From Betaproteobacteria bacterium (GTDB lineage: Bacteria > Pseudomonadota > Gammaproteobacteria > Burkholderiales > Rhodocyclaceae): a DNA stretch of 64,000 bases. Below are positions 1 to 64,000 of the stretch, one piece after another. The notes below the pieces were generated by a model that was not told where the DNA came from, ran no database searches, and worked only from the letters and a program-made list of their open reading frames with translations. Every line of letters begins with the position of its first letter. The stretch's first letter is position 1. The stretch is from positions 1-64,000 of the forward strand of contig WQZF01000003.1 of the NCBI GenBank assembly GCA_009780885.1. Direction: 5' to 3'. Both the position numbers and the translations under genes were made by a program.

Positions 1-694
1 CAAGTAGAGCCGTATCGTCATTTGCGCTGATCGAGGGGTCGGCGCTATTGACCGTAATCGTGACGGGCAGTTGGGTTGCGGCGTTATAGCTGGCGGTTGC
101 GGCGGAATTTATATTCACCGTGGTCGTGCCTTTTCCCTCGATCGTGACGAGGCCATTTGCATCGCATGTGGCGATTCCGGCAGTGCCAGTGGAATACGTC
201 AGCGTCGGCGCATCTGTGGAAGCTTGCGCAATCACATCGCCGTTTCCGTTGTTCGCCGTCTGCGTAAGTTGCACGGCACTGCCCACATCGCTCATCTTCT
301 TGCTGATGTCGGATTGCACGATGCTTTGCGGGCCTGCCTCAACAGTGATCGTAAAAGTGCGCGTATTGGAATCGGTGGTATCCGTAAAATGGCTCGTATA
401 TGTTCCAGCAGTTCCCGGTTCCGCAGTGCCCTGGATATCTCTTGTTCCCGGACCTGGCTCCCCCTGTTGTATGCTGAGTCCAGCCGGTAAATCAAGAGCG
501 TCAATGGATAATGCTGATGCGGTGCTCGGGGCCCCAGCGGCGACAATCCTGATTGGATTTGGCCCAATAGCTTGGCCGATATAAATGGTCCGAGCGCCGC
601 TGGCGTCATATTGAAAACCGATGTCGGCATAAGCTGGAATGGGAAGCGTCATGAAAGCAATCGCCGCCGCCAATCCTGTTGCCAAGTGCCGCAT
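1..694 (-). CDS. Secreted Ig-like (BIG-type) repeat protein, partial
   Basis: Open frame on the minus strand from an ATG at 694 to the window edge, so the C-terminus is missing. Residues 1-23 form a Sec signal peptide (MRHLATGLAAAIAF..., cleavage likely after AYA). The mature part is rich in Thr, Ser, Gly and Ala and alternates beta-strand-like stretches (TRTFTITVEAG, ATQLPVTITVNSADPSI), with a segment TYSTGTAGIATCDANGLVTI resembling bacterial Ig-like group 2 domains. Such proteins are exported surface or matrix proteins; substrate unknown. A second ATG 14 codons downstream is possible, but the upstream one gives the full signal peptide. Confidence 0.7.
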   Translation of the reverse strand, partial: MRHLATGLAAAIAFMTLPIPAYADIGFQYDASGARTIYIGQAIGPNPIRIVAAGAPSTASALSIDALDLPAGLSIQQGEPGPGTRDIQGTAEPGTAGTYTSHFTDTTDSNTRTFTITVEAGPQSIVQSDISKKMSDVGSAVQLTQTANNGNGDVIAQASTDAPTLTYSTGTAGIATCDANGLVTIEGKGTTTVNINSAATASYNAATQLPVTITVNSADPSISANDDTALL

Positions 695-816
695 CCCGGA
701 GCTTTGACGCACAGCGCGCTGGCGAAAATACAGCCAAAAAGCGAAACACGGCGAACTTTCCTTTTTCTGGATCGAGATCATTTTGGGACTCCCTGGATTT
801 CAGAGGATGGAAAACA

Positions 817-854
817 AAACAGCCCCGCCTCCCGAAAGGGAAACAGGGCTGTTT
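817..854 (-). terminator. Hairpin, likely intrinsic terminator for leftward transcription
   Basis: Stem AAACAGCCC (817-825) pairs with GGGCTGTTT (846-854). Read on the minus strand the stem is followed by a T-rich run (GTTTTGTTTT). It lies upstream of the Ig-like gene, so it would insulate that gene from leftward transcription. Confidence 0.5.
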
Positions 855-896
855 GAAAAATGGGGTTTTGCTTTTTTAGATTCTGCGCATCATGAA

Positions 897-936
897 TTAT
901 GCCAAATAAATGCGGGGGGGGGGTATGATATAACAA
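897..936 (+). promoter_or_regulatory. Possible promoter with 10-G tract
   Basis: A run of ten G (914-923) directly precedes TATGAT (924-929), a good -10 hexamer. The G tract would fall between -10 and -35 elements. No convincing -35 is visible (TTATGC near 897 is the best), so this is a weak call. Confidence 0.25.
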
Positions 937-1044
937 TATTCCTGGCTGCGCCGAAGCTGCCGCTCAGGAGATCATTCGGGAAAAGGCTTTGGGCGGCCTT
1001 GCGCCATTGCGTCAACATCGCTTTCCGCAGGGGGAGGGGAATAA

Positions 1045-1263
1045 ATGAGGTTTGAATTTGAAGACCTTACTCCTTCGGCAAAAAACCTGCAAGAGGGTGG
1101 GTCAGTTTTTTCGGGGCAGGATGAGGAATTCATGGAATTCATAGCTTGGGGTGAGCGTAAGCGAAGCCCAACGGAACAGCCTTCGCCCGAGTGTTGGGCA
1201 TCGCTTTGCTCAGCCCAACCTATGCGCAGGATCATTTTTTTGATGGCAGGAAGGGGAATGTAG
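1045..1263 (+). CDS. Small hypothetical ORF, doubtful
   Basis: 72 codons starting at an ATG with a strong ribosome-binding sequence (GGAGGGG, about 6 nt upstream). The first ~34 residues (MRFEFEDLTPSAKNLQ...) look like an ordinary acidic protein, but the second half runs through a dispersed REP-like repeat (1191-1226). It is either a gene whose 3' end was overwritten by the repeat or a chance ORF. No family recognised. Confidence 0.25.
   Translation: MRFEFEDLTPSAKNLQEGGSVFSGQDEEFMEFIAWGERKRSPTEQPSPECWASLCSAQPMRRIIFLMAGRGM
1191..1226. repeat. REP-like hairpin repeat, copy 1
   Basis: 36 bp that recur at 1318-1353 with one mismatch. The unit contains TTGGGC...GCCCAA inverted arms around a short loop and ends in CCTATGCG. 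Such GC-rich hairpins are dispersed in intergenic regions of many betaproteobacteria. Confidence 0.7.
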
Positions 1264-1317
1264 GGGCAACCGTCCTCGGTCGCCCGTCCGGAGCTTGCAT
1301 TGCCACCGGCAGCCCGG

Positions 1318-1353
1318 GTGTTGGGCATCGCTTCGCTCAGCCCAACCTATGCG
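1318..1353. repeat. REP-like hairpin repeat, copy 2
   Basis: Second direct copy of the 1191-1226 unit, with C instead of T at one position. Together they occupy the gap between the Ig-like gene and the DUF4160 remnant. Confidence 0.7.
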
Positions 1354-1452
1354 TTGGTTCAATAGCTACAAGCCCGCCTGATGTGGGTATAATCAATAGT
1401 CATTGCAGGGGCATCATGGTTCCTGCGGCTTTCAGGTCTTAGGGGCGTTTTA

Positions 1453-1727
1453 ATGCCGATTATCAGCACGTTCTACGGAATCCTGATTCAGATGTTCTGG
1501 AGCGATCACGCTCCGCCGCACTTCCATGCGCTCTACGCTGAATACGAAGTGCTCATTGACATCGGAAGCCTGGATATCCTGGAAGGCGAGATGCCCCGGA
1601 GAGCACTTGCATTGATTCTCGAATGGGCGCAGGAACATCGCGCCGAACTTATGTGGCCGAACTTATGTGGAATTGGGAGCTATGCGCACACAACCAGCAA
1701 CCAAAGAAGATTCCGCCCTTGCCGTAA
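1453..1727 (+). pseudogene. DUF4160 protein gene, frameshifted by a 14-bp duplication
   Basis: The N-terminal 66 residues (MPIISTFYGILIQMFWSDHAPPHFHALYAEYEV...) are typical of DUF4160, small proteins of ~80-90 residues usually encoded beside a DUF2442 gene. At 1643-1670 the 14-mer CCGAACTTATGTGG is present twice in tandem. Removing one copy restores ...HRAELMWNWELCAHNQQPKK... and a stop at 1725-1727, giving 86 residues, the family's usual size. With the duplication the reading frame runs on into unrelated sequence to 1893. The pair DUF4160/DUF2442 has been suggested to be toxin-antitoxin-like; that is not shown here. Confidence 0.75.
1643..1670. repeat. 14-bp perfect tandem duplication
   Basis: Copies 1643-1656 and 1657-1670 are identical (CCGAACTTATGTGG). 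14 is not a multiple of three, so the duplication shifts the frame of the DUF4160 gene. Confidence 0.95.
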
Positions 1728-1747
1728 CCCCATTGATCCAACACCGT

Positions 1748-2011
1748 ATGCCGTGGCGCGTGCTGAGCGTGGAAACCCTGCCGGGATTTCGCCTGCATGT
1801 CCGGTTCGTGGATGGCAGCGAGGGAATAGCGGATCTTGCGGCTCTTGTCCATTCGCCAGAAGCCGGGGTGTTCTCCGCGCTCGCCGACCCTGATTTTTTC
1901 GCCCAGGCGCGCATCGAGTATGGCGCGGTAACGTGGCCCGGCAACGTAGATTTGGCCCCGGACGCCATGTACGCCGAAATCAGGAAAACCGGAACGTGGG
2001 TGTTGCAATAA
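1748..2011 (+). CDS. DUF2442 domain protein
   Basis: 87 residues from the ATG at 1748 (MPWRVLSVETLPGFRL...). The pattern 'LHVRFVDGSEGIADL...GVFSALADPDFFAQARIEYGAVTWPG' is the DUF2442 signature. An in-frame ATG at 1682 would add 22 residues but overlaps the end of the DUF4160 gene; the shorter start fits the family length better. Function unknown; DUF2442 proteins are commonly paired with DUF4160 or with short DNA-binding proteins. Since its partner is frameshifted, this one may be a surviving orphan. Confidence 0.75.
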   Translation: MPWRVLSVETLPGFRLHVRFVDGSEGIADLAALVHSPEAGVFSALADPDFFAQARIEYGAVTWPGNVDLAPDAMYAEIRKTGTWVLQ

Positions 2012-2069
2012 ATTATTGAACCGGCAATTAAGGATCGAGCGAAGCGAAGCCTAAGGTTCCTGCCTCTGA

Positions 2070-2147
2070 AATTCTAAATTTGACTAAAGAATTCGTTTTT
2101 AATAATCACTACTGTAGCTGATCATTATTACAGTAATTTAGAAAATT
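2070..2147. repeat. AT-rich inverted-repeat element, copy A
   Basis: About 78 bp beginning AATTCTAAATTT and ending TAATTTAGAAAATT, so the ends are inverted copies; the interior has CACTACTGTAG and TTACAGTA. Clearly related to 7772-7851 and 63463-63543 and, in the opposite orientation and more diverged, to 23101-23179. It lies in the convergent gap between DUF2442 and ubiD. Confidence 0.75.
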
Positions 2148-2188
2148 ATCGTTTGGGCCGGTTCTCAAGCCCAATTCACAAGCCCGAT

Positions 2189-3667
2189 TCACAAGCCCAA
2201 TTCTCCCCACAACGCATCGACCCGTTTTTTTACGTCCTCGTCCATCACGATTCCGCGTCCCCATTCGCGGGTGGTTTCTTCGGGCCATTTGTGGGTCGCG
2301 TCGATGCCCATCTTGCTGCCCAGGCCGATGGCGGGGCTGGCGAAGTCGAGGTAGTCGATCGGGGTGTTTTCGGCGATCAGGGTGTCGCGCGCGGCGTCGA
2401 CGCGGGTGGTGAGCGCCCAGATGACTTCCTTCCAGTCGCGGATGTCGATGTCGTCGTCGACGACGATGATGAACTTGGTGTACATGAACTGGCGCAGGAA
2501 AGACCAGATGCCGAACATGATCCGTTTCGCGTGGCCGGGATACTGTTTTTTGAGCGATACCACCGCAAGCCGGTAGGAGCAGCCTTCCGGCGGGAGGTAG
2601 AAGTCGGCGATTTCGGGGAACTGTTTTTGCAGGATCGGCACGAAGACTTCGTTCAGCGCGACGCCGAGCATTGCCGGTTCGTCCGGGGGTTTGCCGGTGT
2701 AGGTCGAGTGGTAGATCGGATCCTTGCGCATCGTCATGCGTTCGACGGTGAAGACCGGGAACGGCGCCTGCTCGTTGTAATAGCCGGTATGGTCGCCGTA
2801 TGGCCCTTCGAGCGCGGTTTCGTCCGGGTGGATTGAGCCTTCGAGGATGATTTCGGCGCGCGCCGGAACGCTGAGTCCGGAGCCGAGGCAGCGCGTCAAT
2901 TCGGTGCGCGTGCCGCGCAGCAGGCCGGCGAACTGGTATTCGGAAAGGGTGTCCGGGATCGGCGTGACCGCGCCGAGCATCGTCGCCGGATCGGCGCCCA
3001 GCGCGACGGCGACGGGGAAGGGCGTGCCGGGGAAACGCCTGCAATGGTCGCGGAAGTCGAGCGCGCCGCCGCGATGCGGGAGCCAGCGCATGATGAGTTT
3101 ATTTGGACCGAGGACTTGCTGGCGGTAGATGCCGAGATTCTGCCGCGTCTTTTCCGGGCCGCGCGTGACGACCAGCCCCCAGGTGATCAGCGGCGCGACA
3201 TCGCCCGGCCAGCAATGCTGGATCGGCAGTTGCCCGAGGTCGACATTTTTGCCTTCGACGACGATTTCCTGGCACGGCGCGTTGCCGACGGTTTTCGGCG
3301 TCATCGCGTAGAGTTGTTTCAGCAGCGGCAGCGATTCCCAGGCGTCTTTCAGGCCGCCCGGCGGTTCCGGTTCCTTCAGCCGCGCGAGCAGATGCCCGAT
3401 TTCGCGCAAGGCGGCGATGTCGTTTCTTCCCATCGCCAGAGCGATGCGGCGCGGCGTGCCGAAGAGATTTCCGAGCACCGGCATGGTGAAATTTTTCTGC
3501 CCCTGCCGTGGATGCTCGAACAGGAGCGCCGGGCCGTTGCTTCGCAGCACGCGGTCGCAGATTTCGGTGATTTCCAGATGCGGCGAGACGGGCGCGGTGA
3601 TGCGCTTCAATTCGCCGAGGCGTTCCAGATGCGCGATGAAGTCGCGAAGGTCGTTGTAGTGGGTCAT
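2189..3667 (-). CDS. ubiD: 4-hydroxy-3-polyprenylbenzoate decarboxylase (UbiD)
   Basis: 492 residues, the normal UbiD length. UbiD removes the carboxyl group of 3-polyprenyl-4-hydroxybenzoate in ubiquinone synthesis using prenylated FMN made by UbiX. Visible family features are the N-terminal '[23 protein letters not shown]', the cofactor/catalytic region '[10 protein letters not shown]' and '[12 protein letters not shown]', and the C-terminal '[11 protein letters not shown]'. It is followed 11 bp upstream by ubiA on the same strand, so the two consecutive pathway steps are co-transcribed (ubiA-ubiD order). Confidence 0.96.
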
Positions 3668-3678
3668 GATCCGGGAGT

Positions 3679-4554
3679 TCAGCGCAACAGATAATCCGCC
3701 GCGATACCGGCGAAAATCGCGCCGCCGTACCAGTTGTTGTGCATGAAGGCTTTAAAGCAGTTTTCGCGCTCGCGCTCGCGAATCAGCCGCCAGTGATAGA
3801 TCGAGATTGCGGCGGCGGCGGAAAGGCCGAGGTAGAAGGCTGGCCCCATTCCATAGCGCCAGCCCAGTCCGACGAAAAGGGAGAGCATCGCGGCGTAGCA
3901 AAACATTACCGCGACGACATCGAAGCGGCCAAAGGTGATTGCCGAGGTCTTGATCCCGATTCTCAGGTCGTCGTCGCGGTCGACCATGGCGTATTCGGTG
4001 TCGTAGGCGAGCGACCAGAAGATATTGATGCCCAGGAGCCACCAGGCTTCGAGCGGCAGATGATGCAGATGCGCGGCGTAGCTCATCGGGATGCCGAAAC
4101 CGAAGGCGATGCCGAGGTAAGCCTGCGGCAACGCGAAGAAACGCTTGGTCAGCGGATAGCTGATCGCGAGAAATACGGCCACGAAGGCCAGCTCGATCAC
4201 GAGCAGGTTTCGCAGCGGCAACACCAGCGCCAGCGAACACAGGAGCAGCGCGATGAACAGCGCGAAGGCTTCCTTCAGCGTGACCTTGCCGGAAGTGACC
4301 GGACGGTCCTGGGTGCGTTTGACATGCTTGTCGAAATCGCGGTCGGCGCAGTCGTTGATCACGCAGCCCGCCGAACGCATCAGCAGCGTGCCGATCATGA
4401 AAATGATCACGACCGTCCAGTCCGGTTTCCCGCCGGAAGAGAGCCATAGCGCCCACAGGGTCGGCCACAGCAACAGCAGCGTGCCGATGGGCTTGTCGAG
4501 ACGCATCAGCCGTTCGTACAGGCCGAGGCGTTCCTTGAGCAAGGAGATTTCCAA
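3679..4554 (-). CDS. ubiA: 4-hydroxybenzoate octaprenyltransferase (UbiA)
   Basis: 291 residues of an integral membrane prenyltransferase that attaches the polyprenyl tail to 4-hydroxybenzoate. The two Asp-rich Mg-diphosphate motifs are visible: [12 protein letters not shown] and [13 protein letters not shown] place the start at a TTG (4554): AGGAGG stands 5 nt upstream, and the resulting N-terminus [10 protein letters not shown]...[22 protein letters not shown] aligns with E. coli UbiA from its first residue. A longer ATG start at 4638 would overlap crcB in another frame and has no support. Co-directional with ubiD and crcB. Confidence 0.95.
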
Positions 4555-4567
4555 CTTTTCCTCCTGT

Positions 4568-4969
4568 TCAGGAAAAAACCTTGCCGGCGCCGACCGAGAG
4601 CAGTCCAAGCCAGGCAAAGAAGAGCGAGCCGAGCACATGCAGCGCCACCGCCGACAATGCCCAGAAAGTCTGTTGCGCGAGCAGGCGTTCGAGCACTTCC
4701 GCCGCGAAACTCGAAAAGGTGGTCAGCCCGCCGAGAAATCCGGTAATGACGAATAACTTGAGCGCAGGAGGAAGCCCGGAGTGGATATGGAAGACTCCAA
4801 TGGCGATGCCGATCAGATATGCCCCGATCAGGTTTGCCGTCAGCGTGCCCAGGGGCAGCGTGACGAACAGCGGATTCAGCATCAGGCCGAGGAACCAGCG
4901 CAACCACGCGCCAATCGCAGCGCCCAGGCCAACGGAAAGAAAGGATGCCAAAAAGCTGGAGCGGGTCAT
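4568..4969 (-). CDS. crcB: Fluoride exporter CrcB/FluC
   Basis: 133 residues with four hydrophobic segments, typical of the dual-topology Fluc fluoride channels. The signature [15 protein letters not shown] and the NLIGAYLIG segment are present. It precedes ubiA by 13 bp and is probably the first gene of the minus-strand operon crcB-ubiA-ubiD. No fluoride (crcB) riboswitch is evident in the 140 bp up to glnS. Confidence 0.92.
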
Positions 4970-5110
4970 TGGAAGGAAGGGCGGAAAAATTGTCGGGAAA
5001 ATTGGGCAAAAGTTCCGTCCGGAAGGCTATTGGAACTTTCGGATTCTAACGGTTTTCCCCGCAGCGCCGGTAAAATGCCTGTTTTAAAAGTATTTGCCAA
5101 AAGGCGACTC

Positions 5111-6904
5111 ATGAGCAGCGAAAAAAACGTTTCATCCGTCAATTTCATCCGCAACATCATCGATGCCGATCTCGGCGCCGGGAAATATGCCGCGCGCCAT
5201 TGGTCGGGGCAACCCGGGCCAGGGCCGCAGCAGTGTGCCGGACGGGTCGACCCTGCGCCGGTCCGCACGCGCTTTCCGCCGGAGCCGAACGGCTATCTGC
5301 ATTTCGGCCACGCCAAGTCGATCTGCCTCAATTTCGGACTCGCGCGCGATTACGGCGGGCGTTGCCACCTGCGTTTCGACGATACCAACCCGGAGAAGGA
5401 AGAGGACGAATATGTCCGCTCGATCATCGCGGCGGTGCGCTGGCTCGGCTTTTCGTGGGACGAAGGCGGCGAGGACAATCTCTACTACGCTTCCGATTAT
5501 TTCGACTGGATGATCGAATTCGCCGAAACGCTGATCCGCACCGGTCATGCCTACGTCGATAGCCAGTCCGCCGAGGAAATGCGCAGGAGCCGGGGCACCC
5601 TCACCGAACCCGGCCTCGCCAGCCCTTTCCGCGAGCGGAGCGCCGAGGAAAACCTCGCGCTCTTTCGCGCGATGCAGGCGGGCGAGTACCCGGACGGCGC
5701 GCATGTGCTGCGGGCGAAAATCGACATGGCCGCGCCGAACCTGAACCTGCGCGACCCAGCGATTTTCCGCATCCGCCACGCGCATCACCATCGCACCGGC
5801 GACCGTTTCTGCGTCTACCCGATGTACACCTTCGCGCACCCGATCGAGGACGCGCTGGAGAACATCACGCATTCGATCTGCACCCTCGAATTCGAGGATC
5901 AGCGCCCGTTCTACGACTGGCTGCTGGAGAGGCTTGCCGAGAGCGGGCTGTTGCAGCGCCCGCTGCCGCAGCAGATCGAATTCTCGCGGCTCAACCTGAC
6001 TTATGTCGTGCTCTCCAAGCGCAAACTTATCCAGTTGATCGAAGAAAGGCGCGTGGCCGGATGGGACGATCCGCGCCTGCCGACGCTCGCCGGCGCGCGG
6101 CGGCGCGGCTACCCGCCGGAAGGCTTTCATCTCTTTGCCGAGCGCATCGGCGTCTCCAAATCCGATTCCTTGATCGACATTTCGATCCTTGAGGAATGTA
6201 TGCGCGAAACCCTGAACGAACGCGCCGAGCGCCGCATCGCCGTGCTCGATCCACTCCGCCTCATCATCAGCAACTATCCCGAAGGACAAACCGAACTCTG
6301 CCAGGCGCCGAACCATCCGCTGAAACCCGAACTGGGCAAGCGCGACATCCCGTTCTCGCGCGAACTGTGGATCGAGCGCGAGGACTTCATGGAAACGCCG
6401 CCCAAGGGCTACCACCGCCTTTATCCCGGAAACCGGGCGCGCTTGCGCTACGGCTACGTCGTCGAATGCACCGGCTGCGTCAAGGATGAAAACGGTAACG
6501 TGACGGCCGTGCTCTGCGAATACCTTCCGGATTCCAGATCGGGCACGCCGGGCGCCGACAACTACAAGGTCAAGGGCAACCTGCATTGGGTCAGCGCCGC
6601 GCACGCCTGTGCCGCCGAAGTGCGCCTTTACGACCGTCTCTTCGCCGTTCCCGCGCCGGGCGCGCGGCGCGAAGGCGATCCCGAAGGAATCGAACGCGAT
6701 TTCCTCGACGACATCAATCCGGATTCGCTCAGCCTCATCACCGCCCAGCTCGAACCCTCGCTCTCCGAGGCCGCGCATGGAGCCTCGTTCCAGTTCGAGC
6801 GCCACGGCTATTTCGCCGCCGACGCCGTCGATTCCAGGCCCGGAGCGCCGGTCTTCAACCGCACCGTGACCCTGAAGGATTCGTGGGGCAAGGGAGGGAA
6901 ATGA
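5111..6904 (+). CDS. glnS: Glutaminyl-tRNA synthetase
   Basis: 597 residues, class I synthetase charging tRNA-Gln. The HIGH motif is in [16 protein letters not shown] and the KMSKS equivalent in VVLSKRKL. The start [21 protein letters not shown] agrees with the family N-terminus; longer upstream in-frame sequence overlaps crcB antisense and is not conserved in style. Divergent from the crcB operon. Its stop overlaps the start of pyrF (ATGATG around 6901), implying translational coupling. Confidence 0.96.
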
Positions 6905-7761
6905 TGTCCGCCGCTCCATCCGCCGCCCCATCCGCCGACTCGTTCATCGACCGCCTGCGCGCCGCCTGGGCGAAAAACGACAGTCTCCTGTGCGTCGGCC
7001 TCGACCCCGACCCGGAAAAATTCCCGGCGCGTTTCCGTGACGACCCGGCGGCGATTTACCACTTCTGCGCCGAAATCGTCGAAGCCACCGCAGACCTCGT
7101 CTGCTGCTTCAAGCCGCAAATCGCCCACTTCGCCGCCCGCCGCGCCGAGGGCCAGCTCGAAGCGCTGATCGCGCACATCCGCGCGCAATACCCGGACATC
7201 CCGGTCATTCTCGACGCCAAGCGCGGCGACATCGGCAGCACCGCCGCGCATTACGCCCGCGAAGCCTTCGAGCGCTACCGCGCCGACGCGGTGACGGTAA
7301 ATCCTTATCTGGGCCGCGACTCGGTCGAACCCTATCTCGACTGGCCCGGCAAGGGCGTCATCCTGCTCTGCCGCACCTCCAACCCCGGCGGCAACGACCT
7401 CCAGTTTCTCGACGTCGGCGGCGAAAAACTCTACGAGCGCGTCGCCAGCCTCGTCGCCAATGACTGGAACCGGAACGGCCAATGCGCCCTCGTCGTCGGC
7501 GCCACCTACCCGGCGGAAATCGCCCGCGTCCGCGAAATCGCCGGCAACCTGCCGCTCCTCGTCCCCGGCGTCGGCGCCCAGGGCGGCGACATCGAAGCCG
7601 TCGTCAAGGCCGGATGTATCGGGGCAGGAGAAGGGAAGGGCACGGGCCTCATCATCAACTCCTCCCGCGCGATCCTCTACGCCGGCACAGGCGACACCTT
7701 CGCCGCCGCCGCCCGCGAAGCGGCACAAAAAACGCGGGATGAGATCAACCGGTATCGGTGA
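6901..7761 (+). CDS. pyrF: Orotidine 5'-phosphate decarboxylase, type 2
   Basis: 286 residues. Converts OMP to UMP, the last step of de novo UMP synthesis. The catalytic motif [11 protein letters not shown] is intact, and the long form with an N-terminal '[25 protein letters not shown]' identifies the type 2 (Mycobacterium/Myxococcus-like) subfamily also used by many betaproteobacteria. Overlaps glnS by four bases. Confidence 0.95.
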
Positions 7762-7771
7762 ACGAAGGGCG

Positions 7772-7851
7772 AATTTTCTAAATTTAGTTAAATAATGTTT
7801 CGCTACTGTAGTGAATATTATTCAATAATTATTACAGTAATTTAGAAAGTT
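7772..7851. repeat. AT-rich inverted-repeat element, copy B
   Basis: About 80 bp: AATTTTCTAAATTTAG at the left and its imperfect inverse (AATTTAGAAAGTT) at the right, with CGCTACTGTAG inside. Starts 10 bp after the pyrF stop, in a convergent gap. The left half is nearly identical to 63463-63500. Confidence 0.8.
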
Positions 7852-7864
7852 TACGCAAAAAACA

Positions 7865-7893
7865 GATTGGGGTGGGCACAGCGCCCCCCAATC
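7865..7893. other. GC-rich hairpin after pyrF
   Basis: GATTGGGG...CCCCAATC arms around a short GC-rich centre; a possible transcription end point for pyrF, but no T tract follows. Confidence 0.4.
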
Positions 7894-7911
7894 CATGGCC
7901 TTGAATCAAAA

Positions 7912-8021
7912 GGGAATTATTCATTTAACTCCCTGGAAACGGGAATGGCGCAAAATGCCCTGTAGGGGCGACCACAGGTCGCTCCTACGAAACCTCCGGG
8001 GGAGTCAAGCGGATAATTCCC
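7912..8021. mobile_element. 110-bp MITE-like element with 8-bp target duplication
   Basis: Left end GGGAATTATTCATTTAACTC CC (7912-7933) and right end 8000-8021 are inverted copies with about 17 of 22 positions matching. AATCAAAA occurs immediately outside both ends (7904-7911 and 8022-8029), as expected for an 8-bp target-site duplication. The interior has no ORF but a GTAGGGGCGACC...GTCGCTCCTAC hairpin. The ends would be mobilised in trans by a transposase of a family that makes 8-bp duplications; none is in the window. Confidence 0.65.
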
Positions 8022-8034
8022 AATCAAAAGCGCT

Positions 8035-8598
8035 CTAGCTATTGAGCTTCGCCAGATTCGGGTCGATCTGGTAGAGGAGCGCCTGGGCCAGCATCAGGAT
8101 GTTTTCGCGCAGGCGGGCGTCGATTTCAAAGACGGGGCAGCGCGAGATTCCTTCCTTTTCCAGGGCGGCGCGGTAGTCCGACAGGCGTGGGCGTGGACGG
8201 TCGTCGGTGCGGGTGACGCCTACCACCAATCCGCTTTTGGCGATGAAATCCCTGAAAATGCCGACGAAATAACGCAGGTCGTCGAGCGGGGCAGGGCGGG
8301 TGTTGTCCATCAGCAGGATCAGCCCCAGGCCGCCTTCGGTGAGGATGTCCCACATGAAGCCGAAGCGATCCTGTCCGGGGGTGCCGTAAACGTGCAGGCA
8401 TCCTCCCTCAAGGTGAATCGCGCCGTAATCGAAGGCGATCGTTGTCGTTTTTTTCTGCCGCCGCGCGCGTTCGCGGCTGCGTTCGCGGTAGATTTCTTCG
8501 GTGGTCAGAAGATTGCCCCGGCATAGCGCCGCGACGGCAGTCGTCTTTCCCACGCCGAGTGGCCCGGAAATAACCAGCTTGTAATTTTCTTTTTCCAT
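8035..8598 (-). CDS. MglA/Ras-like small GTPase
   Basis: 187 residues beginning MEKENYKLVISGPLGVGKTT. P-loop GPLGVGKTT near residues 12-20, a switch region with TIAFDYG, the G3 motif YGTPGQDRF, and a degenerate G4 (GVTRTDDRP). This matches the bacterial MglA-related 'ATP/GTP-binding protein' family that regulates motility, polarity or signalling. It follows a 449-residue gene on the same strand by 7 bp; a fixed two-gene unit is likely. The GTP-cycle partner (Roadblock protein) is not in the window. Confidence 0.85.
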   Translation of the reverse strand: MEKENYKLVISGPLGVGKTTAVAALCRGNLLTTEEIYRERSRERARRQKKTTTIAFDYGAIHLEGGCLHVYGTPGQDRFGFMWDILTEGGLGLILLMDNTRPAPLDDLRYFVGIFRDFIAKSGLVVGVTRTDDRPRPRLSDYRAALEKEGISRCPVFEIDARLRENILMLAQALLYQIDPNLAKLNS

Positions 8599-8605
8599 GA
8601 TGGAA

Positions 8606-9955
8606 TTACTTCCAGACCTTGGAAAGAAGCCGCCGTAAAAATGCTGGAAGGATACCCCGGGAGGATTGTGGATCCGGCTTGTTGTGGGTGGAGTGCAAGG
8701 CGCTTCTGATTCTTTCGACCCATTCGTCGTCGGCTGTGGGCGCTGCGACGCTGGGCTGGTCGACGAAGAGGCAGAGGGAATCGCAAACGGTGTAGAAGGC
8801 GAATACCTGGCGTTGCTTGAGTCCGGTAATTTCAATGGTTTGCGCCAGCGAGCAGGGATGCAGCATCCACAGCGCAGCCATCTGCATCGCGCCCTGGAGG
8901 CGCGGAAGACAGGGCAGGTTGGGCCAGTGCCGCAAGGACAGGGGCGTGTGAATGTCGGTGCCTTCGCGCAGGCGCCCTCGGGCGCACCACAGGGCGATTT
9001 GCGCGATGATGAATTCGGCTCGCCGCATCCGGTGATTGAGGAGCAACTGCTCCTTTCCGGAAAAATCTGCCAGGCCGGGGACGGTTTCTTCCTTTCCCTG
9101 GGCGCTGACTTTCCCTCTTACTCCGGAGCGTCCGATCAGGCGGATTTTCGGTTTGTTCCGTAAGGGGCCGAGACAGGAGCGTTGCAAGAGTTCCTCGTTC
9201 ATGTCTCCGCCCCAGCGATTGCCGGTCAGGTCGAGGAGGATGCGTTGATCCTGGATGGCTACGTCGATCAGCGCCGCTTCCTTGCCCATGACGATCAGGG
9301 AGCGCCGGAGATACTCGCTCAGATAGCCATTCGGATTGAAATAGACGCGGTGCGTCTGGAGAGGGTCGTCTAGGTTTACATCGTGGACGAATCCGGCGTA
9401 ATGATCGAATACTCCCAGGTTCCGTTCCAGCGCTCCGGCTGCATTTCGCGGGTTGGTCTGGACGGCGCCTTCATCTTCCTGGGCGTCTTCGAGAACCGGG
9501 ATATTGATTTCCGGAGAAGCGCCGGAAGCTGCAGCGGGTTCGGCCCCGTTTTTTTCTGCCCGATAGTCTTCCGCGCCCGTGGACAATCCGGGAAGGGGCA
9601 CGATCCGATACAGCGTTTCCATCAGGGTGTCCGGCGTCAGGGGGTATTGCAGGAACTGGACATCCGGAATGTTTTCATGTGGCGTCGAGCCGACGACGAT
9701 GATCGGGCATTTCCGGTGCTGGCGCAGGCGGCGGATAATCGTTGCGCATCCGGGAAGGTCGCCGTTGAAGAAGAGAACTTCGGCTTCGCTCAACGGGGCT
9801 ACCGCAAAGGCGTTGTTGCCGAACTCCCACAGCATCGACTCCAGATGGTCGAGATCGGACGCGCCAAAACCCATTGCGCAGAGACGGGTCGCTCTGGAGC
9901 CGGGAGCAGGCGGATTGGCCGATATCGCTGCAGTGAAGTTCTCGTTCGTCGTCAC
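8606..9955 (-). CDS. Uncharacterised 449-residue protein paired with MglA-like GTPase
   Basis: N-terminal ~125 residues look like a degenerate response-regulator or Rossmann-type domain (RATRLCAMGFGASDLDHLESML...PIIVVGSTPHENIPDVQFLQYPLTPDTLMETLYRIV). A Glu/Ala-rich linker follows, then a ~270-residue domain with 'GKEAALIDVAIQDQRILLDLTGNRW' and 'LPRLQGAMQMAALWMLHPCSLAQTIEITGLKQRQVFAFYTVCDSL', the latter resembling a winged-helix near the C-terminus. I do not recognise a named family. It is presumably the output or regulator of the adjacent GTPase. Confidence 0.75.
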   Translation of the reverse strand: MTTNENFTAAISANPPAPGSRATRLCAMGFGASDLDHLESMLWEFGNNAFAVAPLSEAEVLFFNGDLPGCATIIRRLRQHRKCPIIVVGSTPHENIPDVQFLQYPLTPDTLMETLYRIVPLPGLSTGAEDYRAEKNGAEPAAASGASPEINIPVLEDAQEDEGAVQTNPRNAAGALERNLGVFDHYAGFVHDVNLDDPLQTHRVYFNPNGYLSEYLRRSLIVMGKEAALIDVAIQDQRILLDLTGNRWGGDMNEELLQRSCLGPLRNKPKIRLIGRSGVRGKVSAQGKEETVPGLADFSGKEQLLLNHRMRRAEFIIAQIALWCARGRLREGTDIHTPLSLRHWPNLPCLPRLQGAMQMAALWMLHPCSLAQTIEITGLKQRQVFAFYTVCDSLCLFVDQPSVAAPTADDEWVERIRSALHSTHNKPDPQSSRGILPAFLRRLLSKVWK

Positions 9956-10243
9956 TTTTCCTCCCTTATCAGGCGGTTACACGCCAGCGCCCTGTATTTT
10001 TATGCGTAGTCCCTTATATTCGACCACGGCGCGCGGGCAGATGAGCGCTTATACGCCGGGGAAAACAGTGTTCAAGTGCAATATGTCCTCAAGAAAAGAA
10101 TTTTTACCCGTTTTCAGTATGACACACCAGCTTGCCGCTCTTTCGGGTTTCGTTCCGCATAGTGTGCAAAAAGGCATGTTGCGACGCCGATAATGCTTGC
10201 CATGACACGCCATTTTTTTTATGCGATTTTTTTGCGGCAGGGC

Positions 10244-10272
10244 TTGACAGGCTATCGAGCGAGAAGATACAG
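10244..10272 (+). promoter_or_regulatory. Candidate sigma-70 promoter for the PHP gene
   Basis: TTGACA at 10244-10249 and a GATACA at about 10266-10271 (16-bp spacing). It stands in the 450-bp gap between the divergent 449-residue gene and the PHP operon; nothing else is recognisable in that gap. Confidence 0.35.
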
Positions 10273-10406
10273 GCTTCATTCAGAAATCGGCGCGGGTTTC
10301 GGGCGATGTGCTAAATTGTGCGATTATTTTTTTTCCAAAAATTCCGTATCGCCGCTCCATGGTACGCCGGGAGTGCTTCAAGGCGGCGGCGGGGGATTCC
10401 ATTTTC

Positions 10407-11297
10407 GTGCTCAACGTCGATCTGCATTGCCATTCCAACGCCTCCGACGGCATGCTGTCGGCGGCTGAGGTGGTTCGGCGCGCGGCGGCCGACGGGGTCG
10501 GCCTGTTGGCGCTGACTGACCATGATACGCTGGCCGGGCTCCCTGCCGCTGCGGCGGCAGCGCGGGAAACGGGGATTGGCTGGGTGTCCGGGGTGGAAAT
10601 CTCGATTGAATGGCGTAGCGTCCAGGTGCATATCCTCGGGCTCGATTTCGATTACGAAAATCCTGCGCTCAATGCGGGGTTGGCCCGGATACGCTCCGGT
10701 CGCATCGAACGCGCCAGGCGCATGGGGGAGGCGCTGGCGGAAGCCGGCATCGAAGGCGCGTTCGAGGGCGCGATGCGCCATGCCGAACATCCGGAACTGG
10801 TTTCGCGCTCCCATTTCGCGCGCTATCTGGTGGAGAAGGGCATCTGCCGGGATCACCGCCGCGTTTTCGACGAATGGATGGTGCCGGGAAAACCTGGCTA
10901 CGTCGATCACCGCTGGGCCGGCCTCGAAGAGGCGCTTGAGTGGATACACGGCGCTTCCGGCGTTGCGGTGGTTGCGCATCCCGGCCGTTATCTCTTTTCC
11001 TCGGCGGCGCTGAAACAATTCTTTCGTGACTTCAAAACGCAGGGCGGGGAAGGCATCGAAGTTGTCTCGGGCGGGCATACGCGCGAGCAAAGCAAATATT
11101 TTTCCCGCCTGGCCAAGCATTTCGGATTTTCCGCTTCGCGCGGATCGGATTTTCACGGGCCGGGAGAAAGCTGCATCGGTCCGGGCGCGCTGGATCCCCT
11201 GCCGGAAGGGTTGACGCCGGTCTGGAGCCTTTTCCGGGAATCCTTCCTGGAGCCGCCCGCCTGCCGCAGAAACGGACCGGACACGACAACATCATGA
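10407..11297 (+). CDS. PHP-domain phosphoesterase (TrpH/RNase AM-like)
   Basis: 296 residues from a GTG (VLNVDLHCHSNASDG); an upstream ATG at 10359 is possible but the PHP domain normally begins here. Metal ligands are visible in DLHCHS, LTDHDT, AHPGRY and SDFHG. Family members hydrolyse nucleoside 3',5'-bisphosphate and trim 5' ends of rRNA (E. coli YciV/RnAM). Overlaps the next gene by 4 bp, starting a seven-gene co-directional run. Confidence 0.88.
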   Translation: MLNVDLHCHSNASDGMLSAAEVVRRAAADGVGLLALTDHDTLAGLPAAAAAARETGIGWVSGVEISIEWRSVQVHILGLDFDYENPALNAGLARIRSGRIERARRMGEALAEAGIEGAFEGAMRHAEHPELVSRSHFARYLVEKGICRDHRRVFDEWMVPGKPGYVDHRWAGLEEALEWIHGASGVAVVAHPGRYLFSSAALKQFFRDFKTQGGEGIEVVSGGHTREQSKYFSRLAKHFGFSASRGSDFHGPGESCIGPGALDPLPEGLTPVWSLFRESFLEPPACRRNGPDTTTS

Positions 11298-11920
11298 CCC
11301 GGTATCTCTCGATTCACCCGGAAGACCCGCAAGCGCGCCTGATCGAACAGGCGGCGGAGATCGTGATGAACGGCGGCATCATCGCCTTTCCCACCGACTC
11401 CTGTTATGCGCTCGGTTGCCGCCTCGGCGACAAGGAGGCCGCCGACCGCATCCGCGCGCTCCGCGACCTGGACCCTCGGCACCATTTCACGCTGATGTGC
11501 CGCGATCTCTCCGAAATCGCCCATTTTGCCCGCGTCGATAATGCCTGCTACCGGCTTCTGAAAGCGACGACGCCGGGCAGCTACGTTTTCATTCTCGAAG
11601 GCACGAAGGAGTTGCCGCGCCGGATACTGCATCCGAAACGAAAGACCATCGGCCTGCGCATTCCCGACCACCGCATCGCGCGGGCGCTGCTGGTCGAACT
11701 GAACGAGCCGCTGCTGACGACGACCTTGCTCCTTCCCGGTTTCGAGGCGCCGCTCACCGAGGGCTGGGAAATCCGGGAATCGCTCGACGGGCGCATCGAA
11801 CTGATCCTCGATGGCGGCTACTGCGGCACCGAGGCGACGACGGTGGTCGACCTCACCGGCGATCTTCCCGAAATCGTGCGCCTCGGACGTGGCAATCCCG
11901 CGCCCTTCATGACCGAGTAA
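11294..11920 (+). CDS. YrdC/Sua5/YciO-family protein
   Basis: 208 residues containing the YrdC dsRNA-binding/threonylcarbamoyl-AMP synthase fold: 'IAFPTDSCYALGC' and 'RIPDHRIARALLVEL'. The family makes the threonylcarbamoyl adenylate used for tRNA t6A37; this copy is the YciO-like branch often encoded after the PHP gene, for which the TsaC reaction is not certain. ATG overlaps the PHP stop. Confidence 0.88.
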   Translation: MTRYLSIHPEDPQARLIEQAAEIVMNGGIIAFPTDSCYALGCRLGDKEAADRIRALRDLDPRHHFTLMCRDLSEIAHFARVDNACYRLLKATTPGSYVFILEGTKELPRRILHPKRKTIGLRIPDHRIARALLVELNEPLLTTTLLLPGFEAPLTEGWEIRESLDGRIELILDGGYCGTEATTVVDLTGDLPEIVRLGRGNPAPFMTE

Positions 11921-11937
11921 GCGACTCCCGCTTTCCC

Positions 11938-12594
11938 ATGACCGACATCAATGCGCTGATCCAGACCATCGCCATCATCGCGCTGCCGGTGCTGCTGGCG
12001 ATTACGCTGCACGAAGCGGCGCATGCTTATGCCGCGCGGTTTTTTGGCGATCCGACTGCCTGGGAACTGGGTCGCGTCAGCCTCAATCCGTTGCGCCATA
12101 TCGACCCGATCGGTACGATTGCGCTTCCGCTTATCTTCCTCGCTTCCGGAGGAATCCTGTTTGGCTGGGCCAAGCCGGTTCCGGTCGATTTCCGCCGCTT
12201 GTGCAATCCAAAGCGCGACATGCTCTGGGTGGCGGCAGCGGGGCCTGCGGCGAACCTGATCATGCTTCTGTTCTGGGCAGCGCTCCTCAAGCTGCACTGG
12301 CTGCTGCCGGCCGGCGATTTCAGCCGTCCGATGGCGCGCATGGCTGAAGCCGGCATCGGCATAAATATCATCCTGATGGTGCTCAATCTTTTTCCGCTGC
12401 CGCCGCTCGATGGCGGTCGTATCCTCGTCAGCTTGCTCCCGAACGAGGCGGCGCGGCGCTATGCGAGGATCGAGCCATTCGGCTTGCTGATCCTGATCGC
12501 GCTTTTATTGACCGGAATTCTCGGCAAGCTGCTCACGCCTGTCATGGCGTTGGTGGATGCCCTGATTGCAGCCCTCTTTCAACTTCCTTCCTGA
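11938..12594 (+). CDS. Site-2 protease family membrane protein (M50)
   Basis: 218 residues, multi-spanning. Zinc motif HEAAH in 'ITLHEAAHAYAARFFGDPTAW' and the second ligand region PLPPLDGGRI. Compact S2P homologues of this type occur widely next to trpS/scpA in betaproteobacteria; substrate unknown. 17 bp after the YrdC-family gene and 19 bp before trpS. Confidence 0.9.
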   Translation: MTDINALIQTIAIIALPVLLAITLHEAAHAYAARFFGDPTAWELGRVSLNPLRHIDPIGTIALPLIFLASGGILFGWAKPVPVDFRRLCNPKRDMLWVAAAGPAANLIMLLFWAALLKLHWLLPAGDFSRPMARMAEAGIGINIILMVLNLFPLPPLDGGRILVSLLPNEAARRYARIEPFGLLILIALLLTGILGKLLTPVMALVDALIAALFQLPS

Positions 12595-12613
12595 ATCTTT
12601 CCTTTAAACATCT

Positions 12614-13816
12614 ATGTACGCAGAACGAGTTCTTTCCGGCATGCGCCCGACGGGCAGCCTGCACCTTGGTCATTATCACGGCGTCCTCAAGAACTGGGTG
12701 CGCCTGCAAAACGAATTTCCCTGTTTCTTCTTCGTTGCCGACTGGCACGCGCTGACGACCGAATACGACAGCCCGCGCGGCATCGCCAAATCCACCTGGG
12801 ATATGGTCATCGACTGGCTCGCTGCCGGTGTCGACCCGGCGCATGCGACCCTCTTTATCCAGTCGCAGGTGCCCGAGCATGCCGAACTGCATCTTCTGCT
12901 CTCGATGATGACCCCGATCAGTTGGCTCGAACGGGTGCCGACCTACAAGGACCAGCAGGAAAAACTCTCCAGCAAGGACCTTTCCACCTATGGCTTTCTC
13001 GGCTATCCGCTCCTCCAGGCTGCCGACATCCTGATCTATCGCGCCGACCGGGTGCCGGTGGGCGAGGATCAGATCCCGCATATCGAATTCGCGCGCGAAA
13101 TCGCGCGGCGTTTCAACCATCTCTATGGCCGTGAACCGGGCTTTGAGGAAAAGGCGAAGGAAGCGGTGAAGAAACTCGGCGCAAAACGCGCGCGTCTCTA
13201 CGAAGAATTGCGTACCCGCTACCAGGAACGCGGCGATGGCGAAGCGATCGAGCAGGCGCATGCCCTGCTCGAAGAAGTGCAGAACCTTTCCCATGCCGAC
13301 CGCGAGCGGCTCTTCGGCTATCTCGAAGGCGGCGGCAAGGTGATCCTCGCCGAACCCGATGCGCTGCTGACCGAAGCTTCGCGGATGCCCGGCCTCGACG
13401 GGCAAAAAATGTCCAAATCGTATGGAAACACGATCTCCCTGCGCGAGGACGAGGCGCAGGTCACGCAAAAGATCAAGCGGATGCCGACCGATCCGGCGCG
13501 CGTGCGCCGCAGCGATCCCGGCGATCCGGACAAATGCCCGGTCTGGCAACTGCATCTCGTCTATTCTGATGATTCGACGCGCGGCTGGGTTGCGGCAGGC
13601 TGTCGCTCCGCAGGGATCGGCTGCATCGAATGCAAGCAGCCGGTCATCGACGGCATCCTCAAGGAGCAGGCGCCGATGCGCGAACGTGCGGCGCATTACC
13701 TCGACGATCCGGCGCTGGTGCGCGCCATTCTCTCCGATGGTTGCGAAAAGGCGCGTGAAATGGCGCGCGAAACGATGCGCGACGTGCGCGAAGCGATGGA
13801 TCTTTCCTACACATGA
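12614..13816 (+). CDS. trpS: Tryptophanyl-tRNA synthetase
   Basis: 400 residues, the longer betaproteobacterial form. HIGH-like motif in RPTGSLHLGHYHG near the N-terminus and KMSKS in GQKMSKSYGNTI. Contains an inserted helical stretch (~residues 185-235) after 'REPGFEEKAKEAVKKLG'. Overlaps scpA by 4 bp. Confidence 0.95.
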   Translation: MYAERVLSGMRPTGSLHLGHYHGVLKNWVRLQNEFPCFFFVADWHALTTEYDSPRGIAKSTWDMVIDWLAAGVDPAHATLFIQSQVPEHAELHLLLSMMTPISWLERVPTYKDQQEKLSSKDLSTYGFLGYPLLQAADILIYRADRVPVGEDQIPHIEFAREIARRFNHLYGREPGFEEKAKEAVKKLGAKRARLYEELRTRYQERGDGEAIEQAHALLEEVQNLSHADRERLFGYLEGGGKVILAEPDALLTEASRMPGLDGQKMSKSYGNTISLREDEAQVTQKIKRMPTDPARVRRSDPGDPDKCPVWQLHLVYSDDSTRGWVAAGCRSAGIGCIECKQPVIDGILKEQAPMRERAAHYLDDPALVRAILSDGCEKAREMARETMRDVREAMDLSYT

Positions 13817-14733
13817 TTTCCGGAACCGGCGGCGAGCAGGGCGGGAAGACCGGGGGCGGCATCGAACCCGGCAGCGGCTTGCCCTTTTCCGCAATACCCG
13901 AAGATGCTTCCACCCAGGCAAAGTCCCAGACGCCTCCGGTGGCCCGCATCTACGGGCAGCCGCTGGAGCAGCTTCCGCTCGATCTCTACATTCCGCCCGA
14001 CGCGCTGGCGGTCATGCTCGATGCCTTTGAAGGGCCGCTCGATCTCCTGCTTTATCTGATCCGGAAAGCCAACATCAACATCCTGGATATTCCGATGGCG
14101 CCTCTTACCGTACAATATCTGGAGTATGTCGAAGCGATGCGCGCGCGCAACCTCGAACTGGCCGCCGATTATCTGGTGATGGCGGCGATGCTGGTGGAGA
14201 TCAAATCGCGGCTCCTGTTGCCGCGCCCGCAGAAGGCCAGCGAAGCCGAAGCCGAAGACCCGCGCGCCGAGCTCGTGCGCCGCTTGATCGAATACGAGCA
14301 GATGAAACTGGCCGCCGTCAGCCTCGATGCCCTGCCGCACGCCGAACGCGATTTTTTCTGGATCAATGTCGCGGTCGAAAAGAGCCTGGAGCGCCGCTTT
14401 CCCGAAGTCTCCGCCGGGGACCTGAAACGCGCCTGGAGCGCGATCCTGCAACAGGCGCGACTGCACATTCGCCATCGCGTACAGCGTGAAGAACTCTCGG
14501 TGCGGGAACACATGGGAATCATCCTGCGGCAATTGCGCGAAACCGGCGGTTTTGTCGAATTCGCCCAGCTTTTCGATATTACGCAAGGCTCTGCCGGAGT
14601 CATCGTTCATTTTCTGGCGATGCTCGAACTGGCTCGCGAACATTTGGTCGAGATTATGCAGAATGAACCATTTTCCCCGATTTATGTGAGACAGGCCGAT
14701 GTCCGAATCGCCGATAATGCCGCAATCCACTGA
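13813..14733 (+). CDS. scpA: Chromosome segregation/condensation protein ScpA
   Basis: 306 residues. ScpA is the kleisin that with ScpB loads and bridges the SMC dimer. The hallmark [27 protein letters not shown] begins near residue 72 after a 60-residue low-complexity N-terminal extension; the C-terminus has the winged-helix region. Overlaps scpB by 35 bp. Confidence 0.93.
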
Positions 14734-15304
14734 AAGCGCCGCTGCCGGATCTGCGGTGCTTCCGGAACATCCCGAGACCGTCAGGCGCGTCCTCGAAGCC
14801 GCATTGCTCGCGGCCTCGCAACCGCTTTCGCTTTCGGACCTGAAGAAATTATTCAGCGAGGAAATCGGCGGCGACACCCTTCGGCGCTTGCTCGACGAAT
14901 TGCGTGAAGAGTGGAACGGACGTCCGGCGGAACTGCTTCAGCTCTCCAGCGGCTGGCGGCTGCGCACCCGCGCCGAATACCTGCCCTATCTGGAGCGTCT
15001 CGACCCGGAAAAGCCGCCGAAGTACTCCCGCGCCGTCCTCGAAACCCTGGCGATCATCGCCTACCGGCAACCGGTGACCCGAGGCGATATCGAAGACATT
15101 CGCGGCGTGACGGTCGCTACCCCGGTGATCCGGGCGCTGGAAGAACGCGGCTGGGTCGACGCCGTCGGACACCGCGACACGCCGGGACGCCCGGCACTTT
15201 ATGCCACCACGAAAAAATTTCTCGACGATCTCGGTCTGCGCAGCCTGACCGAATTGCCGCCACTGGAAGAAATCTCTCAAGCACTGGAACTGGCCGATGC
15301 CTAG
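14699..15304 (+). CDS. scpB: Segregation/condensation protein ScpB
   Basis: 201 residues with two winged-helix domains; '[24 protein letters not shown]' is the family signature. Start at 14699 overlaps scpA; an ATG at 14714 is an alternative. Partner of ScpA in the SMC complex. Confidence 0.93.
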
Positions 15305-16706
15305 CAATAACAAATACCTTCGTACCCTGCGCCGCCTGGCGCGCAACAATCCTCGCAACAACACGAGCGCCCCGGAATCTACCTCTGGCGACGCGCCCCC
15401 CGCTCCTGCTCCCGCTTTTTCCACCGCTCCTGCTCCCGAGCCTGAAATGCAGCAACAACCGCAGCAAAGGGATCCGCAACGGCGCGGGAATCGTTCCCAC
15501 TTGCGCCGTTTCAACCGCGACGGTCGTCCGGCGGACAGGAAAAAGCGGGAAGAAAGCGGCTACGGAAACGAGGGCTTTGACTTCAGCCCCGCCGAATCCT
15601 TTCCAGAAACCGATTCCGGGAATTCTCTCGGAGCCGATTTCGGCAACAAGGACGAGAAACCAAGGCACGCTGCCCTGTTCGGCCCCCGAAAAAAGGCGCA
15701 GGGCCTCAAATCCAGGGCTCGCAGCGGCCCCATGGAAGCGATGCCGCAGGAACGTCTGCATAAAGTGCTGGCGCAAACCGGAATCGGCTCGCGGCGCGAA
15801 ATGGAAGAAATGATCATCGCCGGGCGCATCAGCGTCAATGGCTTACCCTCGCACGTCGGCCAACTGATCGGCCCGAATGACCGGGTCAAGGTCAACGGCA
15901 AACTCGTCGACCTCAAATTCTCCAACCGCCTTCCGCGCGTCGTTCTCTACCACAAGCCGGAAGGAGAAATCGTCTCGCGCGACGACCCCGGAGGCCGCCC
16001 GAGTGTCTTTTCCGCGCTGCCGCGCATCAACGGCGGGCGCTGGGTCGCCGTCGGACGCCTCGATTTCAACACCAGCGGACTTCTCCTCTTCACCTCTTCC
16101 GGCGAACTCGCCAACCGCCTGATGCACCCGCGCTATCAGGTCGTCCGCGAATACGCCGTGCGCGTGCTCGGCGAACTCTCGCAGGAAGCGATCGAACAAC
16201 TGATCGAAGGCATCGAACTCGAAGACGGCCCGGCGCGTTTTCTCAGCCTTGAAGAATCCGGCGGCGAAGGCGTCAACCACTGGTATCACGTCACCCTCCA
16301 GGAAGGACGCAACCGCGAAATCCGGCGCATGTTTGAATCCGTCGGCGTTGTCGTCAGCCGCCTGATCCGCGTCCGCTACGGTCCCTTTGCGCTGCCGCCC
16401 TACCTCAAGCGCGGCCAGTGGCGCGAACTCGAAGGCGTCGACGTGGAAAAACTGCTGCGCGAATTCGGCCTGAACCGTCAGACCGCCAACGCCACCCCGC
16501 GTCCGGGCCGCACCCGCTCGTTCCGCAGCGGCGGCGCCAGCGGGTCTGGCAAAAGCGGCAACAACGCCGGCAATGGCGGCATGGAAGTCAACGGCAACGT
16601 CGCCGAGCGCCCCGCCAAATCGCGCTACAAGGGCGAACCGAACGGCAACGTCGCGCCCCGGCGGAAAATCGCCAAGGAACGCGACGACAACTGGGGAAAT
16701 CGCTGA
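15297..16706 (+). CDS. rluB: 23S rRNA pseudouridine synthase RluB
   Basis: 469 residues. S4 domain at ~155-205 ([22 protein letters not shown]), then the RsuA/RluB catalytic domain with the nucleophile Asp in [14 protein letters not shown] and '[15 protein letters not shown]'. Modifies the peptidyl-transferase-proximal helix of 23S rRNA. A ~145-residue Pro/Gln/Arg-rich N-terminal extension and a Gly/Arg/Asn-rich tail are extra to the E. coli enzyme; such disordered tails are common in betaproteobacterial RluB. Overlaps scpB by 8 bp. Confidence 0.93.
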
Positions 16707-16769
16707 AAGCGGATTTTTGAACACCTGTCGAGCGCAATCCCTGCCATTCATGGCGGGGTCAGCGAGACA

Positions 16770-16905
16770 TGGCGTAACAGGCGCCGAAGGCGCCCCGCAT
16801 TGTGTAGGGGCGGGTTTCAAACCCGCCCGTACAGGAATTCCCCAACCTTCAGTTGGGGTGACTCAAAGGGCAGGGGCAGCGCCCTGCCGCCCCTGCATGT
16901 CGGAT
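16770..16905. other. Intergenic cluster of hairpins
   Basis: The 346-bp gap between rluB and the hydrolase contains no gene. It holds several perfect or near-perfect hairpins: GGCGCC-GAA-GGCGCC, GTAGGGGCGGGTTT/AAACCCGCCCGTAC (~16805-16833), CCCCAAC/GTTGGGG and a GC-rich GGGCAGGGGC/GCCCCTGC pair. They look like dispersed REP-type units and may end rluB transcription. Confidence 0.55.
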
Positions 16906-17052
16906 GTGTACCATGATCCCGTGATCCAGCGGGGCGATTGCCATCGCACCCTACCAGTGAGATCCTGCGAAATATGCAGGATGGGGTGAGCGAAGCAAAA
17001 CCCGTCATCATTTCTCAACCTGAAATCCCCCTTACAAAATACAGGAGGCAGA

Positions 17053-18027
17053 ATGAGTTTCCTTTCCCGCCTCTCTTCCAAAGTCTCCCGCTGGTTTGGC
17101 GGAAGCTCCGCACAAGAGCGCCCCGGCGCTCCGCAAGGCGCGGCCCCGCTTTCCATCTCCTCTTCCGAAACCCAGCCGCGCCGGCGGCATGTCGTCTGCG
17201 CGCATCTGGGCGGGCTGCATCGCATGGCCTACTACGAATGGGGTGAACCCGGCAATCCCCGCGTGCTTCTCTGCGTGCATGGCCTGACGCGCAACGCCCA
17301 CGATTTCGACGTGCTGGCGCGGGCGCTGTCGAACGAATACCGCGTCGTCTGCCCGGATATCATCGGACGCGGGGCCAGCGACTGGATGGAAAATCCGAAT
17401 GACTACTCCTTTCCGCAGTATGTCTCGGACATGATCACGCTTTGCGCGCGGATCGACGCGGAAACCCTGGATTGGGTCGGCACCTCGATGGGGGGATTGA
17501 TCGGAATGATGATCGCCGGCGACGAACTCTCGCCGATCTCGCGCCTTGTCCTGAACGATGTCGGGCCTTTCGTTTCCGCCGAAGTCCTGCAACAGATGAG
17601 CCAGTATTTCTTCAGGGAATGGCGCTTCGCCTCCTATGCCGAAGCACAAGCGCATTTACGGAAGGTTCACGCCTCCTTCGGTCCGCTGAACGACGCCGAA
17701 TGGGGCTATCTGGCGCGAAATTCGATCCGCCAGGCCGCCGATGGCAGTTGGGAATTCGACTACGATCCGAAAATCGGCAAGGCATTCCAGATCATGACGC
17801 TCACCCCGCTGCCGCTCGATCTCTGGTTGCTCTACGACCGTATCCGCTGCCCCACGCTGGCGATCCGGGGCGCGACATCCGGGCTTCTGCCAAGGAGCAC
17901 CCACCGCGAAATGGGCAAACGCGGCCCGTGCGCCAAACTGGCGCAAATTCCAGATGTCGGCCACGCGCCGACCTTTTTCCGCCCTCCGGAAATCCGGATC
18001 CTGCGCGAATTTCTTGCCGGAGAGTGA
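17053..18027 (+). CDS. Alpha/beta-fold hydrolase
   Basis: 324 residues. Nucleophile elbow GTSMGG, preceding oxyanion region CVHGLTRNAHDFD, and a C-terminal 'IPDVGHAPTFFRP' with the catalytic His. The ~55-residue N-terminal stretch before HLGGLHRMAYYEWG is Pro/Ser-rich. Substrate not predictable. Preceded by AGGAGG. Confidence 0.85.
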   Translation: MSFLSRLSSKVSRWFGGSSAQERPGAPQGAAPLSISSSETQPRRRHVVCAHLGGLHRMAYYEWGEPGNPRVLLCVHGLTRNAHDFDVLARALSNEYRVVCPDIIGRGASDWMENPNDYSFPQYVSDMITLCARIDAETLDWVGTSMGGLIGMMIAGDELSPISRLVLNDVGPFVSAEVLQQMSQYFFREWRFASYAEAQAHLRKVHASFGPLNDAEWGYLARNSIRQAADGSWEFDYDPKIGKAFQIMTLTPLPLDLWLLYDRIRCPTLAIRGATSGLLPRSTHREMGKRGPCAKLAQIPDVGHAPTFFRPPEIRILREFLAGE

Positions 18028-18098
18028 AGAAGATCACTGCTAAAAGCGGCGGCATTTGCATTCCGCGCCAGAACCGATATAATCCGCCCTTCTTCGGC

Positions 18099-18175
18099 AG
18101 GCGCGTAGCTCAGTTGGTTAGAGCATCACCTTGACATGGTGGGGGTCGTTGGTTCGAATCCAATCGCGCCTACCA
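18099..18175 (+). tRNA. tRNA-Val (GAC)
   Basis: 77 nt with acceptor AGGCGCG/CGCGCCT, discriminator A and encoded CCA. Anticodon loop TTGACAT gives anticodon GAC (valine GUC codons). T-arm GTTGG-TTCGAAT-CCAAT. Its 3' end is the prophage integration site; the intact gene is restored by the prophage copy of the last 27 bases. Confidence 0.97.
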
Positions 18176-18220
18176 GAATTTCCCTTTAAAATCATACAAT
18201 CAAGAACAACAGATTTTTTC
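18149..18220. other. Attachment site, tRNA side (attL)
   Basis: 72 bp identical to 63309-63380. It starts in the T-arm of tRNA-Val and ends inside the last codons of the integrase gene, whose stop lies at 18200. Confidence 0.95.
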
Positions 18221-19396
18221 TGGGGAAGTTCTGGGGAAGAATTCCGGTTTTTTGCTGGCTTCTTCCATCTTCTTTTTTTCCGTTCCCTTATCCGCGCCGT
18301 CGATCCAGCGCGCGTATTTTTCAAACAACATCCGGGTGTTGGTGTGCCCAAGTTGCCGGGCAATGTAGGCGGGATTGACGCCGGCCATCAGGCCGATGGT
18401 GGCGTAGGTGTGCCGGCAGCAGTACGGGCGGCGGTAGCGGATGCCAAGGCGCTTGAGCGCCGGTTTCCAGTAATGATCCCTCTGGCTGCGCTCATCGTGC
18501 CAGGGGCGTCCGGTGACGGGGTTCTCGAAGACGTATCCATCGGCGTCCTTCAGGAAGGTGTGCGGGCGCATCCATTTGAGGGCTTCCAGGGCGGCCTGGA
18601 CGAGGTCGATGTCCCGAACCGTGTGGGTTTTCGATCCGTCGCGCTCTGAGCCCCTGAAGGTGCGCACGCGCCCGATCCGCGCCATGTTCGATTTGAAGTC
18701 GATGTCGGACCAGCGCAGGGCAATGATTTCTTCCGGGCGCATTCCGGTGAAGAAGGCGAAGCTGAAATAGGCGAGGATTCGAGGGTCGTAGTGCCGCGCG
18801 AGGTCGTCGAGGATAAGGTCTCGTTCCTGGGCGGTGAGGGGATCGGGCAGCTTTTTGACGGCCTGGAGGTTCTTGATGCCGGTCATGGGGTTGTCTGCCG
18901 CGCGTCGCCCGGTGTATTCGAGGGCAAGGATGCCGCGCAGGACGATCAGGTAGTTGTTGGCGCTTTTGGCAGAGGCCCAGGGGTGCCCGCCAATGAGGGC
19001 GGCGAGGTTTTGATAGCTGAGGGTTTCGGTCAGGGTTCGTTCGCCGATGAGTCGCTTCCAGAGCAGTACGGCGTTTTTGTATTGGTCTTTGGTGGCGGCT
19101 TGCAGTTGGCCCTTGGTTTTGAGCCAGGTGTCGGCGATGGCGCCGAAGGTTTTTTTGGGGGCAGGGGGCTTTTTCCGGGTGTCCGGAAAGGTGGCGGTGT
19201 AGTCGAAGATGCCGAGGGCGATTTCGCGCCGGATTTCGGCAGCCAGGCGATGCGCGAGCTTGAGGTTTGCCGGGTTGGGCAACAGGGGCTTGCCGTTGAT
19301 CTTGAGGGTTTCCCTGCACGCGGAGCCGTCGGCATCAACAAAGTGGAGCCGGATGCTGGCGGGTCGAATTTCTACTCCTGGTCCGTTTCTTCCCAT
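18200..19396 (-). CDS. int: Tyrosine-type site-specific integrase
   Basis: 398 residues. N-terminal arm-binding domain (DUF3596-like, ~1-75), SAM-like core-binding domain (~85-175) and a catalytic domain. Active-site residues visible: Arg in TGMRPEEII, Arg-His in YCCRHTYAT (the usual first His of HxxR is Tyr here), His in LGHTNTRM and the nucleophile Tyr in FEKYARWI. The gene points into the tRNA and its last codons form part of the attachment site. It overlaps the excisionase-like gene by 62 bp and is the last gene of the leftward operon. Confidence 0.96.
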   Translation of the reverse strand: MGRNGPGVEIRPASIRLHFVDADGSACRETLKINGKPLLPNPANLKLAHRLAAEIRREIALGIFDYTATFPDTRKKPPAPKKTFGAIADTWLKTKGQLQAATKDQYKNAVLLWKRLIGERTLTETLSYQNLAALIGGHPWASAKSANNYLIVLRGILALEYTGRRAADNPMTGIKNLQAVKKLPDPLTAQERDLILDDLARHYDPRILAYFSFAFFTGMRPEEIIALRWSDIDFKSNMARIGRVRTFRGSERDGSKTHTVRDIDLVQAALEALKWMRPHTFLKDADGYVFENPVTGRPWHDERSQRDHYWKPALKRLGIRYRRPYCCRHTYATIGLMAGVNPAYIARQLGHTNTRMLFEKYARWIDGADKGTEKKKMEEASKKPEFFPRTSPEKICCS

Positions 19397-19703
19397 TGTT
19401 CCCTGCCCATGTTTCGTATCCCTGGAGGTCGATCAGGGGGTGTCCATCCGGGGCGCGTTTCCATTCCGCGCCTTCGACCCATACGCCATCCTCGATTTTC
19501 CGGCGGATCGCTTTCTCAGTGTAGCCAGTGATTATAGAGGCAAGGCTGATGGTGACAAATCGGGCCGGCAGCAGGGTAGGGGCCTGCGCCGGGCGATCAA
19601 CGCCCTTGATGATTTCCGAGAGTGCCGCCGCCAGTTGGAGGATGCTTTGATCAGGCATTGGGTTTGAGGTGCGGTATTTTTCGATGGGGATCGGCGCTGT
19701 CAT
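19335..19703 (-). CDS. Excisionase-like DNA-binding protein
   Basis: 122 residues. The central segment 'VTISLASIITGYTEKAIRRKIEDGVWVEGAEWKRAPDG' is a winged-helix/MerR-type fold as in phage excisionases, followed by IDLQGYETWAG. Its position directly upstream of and overlapping int supports a role in excision. Confidence 0.75.
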   Translation of the reverse strand: MTAPIPIEKYRTSNPMPDQSILQLAAALSEIIKGVDRPAQAPTLLPARFVTISLASIITGYTEKAIRRKIEDGVWVEGAEWKRAPDGHPLIDLQGYETWAGNNGKKRTRSRNSTRQHPAPLC

Positions 19704-19751
19704 GTCATGAAAAACGGCGAAGCCCGCCTGAAACAGGCCTCGCCTTGTTCC

Positions 19752-20636
19752 TTATTTGGCAAAGGGATTCCCGAAGAAAAACGGGTTCCCGGTTTTTTCG
19801 CGGATGATCTTGATCATGTCCCGCGTCGTCGCTTCGAGGGTCTTGTCCGGGCGGATGAGTTCGTACCAGAAGGTGAGAACGCCTTCGCGCACGCGGTAGC
19901 GCAGGCGCGCATCGATCAAGTAGGCGTCGCCGTTCAGGAAGACGGGGATGCCGATGGCGAAGCGCTCGAACATCTGCATTTTGGCGATGGTCTGGTTGTC
20001 GTCGGACTGGACGAAGTTGAATTGCACCGCGCCCGATTGCAGGCGCATCGAGGATTTGAAGCGCATGTCCTGGTTGGCTTCGAAGTTGATCGCCATTTCG
20101 AGCATTTGCGCGCCGCTGGGAAAGCCTTCCTTGCCGGCGATGTCCGGCAGGTTTTGTTCGATGAATTCGGCAAATTCGGCCTGCCTGAAGGTCTTTTTGT
20201 GCATGCCCGTCCAGGTTTTCCACTCTTCGGAAAAGCGCGGGGAGAAGGCTGCCGTGTGGTCCCGCCAGTCCGGTTCGGTGCTGTCTTCGCCGTGGTCGTT
20301 CAGGATGGAGAGGAATCTGATCTTGCCTTCGGAGAAGTCGGCCTGGCACCAGAGGGTGCAGTTGTTGATCGAGCCGTGGCGCTTGATGTAGTCGATGAAT
20401 CCGTCGGTGTCATCGAGCGTGACGGCAGCCTTCTTGCGGCGCGGCAGCAGGTCGAGCTTTTCGTCGTCGCGCTCGGCGATGCTCCAGCCGGGAGGCAGCG
20501 CGACGCGGTGGATGTTCGGGATTTCATGGCAGTGCATGACCTCCACGGGCGCTTTCATTTCGCGCGCCAGCGTTTCGGCGATGTTGGCGGTGTCGGCCAG
20601 GGTTTCCAGCATTTGGGCGGTGTTTTCGGTGCTCAT
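19752..20636 (-). CDS. DUF2303 family phage protein (YfdQ-like)
   Basis: 294 residues. The family is found in early operons of many prophages; function unknown. Signature stretches: 'HRVALPPGWSIAERDDEKLDLLPRRKKAAVTLDDTDGFIDYI' and 'GFPSGAQMLEMAINFEANQD'. Three bp downstream of the 114-residue gene. Confidence 0.88.
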   Translation of the reverse strand: MSTENTAQMLETLADTANIAETLAREMKAPVEVMHCHEIPNIHRVALPPGWSIAERDDEKLDLLPRRKKAAVTLDDTDGFIDYIKRHGSINNCTLWCQADFSEGKIRFLSILNDHGEDSTEPDWRDHTAAFSPRFSEEWKTWTGMHKKTFRQAEFAEFIEQNLPDIAGKEGFPSGAQMLEMAINFEANQDMRFKSSMRLQSGAVQFNFVQSDDNQTIAKMQMFERFAIGIPVFLNGDAYLIDARLRYRVREGVLTFWYELIRPDKTLEATTRDMIKIIREKTGNPFFFGNPFAK

Positions 20637-20639
20637 GGT

Positions 20640-20984
20640 TCAGCTTCCTTGGGTGGCGGTTTTGAGTTCCGCTTTCGGGGCGGTCGGCACACGCTTCAAG
20701 TCCAGAGTGCGTTGGTTGGGGTCTTCGGAGAGGAGGTTGCCTTCCGGGGTGGCCCACAGGAGGGTTTCCATGGGTTCTTCGGGTGGCTTGACGAGCCGGA
20801 TTTTGCCGGTGAGGGTCATGGCGCCGCTGCGGGTGGTTTTCTTGACGGCGATCTCCAGCACGATCTTTCCGGCTTTGCCGGAGGTTTCGACGGCCTGGAC
20901 GAGTTCGGCGAGTTGGTCGCTGGCCGTGTCCATGAAGATGCCGCCGCCGATATGGCGCAGGGTGTCGGTGATGGGTTTTTTCAT
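20640..20984 (-). CDS. Conserved phage protein upstream of DUF2303
   Basis: 114 residues with an AAAGGAG ribosome-binding site. Contains 'MTLTGKIRLVKPPEEPMETLLWATPEGNLL', a pattern usual in the small protein that precedes DUF2303 genes. Function unknown. Confidence 0.75.
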   Translation of the reverse strand: MKKPITDTLRHIGGGIFMDTASDQLAELVQAVETSGKAGKIVLEIAVKKTTRSGAMTLTGKIRLVKPPEEPMETLLWATPEGNLLSEDPNQRTLDLKRVPTAPKAELKTATQGS

Positions 20985-21060
20985 TGCGAGGCTCCTTTCA
21001 TTCCTTCCGAAGAAGGGGTGGTTGTAGAATTTGAGATTCCGTTTTTTTAGAGGGGCATCC

Positions 21061-21384
21061 GTGGATACCTTTGAGGCCAGATGGCGTTATTTTCCCTACT
21101 GCATAAAACGCCTTCCGGACGGGCGTTACATCCTGCTTAACCGTTTGTACAAGCCGCTTGGCGTGGTCAGCAGGGAATGGGTGGTTTATGAAGAGCACCC
21201 TTCTGCTGCGGCGATGAACATCACCCCTGCGATGGCGCGCAAGCTCTCCTGGGAAGAAAGTGAAAATGTCGATTTCATCTTTCTTTACAATGACGGATGT
21301 ATTCCGACGAGAGGGGCTGAACATATGAAGGCTTATCTCGATCGAGTGGCCGTGCTGATGAAGATCACTGTTGAAGGCGCCTGA
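21061..21384 (+). CDS. Hypothetical phage protein on the opposite strand
   Basis: 107 residues from a GTG with AGGGG 6 nt upstream (VDTFEARWRYFPYCIKRLPDGRYILLNRLYKPLGV...). Compositionally a normal soluble protein with a motif 'GRYILLNRLYKPLGV' that recurs in small prophage proteins of unknown role. It is inserted, against the direction of transcription, inside the leftward operon and overlaps the 3' end of the P-loop gene by 20 bp, so convergent transcription is expected. Confidence 0.7.
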   Translation: MDTFEARWRYFPYCIKRLPDGRYILLNRLYKPLGVVSREWVVYEEHPSAAAMNITPAMARKLSWEESENVDFIFLYNDGCIPTRGAEHMKAYLDRVAVLMKITVEGA

Positions 21385-21607
21385 CCAGGAGCGATAAGGA
21401 TTTTTCGTTTCTGGCGCGCAGTTCAACGGCTTCTTCACTGAGAATCACGGGGGCTGGGTGATTCGTGATGACCAGAGCGTCGGTTTGGGCAATACGGGTT
21501 TGTCCATCCCAGTTGTCGATAATTTGATCGCAGCCAAGCGCATCTGCGATGGCGCGCGCGTGGGTGCTTTTGCCGATGCCTTGGGGTCCAAAAAGTACAA
21601 CGATCAT
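21365..21607 (-). CDS. Short P-loop NTPase-like protein
   Basis: 80 residues with an N-terminal Walker A (LFGPQGIGKSTHARAIADALG) and a possible Walker B-like 'DALVITNH'. It resembles the N-terminal third of adenylate-kinase-like or AAA proteins, so it is either a minimal nucleotide-binding phage protein or a truncated one. Confidence 0.7.
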   Translation of the reverse strand: MIVVLFGPQGIGKSTHARAIADALGCDQIIDNWDGQTRIAQTDALVITNHPAPVILSEEAVELRARNEKSLSLLVRRLQQ

Positions 21608-21628
21608 TTTTCAATCCTTTCTTGAGTG

Positions 21629-21865
21629 TCAGGCCACGTCAAAAATCCGGCGTTTTCCGGGGGCTGAATATCCGATGAATTCGGCGCGCGCGCGCGCGAG
21701 TTTTTGTTCGGTTTCCTCGATGCGCCGCCGTTGTTCGCGGTGCTGGAGGCGGTGTTCGGTTTCCGCGCGCACGTAGCTTTTGCGCTGGTCGTGCAGGCGG
21801 ATTTCCAGGGCGCGCATCCGCAGCCAGGCGCGGGTTTTCTGGAGGAGCCGGAAAAAACGGATCAT
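21629..21865 (-). CDS. Small Arg-rich coiled-coil phage protein
   Basis: 78 residues, strongly basic, predicted mostly helical (AWLRMRALEIRLHDQRKSYVRAETEHRLQHREQRRRIEETEQKLARARAEF). Family not recognised. One base from the preceding gene. Confidence 0.6.
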   Translation of the reverse strand: MIRFFRLLQKTRAWLRMRALEIRLHDQRKSYVRAETEHRLQHREQRRRIEETEQKLARARAEFIGYSAPGKRRIFDVA

Positions 21866-21866
21866 T

Positions 21867-22064
21867 TCAGAAGCCTTTCAAAATGTGCTGCTCGGGGGTT
21901 GGATGCCCCTCGCGCTCGGCGCGTTTTCGCAGCGCGTTCGCGGCGCAGGTCAGCGCGATCCGCAACGACGGGGTGTGGATCGCCCGCTCGAAACTCCACC
22001 CCAGCCGCCAAAGGCCGCAACGCTGGAAGGCGGCCTTGAGTTCGGCGGGGTTGGGGGTGGGCAT
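21867..22064 (-). CDS. Small hypothetical phage protein
   Basis: 65 residues: 'LKAAFQRCGLWRLGWSFERAIHTPSLRIALTCAANALRKRA'. Helical, no recognised motif. Packed between neighbours with 1-3 bp gaps, which supports it as a real member of the leftward operon. Confidence 0.65.
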   Translation of the reverse strand: MPTPNPAELKAAFQRCGLWRLGWSFERAIHTPSLRIALTCAANALRKRAEREGHPTPEQHILKGF

Positions 22065-22067
22065 GGC

Positions 22068-22304
22068 TCACTCCGTTTCGGCTTCCGCCACGGCCCAAAG
22101 GTGATCATGGATTTCCGCGATCAGGATCGTGCCCAGTTCGGCGGCGTCCTGTTGGCGCACCAGCTTCAGCACCTTTCTGTTGAAGGCCGCGGCCTGGAGG
22201 GCCTTGAGCACCTTGAAGTCGTCGTAGGCCAGCAGGCGCAGATAGCGGTCCTTGACGCGATCGAGCCAGGCATCGTGTTGGTGGGTTTTTGCCGCCGTTT
22301 TCAT
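22068..22304 (-). CDS. Small hypothetical phage protein
   Basis: 78 residues, 'KVLKALQAAAFNRKVLKLVRQQDAAELGTILIAEIHDHLWAV'. Helical; no family recognised. Member of the leftward operon by spacing. Confidence 0.65.
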   Translation of the reverse strand: MKTAAKTHQHDAWLDRVKDRYLRLLAYDDFKVLKALQAAAFNRKVLKLVRQQDAAELGTILIAEIHDHLWAVAEAETE

Positions 22305-22320
22305 CGCCGCTTCCTTTTGG

Positions 22321-22554
22321 TTAGCCGGAGCCGTCGCCGTCGCCGTAGCCGTCGCCGTAGCCGTAGCCGTAGCCGAAGCCGTCGCCGGAGCCGAAGCCGT
22401 CGCCGTCGCCGTCGCCGTCGCCGTAGCCGTAGCCGTAGCCGAAGCCGTCGCCGGAGCCGTCGCCGGAGCCGTAGCCGTAGCCGAAGCCGAAGCCGTCGCC
22501 GAAGCCGGAGCCGGAGCCGTCGCCGGATTTTTCTGGTTTGTTCAGCCGGGACAT
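22321..22554 (-). CDS. Gly/Asp/Tyr/Phe dipeptide-repeat protein
   Basis: 77 residues. After MSRLNKPEKSGDGSG the protein is almost only GDG, GYG, GFG and GSG repeats, encoded by a degenerate 6-bp tandem repeat. The opposite strand reads Ala-Val repeats, but this strand has the start, fits 1 bp after the DUF6948 stop and continues the operon. Similar Gly-aromatic low-complexity proteins accompany DUF6948 genes in other prophages (recollection). Such a composition favours condensate or fibre formation, which is speculation. Confidence 0.6.
   Translation of the reverse strand: MSRLNKPEKSGDGSGSGFGDGFGFGYGYGSGDGSGDGFGYGYGYGDGDGDGDGFGSGDGFGYGYGYGDGYGDGDGSG
22322..22530. repeat. Hexanucleotide low-complexity repeat
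   Basis: Degenerate tandem repeat of GCCGTC/GCCGTA/GCCGGA/GCCGAA units. Prone to slippage in multiples of 6 bp, which would change only the length of the Gly-rich protein. Confidence 0.9.
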
Positions 22555-22863
22555 TCAGTCCTCCGCTTCCGCGTTTTCCGTTTCGGCGATGCTTGTTCTT
22601 GAAATGTCCGTCACGGGGATGATTTCGATGGCTTCGAGCCAGACCGATTCGACCGGGGCGCAGATTCTGCTTTTTTCCGGCTTGATGCCGTAAAGCGCGA
22701 CGCAAGAGAGGCTGATGCCTTTTTTGGCCCACCAGCGCCACATCCTGCGGGCGTTTCTGACGATGACCTCGGCGCCATCCTTTTCGGCGAGTTCACCAAA
22801 CCAGACGCCCGCGCTGTAGGTGCGCACGATGACGGTCTTTCCGATCATTCCGTTGAGAGACAT
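22555..22863 (-). CDS. DUF6948 family phage protein
   Basis: 102 residues (a TTG two codons upstream is an alternative start). 'MIGKTVIVRTYSAGVWFGELAEKDGAEVIVRNARRMWRWW...ISLSCVALYGI...WLEAIEIIPV' matches this family of small beta-rich phage proteins. Function unknown. First gene of the leftward operon, about 130 nt downstream of the predicted start point of PL. Confidence 0.8.
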   Translation of the reverse strand: MSLNGMIGKTVIVRTYSAGVWFGELAEKDGAEVIVRNARRMWRWWAKKGISLSCVALYGIKPEKSRICAPVESVWLEAIEIIPVTDISRTSIAETENAEAED

Positions 22864-23001
22864 TTTCAAGATTCCTTTCGCTTGTGGTTAAAAAGTCCCC
22901 GCTGCCGAAAACCCCGGCGGGGGGCGAGGGGTGGCGGCGGGGGCGCTTTCGGCTGCGCGGGGGGAGTGTTCGGGGGGAGTGCTGGTGCCGCCAGTTGATG
23001 T

Positions 23002-23053
23002 ATTAAACACCATGTTTATCAAAAAATCAACGCTTTGTTTGTTTTTTGATAAA
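23002..23053 (-). promoter_or_regulatory. Leftward early promoter (PL) with two repressor operators
   Basis: On the minus strand: -35 TTGATT (23030-23025), 17-bp spacer, -10 TTTAAT (23007-23002). The operator TAAACACCATGTTTAT (23004-23019) is the exact reverse complement of the one in PR at 28448-28463; a second site, 23026-23040 (reverse complement AAACAAAGCGTTGAT), matches 28412-28426 in 13 of 15 positions. Consensus TAAACA-N3-TGTTKA. A 12-bp inverted repeat (23015-23026/23042-23053) overlaps both. Confidence 0.75.
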
Positions 23054-23059
23054 ATCTTT

Positions 23060-23085
23060 CCTCCCCTATGCGCGCATAGGGGAGG
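23060..23085. other. 26-bp perfect palindrome
   Basis: CCTCCCCTATGCG followed by its exact inverse. It follows the PL operators and precedes the AT-rich repeat. No T tract follows on either strand, so it is not an obvious terminator; a dimeric protein site or cruciform is possible. Confidence 0.8.
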
Positions 23086-23100
23086 CAGCGTCAAGCCTTT

Positions 23101-23179
23101 GATTTTCTAAATTACTGTTTTAATTTTTTATTAAGATTCCCTACTGGCGCGGAATATTTTTTAAGTGGATTTGGAAAAT
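23101..23179. repeat. AT-rich inverted-repeat element, copy D (reverse, diverged)
   Basis: Starts GATTTTCTAAATTACTGT, matching the inverted right end of copies A and B, and ends GGATTTGGAAAATC. It is the only copy inside the prophage and lies in the leader of the DUF6765 gene. Confidence 0.55.
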
Positions 23180-23235
23180 CGGTGCAGCCCGCCAGCGCGG
23201 GATACACTGCAAGCTGAATTTTTCCTGGAGAAGCC

Positions 23236-24279
23236 ATGCAAAAAGACATGCACTACGCCGGCACCTATGCGATGGCCGTGGCCGCCGGGATTCCTGCCCG
23301 CGATGCGGTGGTGATTGCCACCGCGTCGCAGTATGTCGATGATTCGACCTGGCACGACAGCCAGGCGCACCCGGATGGCGGGAGGCTCTCGGTCGTCACG
23401 ACGGCGCACCATCCCGCGCAGTCCTTGATTCGGACCTCAAGGGATGAGGGGTGCGGGTTCGAGGAGCAGCGAAAAATCTGGATTCCCTTCCATTTCTTCC
23501 CCGGCGGCGCGGGCGATTGCTTTGAAGAGAGGCTTCTGTGCGTGAAGGATGGCCCGCTGGTGCGGGAAATGCTGGAAAACCACCTCGAAGTGGCGGCAGA
23601 AAAGCCCTATGGCCTGGAGTTGATCGGGATCTGCGCTCATGTCTACGCGGATACCTTCTCGCACTACGGGTTTTCGGGGATGACTTCGGATTTCAACAAG
23701 GTGAAAAAGGGATCCTTCCTGTTTCTGGAAGAGCCAGAGCCTGGAATCAAAAAATACATCCTCGGGAAAACGGATCGGTTTCTCTGTTCCAGCGCGAACA
23801 ATCTGGCGCTCGGTCATGGCTCGGTGGCGACGATGCCGGACAGGCCGTATGTGCATTGGGGCTTCGAGTTCGAGCAAAGAAGGCCGGGAAACGGGGCCCT
23901 GAGCCATCGGGATAACCCGGCGGACTATCTGGAAGCCTGCAAGAAGCTGCACAGCTTTTTTTGCCGTTTCGCAAAGCGCCGCTATGAAAACAGCACACAA
24001 ACCGCCTTTGAGAGCATCCGGGATGCCGTGCGGAGCATCATCGCTTTTGAAGGCACGGAAGAGGAGCGATGCTCAAAATGGGGAAAATCTGGCCTGACGC
24101 CGGGGATTCCTGCTTACGATTCCCGCCTCTGGGAACTGGAGAAGAAGTTTTTCCACGAGCGGGCAAACTCGCAGGCCGGGATTGACAGCGCCGTTTATCG
24201 CTTCCATCAGGCGGCGGCCTATCACCGCACTTACGTATTGAAGGATTTGCTGCCGGGCCACGGGATGGCCGTGACTTGA
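23236..24279 (+). CDS. DUF6765 family protein, probable lysogenic-conversion gene
   Basis: 347 residues with a GGAG ribosome-binding site 8 nt before the ATG. 'MQKDMHYAGTYAMAVAAGIPARDAVVIATASQYVDD', 'QRKIWIPFHFFPG' and 'GICAHVYADTFSHYGFSG' carry conserved His and Asp residues typical of this family; the helical His/Asp pattern resembles zinc-dependent phospholipase C/S1-P1 nuclease folds (inference). No signal peptide, so cytosolic. It stands alone on the plus strand in the accessory region between the leftward operon and the repressor unit. Activity not demonstrated by anything here. Confidence 0.7.
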   Translation: MQKDMHYAGTYAMAVAAGIPARDAVVIATASQYVDDSTWHDSQAHPDGGRLSVVTTAHHPAQSLIRTSRDEGCGFEEQRKIWIPFHFFPGGAGDCFEERLLCVKDGPLVREMLENHLEVAAEKPYGLELIGICAHVYADTFSHYGFSGMTSDFNKVKKGSFLFLEEPEPGIKKYILGKTDRFLCSSANNLALGHGSVATMPDRPYVHWGFEFEQRRPGNGALSHRDNPADYLEACKKLHSFFCRFAKRRYENSTQTAFESIRDAVRSIIAFEGTEEERCSKWGKSGLTPGIPAYDSRLWELEKKFFHERANSQAGIDSAVYRFHQAAAYHRTYVLKDLLPGHGMAVT

Positions 24280-24282
24280 GCC

Positions 24283-24376
24283 TTTCTGTGCGGGCTGCTC
24301 CTGAAAAAGCGAAAGGCCGCGCTTTCTCAACGGCGGCCCCTCGGGCCTGCGGCACGCCGCAGGTCGGTCTTTATGG
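24283..24376. repeat. 94-bp direct repeat with terminator, copy 1
   Basis: Identical to 25297-25390 except at three positions. On the minus strand it holds a CCTGCGG-CGTG-CCGCAGG hairpin and then AAAGCG...CGCTTTTT, an intrinsic terminator. It ends 3 bp beyond the stop of the DUF2335 gene and also lies 3' of DUF6765. Confidence 0.9.
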
Positions 24377-24379
24377 CAA

Positions 24380-24850
24380 TTATTTGGCCTCGCCCATATC
24401 CTTTTTCTCTTGATCCTTTCTGTCGCGTGGCTCTCCAACCACTGCCTTGATGATGGAGGCGACGGGAAGGCTGATAAATGCTGCAACAAGCCAAGGATTG
24501 GCGCCGGCGACCAGACCATAGGTCGCTGCAATGGTGCACGTGCCCGCAATAATAAAACCAAGGATTCTTCCTTGCGCATGGCTGTTAAAAGTCAATTCCA
24601 TGCGCTTTTTTTCAATATCAAGGACTTCCAGTTCCATCCTGCGGCGATGGCTGACTTCATCCTCGGCCATCTGAAGAATCCGGCTTGCCGAACCTTGGAC
24701 GATCTCATCATAAGCACGCAACATCCCAGGAGGAGGGATCGGCCCTTCATAATGCGCCGACACAGCAAGGGCTTCCGCTGTTTGTCGCTCGCCCGTCTGC
24801 TGTGTTTGTACAGGGTGTTGCTGCGGGCTAGTTTCTGATGCTTCTGTCAT
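24380..24850 (-). CDS. DUF2335 membrane protein
   Basis: 156 residues. 'HYEGPIPPPGMLRAYDEIVQGSASRILQMAEDEVSHRRRME' is the DUF2335 signature, followed by two membrane segments (~105-123 and ~127-145) and a charged tail. Function unknown; the family is frequent in prophages. Overlaps the upstream 76-residue gene by 23 bp, so the two form a unit. Confidence 0.85.
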   Translation of the reverse strand: MTEASETSPQQHPVQTQQTGERQTAEALAVSAHYEGPIPPPGMLRAYDEIVQGSASRILQMAEDEVSHRRRMELEVLDIEKKRMELTFNSHAQGRILGFIIAGTCTIAATYGLVAGANPWLVAAFISLPVASIIKAVVGEPRDRKDQEKKDMGEAK

Positions 24851-25058
24851 AGGTTTTTATAGCATTATCCATATCTTTGCCAATTTTCACCCAGTCGGAG
24901 CGCAAGGCTTCAGCGGCGCCGAGAAGGGGGCTTTTTACTCTGGTTCTGGCCGCACGCGCTTCCGGCAAATCTACCTGTGAAAACAAATCGACAGGTGCTG
25001 CAAGCCCGCTCCAGAACCCGCGATAGAAAGCTTGTCTTTTGGCCTTGCCAAGGTCCAT
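24828..25058 (-). CDS. Hypothetical protein paired with DUF2335
   Basis: 76 residues from the ATG at 25058 (AAGGAA ribosome-binding sequence just upstream; a longer ATG at 25085 exists). 'MDLGKAKRQAFYRGFWSGLAAPVDLFSQVDLPEARAARTRVKSPL...SDWVKIGKDMDNAI'. A short hydrophobic stretch near the N-terminus; no family recognised. Confidence 0.6.
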   Translation of the reverse strand: MDLGKAKRQAFYRGFWSGLAAPVDLFSQVDLPEARAARTRVKSPLLGAAEALRSDWVKIGKDMDNAIKTYDRSIRN

Positions 25059-25296
25059 TTCTCTTTCCTTTGATCGAGACAGCATGCCCGTTTGTGTTAC
25101 AAGCGGTGCTTTGTTTTAAACGCAGTGACGTCAAACGCCACAGTAGCAAGGAACACCCCTTGCCGCACGCCTTGATTATGGTCGGCGTCAATTCAGGCTG
25201 TCAAACGAAATTGTGTAACACGGGCATCACTTGCGGGATTTCGTGGCACTCCTGAGCTTTCTGATGGCGAAACTCGGCCTTTGCCTTGGCGCTGCG

Positions 25297-25390
25297 TTTC
25301 TGTGCGGGCGGCTCCTGAAAAAGCGAAAGGCCGCGCTTTCCCAGCGGCGGCCCCTCGGGCCTGCGGCACGCCGCAGGTCGGTCTTTATGG
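25297..25390. repeat. 94-bp direct repeat with terminator, copy 2
   Basis: Second copy of 24283-24376. Its end contains the last codon and stop of the RelE gene. The two copies thus bracket the DUF2335 unit. Confidence 0.9.
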
Positions 25391-25684
25391 ATTGTCGTCT
25401 ATTTCGTCATGCTTGGCAATGCGGCGCAGATAGGCGGTGTCCCCGTCGATCTCGAAAGAGATTTTGAAGTTTCCGGTGACGTGGATCGTGTAGATGTCCG
25501 GGTTTTGATAGCCTTTGAGCTTCTCGAATCCAAGCCCTGGTGGCCTTGGGTCCTGGAGCAGCTTGCCCAGCGCAAGGTCTGCGCGGTCCTGCAGGTCCGG
25601 GCTTAAACGCTTGTAATCCTTTTTGAACCGGGAGAGCCGAAAAAGCGCTTTCAGTTGAGCCCCGCCCGCGCCCACAATGGTCAT
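25385..25684 (-). CDS. RelE/ParE-family toxin
   Basis: 99 residues. 'LFRLSRFKKDYKRLSPDLQDRADLALGKLLQDPRPPGLGFEKLKGYQNPDIYTIHVTGNFKISFEIDGDTAYLRRIAKHDEID' is a typical RelE/ParE fold, probably an mRNA interferase of the YafQ/mRNase type given the C-terminal His-Asp. Overlaps its upstream partner by 4 bp (ATGA). Confidence 0.85.
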   Translation of the reverse strand: MTIVGAGGAQLKALFRLSRFKKDYKRLSPDLQDRADLALGKLLQDPRPPGLGFEKLKGYQNPDIYTIHVTGNFKISFEIDGDTAYLRRIAKHDEIDDNP

Positions 25685-26190
25685 TGGCGCAAATCCGCAA
25701 TCAAATCTTCCGCATTCTCGAAGCGCTGCAGTTTTTCCCGATCTTCCGCGTCCATATCGTGCCTGATGATCACCCCACGCACTTTTTGAATGATTTCAAG
25801 GTGTGCGGTAGCCGCGAGCATCCATTCTTCATAGGCCGCGTGCAGGGAATCCCGGTGCTCATGGGTCAGGCTCTTGTCCCTGTCGATGCTGGCGCGTTCC
25901 CGGATGATTTTGGGCAAGGAAGATTTCAGGATTTCTTCCGCCCGCTCCAGCGCGTGGATGGCGCGATCCTCCGGATCAAGAAAGACGCCTTTCCTGACGG
26001 GAGATGCCTTGACCACTTCCTCTATTTCATGGAGCTGGCGCGTCGTTTTGTCAAAATAACGCACATCCTCCATGAGCTTGTCCACTGTGCGGTCGATGTC
26101 GCGCAGCAGATCGAGCGAAGCCGTCTCTTCCGCCAGTTTCACCGCGCGGGAGAGTCCTTGAGGGAGCGTATAGGTGCGTATAGGGTTCAT
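25681..26190 (-). CDS. Putative long antitoxin of the RelE-like toxin
   Basis: 169 residues (MNPIRTYTLPQGLSRAVKLAEETASLDLLRDIDRTVDKL...), nearly all helical and highly charged. Its position immediately upstream with ATGA overlap says antitoxin, yet it is about twice the usual length and shows no RHH, HTH or Phd/AbrB motif I can recognise. It may be a new antitoxin type or a partner with another role. Confidence 0.6.
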   Translation of the reverse strand: MNPIRTYTLPQGLSRAVKLAEETASLDLLRDIDRTVDKLMEDVRYFDKTTRQLHEIEEVVKASPVRKGVFLDPEDRAIHALERAEEILKSSLPKIIRERASIDRDKSLTHEHRDSLHAAYEEWMLAATAHLEIIQKVRGVIIRHDMDAEDREKLQRFENAEDLIADLRQ

Positions 26191-26269
26191 TTTTGAATTA
26201 TGGCACGCCTGCGCCGGATAACAACAAAAAAGACTTGACGAAAGAACGCCCGGGGACGAAATCCAGAGT

Positions 26270-26602
26270 TCAAGGTTCCTGGGCTGTTTTTTTTCGCTTC
26301 GTCCGGCATTGCTGCATGTCTTTTTTCCCTTTTTCCTTGTGAGCGGCCTTGCTGAGCCACTGCATGTTTTGCGGGCGATCCGCCCCGCCGGCGCAGAGCG
26401 GGACGATGTGATCGATTTCAAAGCCGGGGCATTTGCCTTTTTTCTGGCCGGTGGCCGGGCAAGGATGCTGCCGGCGGAATTCCGCCTTGGCAGCCGCGCT
26501 GCGCTTCTGCACGGCGTCGGCGGGGAGTGACACTGCGAAAAACAAAACAAGAAATTGAAAACTAAAAAGCCAAATTTTAATTTCTCTGCTGGGAATAAGC
26601 AT
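26270..26602 (-). CDS. Small exported HNH endonuclease-like protein
   Basis: 110 residues. Residues ~8-30 form a signal peptide (IWLFSFQFLVLFFAVSLPADA). The mature part has CPATGQKKGKCPG, then EIDHIVPLCAGGADRPQNMQWL and a distal His: a compact HNH motif with likely structural Cys. It would cut DNA in the periplasm or outside the cell. Start overlaps the upstream membrane-protein gene by 26 bp. Confidence 0.75.
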   Translation of the reverse strand: MLIPSREIKIWLFSFQFLVLFFAVSLPADAVQKRSAAAKAEFRRQHPCPATGQKKGKCPGFEIDHIVPLCAGGADRPQNMQWLSKAAHKEKGKKDMQQCRTKRKKTAQEP

Positions 26603-27203
26603 ATTCTTCTATTTCTGATGCATCCCAAGTTTCTCTAGCGATGCCCGTCCGCACCAGTAGGGTAGCAAAAATGGCAACCACCGGAACGGCATTCATCGCT
26701 TTCTTCAAGGAAGGTATGCTCGGCAATGTGTTGCGGATTGCATTGATGAAATCGACTGCCCACGTGCATATCATGGCAACAAGGATCAATGAGATGAGCA
26801 AAACAGAGGTTTTCGCCATCATGCAATACATATGGATCATGGCTCTTTGCCGAACATGCTGAATGTATTCCATCAGTTCCGGGGGCTCAGTCTTGAATGG
26901 TTCTTCTATCCTGTCTTTCAGCCGTCTGAATAGATCGCGCTGTTGATTCGCTACAGCAACTTCAGAGATAAAACGGCCAATGTTCACTTTTTCCGTATAG
27001 CGCAAATACTGATTCAGCAGACTGCGCAAGGCTTCATAGGCGGGGTTGTGCAGGGGTATTCCGCGCGAGACAAACTCTGCGCGAACTTCGTCGCGCAGGT
27101 CGAAAAGCTGATCCCGAAGGTGATCTGTTGCGGTCGGAATCCACATGTAATGCCATACGGCATAAGCCGCAAAAATAGAAATGGCGGCAAGAATCAATTC
27201 CAT
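26577..27203 (-). CDS. Membrane protein of unknown function
   Basis: 208 residues with three hydrophobic segments: 1-23 (N-terminal anchor), ~128-152 and ~170-188, and a soluble helical region (~25-125). No family recognised. Four bp downstream of another membrane-protein gene and overlapping the HNH gene, so the three belong to one transcript, probably downstream of the repressor. Confidence 0.65.
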   Translation of the reverse strand: MELILAAISIFAAYAVWHYMWIPTATDHLRDQLFDLRDEVRAEFVSRGIPLHNPAYEALRSLLNQYLRYTEKVNIGRFISEVAVANQQRDLFRRLKDRIEEPFKTEPPELMEYIQHVRQRAMIHMYCMMAKTSVLLISLILVAMICTWAVDFINAIRNTLPSIPSLKKAMNAVPVVAIFATLLVRTGIARETWDASEIEEYAYSQQRN

Positions 27204-27207
27204 CGTC

Positions 27208-27633
27208 CTACTCCTTCGGGGTGTCGCCCGTTTCGGTCAAGCAACTGCTCGAGCGGTTCGGGTCTGTTCCTTCAATTTTTCTCCGGAAGTCTCCCAGCAT
27301 CGCGATGGCTCGTTTTTTTCCGGAGCGCTCGTAACGCCATGCTCCAAACGAGGTTGCTGCAACGATATAGGCAACAATTTCACTCAAATGAATCGACTTG
27401 GCAAGCTCTGCCACTGCGCTGATCTGCCCTGGTGCGTTTTGGGAAATTTCCTTGAGCCCGTCCATGAAAATCCAGACCGCAAGCACTGCGAAGGCACTCT
27501 TGATAACGATTCTAGCAAGATCGAACCCGTTTTCTGAACGAAGAATATCACCATTTGCTTTCAGAATTTCAATCTCAAACCGCCTGCGTTGATCGAGGTC
27601 GTTTTCTGTCGATTGATCGAGGTCTTTCTTCAT
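27208..27633 (-). CDS. Two-helix membrane protein of unknown function
   Basis: 141 residues with a charged N-terminal ~35 residues, membrane segments at ~40-58 (IVIKSAFAVLAVWIFMDGL) and ~85-102 (EIVAYIVAATSFGAW), and a basic tail. Located 41 bp downstream of the repressor gene on the same strand, a position typical of superinfection-exclusion or other genes expressed in lysogens (inference). Confidence 0.65.
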   Translation of the reverse strand: MKKDLDQSTENDLDQRRRFEIEILKANGDILRSENGFDLARIVIKSAFAVLAVWIFMDGLKEISQNAPGQISAVAELAKSIHLSEIVAYIVAATSFGAWRYERSGKKRAIAMLGDFRRKIEGTDPNRSSSCLTETGDTPKE

Positions 27634-27674
27634 TCATCTTCCCACTTTCCAACGACGGTGCCGATGATCCTGAA

Positions 27675-28379
27675 TCACCTTGCGGACCGTGTCGGCTTTG
27701 AGTCTTGTTCCGGGCTTTGGGCTGCATCGCCGCCAAAGTCCGTAAAATCCAGGGGCAGCGCCCGCAATACCCTGCCGATGATCCGCGTGTCTTCAAAACG
27801 TTCTTCCCACGGCCAGGGCGGGTACTTTGCATTGTCGGAAAGCACGGTCAGCACGCGCCCAACGAAAGACAGTCTTTTACACAGCAGCCCGCCGCCGTGG
27901 AAGATCAGATAGACGCCTTCGCCCCCCTGGAATTCGGTGACAGAGGTATCCACAAACAGCAGGTCCTTGGAGTTGATCGTCGGGATCATGCTGTCGTTCA
28001 TGGCCTGGATGATCTTCACGGCGCTGTCGGCGCGTCCGATGAAGCGACGCGCGACCGCTATTGGCATTTCGATGCTGCGAATAACTTCCGGGTAGTCATC
28101 GTTGATTGACCCTTGCCCGCAGGCGGCGTGAGCATCAAGCATGATGTAGCGCACATTGTTTTTGTCTTCAGACGGATCAATCCTCATTGCGCCTTCCCCG
28201 GACTCGATCCATGTCGCAGAGCAGCCAATTCTTGCCTGCGCATTAAGACCTCCGGGTTTTGATACTCCGCGAGATTCCCAATTTTTAACTGTTTGTGGGG
28301 ACTCTCCAAGAAGAGAAGCCACGGCTGATGGCCCAGTGATGTTTTTTATAATTTTTGCCGAAAGGTAGAGGCGTTTCAT
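27675..28379 (-). CDS. CI/LexA-type phage repressor (S24 family)
   Basis: 234 residues from the ATG at 28379 (an ATG at 28391 is an alternative). N-terminal HTH (~1-60: ITGPSAVASLLGESPQTVKNWESRGVSKPG), then a self-cleaving S24 domain: cleavage region AACGQGS, catalytic Ser in MNDSMIPTI and Lys in LLCKRLSF. It should repress PL and PR and be inactivated by RecA after DNA damage. Divergent from cro, with operators in between. Confidence 0.92.
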   Translation of the reverse strand: MKRLYLSAKIIKNITGPSAVASLLGESPQTVKNWESRGVSKPGGLNAQARIGCSATWIESGEGAMRIDPSEDKNNVRYIMLDAHAACGQGSINDDYPEVIRSIEMPIAVARRFIGRADSAVKIIQAMNDSMIPTINSKDLLFVDTSVTEFQGGEGVYLIFHGGGLLCKRLSFVGRVLTVLSDNAKYPPWPWEERFEDTRIIGRVLRALPLDFTDFGGDAAQSPEQDSKPTRSAR

Positions 28380-28411
28380 CGTTTCATGCATCAGGACACC
28401 ATACCAAATAT

Positions 28412-28465
28412 AAACAAAATGTTGATACACAAGGGGTTGAAAAACATATAAACATGGTGTTTAAT
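28412..28465 (+). promoter_or_regulatory. PR promoter and operators of the lysogeny switch
   Basis: -35 TTGAAA (28437-28442), 17-bp spacer, -10 TTTAAT (28460-28465). Operator 1 ATAAACATGGTGTTTA (28448-28463) overlaps the -10; operator 2 AAACAAAATGTTGAT (28412-28426) lies towards the repressor gene. The same pair is found inverted at 23004-23040. Confidence 0.8.
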
Positions 28466-28471
28466 TGGGCT

Positions 28472-28675
28472 ATGAGTCCAAAAGAGCTTATTCACTCCCT
28501 CGGAGGCCCAACCGTTCTGGCGAAAAAACTTGGATATACGAAGCCAGGCGGGGCGCAGCGTTGTGCAAATTGGGGTCGTAGAGGCATTCCGGCGTCTGTT
28601 CGCCTCGCGCGCCCCGATCTTTTCAGCGAGGCTGCGCAGCCCGAACTCGCCGCCCCCAAAAAGGAGGTCGCGTGA
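28472..28675 (+). CDS. Cro-like repressor (YdaS-type HTH)
   Basis: 67 residues, 'SPKELIHSLGGPTVLAKKLGYTKPGGAQRCANWGRRGIPASVRLARPDLF' : a YdaS/Cro HTH with the 'NWxxRGIP' recognition end. The ATG coincides with the start point predicted from PR (7 nt after the -10), and no ribosome-binding sequence precedes it, so the mRNA may be leaderless. An ATG at 28454 lies inside the operator and would be upstream of the start point. Confidence 0.85.
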   Translation: MSPKELIHSLGGPTVLAKKLGYTKPGGAQRCANWGRRGIPASVRLARPDLFSEAAQPELAAPKKEVA

Positions 28676-28737
28676 GCTCCTCATGCACGGTAACAATCCG
28701 CGCAGGTTTGGATTTCGGGCCAGCCCTTTCGGCGCTC

Positions 28738-28959
28738 TCAGAATTGAATCGTCTTCGAGAGGTTTCTTGCGAGCCTGTCGATGTTTTCCTGGGCGGTCTG
28801 GATGAGTTTGCGCAAGCTTTCCGGATCCGCCTCGAATTGGTGTCCGGCACGGCAGATGAGTACCGGGCTTTGCTTGAGCCTTCCGATCGTTTGCTTGGCT
28901 TCCTGTCCGCAGCTCGGGCAGGGAATCTCCAGCTCCAGATGGTCGATATTGACAGTCAT
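28738..28959 (-). CDS. Small zinc-ribbon protein
   Basis: 73 residues with AAAGGAG 6 nt before the ATG. 'LELEIPCPSCGQEAKQTIGRLKQSPVLICRAGHQFEAD' has CPSC and C-x3-H, a zinc ribbon, then a helical tail. Similar small proteins are common in betaproteobacteria. It runs against the rightward early operon, between cro and the terminator at 29044. Confidence 0.75.
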   Translation of the reverse strand: MTVNIDHLELEIPCPSCGQEAKQTIGRLKQSPVLICRAGHQFEADPESLRKLIQTAQENIDRLARNLSKTIQF

Positions 28960-29043
28960 GGGCGCTCCTTTGAGGGGAAATGATGGTGTGGAAATCTGAT
29001 TTTACGCTCGCTGCGAGCGCCCGCCCCCGTTGCTGCACGGCCT

Positions 29044-29081
29044 TTCCTTCCGGGGCTTTGCGGCCCCGGAAGGGTTTTTTT
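29044..29081 (+). terminator. Strong hairpin and T tract ahead of the replication genes
   Basis: CCTTCCGGGGC...GCCCCGGAAGG stem followed by TTTTTTT. It lies between cro and the next rightward gene, only 12 nt before the start codon, in the position of lambda tR1. Rightward early transcription must pass it or start downstream. Confidence 0.8.
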
Positions 29082-29092
29082 GGGGTGAGACG

Positions 29093-29320
29093 ATGAGCAT
29101 CGACAAGAAGTCGGTCCATGTGCGCCTGACGCCGGAAATGCATGAGCGCCTGGCGCTGATCGCGGGCCTGAAGTCGGACGATATTAGCGAACACGCCGGA
29201 TACCTCCTCGAAAAGATGATCGTCGCCGAATACCACGCGGTCACTGTACAGGCGTCGCGCCTGAAACGGCTGGGATTGATCGGGAGCGAGGGGGATTGCC
29301 AGGGAGGGACAGGGAAATGA
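29093..29320 (+). CDS. Ribbon-helix-helix-like small protein
   Basis: 75 residues: 'KKSVHVRLTPEMHERLALIAGLKSDDISEHAGYLLEKMIVAEYH' is an Arc/CopG-like RHH pattern (strand then two helices). Probably a DNA-binding early regulator. ATGA overlap with the next gene. Confidence 0.75.
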   Translation: MSIDKKSVHVRLTPEMHERLALIAGLKSDDISEHAGYLLEKMIVAEYHAVTVQASRLKRLGLIGSEGDCQGGTGK

Positions 29321-29607
29321 CGCTCGACGATTACTGCTTTGAGCGCGGCGCCGCCGCGCAGCTCGCCAAAAAGCTCGGGGTTGCGCGGTCGCATGTGTAT
29401 GAATGGCGCTGCGGCAACCGGACCTGCCCGCCGCTGATCTGTGTCGAAATCGAGCGGATCACGCTCGGCGCGGTGACGCGCCGGGATCTGCGCCCGAAGG
29501 ATTTCGAAAAACACTGGCCCGAACTCGTCAGCGCGGCGCCCACGGGCTTCGATGCGGTCTATCGCAGGTTTCTGGCGCGGCTCTACGCGCCGCTCCCCAT
29601 GAGTTAG
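29317..29607 (+). CDS. YdaS-like HTH protein
   Basis: 96 residues. 'MTLDDYCFERGAAAQLAKKLGVARSHVYEWRCGNRTCPPLICVEIERITLGAVTRRDLRP' is the YdaS/Cro-type HTH with its C-terminal 'VTRRDLRP'. Second such regulator in this operon besides cro; it may control replication or late genes. Confidence 0.8.
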   Translation: MTLDDYCFERGAAAQLAKKLGVARSHVYEWRCGNRTCPPLICVEIERITLGAVTRRDLRPKDFEKHWPELVSAAPTGFDAVYRRFLARLYAPLPMS

Positions 29608-29610
29608 ACC

Positions 29611-31974
29611 ATGGGGAGCAAAATAAACACGGGAGAGGTTCTGGGCGGCGTGGATATCGTCCAGGTGATCGGCGCGTATGTGCCGCTCTTCAAGTCCGGC
29701 GCGGAATACGAGGCGTGCTGCCCGTTTCACAACGAGGAAACGCCGTCCTTCAAGGTGTCGCCCGCAAAGCAGATTTATCACTGCTTCGGCTGCGGGGCGA
29801 ACGGGGATGCGATCAAGTTCTTGCAGGAGCACCAGGGGCTGACGTTTCAGGAGGCGTGTAGATCGCTGGGGGCGGGTTCCGGTGCGCCAGCGGAAGCGCG
29901 GCGCCAGAAGCCTCCCCGCCCCGCCGTGGAAAAAACGACGTGGAAGCCGGTGTTGCCGGTGCCGCCGAACGCGCTGGCGCCGCCGCGCGCGCACCCCAAG
30001 CGCGGCGAGCCGGAAACGGTCTGGGCTTATCGCGACGCCGCCGGGGCGATGCTCGGCTACGTCTGCCGCTTTCGGACCTCCGACGGCGGGAAGGAAATCC
30101 TGCCGCTGGTGTGGGCGCAGGATTCGGAAACCGGGCAGTCGATGTGGCGCTGGATGGCGTTTCCTGCGCCGCGCCCGCTCTACGGTCTGGATCGGCTGGC
30201 GGAAAAGCCGGATGCGCCGGTGTTGATGGTCGAGGGCGAGAAATGCGCCGATGCGGCCGCAGCAGAATTGCCCGATCTGGTTTCCATGAGTTGGCCGGGC
30301 GGCGGCAAGGCGGTCGATAAGACGGATTTTGTGCCGGTGGCAGGGCGTAAGGTGTTGCTGTGGGCCGATTGCGACGCCAAGCGCGTTCCATTGACGCCGG
30401 CAGAGCGCAAGGCAGGGGTCGATCCGGAATCGAAGCCGCTGTTGCCGGAGGAAAGGCAACCCGGCGTGATGGCGATGCACAGGGTTGCCGAAAAGCTGCA
30501 CGCGCTGGGATGCAAGGTGTGGATGCTGAAGATCCCGGCGCCGGGAGAAAAGCCGGATGGCTGGGATGTGGCAGACGCGATCTCGGAAGGCTTGAAGGGC
30601 GCGGCACTGGCGGATTTCATCCGTGCCAATGTTGCGCTGTTCGCGCCAGCGGGACAGGGGGGAAAAGGGGTTTCTCCCGCCGGTCCCGCTGGCGCAGGCA
30701 GCGGAGAAAGCGGGGATGATTCCTGGCGGGCGCTGTTGATCCGCAAGGACGAGAAACTCGTCGATTGCCGTGAAAACGTCTATTTGATCCTGAAGCATCA
30801 TCCGGACTGGAAAGAGGTGATCTGGGCGAATGTGTTCGCGCGCAAGATCGTCCGGCGAAATCCGGCGCCCTGGGAATCCGCGAAATCGTTTACGCAGCCA
30901 ATCGAGTGGGACGATAACGATGATTTCCGGCTGGGGCTTTGGCTGGCGCAGAACGAGCGGATGATCGTGCGTTCTTCGGAGACGCTTTCTTCCGCCGTGG
31001 GATGGGTGGCGTCCGAGACGCGCTGGCACCCGGTGCGCGATTATCTGGAGTCTCTGCAATGGGATGGTGTGCCGCGCCTCGAAGATTGGCTGACGGATTT
31101 CCTGGGCGTGCGCAAGACGGAATATTCGGCGCTGGCAGGGAGGATGTTCCTGATCGGGATGGTGGCCCGGATTTTCCGGCCCGGCTGTTTGATGCGCTCG
31201 ATGCCAATCCTGGAAGGCCCGCAGCTTCGGGGGAAGTCGAGCGCGCTGCGCGTCCTGGGGGGCGAGTTTTTTTCGGATGCGCCGCTGGATTTGAACAACA
31301 AGGATGTCTATCAGTTGATCCAGGGCTGCTGGTTGTTCGAGGTCGGCGAACTGGATGCGTTCAACCGCTCCGAGATCACCCGGATCAAGTCATTCATTTC
31401 CTCGCAGGTCGACCGCTTCCGCGCGCCCTACGACCGGGCCCCGCGCGATAACCAGCGGGAAACCTGCTTTGCCGGAACGACAAACCAGTCCGAGTATTTC
31501 AAGGACAGCACGGGCAATACGCGCTATTGGCCCTTGCTGGTCGAGGAAGTCGACCGGATCAATCTCGACGGCCTGGCGGCCGCCCGCGATCAGCTTTTCG
31601 CGGAAGCGGTGGTCATGTTCCGCCGTGGCGAACGATGGCACCCAAGCCGCGACGAGCAGGAACGATTGTTCCGGCCCGAGCAGGAAACACGGGAAATCAT
31701 CGATCCGTGGATGACCATGATCACGACCTGGCTGCTCAAGCGGCCATCGTCGTCGGATCGGGTGACGACCGAGGAAATCCTCGGCGATCTCTTGAAAGTC
31801 GAGCCATCGAAAATCGACGCCAGCAGAAGCATGGCGACGCGCGTGGGCAATGTGATGCGCGCGATCGGATGGAAGCGCAAGCGCGAGACTTCGGGCGCGC
31901 GGGGGTATTTCTACCTGCGCCCGGAAAATTGGTTGTCCGAAATGAAAAAGGAGCGCGGAAATGATCCGTTCTGA
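29611..31974 (+). CDS. Phage primase-helicase (CHC2 zinc finger, Toprim, VirE)
   Basis: 787 residues. N-terminal CHC2 zinc finger (CCPFHNEETPSFKVSPAKQIYHCFGCG, ~35-62), a Toprim-like region (VLMVEGEKCADAAAAE...KVLLWADCDAK, ~205-255), and a C-terminal virulence-associated-E helicase domain with Walker A in EGPQLRGKSS and Walker B-like WLFEVGELD. This all-in-one enzyme primes and unwinds phage DNA. It precedes the iteron-like region at 32004-32253. Confidence 0.93.
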   Translation: MGSKINTGEVLGGVDIVQVIGAYVPLFKSGAEYEACCPFHNEETPSFKVSPAKQIYHCFGCGANGDAIKFLQEHQGLTFQEACRSLGAGSGAPAEARRQKPPRPAVEKTTWKPVLPVPPNALAPPRAHPKRGEPETVWAYRDAAGAMLGYVCRFRTSDGGKEILPLVWAQDSETGQSMWRWMAFPAPRPLYGLDRLAEKPDAPVLMVEGEKCADAAAAELPDLVSMSWPGGGKAVDKTDFVPVAGRKVLLWADCDAKRVPLTPAERKAGVDPESKPLLPEERQPGVMAMHRVAEKLHALGCKVWMLKIPAPGEKPDGWDVADAISEGLKGAALADFIRANVALFAPAGQGGKGVSPAGPAGAGSGESGDDSWRALLIRKDEKLVDCRENVYLILKHHPDWKEVIWANVFARKIVRRNPAPWESAKSFTQPIEWDDNDDFRLGLWLAQNERMIVRSSETLSSAVGWVASETRWHPVRDYLESLQWDGVPRLEDWLTDFLGVRKTEYSALAGRMFLIGMVARIFRPGCLMRSMPILEGPQLRGKSSALRVLGGEFFSDAPLDLNNKDVYQLIQGCWLFEVGELDAFNRSEITRIKSFISSQVDRFRAPYDRAPRDNQRETCFAGTTNQSEYFKDSTGNTRYWPLLVEEVDRINLDGLAAARDQLFAEAVVMFRRGERWHPSRDEQERLFRPEQETREIIDPWMTMITTWLLKRPSSSDRVTTEEILGDLLKVEPSKIDASRSMATRVGNVMRAIGWKRKRETSGARGYFYLRPENWLSEMKKERGNDPF

Positions 31975-32260
31975 CCAGGGATCGGTGATCCGTCTCGCCT
32001 CAAGGTGGGACGAACCGGAAAAGGTAGGACGGCGGAAAACCGCGTGGGTATTGGTTTTGTCCTACCGTCCTACCTCGTCCCACCTCGCCGCAGGCGGGCG
32101 CGGGCGCGGGCGGGCGCGGGCGGGCGCACCCGCGCGTATACGCGCGCGTGTACCTGCCTACACAGGTAGGACAGGTAGGGAGGTAGGACAGACACAGGAT
32201 TGGTGCGGGTTTGCGCCGTCCTACCTTCCGTCCTACCCAAAAACAGGTAAGACGGAATGA
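31961..32260 (+). CDS. Hypothetical protein over the candidate origin
   Basis: 99 residues overlapping the primase-helicase end. 'KVGRRKTAWVLVLSYRPTSSHLAAGG' and a closing 'FAPSYLPSYPKTGKTE' frame an Arg/Gly/Ala-rich middle produced by the GC-rich centre of the repeat region. Similar ORFs appear in other prophages at this site (recollection); the coding pattern may partly reflect the repeats. Confidence 0.45.
   Translation: MIRSDQGSVIRLASRWDEPEKVGRRKTAWVLVLSYRPTSSHLAAGGRGRGRARAGAPARIRARVPAYTGRTGREVGQTQDWCGFAPSYLPSYPKTGKTE
32004..32253. other. Iteron-like cluster, candidate phage replication origin
   Basis: GGTAGGAC occurs perfectly seven times: plus strand at 32023, 32165, 32182 and minus strand at 32059, 32067, 32218, 32230; near copies at 32004, 32077, 32174, 32246. 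The centre has a GGGCGC-rich tract and a 16-bp palindrome CGCGCGTATACGCGCG (32131-32146). Confidence 0.6.
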
Positions 32261-32517
32261 TCGAGCAGATGCGCGCCGACTTCCTGACGCTGGCGGCCTG
32301 GCTCAAGGCGTCGGAAGGATGGAGCGAAGCGGAAGTCGAGGAAATGCGCGCGGCGGTTCAGGAGGCCGTCGAGCGCGGCGATGAGGCTCTGATGGCGTGC
32401 TGGGCCGCCTGGCTCGCGGAACGTTCCGCCCAGGCCAAGGCCTTGCGCGAAAGAGTCATCGCCTTCGAGAAAAACGTGCACGCGCAGACAGAACAGAAAA
32501 AACGGGAGTTTGCATGA
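32257..32517 (+). CDS. Hypothetical phage protein
   Basis: 86 residues, Glu/Ala-rich and helical (MIEQMRADFLTLAAWLKASEGWSEAEVEEMRAAVQEAVERG...). No family recognised. Overlaps the next gene by 4 bp. Confidence 0.6.
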   Translation: MIEQMRADFLTLAAWLKASEGWSEAEVEEMRAAVQEAVERGDEALMACWAAWLAERSAQAKALRERVIAFEKNVHAQTEQKKREFA

Positions 32518-32879
32518 TCGCTTACTGGGACGCCTGGCTGAACCGCTGGGCGCAATGGAAAGAAAGGGAACGGCGCGGCGAGTGCGGCTGGTACAAGGTC
32601 TCCCCGTCCTTCCGGAACGCGCGCAGCTCGGGCGAGTATCTCAGGCCCGGCACGCCGGAACTCGACGAGCAGGCCCTCTTCGTCGATCAATGCGTCCAGC
32701 GCCTGGCCCTCACCGACCTGAAAACGATCCTCGCCTTCTACGTGTGGGAAAAAACCGCCGCCAGCGCCGCGTTGAAGCTGGGAATGTCAAAGCGCGCCCT
32801 GTACCTGCGCCTCGACCGCATCCACCAGGAACTCCGGAAACACGAACAGGAATTCAACGATGAACGCCGCTGCGATTGA
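32514..32879 (+). CDS. HTH protein, candidate late-gene activator
   Basis: 121 residues. The C-terminal half 'TDLKTILAFYVWEKTAASAALKLGMSKRALYLRLDRIHQELRKHE' is a sigma-70 region 4/FIS-like helix-turn-helix, as in phage late regulators (RinA/Q-like position). Last gene of the rightward early operon, before the packaging genes. Confidence 0.65.
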   Translation: MIAYWDAWLNRWAQWKERERRGECGWYKVSPSFRNARSSGEYLRPGTPELDEQALFVDQCVQRLALTDLKTILAFYVWEKTAASAALKLGMSKRALYLRLDRIHQELRKHEQEFNDERRCD

Positions 32880-32927
32880 CGCCGCCCACTGCGGCAATCG
32901 CCACGGCATTGCCCCCGCCCCGGCGGC

Positions 32928-33212
32928 TTACAAGCGCCCGGCAAGCCGCAGGGAAGCGCGCAACATATCGTTGATGCGCGTCTGCCAGCCGTCGCCCGCC
33001 TCGCGCAACGCCGCCAGCACATCAGGATCAAGCCTGAGCTTGACGGGCTGTTTGGTGGCGCGGGCCTTGGGGCGGCCAATGCGCATCACCGGCATGGCTT
33101 TCCATTGTTCATCGGACAATGGGAGCGCGTCAGGATCGGACAAGGCGGCGGCCGTGATGGCGGCATCTTCCTCGTCGGTGGGCAGAAGGGTTCCGGGTTT
33201 AAGTTTCGGCAT
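32928..33212 (-). CDS. brnA: BrnA-family antitoxin
   Basis: 94 residues. 'GRPKARATKQPVKLRLDPDVLAALREAGDGWQTRINDMLRASL' is the BrnA RHH domain that binds its own promoter; the N-terminal 'DEEDAAITAAALSDPDALPLSDEQWKAM' wraps the toxin. Overlaps brnT by 14 bp, toxin first. Confidence 0.9.
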   Translation of the reverse strand: MPKLKPGTLLPTDEEDAAITAAALSDPDALPLSDEQWKAMPVMRIGRPKARATKQPVKLRLDPDVLAALREAGDGWQTRINDMLRASLRLAGRL

Positions 33213-33468
33213 AACTTTTGGCCTCACTTCTTGTGGCGCGGCGCAGGCTGATGACGCGGCAGGCGTCGTTGCGTTCGACGAAGGCCATGCAGAACAAGCG
33301 CGCTCCGATGTATCCCAGCGCAATCATGCGCTCTTCGCCGTAATCTTCCCGCGTGTCCATACGCACACGGGCGCTGTCCCATTCGAACCCTTTGGCCTCG
33401 GTCAGGGAAACCCCGTGTTTGGCAATGTTCAAGGCATCCTTGGCAGGGTCGAATTCGATCAACATCAT
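33199..33468 (-). CDS. brnT: BrnT-family ribonuclease toxin
   Basis: 89 residues from the ATG at 33468. 'IEFDPAKDALNIAKHGVSLTEAKGFEWDSA...REDYGEERMIALGYIGARLFCMAFVERNDACRVISLRRATRSEAKSYA' is diagnostic BrnT (RelE-fold RNase that stops translation). The module sits between early and packaging genes and may stabilise the prophage. Confidence 0.92.
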   Translation of the reverse strand: MMLIEFDPAKDALNIAKHGVSLTEAKGFEWDSARVRMDTREDYGEERMIALGYIGARLFCMAFVERNDACRVISLRRATRSEAKSYAET

Positions 33469-33569
33469 ACTTATTGTACCCCCAATAAGTCGAAAAAACA
33501 AACCGCCATTGACCCCGCCGCGCAACCGGGCTATGCTCTTGCCGTCACGGAAAAAAACGTGACCGGGTT

Positions 33570-34115
33570 TTGGTTATGCAAAAAAAATTCAAATATAACG
33601 AAGTTCTTAGCGAACTTATCAACCGATTCCCGTTCTGTTTCAGCCAAAATCCAAGGCAAGTTGTTCCACTCGGAACAAATACACTCTCAGAAATTTCCCG
33701 CGTGCTTGGCATTGAAGGCGAGCAGCTTGAGCCGTATCGCCTTGCGCTTAAAGACTATAAGCGCAGTTCTGCCTATCTCACAGCCTTGGCTCTTGGAAAA
33801 AAGCGACGCACCCTCTGGGGAGAAAAATTCCCGGCTCATATCACGCCACTCGACCGCGAACAGGCACGATCAGAATTACAACGGCGTGGCGTATGGTCAG
33901 AAACGCTTGAACATATCTACCGAAGTAAAATCGGGCATTTCGTGCAGCTCGAAAAAAACAGCCCAAGCAGCCGGACGCACAGAGAACGATTCCGGCGATG
34001 GATTGAACGGCTGCAAGCAGCCGGATTCACCGAAGACGATATCCGCCGGATTCAATCAGAGGGTATCCAGACCGACGATCTGGAAGAAACTCGCCGCCTG
34101 CTCGACAGTATTTGA
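33570..34115 (+). CDS. ProQ/FinO-domain RNA chaperone
   Basis: 181 residues (MQKKF at 33576 is an alternative start). Residues ~10-110 carry the FinO/ProQ fold: 'LINRFPFCF...PLGTNTLSEIS...YRLALKDYKRSSAYLTALALGKKRRTLWGE', then a charged helical C-terminal part. Family members bind structured 3' ends of small RNAs and mRNAs. A phage-borne copy could act on phage or host small RNAs. Confidence 0.85.
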   Translation: MVMQKKFKYNEVLSELINRFPFCFSQNPRQVVPLGTNTLSEISRVLGIEGEQLEPYRLALKDYKRSSAYLTALALGKKRRTLWGEKFPAHITPLDREQARSELQRRGVWSETLEHIYRSKIGHFVQLEKNSPSSRTHRERFRRWIERLQAAGFTEDDIRRIQSEGIQTDDLEETRRLLDSI

Positions 34116-34170
34116 CATCCCTCCGGGTAGTGGGTACAGTGCGTTCAAGGGGTGTGATAGCTCCGACGAA

Positions 34171-34213
34171 CAGCGGTATCCGCGCCCGACAGCATCGCGG
34201 TTTTTTTGCGTCC
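34171..34213 (+). promoter_or_regulatory. Conserved leader element upstream of KilA-N gene 1
   Basis: Contains CGCGCCCGACAGC and GCGGTTTTTTTGCGTCC. The same block, GCGCCCGA-AGC-N-GCGGTTTTTTTGCGTCC, precedes the second KilA-N gene on the minus strand at 62145-62186, and CCCGCAAGGG follows in both. The T7 tract after GCGG suggests a terminator or attenuator in a long leader RNA. Confidence 0.6.
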
Positions 34214-34368
34214 GGCTTCTCAATGGCCGGGAGGACGGCGGATACAACACCCCGCAAGGGGGAAGAAGCCTACCCGGCTGTTCACGGGCTATCAACCTCC
34301 TGGCCACCTCGCGGGGGCGTGTGATAGCGGCCCTGCGAGATTTTCAAGTCTCGAACAGGAGCTGCAAC

Positions 34369-34986
34369 ATGAACGCACTCGCCCTCATCACGGTCGATCA
34401 GACCGCCATCCGTCAACACGACGGCCTTTATTCCCTGAACGATCTGCACCGCGCCGCCGGTGGCGAAGAAAAAAACCGCCCGAATCAGTTTCTGCGCATC
34501 GACCAGACGTGGGCGCTGATCAACGAGATTTCAAATGCGCATATCTGCGCAATTAAGACCCAGCGCGGCGCAGGAGGCGGTACTTATGCCTGCCGGGAAC
34601 TGGTCATCGCCTACGCCGCGTGGATTTCCCCGGCCTTTCACCTGAAAGTGCTGCGGGTCTTTCTCGATCAGCTTTCCGCGCACCGGCAACGCCGCTTGCC
34701 GCTGCCGCCGCTCCCCTCGCTGGAGATGCCTTCCCTGCCGCCGCCACTGCCCGCCGTGGTACTGACCGAAACCGAAGCCTTCAATCTCTACGGGCTGCTG
34801 ACGATGATCAAGTATTTCTATGAGCGCACGGAAATCATCGAGCAAGGACTGAAAACCCTGGGATCATCGTTCGCGCCGCTCTTCTTCGACGCGCGAAACG
34901 AACCCATGTTCAGATGCTGCGCGCTCAAGGCGCTGCGCGACCGCTGCGAACCGCACTATCGAAGAAACGAACCTCGGGCGAGATAA
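34369..34986 (+). CDS. KilA-N domain protein, copy 1
   Basis: 205 residues. N-terminal KilA-N domain (LYSLNDLHRAAGGEEKNRPNQFLRI...GGTYACRELVIAYAAWISPAFHLKVLRVF, ~1-105), a Pro/Leu-rich linker, and a C-terminal domain 'FNLYGLLTMIKYFYERTEIIEQGLKTLGSSFAPLFFDARNEPMFRCCALKALRDRC'. KilA-N proteins often act as antirepressors. Closely related to the 61325-61975 product; the N- and C-terminal blocks are almost identical, the linker differs. Confidence 0.88.
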   Translation: MNALALITVDQTAIRQHDGLYSLNDLHRAAGGEEKNRPNQFLRIDQTWALINEISNAHICAIKTQRGAGGGTYACRELVIAYAAWISPAFHLKVLRVFLDQLSAHRQRRLPLPPLPSLEMPSLPPPLPAVVLTETEAFNLYGLLTMIKYFYERTEIIEQGLKTLGSSFAPLFFDARNEPMFRCCALKALRDRCEPHYRRNEPRAR

Positions 34987-35064
34987 AAAACCACTTGCGA
35001 ACATTGCACACTTTAGGTAAAAATTAGCCAAACTTGTTTTCTTGCGTCCAAAGCACAAAGCCAG

Positions 35065-35096
35065 AACCCGCCACCGAAAGGTTTGCGGGTTTTTTG
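35065..35096 (+). terminator. Intrinsic terminator after KilA-N 1
   Basis: AACCCGC...GCGGGTT stem followed by TTTTTG. Confidence 0.75.
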
Positions 35097-35161
35097 TTTC
35101 CACCGGTGAAGGGAAGCAAACAACCTGAACTATGGTAAGACGAGCAGCATGTAACTCAACG

Positions 35162-35194
35162 AACCCCGCAGCCAAAAAACTTCGGGGTTTTTTT
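35162..35194 (+). terminator. Second terminator before the packaging genes
   Basis: AACCCCG...CGGGGTT stem followed by TTTTTT. With the 35065 hairpin it isolates the late operon; a late promoter should lie between here and 35322 but I see no clear -10/-35. Confidence 0.75.
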
Positions 35195-35321
35195 ATTTCT
35201 CAACACGCCCCGCGCAAAAAAAGGTACTCCCTCGCGCGCCAACTCCCTGAGATCAGGAAACACGCAAGTTTTGCGCAGATTTGGGATTTCTTGAGGGGTT
35301 GCTGTTTCCGGTTGATTGAAG

Positions 35322-35831
35322 ATGGCCACGCAGATTGAAATTGCACGACACTTGGATATGAGTGTGACGCGGCTCAAAGAGACTTTGCCTCGGCTTGAAG
35401 TCGCGGATTCCAGCAATCTCGATGCCGTGCGCATCGCTTATATCCGTCATTTGCGCAGCATGGCAGCGGGGCGCGGTGGAGAAAATCAGGTACGGCTTAC
35501 AGAGGCCAAAACGCGTGAATCGGAGCTCAAGGGCGATCAGATTGAAATGAACATGGCGCGCGAAGCTGGAAAACTGATCCCAGTGATAGAAATGGAATCG
35601 GTCTGGCAGGCGATGGTGATTTCTGCGCGCGCGGAACTGTTGGCGATGGGCACGAAACTGCGTGCCGACTTGAGGCAGTCATTTAACATCGAAGTGCCTC
35701 CAGAGATGATAGAAACCTATATTTATGCCTCACTCGAACACTTGGCAAACACTGACGAGACAGACGCTGATGCGCCTGATCGGGAGAGTGAGGAAGGGCT
35801 TTCATCCGCCGCCGAGAATCTCGACGACTGA
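35322..35831 (+). CDS. Terminase small subunit (Nu1-like)
   Basis: 169 residues. N-terminal winged-HTH start 'MATQIEIARHLDMSVTRLKETLPRL', then 'TEAKTRESELKGDQIEMNMAREAGKLIPVIEMESVWQAMVISARAELLAM', typical of Nu1/DNA-packaging proteins that recognise cos. Overlaps terL. Confidence 0.88.
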   Translation: MATQIEIARHLDMSVTRLKETLPRLEVADSSNLDAVRIAYIRHLRSMAAGRGGENQVRLTEAKTRESELKGDQIEMNMAREAGKLIPVIEMESVWQAMVISARAELLAMGTKLRADLRQSFNIEVPPEMIETYIYASLEHLANTDETDADAPDRESEEGLSSAAENLDD

Positions 35832-37740
35832 ATGGGCGCGTCGGCACCGCTTCCTTTCTGCTGAAGAGAGCGCCCGGCCAGGAAAATTCCGCGACGACAT
35901 TACGCCGTGGGTTCCGTATATTCAGGCCGCGCTCGACGATCCGGATGTCTGGAAGGTCGTCTGCATGAAATCGGCGCAGGTTGCCTGGACAACGGTGCTG
36001 AACAACTGGATTGGCAAGACGATTCATTACCGCCCGTCGCCAATTATTGGCATGTTTGCCAAAACCGATGCCGCGAAGGAATACCGCGAGGAAAAGTTGT
36101 CGCCGATGGTGCGCGCGACCCGTGCGCTGCGCCAACTGGTCGATGTCGAGACTTCGCGCAAGGCTGGACATCGCTGGAATTTTTTACGCTTTCCGGGAGG
36201 CTTCCTGAAGCTTGTCGGGTCGAACAGCCCGACCAACGTCAAGTCGACGCCGGCGCCGCTCGTGTTTGTCGAGGAGCCGGATGACGCCAGCGAAAACGTG
36301 GGCAAGCAGGGCAACTCGATCAAGCTCCTGGAGGAACGGACAAAGACCTTTGACGATCGCAAGGTTGTTTTCGGCGGCACGCCGTCGGTCAAGGGGCTTT
36401 CGATAGTTGAGACGGCGTATCTCATCAGCGATCAGCGCAAGTTTGAGGTGCCGTGCAACGAATGTGGCGATTACCACGTACTGGACTGGACGAACGTCAA
36501 ATGGGACGAGCGCTCCAGTGGGCCGCCGCATCCGGTCTATGGCATGGCGTTGCCGGAAACGGCGTACTACGTCTGTCCGCACTGTGGCTCGATCTGGAAC
36601 GACCGACAGAAAACCGAGAACGTGAAACGCTTGCGCCAGGTGGCCACTCAGGCGTTCTCTGGAGTTGCCGGGTTTCAGATCAGCGAGCTGTACGCCTCCT
36701 GGACATCGAGCCGGCTGGCGCGGCTGGTCGAACGTTACCTTGAGGCGCAGGCGGGGCTGGAACAGGGCGACGACACAGACATGATCGTGTTTGTCAATTC
36801 ATGCCTTGGGTTGCCATACGAATTCACTGGCGATCAGTTGGATGCCGACACCCTGCGCGAGCGTGCCGAGCATTCGGAGCACTGTCAATACCAGGAGCGA
36901 TCAGTCCCTGCCGAAGCCCTGATTCTGACGGCGGGCGTGGATGTACAGCATGACCGGCTGTCTGTGCTGCTGCGTGCCTGGGGTCGCGACGAGGAAAGCT
37001 GGCTGATACAGTGGATCGAAATCTACGGGAACACCGTCGACAAGAACGATCCGGTATGGACAGACCTCGACAAGCTCCTGTTTGGCGCCGTGCCGCACGC
37101 TTGCGGTGTGCCGATCGGCGTCTTTGCCGCGAGCATCGATTCATCGGATGGCGCTACCTCGGACGCGGTCTACAACTACGTGCGCACGCGGCAGAGCCGG
37201 ATGCGCTGGCTGATGGCGATCAAGGGCGCTTCGCAGGACTACGGCAATCGGGAGATCTTCGCGCGCCCGAAGGAAAGCATCGACCTGAAGGGGCAGGCGA
37301 ACACCAAGGCGGCGAAATATGGCCTGCGCCCCTACATCGTCGGGACGCACAAGGCCAAGGATCTGATGCACGCCCGCCTGAAGTTGGATGGGCGCGGTGC
37401 GGGAAGAATGCATGCCCACAAGGATGTGCGCATCGACTACTGGAAACAGATCACAGGCGAAGTCAAGGCGCCGCACCGCAGCATCCGCAACAAGCGGATC
37501 TGGCAGCGCAAGGCCGGCGCCGCTGTTGAGGCGCTCGACTGCGAAGTTTACGCATTGCACGCGGCGCGTGCCGCGAAGGTTCACCTGATGACCGAAGCCG
37601 CGTGGATGGAGCTGGAACGCAAACTGAAACAGGACGATTTATTCAAGCCATCCGCTGCGACAGGGAATGGCAATGCCAGCGGCAGCAACATTGCCGATCT
37701 GGCGCGCAAGCTGAACGCACAAAGGCACAGCAATGAGTGA
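35725..37740 (+). CDS. Terminase large subunit (gpA family)
   Basis: 671 residues (an ATG at 35770 is an alternative start with less overlap). The ATPase motif is the gpA-type MKSAQVAWTT; 'PLVFVEEPDDA' is the Walker B region; a CxxC pair (CNECGDYH...CPHCGSIW) forms the zinc knuckle; nuclease acidic residues begin at 'AGVDVQHDRLSV'. Cuts and pumps DNA; gpA-type enzymes make cohesive ends, so cos packaging is likely. Confidence 0.95.
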   Translation: MPHSNTWQTLTRQTLMRLIGRVRKGFHPPPRISTTEWARRHRFLSAEESARPGKFRDDITPWVPYIQAALDDPDVWKVVCMKSAQVAWTTVLNNWIGKTIHYRPSPIIGMFAKTDAAKEYREEKLSPMVRATRALRQLVDVETSRKAGHRWNFLRFPGGFLKLVGSNSPTNVKSTPAPLVFVEEPDDASENVGKQGNSIKLLEERTKTFDDRKVVFGGTPSVKGLSIVETAYLISDQRKFEVPCNECGDYHVLDWTNVKWDERSSGPPHPVYGMALPETAYYVCPHCGSIWNDRQKTENVKRLRQVATQAFSGVAGFQISELYASWTSSRLARLVERYLEAQAGLEQGDDTDMIVFVNSCLGLPYEFTGDQLDADTLRERAEHSEHCQYQERSVPAEALILTAGVDVQHDRLSVLLRAWGRDEESWLIQWIEIYGNTVDKNDPVWTDLDKLLFGAVPHACGVPIGVFAASIDSSDGATSDAVYNYVRTRQSRMRWLMAIKGASQDYGNREIFARPKESIDLKGQANTKAAKYGLRPYIVGTHKAKDLMHARLKLDGRGAGRMHAHKDVRIDYWKQITGEVKAPHRSIRNKRIWQRKAGAAVEALDCEVYALHAARAAKVHLMTEAAWMELERKLKQDDLFKPSAATGNGNASGSNIADLARKLNAQRHSNE

Positions 37741-37954
37741 TAGCACGATACGATTGACCGAAGCGCGCGAAGCCTTGCACCGCCTTACGCTGGGCGAGCA
37801 GGTGGTCAAGGTCGAAGTCAACGGAGCGCCTGGTCGCAGTGTCACCTATACGCCGGCCAGCATCGAAAGCCTCAAGCGCTACATCGCGGAGCTGGAACTT
37901 GAATGCGAATCGCAACCGGGCGGACGCCGCGGCTGCATCACTTTCTTTGGTTGA
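37733..37954 (+). CDS. Head-tail connector gpW
   Basis: 73 residues: 'LTEAREALHRLTLGEQVVKVEVNGAPGRSVTYTPASIESLKRYIAELE' is the lambda gpW fold. Stabilises DNA in the capsid and prepares the tail site. Overlaps terL by 8 bp. Confidence 0.85.
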   Translation: MSDSTIRLTEAREALHRLTLGEQVVKVEVNGAPGRSVTYTPASIESLKRYIAELELECESQPGGRRGCITFFG

Positions 37955-37955
37955 C

Positions 37956-39512
37956 ATGCAAAACGCTCAAACTCTCCGCCTGCTGGATGCGCATGGCCAG
38001 CCGCTGACGCCGTCGGCATCTTCCGGCGGATACACTGCCGCGCGCGCCGGGCGCGAACTCGCCAGTTGGTCTCCGGCGCTGCGCTCGCCCGACGCGGACC
38101 TGCTGCCCGACCTGCCGATGCTGCAAGCGCGCACGCATGATCTTGCGCGCAACTATGCGCTGGTCGCCGGCGGCATGCAGGTGCAACTGGACAACATCAT
38201 CGGCGGCGGGCTTAAACTCTGCGCAAAGCCGGACTACCTCGCGCTTGGCGTCACGCCGGACTGGGCCGAGGAATGGGCGCGCAATGTCGAAGCGCGTTTT
38301 CGCCTGTACGCCGATGACCTGCAATGCTACTGCGACGTCACACGGCGGCAGAATCTCTCCGGCCTGATCGGGCTGGCGTACCGGAGTTTTTTGACGACGG
38401 GGGAAATCCTTGCCGTTGCCGAATGGCTGCCGCGCCATCCGGCGCGCTACGCGACGGCGCTGCGCATTGTCGATCCCGCGCGGCTTACCAACCCGTATGG
38501 ACTTTCCGATACAGACACCCTGCGCGGCGGCGTCGAACTTGACCGGCACGGCGCACCGTCCGCGTATCATATCCGCAGCGCGCTGCCGAGCGACGCCCGC
38601 TTTGGCGCCGATACCTGCACCTGGCGCCGGGTGCCGCGCGAAACCCCGTGGGGCCGGGCGCAAATCATTCACCTCTTCGAGCCGGAGCGTCCTGGGCAGA
38701 CGCGCGGCAAGGCCGGCATCGTCGCCGGACTGGCGAAGGCGAAGATGCTGGAAAAATTCCAGGGCATCAGCCTCGAAGCGGCGATCGTCAACGCCATGTA
38801 CACGGCGGTGATCGAAAGCGAGTTCAACTTTGGTCAAGCCGCCGACGCGATGGGAAAGGAAGATGCCAACAAATTCGCTCAAGACGTTCTTGGGGATATG
38901 GCGAATTTCCATGCGGAAGCTCCGGTCAAGCTCGACGGCGTCAAGATTCCGCACCTGTATCCGGGTGAGCGGCTTGTGTTCACTCCGGCCAATCACCCTG
39001 GCCCGAATTTTGGCGAGTTTGAAAAGTCGACGCTGCGCCATTTGGCAGCAGCGTTTGGCATCAGCTACGAGCAACTCGCACGGGACTACTCCGAAACCAA
39101 CTATTCCGGCGCTCGCGCCGGGATGATCGAAGCCTGGAAATTCTTCAGCGCGCGCCGCAAGCAGATTGCCGGGCTTTTTGCCACGCAGATCTACACCTTG
39201 TGGCTGGAAGAAGCAATCGACCGTGGCGAAGTCGAACTCCCGCCCGGCGCGCCAGACTTCTACACGGCAAGCACCGCCTGGGCGCGCTGCGACTGGATTG
39301 GTCCCGGACGCGGGCACATCGACCCCCTGAAGGAAGGAAAGGCCACCCAACTGGAAATGCAGATGGGCACACTGACCCTGGAAGAAGCCTGCGCGGAACG
39401 CGGGCTGGACTGGGAAGAAACGCTGGTGCAAATCTCGCGCGAGCAGAAACGCATCCGGGAACTGGGCATCGGCCTCAACCTTGCTGCCAATTTTGGCGTC
39501 AGCGCCGAGTAG
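37956..39512 (+). CDS. Portal protein (lambda gpB family)
   Basis: 518 residues from the ATG at 37956. 'ARTHDLARNYALVAGGMQVQLDNIIGGGLKL', 'RSFLTTGEILAVAEW' and 'QLARDYSETNYSGARAGMIEAWKFFSARR' are family landmarks. Forms the dodecameric DNA entry channel. Confidence 0.95.
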   Translation: MQNAQTLRLLDAHGQPLTPSASSGGYTAARAGRELASWSPALRSPDADLLPDLPMLQARTHDLARNYALVAGGMQVQLDNIIGGGLKLCAKPDYLALGVTPDWAEEWARNVEARFRLYADDLQCYCDVTRRQNLSGLIGLAYRSFLTTGEILAVAEWLPRHPARYATALRIVDPARLTNPYGLSDTDTLRGGVELDRHGAPSAYHIRSALPSDARFGADTCTWRRVPRETPWGRAQIIHLFEPERPGQTRGKAGIVAGLAKAKMLEKFQGISLEAAIVNAMYTAVIESEFNFGQAADAMGKEDANKFAQDVLGDMANFHAEAPVKLDGVKIPHLYPGERLVFTPANHPGPNFGEFEKSTLRHLAAAFGISYEQLARDYSETNYSGARAGMIEAWKFFSARRKQIAGLFATQIYTLWLEEAIDRGEVELPPGAPDFYTASTAWARCDWIGPGRGHIDPLKEGKATQLEMQMGTLTLEEACAERGLDWEETLVQISREQKRIRELGIGLNLAANFGVSAE

Positions 39513-39544
39513 AACGGCTGATCGTTTTTTTGACGCATCGCAGA

Positions 39545-39569
39545 CCCCGCCTTCGAGCGGGTTTTTTTT
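39545..39569 (+). terminator. Intrinsic terminator between portal and protease
   Basis: CCCGC-CTTCGA-GCGGG followed by TTTTTTTT, just before the ribosome-binding site TTGGAGAA of the next gene. It may reduce readthrough and set the ratio of portal to capsid products. Confidence 0.75.
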
Positions 39570-39581
39570 ATTGGAGAACCC

Positions 39582-40832
39582 ATGAATTTCCCGCACATTG
39601 CCGCCCGGCTGTTCGACACGCCGCTCCTGATTGATCCCGGAAAGCTGGCGACAATCGTTGCGGTTCTTGGTCCGCGCATCGATGCCTCGCGCGACTGGGG
39701 CTTGATCGACCCAGCGCACGCCAACAGGATTGAGCGCTCCGATAGCGGTTACAGGGTCGCTGACGGTGTTGCCATCATCCCCGTCGAAGGATCGCTGGTA
39801 CATCGCGGATCGACGCCGGATGCCATCTCTGGACTCACCGGCTACAACCGCCTGTCGGAGTGGTTCCGCGCGGCGCTCGACGACCAGTCGGTACATTCGA
39901 TCCTGCTCGACATCGACAGTCCCGGCGGCGAGGTCGCCGGAGCCTTCGATTTTTCCGACGAAATTTTTGCCGCACGCGGACAAAAGCCCATCGTTGCCAT
40001 CGCTGCCGATCTTGCAGCCTCCGCTGGCTACGCCATCGCCAGTGCGGCGGATGAAGTCGTGGTCACGCGCACCGGGCGCGTCGGGTCGGTCGGCGTTGCG
40101 CTGGTGCATGCCGATTACTCGCGCGCGGTCGAAAAACAGGGGGTCAACATCACCCTGATTCACGCCGGCGCGCACAAGGTCGACGGCAATTCTTATGCGC
40201 CGCTGCCGGACGAGGTGCGGCAGCGGGTGCAGACCGAAGTCGACCGCATTCATCAGATTTTTATTGCCACCGTCGCCCGCAATCGCGGGATAGACGAAGC
40301 CGCCGTGCGCGCCACTGAGGCGCTCACCTACATGGGTGAAGCGGCCATTGAAATCGGATTCGCCGACCGTATTGCGACCCGCGAATCCGCATTTGCCGCG
40401 CTGGTTCAAAAACACAAGGCGCAGTTTTTTTCCCACCGAATGGAGAGCTTATCCATGAAAGACGATCTGAAACAACCGACCGCAACTTCCGACCAACCCC
40501 AGCCGGACACCGCCGCGATCGCCGCCGCCTCGGAAGCGCGCACGGCGGAACGCCAGCGCATCCGCGACATCCTGCAATCCGAAGCCTCGGCGTGCCGCCA
40601 GCAGATGGCGGCGCACCTGGCCTTTGAAACCGACATGGCTGCCGATGCCGCCGTCTCCCTGCTGGCCACTGCGCCGCAGACCGCCCTGCCGCCCAATCCG
40701 GTCGGCCCGCTGGCGGCGGCCATGAGCCGGCTCGAAGCCCCGAATGTCGGCAACGATGCCCCTGAAAAGGGAGCGCCGAGCAAGGCTTCCGCGATTCTTT
40801 CCGATTTCCACAAGGCCACTGGCCGCCCGTAG
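39582..40832 (+). CDS. S49 family head-maturation protease (gpC-like)
   Basis: 416 residues. Serine nucleophile in LAASAGYAIAS, general base Lys in GAHKVDGNSYAP, and 'LLDIDSPGGEVAGAFD' before. The C-terminal ~125 residues form a separate Glu/Ala-rich scaffold-like segment, as in lambda C/Nu3. Confidence 0.93.
   Translation: MNFPHIAARLFDTPLLIDPGKLATIVAVLGPRIDASRDWGLIDPAHANRIERSDSGYRVADGVAIIPVEGSLVHRGSTPDAISGLTGYNRLSEWFRAALDDQSVHSILLDIDSPGGEVAGAFDFSDEIFAARGQKPIVAIAADLAASAGYAIASAADEVVVTRTGRVGSVGVALVHADYSRAVEKQGVNITLIHAGAHKVDGNSYAPLPDEVRQRVQTEVDRIHQIFIATVARNRGIDEAAVRATEALTYMGEAAIEIGFADRIATRESAFAALVQKHKAQFFSHRMESLSMKDDLKQPTATSDQPQPDTAAIAAASEARTAERQRIRDILQSEASACRQQMAAHLAFETDMAADAAVSLLATAPQTALPPNPVGPLAAAMSRLEAPNVGNDAPEKGAPSKASAILSDFHKATGRP
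40455..40832 (+). CDS. Nested capsid scaffold (Nu3-like), internal start
   Basis: In-frame ATG at 40455 (MKDDLKQPTATSDQ) preceded by GGAGAG at a good distance. The product would be 125 residues identical to the C-terminus of the protease, disordered then helical, as expected for an internal scaffolding start. Confidence 0.5.
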   Translation: MKDDLKQPTATSDQPQPDTAAIAAASEARTAERQRIRDILQSEASACRQQMAAHLAFETDMAADAAVSLLATAPQTALPPNPVGPLAAAMSRLEAPNVGNDAPEKGAPSKASAILSDFHKATGRP

Positions 40833-40856
40833 GTTTTTTCAACCCAGGAGAAACAC

Positions 40857-41213
40857 ATGCTTGCCCAATCCGAAAGCATCACCCAAACCCCGGTGCAATA
40901 CCTTGGCGGAGACACCCCGGCGCTCGCGACCGAAAACGGCACGCTTGCTGCCGGAGAAAACCTGCCGGCGCGCGCCGTCCTTGGCCGAATTGCCGCCAGC
41001 GGGAAATTCGTCCTCTGCAATCCTGAGGCCAAAGACGGATCGGAGCTCGCCGTTGGCGTTCTGGTACACGCCGCCAACGCCGTTGCCGACACGCCGATCC
41101 AGATCTACAAGGGAGGCAACTTCCTGGCCGACGGCCTCACCTGGCATTCCAGCCTCAACACCATCGACAAACGCCGCGCCGCCTTCGACGGCACCGGCAT
41201 CGTCATCAAGTAA
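40857..41213 (+). CDS. Head decoration protein (gpD family)
   Basis: 118 residues. 'TENGTLAAGENLPARAVLGRIAASGKFVLCNPEAKDGSELAVGVLVHAANA...IYKGGNF' is the lambda gpD-like fold that clamps capsid trimers. Confidence 0.88.
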   Translation: MLAQSESITQTPVQYLGGDTPALATENGTLAAGENLPARAVLGRIAASGKFVLCNPEAKDGSELAVGVLVHAANAVADTPIQIYKGGNFLADGLTWHSSLNTIDKRRAAFDGTGIVIK

Positions 41214-41224
41214 AGGACACCAAC

Positions 41225-42235
41225 ATGGATCGCAACTACGATACCGACACCCTCGTCGAAGTCATCGGCGGCCTTGAGCCGTTCGAAACCTTTCTGCTCT
41301 CACTGTTTTTCCCAGGCGTCATCACCTTTGAAACCAGCAGCATCAGTTTCGACAAAGTATCCGAAGACATGCGCCTGGCGCCCTTCGTTTCCCCGCTCGT
41401 CGCCGGAAAAGTCATGAAACAGTTGGGCTCCGAAATGCGCACCTTCAAGCCGGCCTACCTGAAGCCCAAGGACGTTGTCGACCCCGAGCGCGTCTTTGTG
41501 CGTCGCCCTGGCGAGCAGATTGGCGGAACGCTGTCTCCGGAACAGCGCCGGAACGCCATCATTGCCGACATCCTGGCGGACCACCGCAAGCGCATCCTGC
41601 GCCGGATGGAACACATGGCGGCGCAAATCCTCTTGACTGGAAAGGTCGTTGTCGAAGGGGAAGACTACCCGACCCAGGAAGTCGATTTCTACCGTTCTCC
41701 CGGCAATACCCTCGCCCTGACGGGCGCAACGCGCTGGAGCGAGAGCACCGCAAAACCGCTCGACGACGTCGAAAGCTGGGCCGCGCAGGCCGAAGCGCCG
41801 ATCACCACGCTGATCATGGATCGGCACGCCTACCGCAATTTTGTCCGCTTCGAGGAAGTGCAGAAATTGCTCGATGGACGCCGCAACAGCCGCAGCGAAC
41901 TCGAAACCGGCCCCGACACCGGACGGCTCTACAGCTACAAGGGCACGCTCGGCAGCGATCTCGAAGTGTGGGTCTACAGCGGCTACTACCGGGACGAAGC
42001 GAAACAGAAGATCCCGTTCCTGCCGCCCAACACCGTGATTGCCGGAAGCGCCGCCGTAGACGGCGTGCGCGCGTATGGCGCCATCATCGACAGTTCTGCC
42101 GGATACCGGGCCATGGAAATGTTCCCGAAAAACTGGATCAACCAGGATCCTGCGGTCGAATACGTCATGACGCAATCGGCGCCCTTGCCGATCCCGCGCC
42201 ATCCGGACGCCGCCCTTGCCATTACCGTCGCCTGA
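41225..42235 (+). CDS. Major capsid protein (gpE family)
   Basis: 336 residues. 'FFPGVITFETSSISFDKVSEDMRLAPFVSPLVAGKVM' and the late 'EYVMTQSAPLPIPRHPDAALAITVA' are characteristic of the capsid E family. 11 bp after the decoration gene. Confidence 0.94.
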   Translation: MDRNYDTDTLVEVIGGLEPFETFLLSLFFPGVITFETSSISFDKVSEDMRLAPFVSPLVAGKVMKQLGSEMRTFKPAYLKPKDVVDPERVFVRRPGEQIGGTLSPEQRRNAIIADILADHRKRILRRMEHMAAQILLTGKVVVEGEDYPTQEVDFYRSPGNTLALTGATRWSESTAKPLDDVESWAAQAEAPITTLIMDRHAYRNFVRFEEVQKLLDGRRNSRSELETGPDTGRLYSYKGTLGSDLEVWVYSGYYRDEAKQKIPFLPPNTVIAGSAAVDGVRAYGAIIDSSAGYRAMEMFPKNWINQDPAVEYVMTQSAPLPIPRHPDAALAITVA

Positions 42236-42247
42236 AGGGGGAAAGCC

Positions 42248-42457
42248 ATGAAACTAACAGCGCTGATCACCCTGGTGAATAGCAATCGCGTCACGATTCC
42301 GCCCGGGGCCGAGATCGACGTCACCAAGAAAGAGGCCGATTTTCTGATGGAACGCGGCTTTGCCGCGATCCCGAAAGGCCCATCGACGCCCGCCAGTAGA
42401 GAAGAAAAACCCCCGCCCGGAGGAGACACGCCCCCAGGAGGGGATGGAGGCGCCTGA
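42248..42457 (+). CDS. Small hypothetical head protein
   Basis: 69 residues: 'PPGAEIDVTKKEADFLMERGFAAIP' followed by a Pro/Gly-rich tail. Position suggests a head-completion accessory. 1-bp overlap with the next start. Confidence 0.65.
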   Translation: MKLTALITLVNSNRVTIPPGAEIDVTKKEADFLMERGFAAIPKGPSTPASREEKPPPGGDTPPGGDGGA

Positions 42458-42753
42458 TGCTTCCGTTTCGCAGCCTCACGGATCGCATGGACGAAGCCAT
42501 TTTTGTCCATTGCGCCGACGATGCCGTGCTTGACGGGCGCCCGGTACGTGGATTGTTCGCCGCGCCGTGGCTGGCGCCGAAAATCGGGACGCTCGGCACC
42601 GGCATCGTCGAACCTCAACTGACCGTGCGCGATGCCGATGCCGCTGGCGTGCGCCGGGGAACAGTCGTCGAAATCTCCGGCGCCCGCTACGACATCGTCT
42701 CCATCGAACCGGACGGCGCCGGCGTCACCGTCCTGGTATTGAGGCCGCAATGA
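42457..42753 (+). CDS. Head-tail joining protein
   Basis: 98 residues. Small beta-rich protein, 'FRSLTDRMDEAIFVHCADDAVLDGRPVRGLFAAPW...VVEISGARYDIVSIEPDGAGVTVLVLRP', typical of lambda FII-like attachment proteins. Confidence 0.7.
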   Translation: MLPFRSLTDRMDEAIFVHCADDAVLDGRPVRGLFAAPWLAPKIGTLGTGIVEPQLTVRDADAAGVRRGTVVEISGARYDIVSIEPDGAGVTVLVLRPQ

Positions 42754-43286
42754 GTGAAACGATCCATATCGAGATCGACGCCGGAAAGGTATTTTCTGAG
42801 CTGGACGGATTGTCGAAATCCGCGATGCAGAATGCCTGGCGCCGCACCCTGCGCAAAACCAGCGTATGGATCAAGAGTCAGGTGGCCAAGGCCGTCAGCA
42901 AGGAATCGCGAATTCCGCAAAAGCTCTTGCGGGCGCGCCTGCATTTCTTCCTGCGCTCCTACGACACCGGGAAAATCTGGCTGGGTTTGAACCCCATCGA
43001 AGCCGACCGCCTGGGCACGCCGAGGCAAACCCGCAGCGGCGTCACCGTCGGGCGGCGCAGTTTTTCGGGCGCCTGGGTGAATCGCTCGCCCACCAAGAGT
43101 CTCGCCGGCAAGGTGTACCAACGTGTCGGCAGGGAACGGCGGCCGTACCGGCGCGTCAAAATGGACTGGGAAAAACAGGGCGAGGCGGCATTCCACGCTG
43201 CTGCCGAAAAAGTGGAAGAACGCCTGCTGGAGATTTTGCGGCAGGAAATCAATTACGAAATTCAGAAAGCCATCGGACGTGCTTGA
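42750..43286 (+). CDS. Minor tail/neck protein (gpZ-like)
   Basis: 178 residues. 'NAWRRTLRKTSVWIKSQVAKAVSKESRIPQKLLRARLHFF' matches the lambda Z family, which connects tail and head. ATGA overlap with the previous gene. Confidence 0.8.
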   Translation: MSETIHIEIDAGKVFSELDGLSKSAMQNAWRRTLRKTSVWIKSQVAKAVSKESRIPQKLLRARLHFFLRSYDTGKIWLGLNPIEADRLGTPRQTRSGVTVGRRSFSGAWVNRSPTKSLAGKVYQRVGRERRPYRRVKMDWEKQGEAAFHAAAEKVEERLLEILRQEINYEIQKAIGRA

Positions 43287-43821
43287 TAGCCTTGGACAAC
43301 TGCATGCCGCCATCGTCAATGGCCTGCGCCAAAAAATCCCGGAAACCATTACGGTAGGCGCGTACCCGGAAATCGAGCGCAGCCTGAAGCTGCCTGCCGT
43401 GTTGGTTGAACTTTCCGAAATCGACCCCGGGGAAGATCCGGGCACGGGCGAAACGGCGCTGATCGCGCACTTTCAGGCCCGCGCCATTTTCGACCCGGCA
43501 CAGAAAAATGCCGAGCTTCTGGTTCGGGAACTCGCGGCGCAAATCGCGGTCGCGATCACGCACGAAACCTGGGGCGTTCCGGTCAGTGTTGCGCAGATGC
43601 TCCAGATCGGCGAAGACGCCTTCAAACCCGAACTGGACGGCTATCTCTCGTGGATGGTCGAATGGACGCATCAATTCAACATCGGCCCGCAGAATTGGCC
43701 CTGGCCCGATTCCACCGGGCTTTGCATCCTGCTCGGCATCTACCCGGAAACCGGCGCCGGGAAAGAAGACAAATACTGGCAACTGGGCGACGCTGTGCCG
43801 GAAAACTGGGGCGAATCATGA
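43279..43821 (+). CDS. Neck/tail terminator-like protein
   Basis: 180 residues from a GTG. 'LGQLHAAIVNGLRQKIPETITVGAYPEIERSLKLPAVLVELSEIDPGEDPGTGETALIAHFQARAIF' resembles tail-completion proteins of contractile phages. Overlaps neighbours on both sides. Confidence 0.65.
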   Translation: MLDSLGQLHAAIVNGLRQKIPETITVGAYPEIERSLKLPAVLVELSEIDPGEDPGTGETALIAHFQARAIFDPAQKNAELLVRELAAQIAVAITHETWGVPVSVAQMLQIGEDAFKPELDGYLSWMVEWTHQFNIGPQNWPWPDSTGLCILLGIYPETGAGKEDKYWQLGDAVPENWGES

Positions 43822-44303
43822 GGATCTCCGACCCCTATGCCGAGGCCGAGCACGATCGCCGCCTGGCAGGAAGCTTGCGCGCGGGAACCATCTGCGACAT
43901 CGACCACCGATCCGCCCGTGCGCGCGTGCGCATCGGAGAATGGATCAGCGACTGGATTCCCTGGAGCTCCGGGTTTGCCGGCGAAATGCGCCGCTGGCGC
44001 CCGCCGTCGATCGGCGAGCAAGTCGTCCTGGCCAGCCCGAGCGGATTGCCCGAAGGCGGCTTTATTTTGCCTGGGTATTACACGACCGAGCACCCGGCCC
44101 CGGACGAACGCAAAACCGCGACGGTCGATCTCTGGCCGGACGGCGCGCGTGTCGAATACGACTGGGCGACGAAAAAATATCTGATCGACATTCCTGAAAC
44201 GGGAAAGATCGTCCTGAAGATCGGAAGAACCACGCTGGAACTGCGCGACGACGGCGTATTGCTCAAGACGCCGAAATTTGAAGGCGAGGAATGGACGCCA
44301 TGA
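43818..44303 (+). CDS. Baseplate spike protein gpV
   Basis: 161 residues. 'AGTICDIDHRSARARVRIGEWISDWIPW...RRWRPPSIGEQVVLASPSG' is the OB fold of P2 gpV, followed by the repetitive needle 'KTATVDLWPDGARVEYDWATKKYLIDIPETGKIVLKIGRTTLELRDDGVLLKTP'. First gene of the contractile-tail module. Confidence 0.9.
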   Translation: MRISDPYAEAEHDRRLAGSLRAGTICDIDHRSARARVRIGEWISDWIPWSSGFAGEMRRWRPPSIGEQVVLASPSGLPEGGFILPGYYTTEHPAPDERKTATVDLWPDGARVEYDWATKKYLIDIPETGKIVLKIGRTTLELRDDGVLLKTPKFEGEEWTP

Positions 44304-44569
44304 CGCACGGCATCGCGGTTCGGTCCCTGGACAATGCCGGCGGCGGCGACCAGTTGGCCGGCGGCCAGGATTTTTTCTTCGTCGAAAATGAGCCGGTCGT
44401 TGTGATTCATGATCCGCTGGTGCCTCACGGCGTCGGCCTGCACGGCGCGCCGAAGATGGCCGAAGGATCCGAATGGTTTCTTCTCAACGGACAACCCGCC
44501 TGCCGCGAAGGACACCTGGCCAATTGCGGACACCCGACCACAGGCCGGGGCTGGTTTTTCATTTCCTGA
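44300..44569 (+). CDS. PAAR-like spike-tip protein
   Basis: 89 residues (ATG at 44291 possible). 'HDPLVPHGVGLHGAPKMAEGSEWFLLNGQPACREGHLANCGHPTTGRGWFFIS' has the His/Cys pattern and small size of PAAR cone proteins that cap gpV. Confidence 0.75.
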   Translation: MTHGIAVRSLDNAGGGDQLAGGQDFFFVENEPVVVIHDPLVPHGVGLHGAPKMAEGSEWFLLNGQPACREGHLANCGHPTTGRGWFFIS

Positions 44570-44585
44570 ACAACTTGGAGGATTC

Positions 44586-44801
44586 ATGTCTAAAAAAACA
44601 CAGATTGTTGCTGCGGCAGACATTCCGGAAGCGTCCAGGAAAAGGGAGCGCTTCCTGGACAGGAAATTCAAAAGCCGCGTCCTGCTGCTCAATGGAGCGC
44701 AATTTCTTGTCGAGCGCGGACAGATCGTCACGGACGATCCGGCCCTGATCGCCTGGCTTCTTGCTCGCCCCAACGACTTTGAGCGCATCGGCGCGGAGTA
44801 A
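44586..44801 (+). CDS. Small hypothetical baseplate-region protein
   Basis: 71 residues, basic N-terminus, 'RFLDRKFKSRVLLLNGAQFLVERGQIVTDDPALIAWLLARP'. No family recognised. Confidence 0.65.
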   Translation: MSKKTQIVAAADIPEASRKRERFLDRKFKSRVLLLNGAQFLVERGQIVTDDPALIAWLLARPNDFERIGAE

Positions 44802-44804
44802 ATC

Positions 44805-45137
44805 ATGGCCCTGACCGGAATGAGCCGTGCGAACGGAAAATCGCTGACCGGCCAGGCACATCTCGAACAGTCGATCATCGACATCATCACCACCCCGCTG
44901 GGCAGCCGCCGCATGAGGCCGGAATACGGATCGCAGTTCCCGCGCATGGTGGATCTTCCGGTCACCAAGGGATGGGTTTCCGCCGTTCAGGCAGAAATCG
45001 CCCGAGCGGTCGGGCGCTGGGAGCCGCGCATTTCGATCTCGCGCGTCGAAGTCACTTCCGTGCTCGATGGAAAAATCGGATTGCGCCTCACCGGCGATGA
45101 TCGCGGCGAGGCATTGTTACTGGAACTGCGCTTATGA
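44805..45137 (+). CDS. Baseplate wedge protein gpW/gp25
   Basis: 110 residues. 'HLEQSIIDIITTPLGSRRMRPEYGSQFPRMVD' is the gp25 lysozyme-like fold signature. Overlaps the J gene by 4 bp. Confidence 0.9.
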   Translation: MALTGMSRANGKSLTGQAHLEQSIIDIITTPLGSRRMRPEYGSQFPRMVDLPVTKGWVSAVQAEIARAVGRWEPRISISRVEVTSVLDGKIGLRLTGDDRGEALLLELRL

Positions 45138-45967
45138 GCCTCATCGACCTCCAGCAACTTCCGCCCCCGGATGTCGTGGAATCGCTCGACTTCGAGGCAG
45201 TCTATCAACAGCACCTGGCCCTGTTTCGCCAGTGGGTTCCGGATTTTGACGCCGTGCTCGAATCGGAACCGGTGGTCAAGATCCTCGAAGTCTCCGCCTA
45301 CCGGGAAATACAACTGCGCGCCCGAATCAATGACGCCGCGCGCGCCAACCTGCTCGCCTTTGCCGGCGGCGCCGACCTCGAACAACTTGCTGCCTTTTAC
45401 GGAATTAGCAAGATGCCCGACGAATCCGACGAGCGGCTCCGTTTGCGCACACAACTGCGGATTGCCGCGCTCGCCGGCAACGGAACGCGCGAACTTTATC
45501 GCCTCGCCGCGCTTTCGGTTTCGCAGGACATTGTCGATGCTGCCGTGCTTTGCCCTCGCCCCGGCGCCATTGTCGTTGCCGTATGGATTGCCCCAGGCGC
45601 CGACGCCGGACTCCTTCTGTACACCGTGCGCGCGGCGTTGATGTCCGACGAAACCCTGATGCTCGGCGTCGATGTATCGGTTTGCCTGGCCAGGGAACGC
45701 CGCATCGATGTTGCTGCCCGCCTTTGGCGCGAACCGAATGCGCCGACCGACCTGGTCTTCTCCCTCGCCCTGGAATTTCCGGCGTGGCTTGAAAGCTACG
45801 CGCAACTCGGGCGCGACGTGCCGCGCTCCTGGCTGCTGTCTCGTTTGCATGTACCCGGCATCGCGCGCGTCGAACTCGAAGCGCCGGCCACGAACATCGA
45901 GCTTGCCGACGATGAATTTGCCGCCCCGGGCGAAATTACTCTCTCCGACGCGGGGGTTTCATGGTAA
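45134..45967 (+). CDS. Baseplate protein gpJ
   Basis: 277 residues, P2 J family: 'YREIQLRARINDAARANLLAFAGGADLEQLAAFYGI...DESDERLRLRTQLRI' and 'AGNGTRELYRLAALSVSQDIVDAAV'. Wedge component. Confidence 0.92.
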   Translation: MSLIDLQQLPPPDVVESLDFEAVYQQHLALFRQWVPDFDAVLESEPVVKILEVSAYREIQLRARINDAARANLLAFAGGADLEQLAAFYGISKMPDESDERLRLRTQLRIAALAGNGTRELYRLAALSVSQDIVDAAVLCPRPGAIVVAVWIAPGADAGLLLYTVRAALMSDETLMLGVDVSVCLARERRIDVAARLWREPNAPTDLVFSLALEFPAWLESYAQLGRDVPRSWLLSRLHVPGIARVELEAPATNIELADDEFAAPGEITLSDAGVSW

Positions 45968-46791
45968 ATGCCCTGGTCGCGCGGCTGCTGCCGCAAAACA
46001 GCACGCCCATGGAACGCGCGCTGGCGGTCAGCGTTCAGCCGCCGTGGCTCGATGCCATGGCTGGATTTCCGTCCGGCGTCAAATTCTCGCGTCCTGCCGG
46101 TTTTGCGCCCTGGGTGGCTTCGGAATGGTGGCTCGCGGATTTTGCGCAATATTTCGACGATGCAGAATCGCTGATCGAGGCCGGCCTTCCCTGGCTCAAG
46201 AAGCGCGGCACCGCCGCCGCCGTGAAGGAAGCCCTGAGATGGATCGGCCTGAAAAATGCCTCACTCGAATGTGCCGGCGCGGTGTTGCAGATCGATCCGG
46301 GCGCCATCGTCTCGATGGAAGAAGTCGCCGCGATCCGCCAACTCGTTGCCGCGAGCATTCCGGCCCATGTCTATTTCCGCCGGATGACCCACGGCTACGA
46401 CATTCGCCCGCTGGGGTTTGACCGACGAGCGAAGCTCGACGCGGCGCTCTGGGACGACGACTCCGGCGTCTGGATCGACGGAATCAAACTCTCCTTTGGA
46501 GATCGGCATCTCTCGATTGCCGAAGCGCCTCGCCCCCGCAGCGTCTTGTCCCGCGCCTGCCGAACACGGGCGCTTTCGCATCGCAACGCAGAGGGGCAAT
46601 GGGATGGCTGGACATTCGATTCCAGATTCACCGAACGCAACGCGCTCAATGCCTTCGCAGTCTCCACGAATCGCAACCTCGACCGCGACTGGACGCCTGC
46701 GACGCGCTACCGTCCGGCAGGCCGAGTCGATGGACGCCGCTCTGGGGGCAACACCTTTTTGATTCGAACACAAACCCCCGCCCCCCTTTGA
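45961..46791 (+). CDS. Tail protein gpI
   Basis: 276 residues. 'LAVSVQPPWLDAMAGFPSGVKFSRPAGFAPWVASEWWLADFAQYFDDAESLIEAGLPWLKKRGTAAAVKEALRWIGL' is P2 I. About 100 residues longer than P2 I; the extra C-terminus is Arg-rich and ends in a hairpin repeat. Confidence 0.9.
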   Translation: MVNALVARLLPQNSTPMERALAVSVQPPWLDAMAGFPSGVKFSRPAGFAPWVASEWWLADFAQYFDDAESLIEAGLPWLKKRGTAAAVKEALRWIGLKNASLECAGAVLQIDPGAIVSMEEVAAIRQLVAASIPAHVYFRRMTHGYDIRPLGFDRRAKLDAALWDDDSGVWIDGIKLSFGDRHLSIAEAPRPRSVLSRACRTRALSHRNAEGQWDGWTFDSRFTERNALNAFAVSTNRNLDRDWTPATRYRPAGRVDGRRSGGNTFLIRTQTPAPL

Positions 46792-46805
46792 AAAGGGGGG
46801 GCTTG
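46779..46805. other. C/G-run hairpin at the gpI end
   Basis: CCCCCTTTGAAAAGGGGG-type inverted repeat overlapping the last codons of gpI. The same kind of unit is dispersed in many betaproteobacterial genomes; it may be a small insertion or a weak terminator. Confidence 0.5.
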
Positions 46806-46830
46806 ATTTGACTTTCAGGAGAAAGCTTTT

Positions 46831-47394
46831 ATGGCAATCAAAACCCGCATAGGCCGCGCGGCAGACGCCGAGGCGATCCGGGGCTGCACCTGGTTTTTCG
46901 CGTGGGGCCGGGGAGACCCGGCGTGGGACGCGCTTGCCCCGGAACCGCGCCGCGAGGATTTTTCGACTTTCGAGGAATGGCGCAGCGCCTGCCGCGCATG
47001 GCGCGACACCTGCGCCATTGCCGCCGAGAGGCCGGACGCGACCGGGCTGATCGACGAAATCGGGCGCCGCCTGATTTCCCCTCCTGAATTCGTCACGCCA
47101 GACGAAGCCGGGGACATTCTCATCGGGGACATGGCCTTTTCGCGCTCGGCGCAAAAGACAAATTATCTGTTGGCCCGCTGCACCTTTTCCCCGGGCGAAG
47201 GCGTCGGCGAGAAGATCCGCGAGGTCGGGATCTTTGTAAACGGCCTCGTCGATCCCGGCTGCCCGCCGGGCCAGCGCTATTTCCTGCCACACGAAATCGT
47301 CGCCCCCGGCGATTTGTATCTTCTCGAAAACGGAAACAGTTTTGACCGCCACCCCTCGAAGCAGGAAGCCTTCGAGTGGGTCATCACCCTGTGA
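46831..47394 (+). CDS. Tail/baseplate-associated protein
   Basis: 187 residues. 'AIRGCTWFFAWGRGDPAWDALAPEPRREDFSTFEEWRSACRAWRDTCA' near the start and 'VGEKIREVGIFVNGLVDPGCPPGQRYFLPHEI' later; resembles fibre-attachment proteins of P2-like prophages. No specific family recalled. Confidence 0.65.
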   Translation: MAIKTRIGRAADAEAIRGCTWFFAWGRGDPAWDALAPEPRREDFSTFEEWRSACRAWRDTCAIAAERPDATGLIDEIGRRLISPPEFVTPDEAGDILIGDMAFSRSAQKTNYLLARCTFSPGEGVGEKIREVGIFVNGLVDPGCPPGQRYFLPHEIVAPGDLYLLENGNSFDRHPSKQEAFEWVITL

Positions 47395-47405
47395 GACCAA
47401 AAAGC

Positions 47406-50400
47406 ATGGACACATTGACTGCCGACTATTACAACCGCCACGACCCGGCCAAGGGCTACGACGAAATCCTTTTTCGATGCAACCGTTTTGCCCAAAGCGC
47501 CGAAATCAACGAGATGCAGACCGAGCTGATCGGGCGCATTTCCGGCGTTGCCAACGTGATGTTCAAGGATGGCGACATCATTCGCGACGCCAATGTCGTC
47601 GTCAATCCGAATAGCGGCGAAACGCTCTGCGAATCCGGCGCAATCTACCTCAAGGGGAAGGTGCGCGGCGTGCCGGAAGCCAGATTCACGATTTCGACGA
47701 TCGGGCTGGTCAGCATCGGGATTTATCTCGTCACCAAGGTCATCACCGAAATCGAGGATCCCGATCTTTACGGCCCCGCCCCGAACACCCCGGCCTACGG
47801 AGAGCCAGGCGCCGCGCGGCTGCAAATCCTGCCGCGTTGGGGTTTTGCGGGGGATGGGCAGGAAGGCGAGTTTTTCCCGGTCTATGCCGTCGAGGATGGG
47901 ATCGTGCGGCAAAAGGAGCCCCCTCCAAACCTCGATTCGGTCACGCAAATGCTCGCGCGCTACGACCGCGAATCGGCAGGCGGCACCTACGTCGTCAATG
48001 GCCTGACGGCTTCGCGCCTGGAAGACTTGAACGATGGACGCCAGGTCTATCTCGTCGCCGAAGGCCGCGCGCGGGTCAATGGCTACGGCGTCACACTCTC
48101 CACCTCGCGCCGGCTGGTCCATGACGCACAGCCCGATCTGCGCGTGATCGACTCCGAGCCGCACACCAGCGCCGGATTGGCCTTGCAACGGATCGATCTC
48201 GACCGCACCCCGGCGCGCGCGATCGACCAGGTGCGCATCACCGCCGAGAAGACTGTCACCCTGATGCACGGGGCCTATACCGGGGCCTCCGACCCCTTGC
48301 CCGACACTTCGGTGCTCGAAATCGTCTCCATCGTCCAGGGCGCGACGATCTACGCCGCCGGCGCCGACTACAAGCTGTCCGCAGGGCAAGTCGATTGGTC
48401 GCTGCCCGGCATCGAGCCTGCGCCGGGCAGCACCTACCAGGTGAAGTACCAATACATCTCGACCGCCATCCCAACGGAGGCCGACGCCGACGGATTCAGC
48501 CTCTCCGGCGCGGTGCCCGGCTCGCTGATTCTCGTCTCCTACCGCCAAATGCTGCCGCGCATCGACCGGCTTTGTCTCGACCAGGAAGGCGCGCTGACGT
48601 GGATTCCCGGCGTCGCCGCCGACTGGTCGCCGCGCCCGCCGCCGGTGCCGGCCAGCCTCCTGTCGCTCGCGCTGGTCTCGCACACCTGGCGGCCTGCCGA
48701 CGCGGCCCGCTGCGTCACCAACGACGCCGTGCGCGTCGTGCCCATGCCGGAGCTGGTCTCGATTCTCGACCGGCTCGATTGGCACACCGGGCTGATCGCG
48801 CGGCAGGCGCTTGAATTCGACTCGGCCACGCGCGAGGCTGGCGTCAAAAAGGGGATGTTTGTCGATCCGCTCCTGTCCGACGAAATGCGCGACCAGGGCG
48901 AGCCGCAGACCGGCGCGGTCATTGCCGGCACGCTGCAACTGCCGGTTTCGGCCACGGTTTCCTATCTTTCCGGCGACATCGACGCGCCGGCCTATCTGCC
49001 GGCCAGCTTCGTTCCGGTGCTCGAACAGAGCGCGCGCACCGGTTCCATGCCGATCAATCCCTACGATTCCTTTGCGCCGATCCCTGCTCGGATCACGCTT
49101 AGCCCCGCGCTCGATCACTGGACGGACATCCAGACTTCGTGGGCCTCTCCGGTAACCGAGCGCGTTTCCGGCGGCGTAGGCGGCACGTCGGATCGTCTTC
49201 TTTCTTCTTCCAGCGCTTCCGCCGAGTTCCTGCGCGTGCGAACGATTTCGTTTCAGGCCGAAGGCTTCGGGGCAGGAGAAGTCCTGGGCGCCCTCTATTT
49301 CGACGGAATCGGGATTCCCTTTTCCGGCTCGCCTGCGGATGCTGCCGGCAGGCTTTCCGGAGACTTCGAGATTCCTCCCGGCGTGCCGGCGGGAACCAAG
49401 GAAGTCCTCTTCTACGGCAAGGGCGGATCCTTCGGGCGGGGGATGTTTTCCGGATCCGGCGCCCTGGTCTCCGAGCTTCGGCAAAGCGTGACCACCGTCG
49501 TCGAGACCCCTGCCTATTCCCAGTCCTCGAATTTCTTTTCCCAGCAACCCTGGGTGATGTGGACAGACATCGTCTGGGGCCCGCCCAATTCCGACGGCAC
49601 GGCCACGATTCTTTCAAAAAACGACGTGCTGTGCGGCAACACGACCGACCCCCTGGCGCAGACCTTCATCATGACGGATAACGTCCAGGCCGGCGCCGTC
49701 GATCTGTGGTTTGCAAAAACCGGCGCCTCGGTGATCCTGGTACAACTGCGCGATACCGTCAACGGCTTTCCCGGCCAGCAAGTGCTGGCCGAAGCGCGGG
49801 TTTCGCCTTCCTCGATTGCGTTGGGCGGCCCGACCCGGATCGTTTTTCCCGAGCCGGTGGCCCTGGCTTCCAGCACCGAATACGCGCTCGTCGTCCTCTG
49901 CAACGATGCCGAGGCCGCGCTGTCGATTGCCGAACTCGGCAAATTCGATGCCGCTGCCCAGGTGTGGATCACGATCCAGCCCTATCAGGTCGGCGTGTTG
50001 TTTTCTTCCTCCAACGCCCGCACCTGGACGGCGCATCAGGATCGGGACATGAGTTTCCGGCTGCTGGCGGCTTCCTACTCCGCCACGGTGCGCGACATCC
50101 CGCTCGGCAGCGTCGAAGTCGAGGACGCCACCGACCTCATGCTGCTCGCGCAGGCGCAGACCCCCACCGCAGAGACGCGAGTCGCCTGGCTGCTCAGCCT
50201 GCCCGAGGGCGAATCGATCACCGTCGCCGCCGGTCAAACCGTCCGCCTGCCCGCGCCGGTCTCAGGCAGCGTCGGCATCGTCGCGCGCCTGATCGGCTCG
50301 ACCGCCGCCAGCCCGATCCTGTACCCCGGAACCCAACTGGTCGCCGGCACGATCGGCGCGCAGGGCGACTATGTGTCGCGCGCCTTCCCCGGCGGGCCCA

Positions 50401-50663
50401 ATACCCGCCTGAAAGCCATTCTGGAGGGCTATCTCCCCGGCGGCGCCTCGCTGGCGCTGTCGTACCGCGCCCCCGGCGGCGCGTGGGTCTCGCTCCCCTA
50501 CCGGTCTTCCACGCCGCAAGGCGATGGCTGGCAGGAATTGATCTACGAGGTCGCCCATATCGACGCGGATCAAATACAGGCGCGGATCGATCTCTCCGGC
50601 GGCAGCGCCGCGCGCCCGCTGATCCGGAATCCGCGCTTCATCGCGCTGGAGGGGGATGCCTGA
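47406..50663 (+). CDS. Large tail fibre/appendage protein (DUF4815)
   Basis: 1085 residues from MDTLTADYYNRHDPAKGYDEILFRCNRFAQSAEINEMQT, the DUF4815 start. Long beta-rich protein with repeated 'sheet' sequences; C-terminal third binds 'FFSQQPWVMWTDIVWGPPNSDG'. Probably the main host-contact or baseplate-extension protein. Confidence 0.85.
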   Translation: MDTLTADYYNRHDPAKGYDEILFRCNRFAQSAEINEMQTELIGRISGVANVMFKDGDIIRDANVVVNPNSGETLCESGAIYLKGKVRGVPEARFTISTIGLVSIGIYLVTKVITEIEDPDLYGPAPNTPAYGEPGAARLQILPRWGFAGDGQEGEFFPVYAVEDGIVRQKEPPPNLDSVTQMLARYDRESAGGTYVVNGLTASRLEDLNDGRQVYLVAEGRARVNGYGVTLSTSRRLVHDAQPDLRVIDSEPHTSAGLALQRIDLDRTPARAIDQVRITAEKTVTLMHGAYTGASDPLPDTSVLEIVSIVQGATIYAAGADYKLSAGQVDWSLPGIEPAPGSTYQVKYQYISTAIPTEADADGFSLSGAVPGSLILVSYRQMLPRIDRLCLDQEGALTWIPGVAADWSPRPPPVPASLLSLALVSHTWRPADAARCVTNDAVRVVPMPELVSILDRLDWHTGLIARQALEFDSATREAGVKKGMFVDPLLSDEMRDQGEPQTGAVIAGTLQLPVSATVSYLSGDIDAPAYLPASFVPVLEQSARTGSMPINPYDSFAPIPARITLSPALDHWTDIQTSWASPVTERVSGGVGGTSDRLLSSSSASAEFLRVRTISFQAEGFGAGEVLGALYFDGIGIPFSGSPADAAGRLSGDFEIPPGVPAGTKEVLFYGKGGSFGRGMFSGSGALVSELRQSVTTVVETPAYSQSSNFFSQQPWVMWTDIVWGPPNSDGTATILSKNDVLCGNTTDPLAQTFIMTDNVQAGAVDLWFAKTGASVILVQLRDTVNGFPGQQVLAEARVSPSSIALGGPTRIVFPEPVALASSTEYALVVLCNDAEAALSIAELGKFDAAAQVWITIQPYQVGVLFSSSNARTWTAHQDRDMSFRLLAASYSATVRDIPLGSVEVEDATDLMLLAQAQTPTAETRVAWLLSLPEGESITVAAGQTVRLPAPVSGSVGIVARLIGSTAASPILYPGTQLVAGTIGAQGDYVSRAFPGGPNTRLKAILEGYLPGGASLALSYRAPGGAWVSLPYRSSTPQGDGWQELIYEVAHIDADQIQARIDLSGGSAARPLIRNPRFIALEGDA

Positions 50664-51142
50664 TGCCGATCGACGAGCGCACACAACGGCGCGATTACCC
50701 GCTGCCGAGCCCGCACAACGATTTGCAGGAAGACTGGCCGCGCCTCATCGCGGCCTTCCGGGAGATCGACGCCGACATCGCACAGATTCTGGAGGCGCTC
50801 GAATCCGGCGGCCCGTGGTTCGATGCAGTGCAGGACTTGATTGCCACCATCGGCGAAAACGAAGATCTGATCGAGACGATCCTGCGCGACAAGCTATCCG
50901 TCGCCGACTTCAACCGCCGCGCCGGCCAGCCTTCGGAGGCCGTCTATACCTACGATGCCGCCGGCAACCTGATCGAAACATTGGAGATCGTCGCCGGCCT
51001 GCCGCGCCTGACCACCTACACCTACGACCCGGCGGGCAATCTTGAGTGCGCGCAAACGGAATACGACGGGCAGGCGCGCACTGAAACATTTTTTTATGAC
51101 GACGCAGGCAACCTCGCCGGCGTCACGGCAACGGAGACTTGA
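50663..51142 (+). CDS. Tail protein with YD (Rhs-like) repeats
   Basis: 159 residues. N-terminal helical part, then three YD repeats: YTYDAAGNLIET, YTYDPAGNLECA, FFYDDAGNLAGV. YD repeats are typical of Rhs/teneurin shells and rare in short phage tail proteins. Confidence 0.75.
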   Translation: MPIDERTQRRDYPLPSPHNDLQEDWPRLIAAFREIDADIAQILEALESGGPWFDAVQDLIATIGENEDLIETILRDKLSVADFNRRAGQPSEAVYTYDAAGNLIETLEIVAGLPRLTTYTYDPAGNLECAQTEYDGQARTETFFYDDAGNLAGVTATET

Positions 51143-51144
51143 AC

Positions 51145-51948
51145 ATGCTCGATCCAGCAGTGGTTTTGGCGCGCGTGGGGCGACTGCGCGCATGGCTTGG
51201 AGGAAAAATCGACACGGAAAGCGCGGCGCAGGAAGCTGCGCGCGCCTTGATGCAGCAGGAGATCGAGGCGCGCATCGACGCAAGGACAGAGCGAATTCAG
51301 GCGGGAATCGTGGCGCAGAGAAGGAAGGATGCGCCAGAGCTTGAGTTTGAGGATGTTTTTGGCTCCGGGAATTTCATGATTTTCAGGGAAAGCTGCTTTA
51401 TTCAGGCCCCGGCATCCACTATGCGTGCGCAGGTATTTGGGGGCGGCGGGAGTTCCAATCGCTATCAATCCGGGAGTATTTATGGCGGCTACGATGGAGG
51501 AACGAGCAGTTTCGGTTCTTATGTTTCCGCAAGGGGCGGAGGCGGCTGCGAGGGGAGTTACGGCGGCTCTTATCAAGGCACTCCCGGGTTCGGAATCAAC
51601 GGAGACTTCAACGCCAGCGGGTCAATCGCAGAAGGCATCAAGGGAGGAATCCGGGCTTCATTCCGTGGGAATGCCATCGGGACGTCCTTGCCTGGAGTTG
51701 TCCTCCTGCCAGGGGATTATGGCTCTCCCCTCAAAGAGATCAGGAATGCAGAAGAGTTTTACGGCTGCGGCGCGAATTGTTATTCCTTTGAAGGCGTCAA
51801 CGCGAAAGGCGGAGCGGGCGGCGGATATGCCTGGAAAATCATCACGGGGTTGACGGTGGGCAGTTTGATCAGCGTTGTCATCGGGGCAGGCGGGGAAGTC
51901 GGCAGCGCAGATAAAGGCATGCCCGGACTCGTCATCGTGGAGTGGTAA
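51145..51948 (+). CDS. Glycine-rich tail tip/adhesin
   Basis: 267 residues. N-terminal helical ~85 residues, then glycine-rich loops (GGGGSSNRYQSGSIYGGYDGG, ARGGGGCEGSYGGSY, KGGAGGGYAW) and an ending 'GLTVGSLISVVIGAGGEVGSADKGMPGLVIVEW' seen in receptor-binding fibre tips. Confidence 0.75.
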   Translation: MLDPAVVLARVGRLRAWLGGKIDTESAAQEAARALMQQEIEARIDARTERIQAGIVAQRRKDAPELEFEDVFGSGNFMIFRESCFIQAPASTMRAQVFGGGGSSNRYQSGSIYGGYDGGTSSFGSYVSARGGGGCEGSYGGSYQGTPGFGINGDFNASGSIAEGIKGGIRASFRGNAIGTSLPGVVLLPGDYGSPLKEIRNAEEFYGCGANCYSFEGVNAKGGAGGGYAWKIITGLTVGSLISVVIGAGGEVGSADKGMPGLVIVEW

Positions 51949-51950
51949 TC

Positions 51951-52559
51951 ATGGCAAGAATCGAAATCCTGAACGCCGCCGGGGCGGTGGAAAACATCAT
52001 CGTCGCCGACGAGTCCTTTGCCGAAAAGGCTTTTCCGGGCCGATGGCGGATTGCCGAAGCCTCCCTCACGCTTGAAGAGGCCCGCGATGCGCGGAGGGCC
52101 CGGATCAAATCCGAAGCCTCGGAGCGCCTCAAAGCGCTTGACTGGCGGCTGGAACGCGCGCGAGAGCGGGATACGCTCGATCTGCCGGGCGAGACGCTGG
52201 CAGAAGTGCTGGCCGCGCGCGAGGCGGTGCGCCGGGCTTCCTCGCGGGCGGAAGGCGAAGTGTTGGCGCTCTCGGAGATCGCCGACATCGCCGCCTTCCA
52301 GTGGGAAGTCGCCGAGACCGACCGGATCGCGGCCCGCCAGCTCTCGCGCTTCAAGTTCTTGCAGAGATTCACCCCGGAAGAACAAGCTACCCTGTTGGCG
52401 GCTGCCCAGCAGAATCCGGCGCTCAACGCCTATCTCTTCAATTTGCAAGCAGCGACCGCCGTCAATCTTGACGAACCGGCCACTTCCGCCGGCGTGCATC
52501 TGCTCGAATTCGCGGGCTTGATCCCGCCGGGCCGCGCTGCCGAAATCCTGGGGGATTGA
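51951..52559 (+). CDS. Tail fibre assembly-like protein
   Basis: 202 residues. 'ARIEILNAAGAVENIIVADESFAEKAFPGRWR' then a long helical region. Position right after the adhesin suggests a chaperone. Confidence 0.65.
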   Translation: MARIEILNAAGAVENIIVADESFAEKAFPGRWRIAEASLTLEEARDARRARIKSEASERLKALDWRLERARERDTLDLPGETLAEVLAAREAVRRASSRAEGEVLALSEIADIAAFQWEVAETDRIAARQLSRFKFLQRFTPEEQATLLAAAQQNPALNAYLFNLQAATAVNLDEPATSAGVHLLEFAGLIPPGRAAEILGD

Positions 52560-52560
52560 A

Positions 52561-52842
52561 ATGCCCCGCTGGAAATTGGCCTTGCTCTGGGCGCTTTGCC
52601 AGCTTGCCGCCGTGCTCACGGCCCTGCGCATGCTCTGGGCCGTCCTCTGCAACCCGGATCGCGCCTGGACGATCGGGCTGGCCTATGACCGGCTGGCCAA
52701 TGCCGCTGCCAATGATAACGAAGTGCAAACGATTTCCAGCCGCGCGGCCAAAGCCCAACAGGACGGCAAGCGCTGGGGCTGCCTGCTTTGCAAGGTGTTG
52801 GATTGGATCGACTCCGGACATTGCGAAAAGTCGATCGAATAG
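52561..52842 (+). CDS. Conserved phage membrane protein
   Basis: 93 residues with one strong membrane segment (LALLWALCQLAAVLTALRMLWAVLC) and a soluble part with two Cys pairs' worth of Cys (WGCLLCKVLDWIDSGHC). Often seen in this place in related prophages (recollection); role unknown. Confidence 0.7.
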   Translation: MPRWKLALLWALCQLAAVLTALRMLWAVLCNPDRAWTIGLAYDRLANAAANDNEVQTISSRAAKAQQDGKRWGCLLCKVLDWIDSGHCEKSIE

Positions 52843-52865
52843 TCGTCGAAGTGTTCACCCACCCG

Positions 52866-52887
52866 CCCCGCTCTGTCGGGGTTTTTT
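52866..52887 (+). terminator. Intrinsic terminator before the sheath gene
   Basis: CCCCG-CTCTGT-CGGGG followed by TTTTTT; ends the fibre transcript. Confidence 0.75.
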
Positions 52888-52902
52888 ATTTTGGAGGCTT
52901 TT

Positions 52903-54069
52903 ATGTCCCTGACTGATTTTTTCCATGGCGTGACCGTGACCGATGTCGACATCGGGCCGCGCGTGATTTCGGTTCCCTCGTCTTCGATCATCGGCTTGGT
53001 CGATACTTTTGACCCGGAGAATGCTCCGGCAAAGCCCAATTATCCGACCCTGGTTACTTCGGAGCGCGAGGCGGCCAAGCAGTTCGGTACGGCCAGCAGG
53101 ATTACGCAGGCGGTCAAAGGTATGACCACGCAGGCAGGCGCCGTCATTGTGGCCGTCGGAATACCTGAAACCAGCGACCCTGCCGAACTGACTTCAGCGG
53201 TCATCGGCGGCGTGACTGTCAGTGGAGCGCGTACCGGAATGCAGGCGCTGCTCGACGGGAAATCCATCCACAATGCGCAGCCGCGCCTGATTGTCTGCCC
53301 AGGGCATTCCCGTACCCAGGCGGTGGCCACCCAGATGGATAGCCTGGCGGCAAAGTTGCGCGCGATTGCGCTGGTCGATGGGCCTGATGGCGACGACGAG
53401 GCCGCCATCGCCTATTTCAAGGATTTTGGCTCGAAGCGCATCTATGGCATCGACCCTTCGGTCAAGGTTTGGGACACGACAAGCAATGAAGAAACCCTTG
53501 TTCCGGCTTCGGCTTACGCGGCGGGCCTTTTCGCGCAGACCGACCAGAAATATGGCTTTTGGGCCTCGCCCTCGAACAAGGAATTGACCGGCGTCATCGG
53601 CACCGGGCGTCCGGTCGAATTTCTCGACGGCGATCCGAGCTGCCGCGCCAACCTGCTCAATGCCGCAAACATCAGCACGATCATTCGCGATGGAGGCTAC
53701 CGGCTCTGGGGAAACCGCACCTGTTCCGCCGATCCGAAATGGGCTTTCGTGACCCGCGTGCGCACGCTGGACATCGTCATGGACGCGATCCTGTACGGGC
53801 ACAAATGGGCCGTCGACCGCTCGATCACGAAAACCTACGTCAAGGATGTGACCGAAGGGCTCTCGGCCTTCATGCGCGATCTGAAACACCTGGGCGCGGT
53901 GGTCAATTTCGAGGTGTTTCCAGACCCGGAACTCAACAGCGCCAGCCAACTGGAACAGGGGCGCGTGTATTGGAACATCCGCTTCACCGACGTGCCGCCG
54001 GCGGAAAACCCCATCTTCCGCGTCGAAGTGACCAACGATTGGATCACCGAAGTGCTCGACTTCAATTGA
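52903..54069 (+). CDS. Tail sheath protein (FI)
   Basis: 388 residues from MSLTDFFHGVTVTDVDIGPR. 'FMRDLKHLGAVVNFEVFPDPELNSASQLEQGRVYWNIRFTDVPPAENPIFRVEVTNDWITEVL' is the conserved C-terminal sheath domain. Shows that the tail is contractile. Confidence 0.95.
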   Translation: MSLTDFFHGVTVTDVDIGPRVISVPSSSIIGLVDTFDPENAPAKPNYPTLVTSEREAAKQFGTASRITQAVKGMTTQAGAVIVAVGIPETSDPAELTSAVIGGVTVSGARTGMQALLDGKSIHNAQPRLIVCPGHSRTQAVATQMDSLAAKLRAIALVDGPDGDDEAAIAYFKDFGSKRIYGIDPSVKVWDTTSNEETLVPASAYAAGLFAQTDQKYGFWASPSNKELTGVIGTGRPVEFLDGDPSCRANLLNAANISTIIRDGGYRLWGNRTCSADPKWAFVTRVRTLDIVMDAILYGHKWAVDRSITKTYVKDVTEGLSAFMRDLKHLGAVVNFEVFPDPELNSASQLEQGRVYWNIRFTDVPPAENPIFRVEVTNDWITEVLDFN

Positions 54070-54079
54070 GGAGAAAACC

Positions 54080-54583
54080 ATGATCCCCCAAGTATTGACC
54101 AACATGAATCTGTTTATCGACGGCAAGGGATTCGCCGGCGACAACGTCTCGCTCACGCTGCCCAAGCTCAAGATCAAATCCGAAGACCACCGCGCCGGCG
54201 GAATGGATGCCCCGATCAAGGTGGATCTGGGGATGGAAGCGATGGAAGCCAGTTTCGCGCTCGCCGGCATGTCGCAGGACGCACTGAAATTCTTCGGGCT
54301 GGCCGACCAGGCCGCGTTTTCCGGCGCGTTCCGGGGCGCGTACAAGAACACCAAGGGCGAAACCGTCGCGGCGGTGGCCACCTTGCGCGGGCAGTTGCAG
54401 GAAGTCGATCACGGCGACTGGAAACCCGGCGACAAGGCCGAGACCAAAATGACCGCGGCGCTTGAGTATTACAAGCTGGAGATCTCCGACAAGGCGATCT
54501 ATGAGATCGACGTTCCCAACATGGTGCGCATCATCGACGGCAAGGATCAACTCGCCGATGTCCGCAAGGCTCTCGGAATGTGA
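54080..54583 (+). CDS. Tail tube protein (FII)
   Basis: 167 residues. 'IPQVLTNMNLFIDGKGFAGDNVSLTLPKLKIKSEDHRAGGMDAPIKVDLGMEAMEASFAL' is P2 FII. Confidence 0.95.
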   Translation: MIPQVLTNMNLFIDGKGFAGDNVSLTLPKLKIKSEDHRAGGMDAPIKVDLGMEAMEASFALAGMSQDALKFFGLADQAAFSGAFRGAYKNTKGETVAAVATLRGQLQEVDHGDWKPGDKAETKMTAALEYYKLEISDKAIYEIDVPNMVRIIDGKDQLADVRKALGM

Positions 54584-54591
54584 GGATGAAA

Positions 54592-54900
54592 ATGGAGAAA
54601 AACCCGTTGCCCAAATGGATGACGCTGGGCGCCGACGGTGTTAGCGTCAAACTGAGCAAACCCGCGACGATTAACAGCATCGCCCGCGACACGATCACCC
54701 TGCGCGAGCCGCGAGTGTGCGATATTCGCGCGGCGCAGAAACTGGCGAAAAGCGACGACGACGAGCGCGAGCTCCTTTTGTTTGCCTCGCTGGCCGAGGT
54801 TTCTACTGCCGACCTGGAGAGCCTTCCGTACCGCGATTACCAGCGCGTACAGGAGGCTTATTTTCGTCTCATCCAGTGGGATGACGATCCGAAGCCCTGA
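54592..54900 (+). CDS. Tail assembly chaperone gpE
   Basis: 102 residues. ATG at 54592 chosen for its GAGG spacing; ATG at 54586 also possible. 'LREPRVCDIRAAQKLAKSDDDERELLLFASLAEVSTADLESLPYRDYQRVQEAYFRLIQ' is the Mu/P2-type E chaperone fold. Ends DDDPKP-stop at CCC TGA, the frameshift site. Confidence 0.85.
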   Translation: MEKNPLPKWMTLGADGVSVKLSKPATINSIARDTITLREPRVCDIRAAQKLAKSDDDERELLLFASLAEVSTADLESLPYRDYQRVQEAYFRLIQWDDDPKP

Positions 54901-55009
54901 GCTGCTGTGGAACTTGTGTCGGAAACTGGCGATCGAAATGCACTTTCAGCCCTCGGAAATCGAGGCGCTGAAAGTGTCGGAGGCGCTGTGGTGGGTGCTG
55001 GGAAAGTGA
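54592..55009 (+). CDS. gpE-E' frameshift product
   Basis: Ribosomes that slip +1 on CCC TGA (54895-54900) would read Pro then ELLWNLCRKLAIEMHFQP... to a stop at 55007-55009, giving about 138 residues. The E' segment has the Trp-rich GpE-family ending (FQPSEIEALKVSEALWWVLG). A start at 54881 for E' alone is less likely since E' normally occurs only as a fusion. Confidence 0.7.
54895..54900 (+). other. CCC-TGA programmed +1 frameshift site
   Basis: The last sense codon of gpE is CCC followed directly by TGA. Slipping one base lets the same proline tRNA pair with CCT and opens the E' frame exactly at its conserved part. Confidence 0.65.
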
Positions 55010-55032
55010 AGGGGGAAAACAGCGCTCAATTG

Positions 55033-55305
55033 TCAAAGCCACGCCATAATGGCTTTTCCCAGCCAGTAGACAAGAAGAGCGGTGATAAAAAACGACATTA
55101 AATAGGCTGCAAAAATCCCATTGCTCGTGAAGTTCCCGCTCGACCACATCAGCAAGCCTGCGACAGGCGAACAGATCACCCACAACCAAAACAAGACGAC
55201 CAAGACTCCGGGTTCTTCTTCGGGGTCTCCTAAATCTTCGTCGAATTCTTCGTCGAATTCTTCGTCGAATTCTTCGTCGAATTCTTCGTCGGGTTCTTTT
55301 GACAT
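55033..55305 (-). CDS. Membrane protein with acidic tandem repeats, antisense to tail operon
   Basis: 90 residues. N-terminus is (DEEF)n, encoded by a 12-bp tandem repeat, then two membrane segments (~33-51 and ~62-82). On the minus strand between E' and the tape measure, so probably a moron with its own promoter. No family recognised. Confidence 0.65.
   Translation of the reverse strand: MSKEPDEEFDEEFDEEFDEEFDEDLGDPEEEPGVLVVLFWLWVICSPVAGLLMWSSGNFTSNGIFAAYLMSFFITALLVYWLGKAIMAWL
55236..55283. repeat. 12-bp tandem repeat
   Basis: Four perfect copies of CTTCGTCGAATT plus a partial fifth; codes for DEEF units of the minus-strand protein. Confidence 0.95.
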
Positions 55306-55320
55306 AATGAAAGCTTTGAG

Positions 55321-57663
55321 ATGGCAAACAATATCGGTCTTGGAATGATCATCGGCGGCGCGGTTGGCGCATCCCTGAACCGCGCCTTCTCCGATACTAG
55401 GTCAAAGATTTCCGAATTGCAACGCAAGGCCAACGAAACACGGGCATTGCGCAACACCATCCGCGAAACGCGGGAATTGCAGAAGGAATTTTCGCGCCTG
55501 AATCCGGCCAGCAAGGAATTTGCCGAGACTTTGAAGAAATTCGAGGCCAATCGCGCGATTTTGCGCGAGGCCCGGATCGATGTTGGAAATCTCGGCAAGG
55601 AATATACAAAACTGGGACGCACAGTACGCGGGCTGGATTTGCAAGCCGCCGGAAAGGAACGCATCGGCCAGGGGATCGCGCAGTTCAAGGAAGGGATCGG
55701 CGCGGCGACAAGATTGGGCGCTGCTGCTGCTGTGCCGACAAAGATCTCGGCAGATTACCAGGCGACGGTGCGCGACATCGCCATCAAGGGCGGCATTGCG
55801 CGCACCAATGATGAAGATTTTATGGCGAGCAGAATCCACGAGATCGCGAAAGAGACCGGGATAGGAGGCCGGGACCTTGCCACGGCAGTCAATAAACTGG
55901 TCTCCGGTGGGATCAAGGTTCCGGAGGCGCTCGATTTGGCTGCGTCGCTGGCCCGCTTTTCGGTCAGCCAGGGAACAGAATCAGGCGACACCGCAAAGCT
56001 GATCCTGGATTTGCGCCAATCCGGCATCACCGATCCGAAACAGATGGAAGCCATGCTCGGCAAGATTGCCGTGGCCGGAAATCTCGGAGCCTTTGGCTCA
56101 AGGGAAATGACGACTCATTTTTCCGGTTTGCTGCCGACAATGACCGCCTTTGGAATGTCCGGCGAAAAAGGCGCCATGTCGCTGGCGGCGCTGTTGCAGA
56201 GCCAGATGCGCGGCACGGGCGATGCTGAAGCGGCAGTGGCACAACTGGGAAGTCTCTTTACCGCCATTACCAGCGAGAGCACCCAAAAATCCTTTGCGGA
56301 CCAGGGCGTCAATTTGCAAGGCTCGATGTCCGCCGCGCTGCTCAAAGGCTACGATCCGGTGATGGCCTTTCTGTCCATTACCGAGAAGGCGATGGCGCGG
56401 CAGGATCCGGCCAGGGCGAAGGAAATGGCGCAGTTGCAGGAGCGCATCGCCAGGGCGCAAAACCCTGAAGAAGCGCAGAAATTGATGGACGGCTATCTGG
56501 CGATCGTCGGGCTGTCCGAACTGGTCTCGAACCGACGCGCGAAACAGGCCGCGCTAACCGCGATCCAAAATCGAAACCTGACCGAAGAAAACCTGAAACT
56601 CATCCAATCCACAAACGGAATGGTGAAGATCGAAAAGGATCTGGCCGACCGCCGCGATGCATCGAAACAGATCTGGAGCGAAGTCGGGCAATCGTGGGAA
56701 CGGGCGATGGCAAAATTTGGCGACGCGATTCGCCCGGCGACAGATTTGGTTGGAAATTTTGCAAAGGGCGCTGGCAATGCAATGTCCTCTATGTCAGAAA
56801 AAGCGCCGCTCGTGACCGCCAGCCTGGCTTCCGTCGCCGGCGTATTTGCGCTCTACAAGACTGGAAAAGGCCTATTCAACGTCGTCCGTGGTGGCATCGA
56901 AGTCGTCAGTGGGAAATGGCTCGCGCGCGGCGGGCTGGGGCGCGTGCTTGGCGGCGCTGCCGGAGGAAAGGGCGGCGGCATCGGCGGCGTGCTCGGCGAG
57001 GCGATCTCCGGCGTCCAGAAGGTCTTTGTCGTCAATATGCCGGGCGTAGGCTTCGGGCTGGGCGAGGCGCTCGAAGGCGGCGGAAGCGGCCAGCGCGGCG
57101 CGGGCCAGGGGAGGCTTGGCCGCATGGGCCGCACGCTGGGCGGAACCGTGCGCAGCGGCATGGTGCGCACAGCAGGACTCGTCGGCCTGGGCGGCAGCAT
57201 GAAAACAGCGCTGGCGGCCAAAAATCTTGCGGGCATCGCCGGCGTCGGAGCAGGTTCCTTGAGCGCCGGGGCTGGCGTGTTGACGTCCTCTGCGGGCGCC
57301 GTCGCGGCTTCCGGCTATCTGGGCTATCAAGTCGGCAAGATCCTGAAACCGGTCGTCGACGAAGGATTGGCGCTGGCCACCGGAGAAAAGGATACAACCC
57401 TTGGCTTCAAGCTCTTCGACTGGTTTTCCGGCAAGGATGGCGAGGTGCGCAAGATGCTCGAAGGATCGGCGCCGGCCAAGGAAAAGCCGGCGCCCGTCCA
57501 GGTGGAGCGCAAGGAAAATTTTTCGCCCTCGCTCACGCTCAACGTCCAGGGCGAGGCCAGGAATCCCCAGGAACTGGCGCGCGAGGTGATGAAGGAATTG
57601 CGCAGGCTGTACCCCGAATTCACGCGGACGCTCGATCCGCTCTACGAATCGCACCATTTGTAA
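55321..57663 (+). CDS. Tape measure protein
   Basis: 780 residues. N-terminal coiled coil, a conserved 'IAKETGIGGRDLATAVNKLVSGGIKVPEALDLAASLARFSVSQGTESGDTAKLI' region, and Gly/Ala-rich helical transmembrane-like stretches. Sets tail length. Confidence 0.92.
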   Translation: MANNIGLGMIIGGAVGASLNRAFSDTRSKISELQRKANETRALRNTIRETRELQKEFSRLNPASKEFAETLKKFEANRAILREARIDVGNLGKEYTKLGRTVRGLDLQAAGKERIGQGIAQFKEGIGAATRLGAAAAVPTKISADYQATVRDIAIKGGIARTNDEDFMASRIHEIAKETGIGGRDLATAVNKLVSGGIKVPEALDLAASLARFSVSQGTESGDTAKLILDLRQSGITDPKQMEAMLGKIAVAGNLGAFGSREMTTHFSGLLPTMTAFGMSGEKGAMSLAALLQSQMRGTGDAEAAVAQLGSLFTAITSESTQKSFADQGVNLQGSMSAALLKGYDPVMAFLSITEKAMARQDPARAKEMAQLQERIARAQNPEEAQKLMDGYLAIVGLSELVSNRRAKQAALTAIQNRNLTEENLKLIQSTNGMVKIEKDLADRRDASKQIWSEVGQSWERAMAKFGDAIRPATDLVGNFAKGAGNAMSSMSEKAPLVTASLASVAGVFALYKTGKGLFNVVRGGIEVVSGKWLARGGLGRVLGGAAGGKGGGIGGVLGEAISGVQKVFVVNMPGVGFGLGEALEGGGSGQRGAGQGRLGRMGRTLGGTVRSGMVRTAGLVGLGGSMKTALAAKNLAGIAGVGAGSLSAGAGVLTSSAGAVAASGYLGYQVGKILKPVVDEGLALATGEKDTTLGFKLFDWFSGKDGEVRKMLEGSAPAKEKPAPVQVERKENFSPSLTLNVQGEARNPQELAREVMKELRRLYPEFTRTLDPLYESHHL

Positions 57664-57666
57664 GCC

Positions 57667-58518
57667 ATGAACATCACGACTCTTTCCAGCGACGCAGCAG
57701 CCCTTTGCGTCACGGTGGCCGCCCGGGCGCGGAGCATCGAAGCGCAACGGGAAAACGGCAAGGCTTGGGCCACGCTGTCTGCGCAGGTCGGTCGGGACAT
57801 CGACCGCTCTGTCGATTCGATGGCGAAATTGCGCGATGCGCTCTCCAGCCAGGCCATTGATCTCTCAGAGCGCGCGCCGCTCTCGCGAAGCCTGGGCGCC
57901 ATCGAAGCCGCCGTCCGCGAAATTTCCGGCCTGGCGCACGGATCGGTTTCGATCCCGCGCCTTGCGGAGTTCGGGAAGATTTTCGATGCCGCGCGCCGGC
58001 AATTCGAAGCTGTTGTTCCCGGCGCGGCGAAACTTCCGCAAATTCTCAACTCGCCCTTTAGCCTTCCGCGCTCGCTGCCCAACGCGCCCGGCGCCAACAG
58101 CGCCCATCCGCACCTCTTGATTCTCTCGGCCAGCAATGGCGCCACTTTTTATTTCGGCTTGTCGACAGCCGCCTTCGATAAGCTCCGGCGCAAGTCGGAA
58201 TACCAGGTCGCCTGCCAGGAGCGCTTGACCCGCCGCCATGCCTGGCAAGCCGTGAGCAAGGGGGGAGACACGATCACCGTGTCCGGGGTGATTTTCCCGG
58301 GGTGGAAGGGAACGTCACAGCAAATCGAAGCGCTGCGCGCCATCGGGATCGAGATGGAACCCGTCACACTCACCACCGGCTACGGCGTGGTGCTTGGCCG
58401 GTGGTATCTCACCGAAATCGAGGAAGAACAAGAGGCGTTGCTCTCCGACGGGGCGCCGCGCAAACAAGCTTTTACGCTGGAATTCAGACGCTATGGCGAA
58501 GATTATCAGAACCTCTGA
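57667..58518 (+). CDS. Tail protein gpU with N-terminal extension
   Basis: 283 residues. C-terminal ~140 residues are gpU ('ATFYFGLSTAAFDKLRRKSEYQVACQERLTRRHAWQAVSKGGDTITVSGVIFPGWKG'). The N-terminal ~120 helical residues are extra to P2 U and look like a fused assembly domain. Confidence 0.85.
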   Translation: MNITTLSSDAAALCVTVAARARSIEAQRENGKAWATLSAQVGRDIDRSVDSMAKLRDALSSQAIDLSERAPLSRSLGAIEAAVREISGLAHGSVSIPRLAEFGKIFDAARRQFEAVVPGAAKLPQILNSPFSLPRSLPNAPGANSAHPHLLILSASNGATFYFGLSTAAFDKLRRKSEYQVACQERLTRRHAWQAVSKGGDTITVSGVIFPGWKGTSQQIEALRAIGIEMEPVTLTTGYGVVLGRWYLTEIEEEQEALLSDGAPRKQAFTLEFRRYGEDYQNL

Positions 58519-58699
58519 AGGCGACATCCTCGATTCCCTGTGTTATGCCATTTACGGGAACCTCTCCGGAACCGTCGAGGCGGTGCTCGACCAAAACCCC
58601 GGCCTGGCGCGCGTGGCGCAGCCTTACGACTCGGGCGTGCTGATCGCTTTCCCGGATCTTCCGCCGCCACAGCGAGACGACCTGCAATTGTGGAGCTGA
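58493..58699 (+). CDS. Tail protein gpX
   Basis: 68 residues. 'EGDILDSLCYAIYGNLSGTVEAVLDQNPGLARVAQPYDSGVLIAFPDL' is a LysM-like gpX. Overlaps gpU by 26 bp. Confidence 0.9.
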   Translation: MAKIIRTSEGDILDSLCYAIYGNLSGTVEAVLDQNPGLARVAQPYDSGVLIAFPDLPPPQRDDLQLWS

Positions 58700-58700
58700 A

Positions 58701-59753
58701 ATGAAGCCCGTTTTCAAAATCAGGATGGGAGAAACCGATCTGACCGATTTGTTTCGCGACCGCTTGCTCTCGATCCGGATCACCGATAAACCCGGCATGG
58801 AACACGACGAATGCGAAATCACACTCGACGATCGCGACGATCGGCTCCGGCTGCCGCGCCGGGGCGCCCTCTTGTCGGTTTGCCTCGGTTATCAGAGCGC
58901 GGAGCTCGTCGAAATCGGCGCCTACAAGGTCTGCGAAGTCGAGGTCAAGGGCCCGCCATCGACGCTCGTCTTACGCTGCAAGGCGGCGGATTTGCGCGAC
59001 GATTGCAAATCCACGCGAAGCGGCAGTTGGGAAAACAGCCGCCTGGAAAAAATCGTCGCCGACATTGCCGAGCGCAATGACTGGATCCCGAAATGCACCG
59101 TGGATGCCCTTGTTCCGCGCGCCGATCAGGTCGGCGAAAACGACCTGCATTTCATCACGCGGCTCTCGCGTCAATATGATGCGACCGCCACGCTGAAGGA
59201 AGGATTCCTGCTGGTATTGCGCCGGGGCGCTGGAGAACGGCGTTCCGGGACGCCGCTGGAAATCCTCGACATCCATCGATCCGATCTCGCGGATTATTCC
59301 CTGCGTTTCTCGGATCAACCGATTCATTCCGGGGTCAAAACCTCCTGGCACAACAACCAGACCGGCAATCTGGAAATCATCGAACTGAAAAACCCCGCTG
59401 CCCCCGAGGATGCCACGGCGGTGCATACCGACCGGCACACCTACCCGAACAAGGCGGCAGCCGCCGCAGCGGCAGAAAGCCGCCTGGCCGCGTTCAACCG
59501 GGCAACGGCGACTGGAAGATTCACCCTGGAATGGGGAAACGCCCGCCTGTGCTCGGAAATCAAGATCAACCTGTCCGGAATCAAATCTGAAGTTGATGGC
59601 CAATATCTGGTCGAGAGCGTCGAACATCGCTTCGACAAGAGCGGATGGACCACAAGTTTTGAAATCAATGCCGGCAACGAAGGCAAGGCCAACGCCGGCA
59701 GCGGCAAGAAAAAGCCCGGCGCAGGCGTCATCGTCGCGCTGCCGGATCGCTGA
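58701..59753 (+). CDS. Late control protein gpD
   Basis: 350 residues. P2 gpD family (hub/baseplate protein): 'FKIRMGETDLTDLFRDRLLSIRITDKPGMEHDECEITLDDRDDRLRLP' to 'KINLSGIKSEVDGQYLVESVEHRFDKSGWTTSFEI'. Confidence 0.93.
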   Translation: MKPVFKIRMGETDLTDLFRDRLLSIRITDKPGMEHDECEITLDDRDDRLRLPRRGALLSVCLGYQSAELVEIGAYKVCEVEVKGPPSTLVLRCKAADLRDDCKSTRSGSWENSRLEKIVADIAERNDWIPKCTVDALVPRADQVGENDLHFITRLSRQYDATATLKEGFLLVLRRGAGERRSGTPLEILDIHRSDLADYSLRFSDQPIHSGVKTSWHNNQTGNLEIIELKNPAAPEDATAVHTDRHTYPNKAAAAAAAESRLAAFNRATATGRFTLEWGNARLCSEIKINLSGIKSEVDGQYLVESVEHRFDKSGWTTSFEINAGNEGKANAGSGKKKPGAGVIVALPDR

Positions 59754-59783
59754 AGCTCCAGGGGTTCCCACAAGTTCAAGCAA

Positions 59784-59805
59784 GCCGCCTCCAGGGCGGC
59801 TTTTT
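59784..59805 (+). terminator. Intrinsic terminator after gpD
   Basis: GCCGCC-TCCAG-GGCGGC followed by TTTTT; end of the tail operon. Confidence 0.8.
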
Positions 59806-59820
59806 CATTGAGGTTTAAAA

Positions 59821-60183
59821 ATGCCCGGAAAAGACCCGCGAGAATGGACACTCGGCGCATGGCTGCTGGCTTTACTTCCGTCGGCCAGCGCCGGCATCGT
59901 GAATTGGCTCGGCCATTACGTTACTGGCGATAAGAGGCACTTCAGCTTCCTGTATTTCTGCATCGAAGTCTTCACCTCCGGATTCGTGGGGGTCACGATG
60001 TTCATGGCCTTTGCGGCGCACGATCAGCCCCCTGCGATGTGCGCCGCCGTCGCCGGGGTCTCCGGACACATGGGAACACGCCTCTTGCTGCTGCTCGAAC
60101 TGGCGCTCGAAAACAAGATCAAGGCGTACTTTGCGAACCGGAAAGACGCCCACGATGGAGAAAATCACAATGATCACCCCTGA
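59821..60183 (+). CDS. Phage holin
   Basis: 120 residues, three hydrophobic segments (~11-27, ~41-65, ~70-95) with charged ends, matching the class I holin family. Upstream of and overlapping the endolysin by 29 bp. Confidence 0.75.
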   Translation: MPGKDPREWTLGAWLLALLPSASAGIVNWLGHYVTGDKRHFSFLYFCIEVFTSGFVGVTMFMAFAAHDQPPAMCAAVAGVSGHMGTRLLLLLELALENKIKAYFANRKDAHDGENHNDHP

Positions 60184-60826
60184 ACTGCTGGTGGCCGCCG
60201 GCACCGGCGTGACCGCCGTCGATGCCCGGATCAGCGCCGAATTCCTTGGCGAAGCGGCAGTCATCGCGGCCATCAACACGCCGCGCCGGGTGGCCTGCTT
60301 CCTTGGGCAACTCGGGCACGAATGCCCGCGCTTCCGATCCACGCACGAAGACCTGCACTATTCGGCTGACCGGCTCCGCAACGTTTGGCCCAGGCATTTC
60401 CCGGATCAATACATCGCCGAAGCCTACGCCTTCTCCCCGGTCAAGATCGGCAACCGCGCCTACGCCAACCGGATGGGCAATGGCGACGAAGCCAGCGGCG
60501 ACGGCTACCGCTTCCGGGGGCGCGGGTATCTGCAACTCACCGGACGCGAGAACTACGCCGCCGCGAGCGCCGCGCTCTTCGGCGACGCCCGGCTGCTCGA
60601 TGCGCCTGATCTGGCCATTGAGCCCGAAACCGCCGCTAGGGTGGCGGCATGGTTCTGGACACGGTCCAACTGCAACGCGCTCGCCGATGCGCTGGCGTTG
60701 TCCGCCATTACCCGCGCCATCAACGGCGGAATGAACGGCTACGACGACCGGGCCGAACGAACGGCCCGCGTCCTGAAGCTGCTCGATCCACACGCCGCTG
60801 CCTGCGGCGTTTTTTTCACCTCATGA
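60155..60826 (+). CDS. Glycoside hydrolase family 19 endolysin
   Basis: 223 residues (start at 60170 possible). Catalytic Glu in FLGQLGHECPRF, then 'EDLHYSADRLRNVWPRHFP' and 'GDGYRFRGRGYLQLTGRENYAAAS'. Cuts peptidoglycan; no signal peptide, so it needs a holin. Confidence 0.93.
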   Translation: MEKITMITPELLVAAGTGVTAVDARISAEFLGEAAVIAAINTPRRVACFLGQLGHECPRFRSTHEDLHYSADRLRNVWPRHFPDQYIAEAYAFSPVKIGNRAYANRMGNGDEASGDGYRFRGRGYLQLTGRENYAAASAALFGDARLLDAPDLAIEPETAARVAAWFWTRSNCNALADALALSAITRAINGGMNGYDDRAERTARVLKLLDPHAAACGVFFTS

Positions 60827-60839
60827 AGGGAGAAGCCCC

Positions 60840-61271
60840 ATGCTGCAAAAAATACTCGCTCTTTTCGCGCTGTTTCGTGCCGGCAACGAGGTCGCCGATC
60901 CGGCCAAATGGAAAAGCCACCAAATCACGGCCAACCTGCTGGGAGGCGTCATCATCGCCGCCGCCAACGTCGCCGCCGTCTTCGGCCATGTCTTGCCGAT
61001 TGACCAGGATGCCGCGAATGTCCTGGCGGCGGGTGTGCTGGCTGTGGTTAATGTGGTGCTTACTCTCATCACCAGCGCTCGCATCGGATTGCCGCCTGCG
61101 AGCAACACCGACCCTGCCGACCCCGGCGCAGACCTGGGGAGCAACCCAGCAAGCCTGGCGGGAGGATCAGCAAGCCCCGCGCCTGAGCCTCAAGCCGGAA
61201 CCCCCGGCGCTTCCCCCCGTCCCCTCGACACGGCCCGCGCCACCGGCATCGACACCACGCGCCTGGGCTGA
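60840..61271 (+). CDS. Membrane protein of lysis cassette
   Basis: 143 residues. Two hydrophobic segments (~30-50 and ~58-82), then a Pro/Ala/Ser/Gly-rich tail. May be a second holin or a Rz-like protein. The tail overlaps another frame that could encode an Rz1-like protein. Confidence 0.6.
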   Translation: MLQKILALFALFRAGNEVADPAKWKSHQITANLLGGVIIAAANVAAVFGHVLPIDQDAANVLAAGVLAVVNVVLTLITSARIGLPPASNTDPADPGADLGSNPASLAGGSASPAPEPQAGTPGASPRPLDTARATGIDTTRLG

Positions 61272-61323
61272 GGCGCTGCCGCTGCCGGATGGTCTGGTCG
61301 TTTGGATTATCTGCGAATTTTGA
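61018..61323 (+). CDS. Possible Rz1-like outer spanin, nested
   Basis: 101 residues in a different frame inside the preceding gene. Signal-like 'RRVCWLWLMWCLLSSPALAS' then Cys and a Pro-rich stretch (KPEPPALPPVPSTRPAPP) as in Rz1. The lipobox is not canonical (ALASDC), so doubtful. Confidence 0.35.
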   Translation: MSWRRVCWLWLMWCLLSSPALASDCRLRATPTLPTPAQTWGATQQAWREDQQAPRLSLKPEPPALPPVPSTRPAPPASTPRAWAEALPLPDGLVVWIICEF

Positions 61324-61324
61324 T

Positions 61325-61975
61325 TCAGACCCCTTTCGTCAGAGCTTCGATTTTTCGATAGTACGGTTCGCAGCGGTCGCGCAGCGCCTTGAGCGCGCAG
61401 CACCGGAACATGGGTTCGTTCCGCGCGTCGAAGAAAAGCGGCGCGAACGATGATCCAAGGATGCGCAAGCCTTGCTCGATGATTTCCAGGCGCTCATTGA
61501 AATACGGGATCATCGTCAGCAGCCCGTAGAGATTGACCGCTTCGGCTTCGGTCAGCACCACGGCGGGCGGTAGCAGCACTGGACAGTTATCGGAGATGGC
61601 TGTCCGTACCGCTTCGGTGATCGCGCCAGAGAGACCCTTGCCGATCCGGGAAACTTTCCGGGGCGCGGCAAGCTGATCGAGAAAGACCCGCAGCACTTTC
61701 AGGTGAAAGGCCGGGGAAATCCACGCGGCGTAGGCGATGACCAGTTCCCGGCAGGCATAAGTACCGCCTCCCGCGCCGCGCTGGACTTGAAATGCAGGAA
61801 TTCCTGCATTTGAAATTTCTTCAGCCAGCGCCTGCGTTTGAGCGTTGCTGAGAAACAAGGACGGTCGGTTTTTTGGTTCACCGCCGCTGGCGCGGTGCAG
61901 GTCATTGAGGGAATAGAGTCCGTCGGATTGACGGATGGCGGTTTTGTCGACCGTGATGAGGGCGAGCGCGTTCAT
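61325..61975 (-). CDS. KilA-N domain protein, copy 2
   Basis: 216 residues, closely related to 34369-34986: same N-terminal 'MNALALITVD-TAIRQ-DGLYSLNDLHRA-GGE-KNRP' and same C-terminal 'RILGSSFAPLFFDARNEPMFRCCALKALRDRCEPYYRK'. The middle differs (RIGKGLSGAITEAVRTAISDN). Faces the late operon and would be antisense to lysis readthrough. Confidence 0.88.
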   Translation of the reverse strand: MNALALITVDKTAIRQSDGLYSLNDLHRASGGEPKNRPSLFLSNAQTQALAEEISNAGIPAFQVQRGAGGGTYACRELVIAYAAWISPAFHLKVLRVFLDQLAAPRKVSRIGKGLSGAITEAVRTAISDNCPVLLPPAVVLTEAEAVNLYGLLTMIPYFNERLEIIEQGLRILGSSFAPLFFDARNEPMFRCCALKALRDRCEPYYRKIEALTKGV

Positions 61976-62144
61976 GGTGAAGCTCCTTATGGCATTTGTT
62001 CAAGAATTGCCCCCTGTTCAGAGGGGCGTCCAGGTACTTGAACACCGCCATAAGTCGGCCCGATGCCTTAGCCCTTGCGGGCTGTTTTTCGGCAGTCGCG
62101 CTACCCGGACATTAAAACCATATCGCCGCCACTACGCAGCGTCT

Positions 62145-62186
62145 GGACGCAAAAAAACCGCAGCTTTCGGGCGCGGGTCTGCCGCT
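62145..62186 (-). promoter_or_regulatory. Conserved leader element upstream of KilA-N gene 2
   Basis: On the minus strand GCGCCCGAAAGCTGCGG and TTTTTTTGCGTCC, matching 34171-34213. Confidence 0.6.
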
Positions 62187-62241
62187 TATGGGGGTGTGTT
62201 CAGCACCTGAAACCGATTATGACAGAATTCTGAGCAAAGCG

Positions 62242-62277
62242 AAAGCCCCGGCTGTTAGCAGCAGCGCGGGGCTTTCT
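62242..62277 (+). terminator. Hairpin terminator
   Basis: GAAAGCCCCG...CGGGGCTTTC with an inner GCTG-TTAG-CAGC, followed by TGTTT. Can act on both strands. Confidence 0.7.
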
Positions 62278-62313
62278 GTTTCGACCCTCTGCACAACCAG
62301 AAGGAAGACCTAC

Positions 62314-62475
62314 ATGGATTCTAGCAAGTTCCTGGAAATACTGGAGATGCCGATGAAAAACGCCAGCGAAAAATATCCGCTTGCCACGCTGATCATTCTT
62401 TGCGCCTCTGTCGTCTTGTTTATTTCGGTGTGGCGCTTGCCTGAAATCATTAGCGCGCTGGCGCTTTGGAGATAG
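62314..62475 (+). CDS. 53-residue membrane peptide
   Basis: MDSSKFLEILEMPMKNASEKYPLATLIILCASVVLFISVWRLPEIISAL...; one membrane helix (~22-40). GGAAG ribosome-binding site. No family recognised. Confidence 0.6.
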   Translation: MDSSKFLEILEMPMKNASEKYPLATLIILCASVVLFISVWRLPEIISALALWR

Positions 62476-62477
62476 GA

Positions 62478-62597
62478 ATGCCTGCCATCAAAGTGATTGA
62501 AAACTGCAACAAGGCCCGGCGCTTGCTCTATACCGCGCTGGCCGTTGTCTCCCTCTGGGGGATTACCGCCCTGATCCACGCTATCCGCTGGTGGTAA
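62478..62597 (+). CDS. 39-residue membrane peptide
   Basis: MPAIKVIENCNKARRLLYTALAVVSLWGITALIHAIRWW; one membrane helix (~17-34), basic juxtamembrane region. TAGGA just upstream, 2 bp after the previous stop. Confidence 0.55.
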   Translation: MPAIKVIENCNKARRLLYTALAVVSLWGITALIHAIRWW

Positions 62598-62620
62598 GGA
62601 TGCAGCGCGGATTTTAACCA

Positions 62621-62640
62621 CCGCCCTCGGGCGGTTTTTT
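62621..62640 (+). terminator. Intrinsic terminator ahead of the CRISPR-like repeat
   Basis: CCGCCC-TC-GGGCGG followed by TTTTTT. Confidence 0.85.
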
Positions 62641-62643
62641 AAT

Positions 62644-62675
62644 GTCGCGCCCATCGCGGGCGCGTGGATTGAAAC
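62644..62675 (+). CRISPR. Solitary type I-C-like CRISPR repeat
   Basis: 32 nt beginning GTCGCGCCCATCGCGGGCGC and ending with the 3' part TGGATTGAAAC. Stem CGCGCCC (62646-62652) / GGGCGCG (62658-62664), loop ATCGC, and an 11-nt tail as the Cas5d-generated 5' handle. Length, stem and tail match type I-C repeats. No second copy or cas gene in the window, so it is not an array. It stands 3 nt after a terminator and 25 nt before the ATG of the next gene. Confidence 0.8.
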
Positions 62676-62700
62676 AAGCAAACCCTGAAAGGAACGAAAA

Positions 62701-62958
62701 ATGAAATTCATCGAAACTGCCAAAACCCTGCTGCTGATCCTCCCTTCGCTCATCGAGGCGATCCGTGCCGTCGAAAACCTGTTCCCGGAATCCGGCCAGG
62801 GCGCGGCAAAACTCGCCATGGTGCGCGCCATGATTTCCGCCGCCTGGGAACGCGCCACCGACATCACCGGCCTCTTCGAGTCGGCCTGGCCGTCCATCGA
62901 AAGCGCGATCAACGGGATCGTCTCCGTCTTCAACTCGTTCGGCTGGTTCAAGAAATGA
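62701..62958 (+). CDS. 85-residue phage protein downstream of CRISPR-like repeat
   Basis: 'MKFIETAKTLLLILPSLIEAIRAVENLFPESGQGAAKLAMVRAMISAAWERATDITGLFESAWPSIESAINGIVSVFNSFGWFKK'-type protein; N-terminal amphipathic/hydrophobic helix and small C-terminal hydrophobic end. Similar small proteins occur near lysis genes of other prophages (recollection). AAAGGAA ribosome-binding site. Function unknown. Confidence 0.7.
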   Translation: MKFIETAKTLLLILPSLIEAIRAVENLFPESGQGAAKLAMVRAMISAAWERATDITGLFESAWPSIESAINGIVSVFNSFGWFKK

Positions 62959-63107
62959 GCGGCAGGGTAGTCCCCTTCGACCGGGCGCGCGCGCTGCAAT
63001 TGAGGCGCTCGCGCTCCCTCGCCGCGTCTCTTATCAACGCTTTTGGCGTCTGCTGGATAATGTGCGCCGCCGCCTGGTGGAGATACCTGAGCGGCGGGAA
63101 GGGTTAA
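62955..63107 (+). CDS. 50-residue membrane peptide
   Basis: MSGRVVPFDRARALQLRRSRSLAASLINAF... with one membrane segment (~24-42) after a basic N-terminus. Start overlaps the previous stop (ATGA), so translationally coupled. Confidence 0.6.
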   Translation: MSGRVVPFDRARALQLRRSRSLAASLINAFGVCWIMCAAAWWRYLSGGKG

Positions 63108-63183
63108 AACGAAATTCCCGGAAGGAATTTCGCTTACCGGCAACTTACCCGGAAAATCTTTCGTATTCCAATGGCAAGCATTT

Positions 63184-63220
63184 TTCTGGGGAAGAATCCG
63201 GGGAAGAATTCGGGGAAACA
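63184..63220. other. Direct repeats near attR, candidate integrase arm sites
   Basis: CTGGGGAAGAAT, CCGGGGAAGAAT, TCGGGGAAAC with 12-bp spacing. The left end has CTGGGGAAG twice at 18220-18240. Both lie within 130 bp of the core. Confidence 0.4.
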
Positions 63221-63308
63221 GGGGGGGATGAGGGGGAGCCTTGAAAAATATATTTCATAAAAATCAATAGCTTATATACAATTATTTTCCCCTGTTTACC
63301 CCCTCATA

Positions 63309-63380
63309 TTGGTTCGAATCCAATCGCGCCTACCAGAATTTCCCTTTAAAATCATACAATCAAGAACAACAGATTTTTTC
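63309..63380. other. Attachment site, distal side (attR)
   Basis: 72-bp copy of 18149-18220, including the last 27 bases of tRNA-Val without the rest of the tRNA. Confidence 0.95.
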
Positions 63381-63462
63381 AGGCGGAAATTCTGGGGAAG
63401 AATTCCGGTTTTCCCGTTTCTTCCATCTTCTTCCTTTGCACTTTGCGGGTTCCGGTGGCAAT
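63379..63462 (-). pseudogene. Remnant C-terminus of a related integrase
   Basis: On the minus strand it reads ...TRKVQRKKMEETGKPEFFPRISA-stop, matching the end of the prophage integrase (KKKMEEASKKPEFFPRTSP...). Cut off at its 5' side by the AT-rich repeat C. It lies outside the prophage, so it belongs to an older element at the same site. Confidence 0.7.
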
Positions 63463-63543
63463 ATTTTCTAAATTTATTTAAATAATAGTTCGCTACTGTA
63501 AAAAGTTTCAGTCAAGAATTCTTTAAACAGATTTAGAAAATTT
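63463..63543. repeat. AT-rich inverted-repeat element, copy C
   Basis: TATTTTCTAAATTTA...ATTTAGAAAATTT with GTTCGCTACTGTA inside; left half matches copy B almost exactly. It abuts the integrase remnant. Confidence 0.8.
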
Positions 63544-63581
63544 CGGCGCTTTTTTCCCTCCTGGCTTTTTTGGGGAGATCC

Positions 63582-63959
63582 TCAATCTGCGCCGGAAAAG
63601 GGCAGCAGCGGGGCGAGGCCGTAGAGTTCGGCGAGGGCGAAGAGTCCCGCTGGAGGGCGGCGGATCTGGAGGGTGTGGCCGGTTTCCCGTGCGGTGCGCA
63701 GGAGGGCCAGGAGGACGGTGAGGGCGGAGGAATCGGCTTCCCCGACGGCGGAAAGGTCGATGACGAAGGGCTTTTCAGCTTCTGCGGGGTTGTCTCGCAA
63801 GAGGGAGCGTCCGGCGGAAAGAAGGGCGCTTGCGTTGCCAAGGGTCATCGGCGCCGCGACCAATGCGCCGCCGGGAACAGGCTGGAGGCGGCGGGGTTGC
63901 TGGCCAACGTGATCCGGCGCCGTGGCCTGCGCGCCATTCTTGGAGGAAGTGTCGGTCAT
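63582..63959 (-). CDS. STAS-domain protein, MlaB-like
   Basis: 125 residues. 'PFVIDLSAVGEADSSALTVLLALLRTARETGHTLQIRRPPAGLFALAELYGLAPLLPF' is the STAS fold of MlaB, the cytosolic subunit of the phospholipid ABC transporter MlaFEDB. In the usual mlaFEDCB order mlaC would lie just upstream, beyond the window edge. An anti-sigma-factor antagonist is the alternative. Confidence 0.75.
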   Translation of the reverse strand: MTDTSSKNGAQATAPDHVGQQPRRLQPVPGGALVAAPMTLGNASALLSAGRSLLRDNPAEAEKPFVIDLSAVGEADSSALTVLLALLRTARETGHTLQIRRPPAGLFALAELYGLAPLLPFSGAD

Positions 63960-64000
63960 GGCTGCAAGGCAGGATTTTTCAACGCAAGTGCTTTGCGCTA

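Follow-up and report, generated by a model that had tools for sequence, protein, structure and literature searches.

Solitary CRISPR repeats carried by viruses have been shown to act as RNA anti-CRISPRs (Racrs), and one of the tested cases is of type I-C (PMC10651486). In the I-F case, Cas6f and Cas7f are captured by the Racr (PMC10651486). Cas5d of type I-C systems cuts the precursor RNA, which gives an 11-nt 5′ handle, and remains attached to the hairpin (PMC5965380). A matching CRISPR subtype in the hosts is usual for the Racr class (83% of cases with a CRISPR-positive host) without being strictly defining. The closest described systems are RacrIC1, a solitary I-C repeat in a prophage of Bifidobacterium pseudocatenulatum that is co-directional with a small gene, and RacrIF1, a solitary repeat between genes of a Thiocystis violascens prophage (PMC10651486). 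The solitary type I-C repeat analyzed here, GTCGCGCCCATCGCGGGCGCGTGGATTGAAAC, occupies positions 62644–62675 (+) of the window, which is the whole 64,000-nt stretch of DNA under analysis, and shares with each of the two the features just named for it. RacrIC1, however, lies 11 nt downstream of acrIC5 and is co-transcribed with it, whereas the window repeat is located upstream of a holin-linked gene and behind a terminator, and is a candidate only. RacrIF1 belongs to type I-F and is processed by Cas6f, and a strong promoter of its own drives its expression as a small RNA, whereas no such promoter is evident at the window repeat. The promoter-repeat layout described for the Racr class also differs from that of the window, where a terminator is found directly upstream of the repeat and none downstream. 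By analogy with this class, the window repeat is a candidate Racr, a solitary I-C repeat of a temperate phage that would act as a decoy RNA; we assign this reading a probability of roughly 0.6. The repeat may already be included in the published catalogue of solitary repeats (PMC10651486).

The repeat and its prophage

The 32-nt sequence consists of 2 unpaired bases, the arms of a 7-bp stem (62646–62652 and 62658–62664) enclosing a 5-nt loop (62653–62657, ATCGC), and an 11-nt handle (62665–62675, TGGATTGAAAC). Folded alone, the 32-mer adopts this 7-bp stem and 5-nt loop at −14.7 kcal/mol, and genuine I-C repeats fold alike; in sequence and in fold it thus has the stem-loop followed by an 11-nt handle that characterizes a Cas5d substrate. 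Searching the 64-kb window at up to 3 mismatches to a real same-family I-C repeat returned a single match, compared with none in 100 shuffles, which excludes a chance origin. No second copy at up to 3 mismatches was found across the draft genome (2.63 Mb, 117 contigs, 99% complete), and near the repeat there is no other stretch with 9 or fewer mismatches outside the loop, no partial repeat, and no array remnant. Being single, the repeat does not constitute a type I-C array, which has at least two repeats with spacers. An initial reading made from the sequence alone (the sequence-only reading) had described a lone 32-nt repeat at this position, and its account of the 7-bp stem and tail is borne out, with the repeat being the sole genome copy at this threshold. 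An opposite-strand 277-aa ORF overlaps the repeat, but it overlaps several sense ORFs too, is without support, and was treated as a shadow frame.

SRUFinder (PMC10651486) recognizes a solitary repeat by identity of 90% or more to a known repeat across no less than 90% of its length, by the lack of any full or partial repeat within 100 bp, by intergenic location, and by carriage on a virus or plasmid. The window repeat is identical at 32/32 positions to a Helicobacteraceae array and at 31/32 to two same-family arrays, has no full or partial repeat within 100 bp, and is located between a 39-aa and an 85-aa ORF. It is carried by a 45-kb temperate prophage in tRNA-Val that is complete by gene content, encoding an integrase (18200–19396, −), primase/helicase, terminase, portal, protease, major head protein, tape measure, tail protein, and endolysin. 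The left attachment sequence (18149–18220, +) overlaps the 3′ end of tRNA-Val (18099–18175) and is identical over 72 bp to the right attachment sequence (63309–63380, +); the repeat is positioned ∼0.6 kb inside the right attachment site, in the sense orientation relative to the late genes. The prophage is also present among the viral contigs of IMG/VR (UViG 2820103659_000001, 44,759 bp), where a comparison of 10,797 bp showed no difference from the window, and no close phage or plasmid relatives were found in INPHARED or PLSDB.

Search for type I-C systems in the host and its relatives

A search of 84,980 species genomes for the exact 32-mer located it in two places. In a Helicobacteraceae MAG (JAITRJ010000004.1), 19 identical copies, the same as the window repeat in all 32 bases, form a genuine array; in contrast to the window copy, these repeats are separated by spacers, the bacterium is unrelated, and none of the spacers matches the prophage. 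In Lysobacteraceae, the exact 32-mer is one variant copy in a long array whose usual repeat differs at one loop base. When no more than 2 mismatches outside the loop are allowed, 17 of 398 other genomes of the host family contain a match, mostly in large arrays. The cas5d-adjacent family arrays share stem and handle with the window copy and depart from it only in the loop, at one base (G536, G568) or three bases (G033, G048, G557, G509); unlike the window copy, these arrays contain many repeats, most of them near cas5d, and belong to other genera. The exact array match and the restriction of the family differences to the loop therefore identify the window sequence as a bona fide I-C repeat of the type used by the host's relatives, in full agreement with the type I-C identity proposed in the sequence-only reading. 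That reading had also proposed a comparison with the repeats of the host and its relatives, and close I-C matches were found in relatives and none elsewhere in the host genome. The elements that Cas5d is known to need, stem and handle, are all kept in the window repeat while the loop differs.

The genes cas1, cas5d, and cas8c/Csd1 were not detected in the host draft genome (117 contigs, 99% complete), so that the previously noted absence of cas genes nearby holds genome-wide for these three genes in the draft. The matching subtype usual for hosts of the Racr class is not found in this genome; same-family relatives do have I-C, Cas5d matches being present in 46 of 200 same-family genomes, 45 of which exceed the curated cut-off. 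Given the lack of a detectable I-C system here, any benefit of the repeat would come on infecting I-C-positive relatives or strains, and the repeat may have more to do with the phage's host range than with its life in this lysogen. Comparison of 909 spacers from cas5d-linked family arrays with the prophage gave no convincing match, only short ones of 14–19 nt; these numbered ∼48 rows versus 29 on the reversed-window control, yet none was longer or stronger. These family spacers thus provide no direct sign of I-C targeting of the prophage. Orphan I-C-like repeats were also observed in two same-family genomes (L218, position 1501; L210, position 163), with changed handle ends (GAAGC), and the L218 copy is flanked by ordinary cellular genes.

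Surroundings of the repeat and competing explanations

The repeat is preceded by an endolysin gene of glycoside hydrolase 19 type (60011–60826, +; the TTG at 60011 may precede the true start), a holin-like gene with a weak PHROG holin match (60840–61271, +), an opposite-strand KilA-N domain gene (61325–61975, −), and two tiny ORFs of 53 aa (62314–62475, +) and 39 aa (62478–62597, +; 43 aa from the TTG at 62466), each having a hydrophobic stretch and no convincing family match. An intrinsic terminator follows (62620–62640, +), comprising an ACCGCCC-TCGG-type hairpin with its stem at 62620–62635 and a run of six T that ends 3 nt before the repeat; the sequence-only reading had likewise placed a terminator ahead of the repeat. 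Downstream are the 85-aa ORF (62701–62958, +), a 50-aa ORF that overlaps its end (62955–63107, +; hydrophobic stretch, no family match), and the attachment sequence. The end of the repeat is separated by 25 nt from the 85-aa start codon, with a ribosome-binding site between. Upon Cas5d cleavage the handle would be followed by a putative pseudo-spacer (62676–62710, +) that is unique in the window and includes the ribosome-binding site and start codon of the 85-aa gene.

Several features count against the Racr reading. No consensus sigma-70 promoter was found within 45 nt upstream of the repeat (score 6 of 12.5, below the control mean), a terminator stands directly upstream of it and none was found downstream, and folding indicates that an upstream U tract is able to pair with the handle in a longer transcript. 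The lack of a detectable I-C system in this genome, of a convincing family spacer against the prophage, and of a repeat beside relatives of the 85-aa gene weighs in the same direction. Since no terminator follows the repeat, its transcript is probably not a free-standing small RNA but continues into the 85-aa/50-aa mRNA as the leader, and with no promoter just upstream the repeat RNA may exist only in that form. In an I-C-positive cell, Cas5d would bind RNA across 62644–62675 and cleave it beyond the stem; the handle and the attached 85-aa leader would then hold Cas5d, Cas7, and Cas8 in useless complexes, and fewer of these proteins would be left for real crRNAs.

Relatives of the 85-aa protein with ∼27–47% identity occur in six IMG/VR contigs, six same-family genomes, and one same-class genome, mostly right behind a relative of the holin-like gene, and the 85-aa protein is more likely to serve in lysis or another late function than as an anti-CRISPR. 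All four tiny ORFs that had been proposed as possible anti-CRISPRs are present, but such a role is unsupported, as the 85-aa gene tracks the holin in other phages and searches with the other three gave no convincing family match. Near the repeat, no known acr gene was recognized. In the stretches fetched around the 13 loci with relatives of the 85-aa gene (L033, L035, L039–L043, L229–L234), no I-C-like repeat lies beside the gene, a comparison of presence or absence at large distance only, no close phage relative having been found. The same block upstream of the same gene, which the sequence-only reading had suggested looking for, is thus missing throughout; at the distances available a conserved repeat block is ruled out, and this result argues against conserved leader control. 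The interval between the holin and 85-aa genes, which in the window contains the KilA-N gene, two tiny ORFs, and the repeat, holds little or nothing in holin-bearing relatives, so that the repeat looks lineage-specific and acquired in an accessory spot.

Solitary I-C repeats in viruses were collected by scanning IMG/VR with the pattern GTCGCNCCCNNNNNGGGNGCGTGGATTGAAAC, which yielded 57 solitary occurrences including the window copy, or 53 after removal of near-duplicates. These repeats avoid genes, with 16/53 in long ORFs versus 80% of random positions. As a group, their upstream sequence resembles a promoter slightly more than that of nearby control positions does, and a terminator-like hairpin is found within 100 nt downstream of 8 of at most 68 of them versus a control value of ∼4%. 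The window copy exhibits neither trend and is alone among these viral solitary I-C repeats in having a terminator-like hairpin directly upstream. Several other viral copies precede start codons by 11–40 nt. Leader placement among intergenic repeats is nominally enriched (6/24 versus 8.6%) in a set inspected beforehand and is seen in 0/8 of an independent set, and it is not claimed as a rule for viral I-C repeats.

The window repeat might instead be a neutral relic, an intact repeat recently gained by recombination with an array of a former I-C host and having no function. Such an origin would fit the present host without a detectable I-C system, the lack of an evident promoter before the repeat, the lack of a repeat beside relatives of the 85-aa gene, and the occurrence of orphan I-C-like repeats in same-family chromosomes (L218). 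Nevertheless, all stem and handle bases are intact, whereas the chromosomal orphans have altered handle ends (GAAGC), neither a flanking duplication nor an array remnant is present, and the intergenic, sense placement is that expected of a selected element, leaving a neutral origin rather unlikely, if still a serious contender. The sequence-only reading had envisaged a relic of off-target spacer acquisition, for which no positive support emerged, the repeat having neither a flanking duplication nor a second copy. The same reading had raised a regulatory role, with a Cas5d site in the leader coupling expression of the 85-aa gene to host Cas levels. Cas5d binding or cutting there would alter how the 85-aa/50-aa mRNA is translated or how stable it is, and late expression would thereby answer to host I-C. 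The short, ribosome-binding-site-containing distance to the start codon is compatible with this role, as are the viral copies 11–40 nt ahead of start codons and the nominal enrichment of leader placement; however, the enriched set was inspected before the test, the enrichment was not repeated (0/8) in the independent set, and the repeat is absent at 13 loci with 85-aa relatives. Cas5d-responsive control is accordingly weakened as a conserved feature and is improbable for the window repeat.

Viral mini-arrays directed against related viruses are known (PMC11656645), and Cas5d cleavage of RNA from the window repeat would leave a handle plus guide, which might be used as a crRNA whose guide (62676–62710) targets rival phages that have the same 85-aa leader but not the repeat. 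With no second repeat to define the 3′ end, and no similar stretch found in the phage and plasmid records of INPHARED and PLSDB, use as a crRNA is very improbable indeed. A long shot is a dual-purpose leader in the holin-linked late-gene mRNA, in which cutting by Cas5d and assembly of the effector over the start codon would drain I-C proteins and at the same time tie a late function to host I-C. The RNA anti-CRISPR reading, likewise put forward from the sequence alone, is the best of these explanations, although the argument proceeds from class membership and no I-C system is detectable in the lysogen itself. The list of RNA anti-CRISPR candidates that merit testing thereby gains a well-formed I-C member, and its position, with a terminator before it and a late gene after it, would permit a direct test of decoys working as mRNA leaders.

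Other solitary repeats and the KilA-N modules

Flanking duplications among viral solitary I-C repeats were found only at L072 (35 bp) and L104 (7 bp). No target duplication flanks the window repeat, and its origin as an insertion with such a duplication is rejected. The L072 repeat (position 5724, reverse strand) is located inside what appears by eye to be a transposase gene, and its 35-bp direct duplication, which has one mismatch, could reflect recombination between a protospacer and an array spacer, or an assembly artefact of the same shape. Some viral contigs carry two or three dispersed solitary I-C repeats (L060 and L062 on 3300031673_000079; L068 and L099 on 3300032156_001598). L077 and L114 have promoter-like sequence before the repeat in common (TTGACA, 18 nt, TATGGT) and different sequence after it. 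At L148 (position 1048), L149 (position 3958), and L155 (position 2889), a GAGGAG ribosome-binding-like site precedes the solitary I-C repeat and an ATG follows 4 nt past it, as if the repeat had been inserted into the translation start region.

The Rfam element sRNA-Xcc1 occurs twice in the window, at 62020–62110 (−), in the leader of the KilA-N gene near the repeat, and at 34225–34313 (+), and also at L238, L239, L244, and L247, in the leader of KilA-N phage genes. In phages with related KilA-N genes (L241, L242, L246, L248, L249, L253, L262), the same leader position is taken by C4 antisense RNA, and sRNA-Xcc1, instead of being a stand-alone sRNA, may control a phage antirepressor as a C4-like antisense RNA. 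The second KilA-N/sRNA-Xcc1 module of the prophage (32860–34986) encodes a protein ∼73% identical to the 61325–61975 copy, and its KilA-N part is read in continuation of a 708-aa open frame extending across the RNA element.
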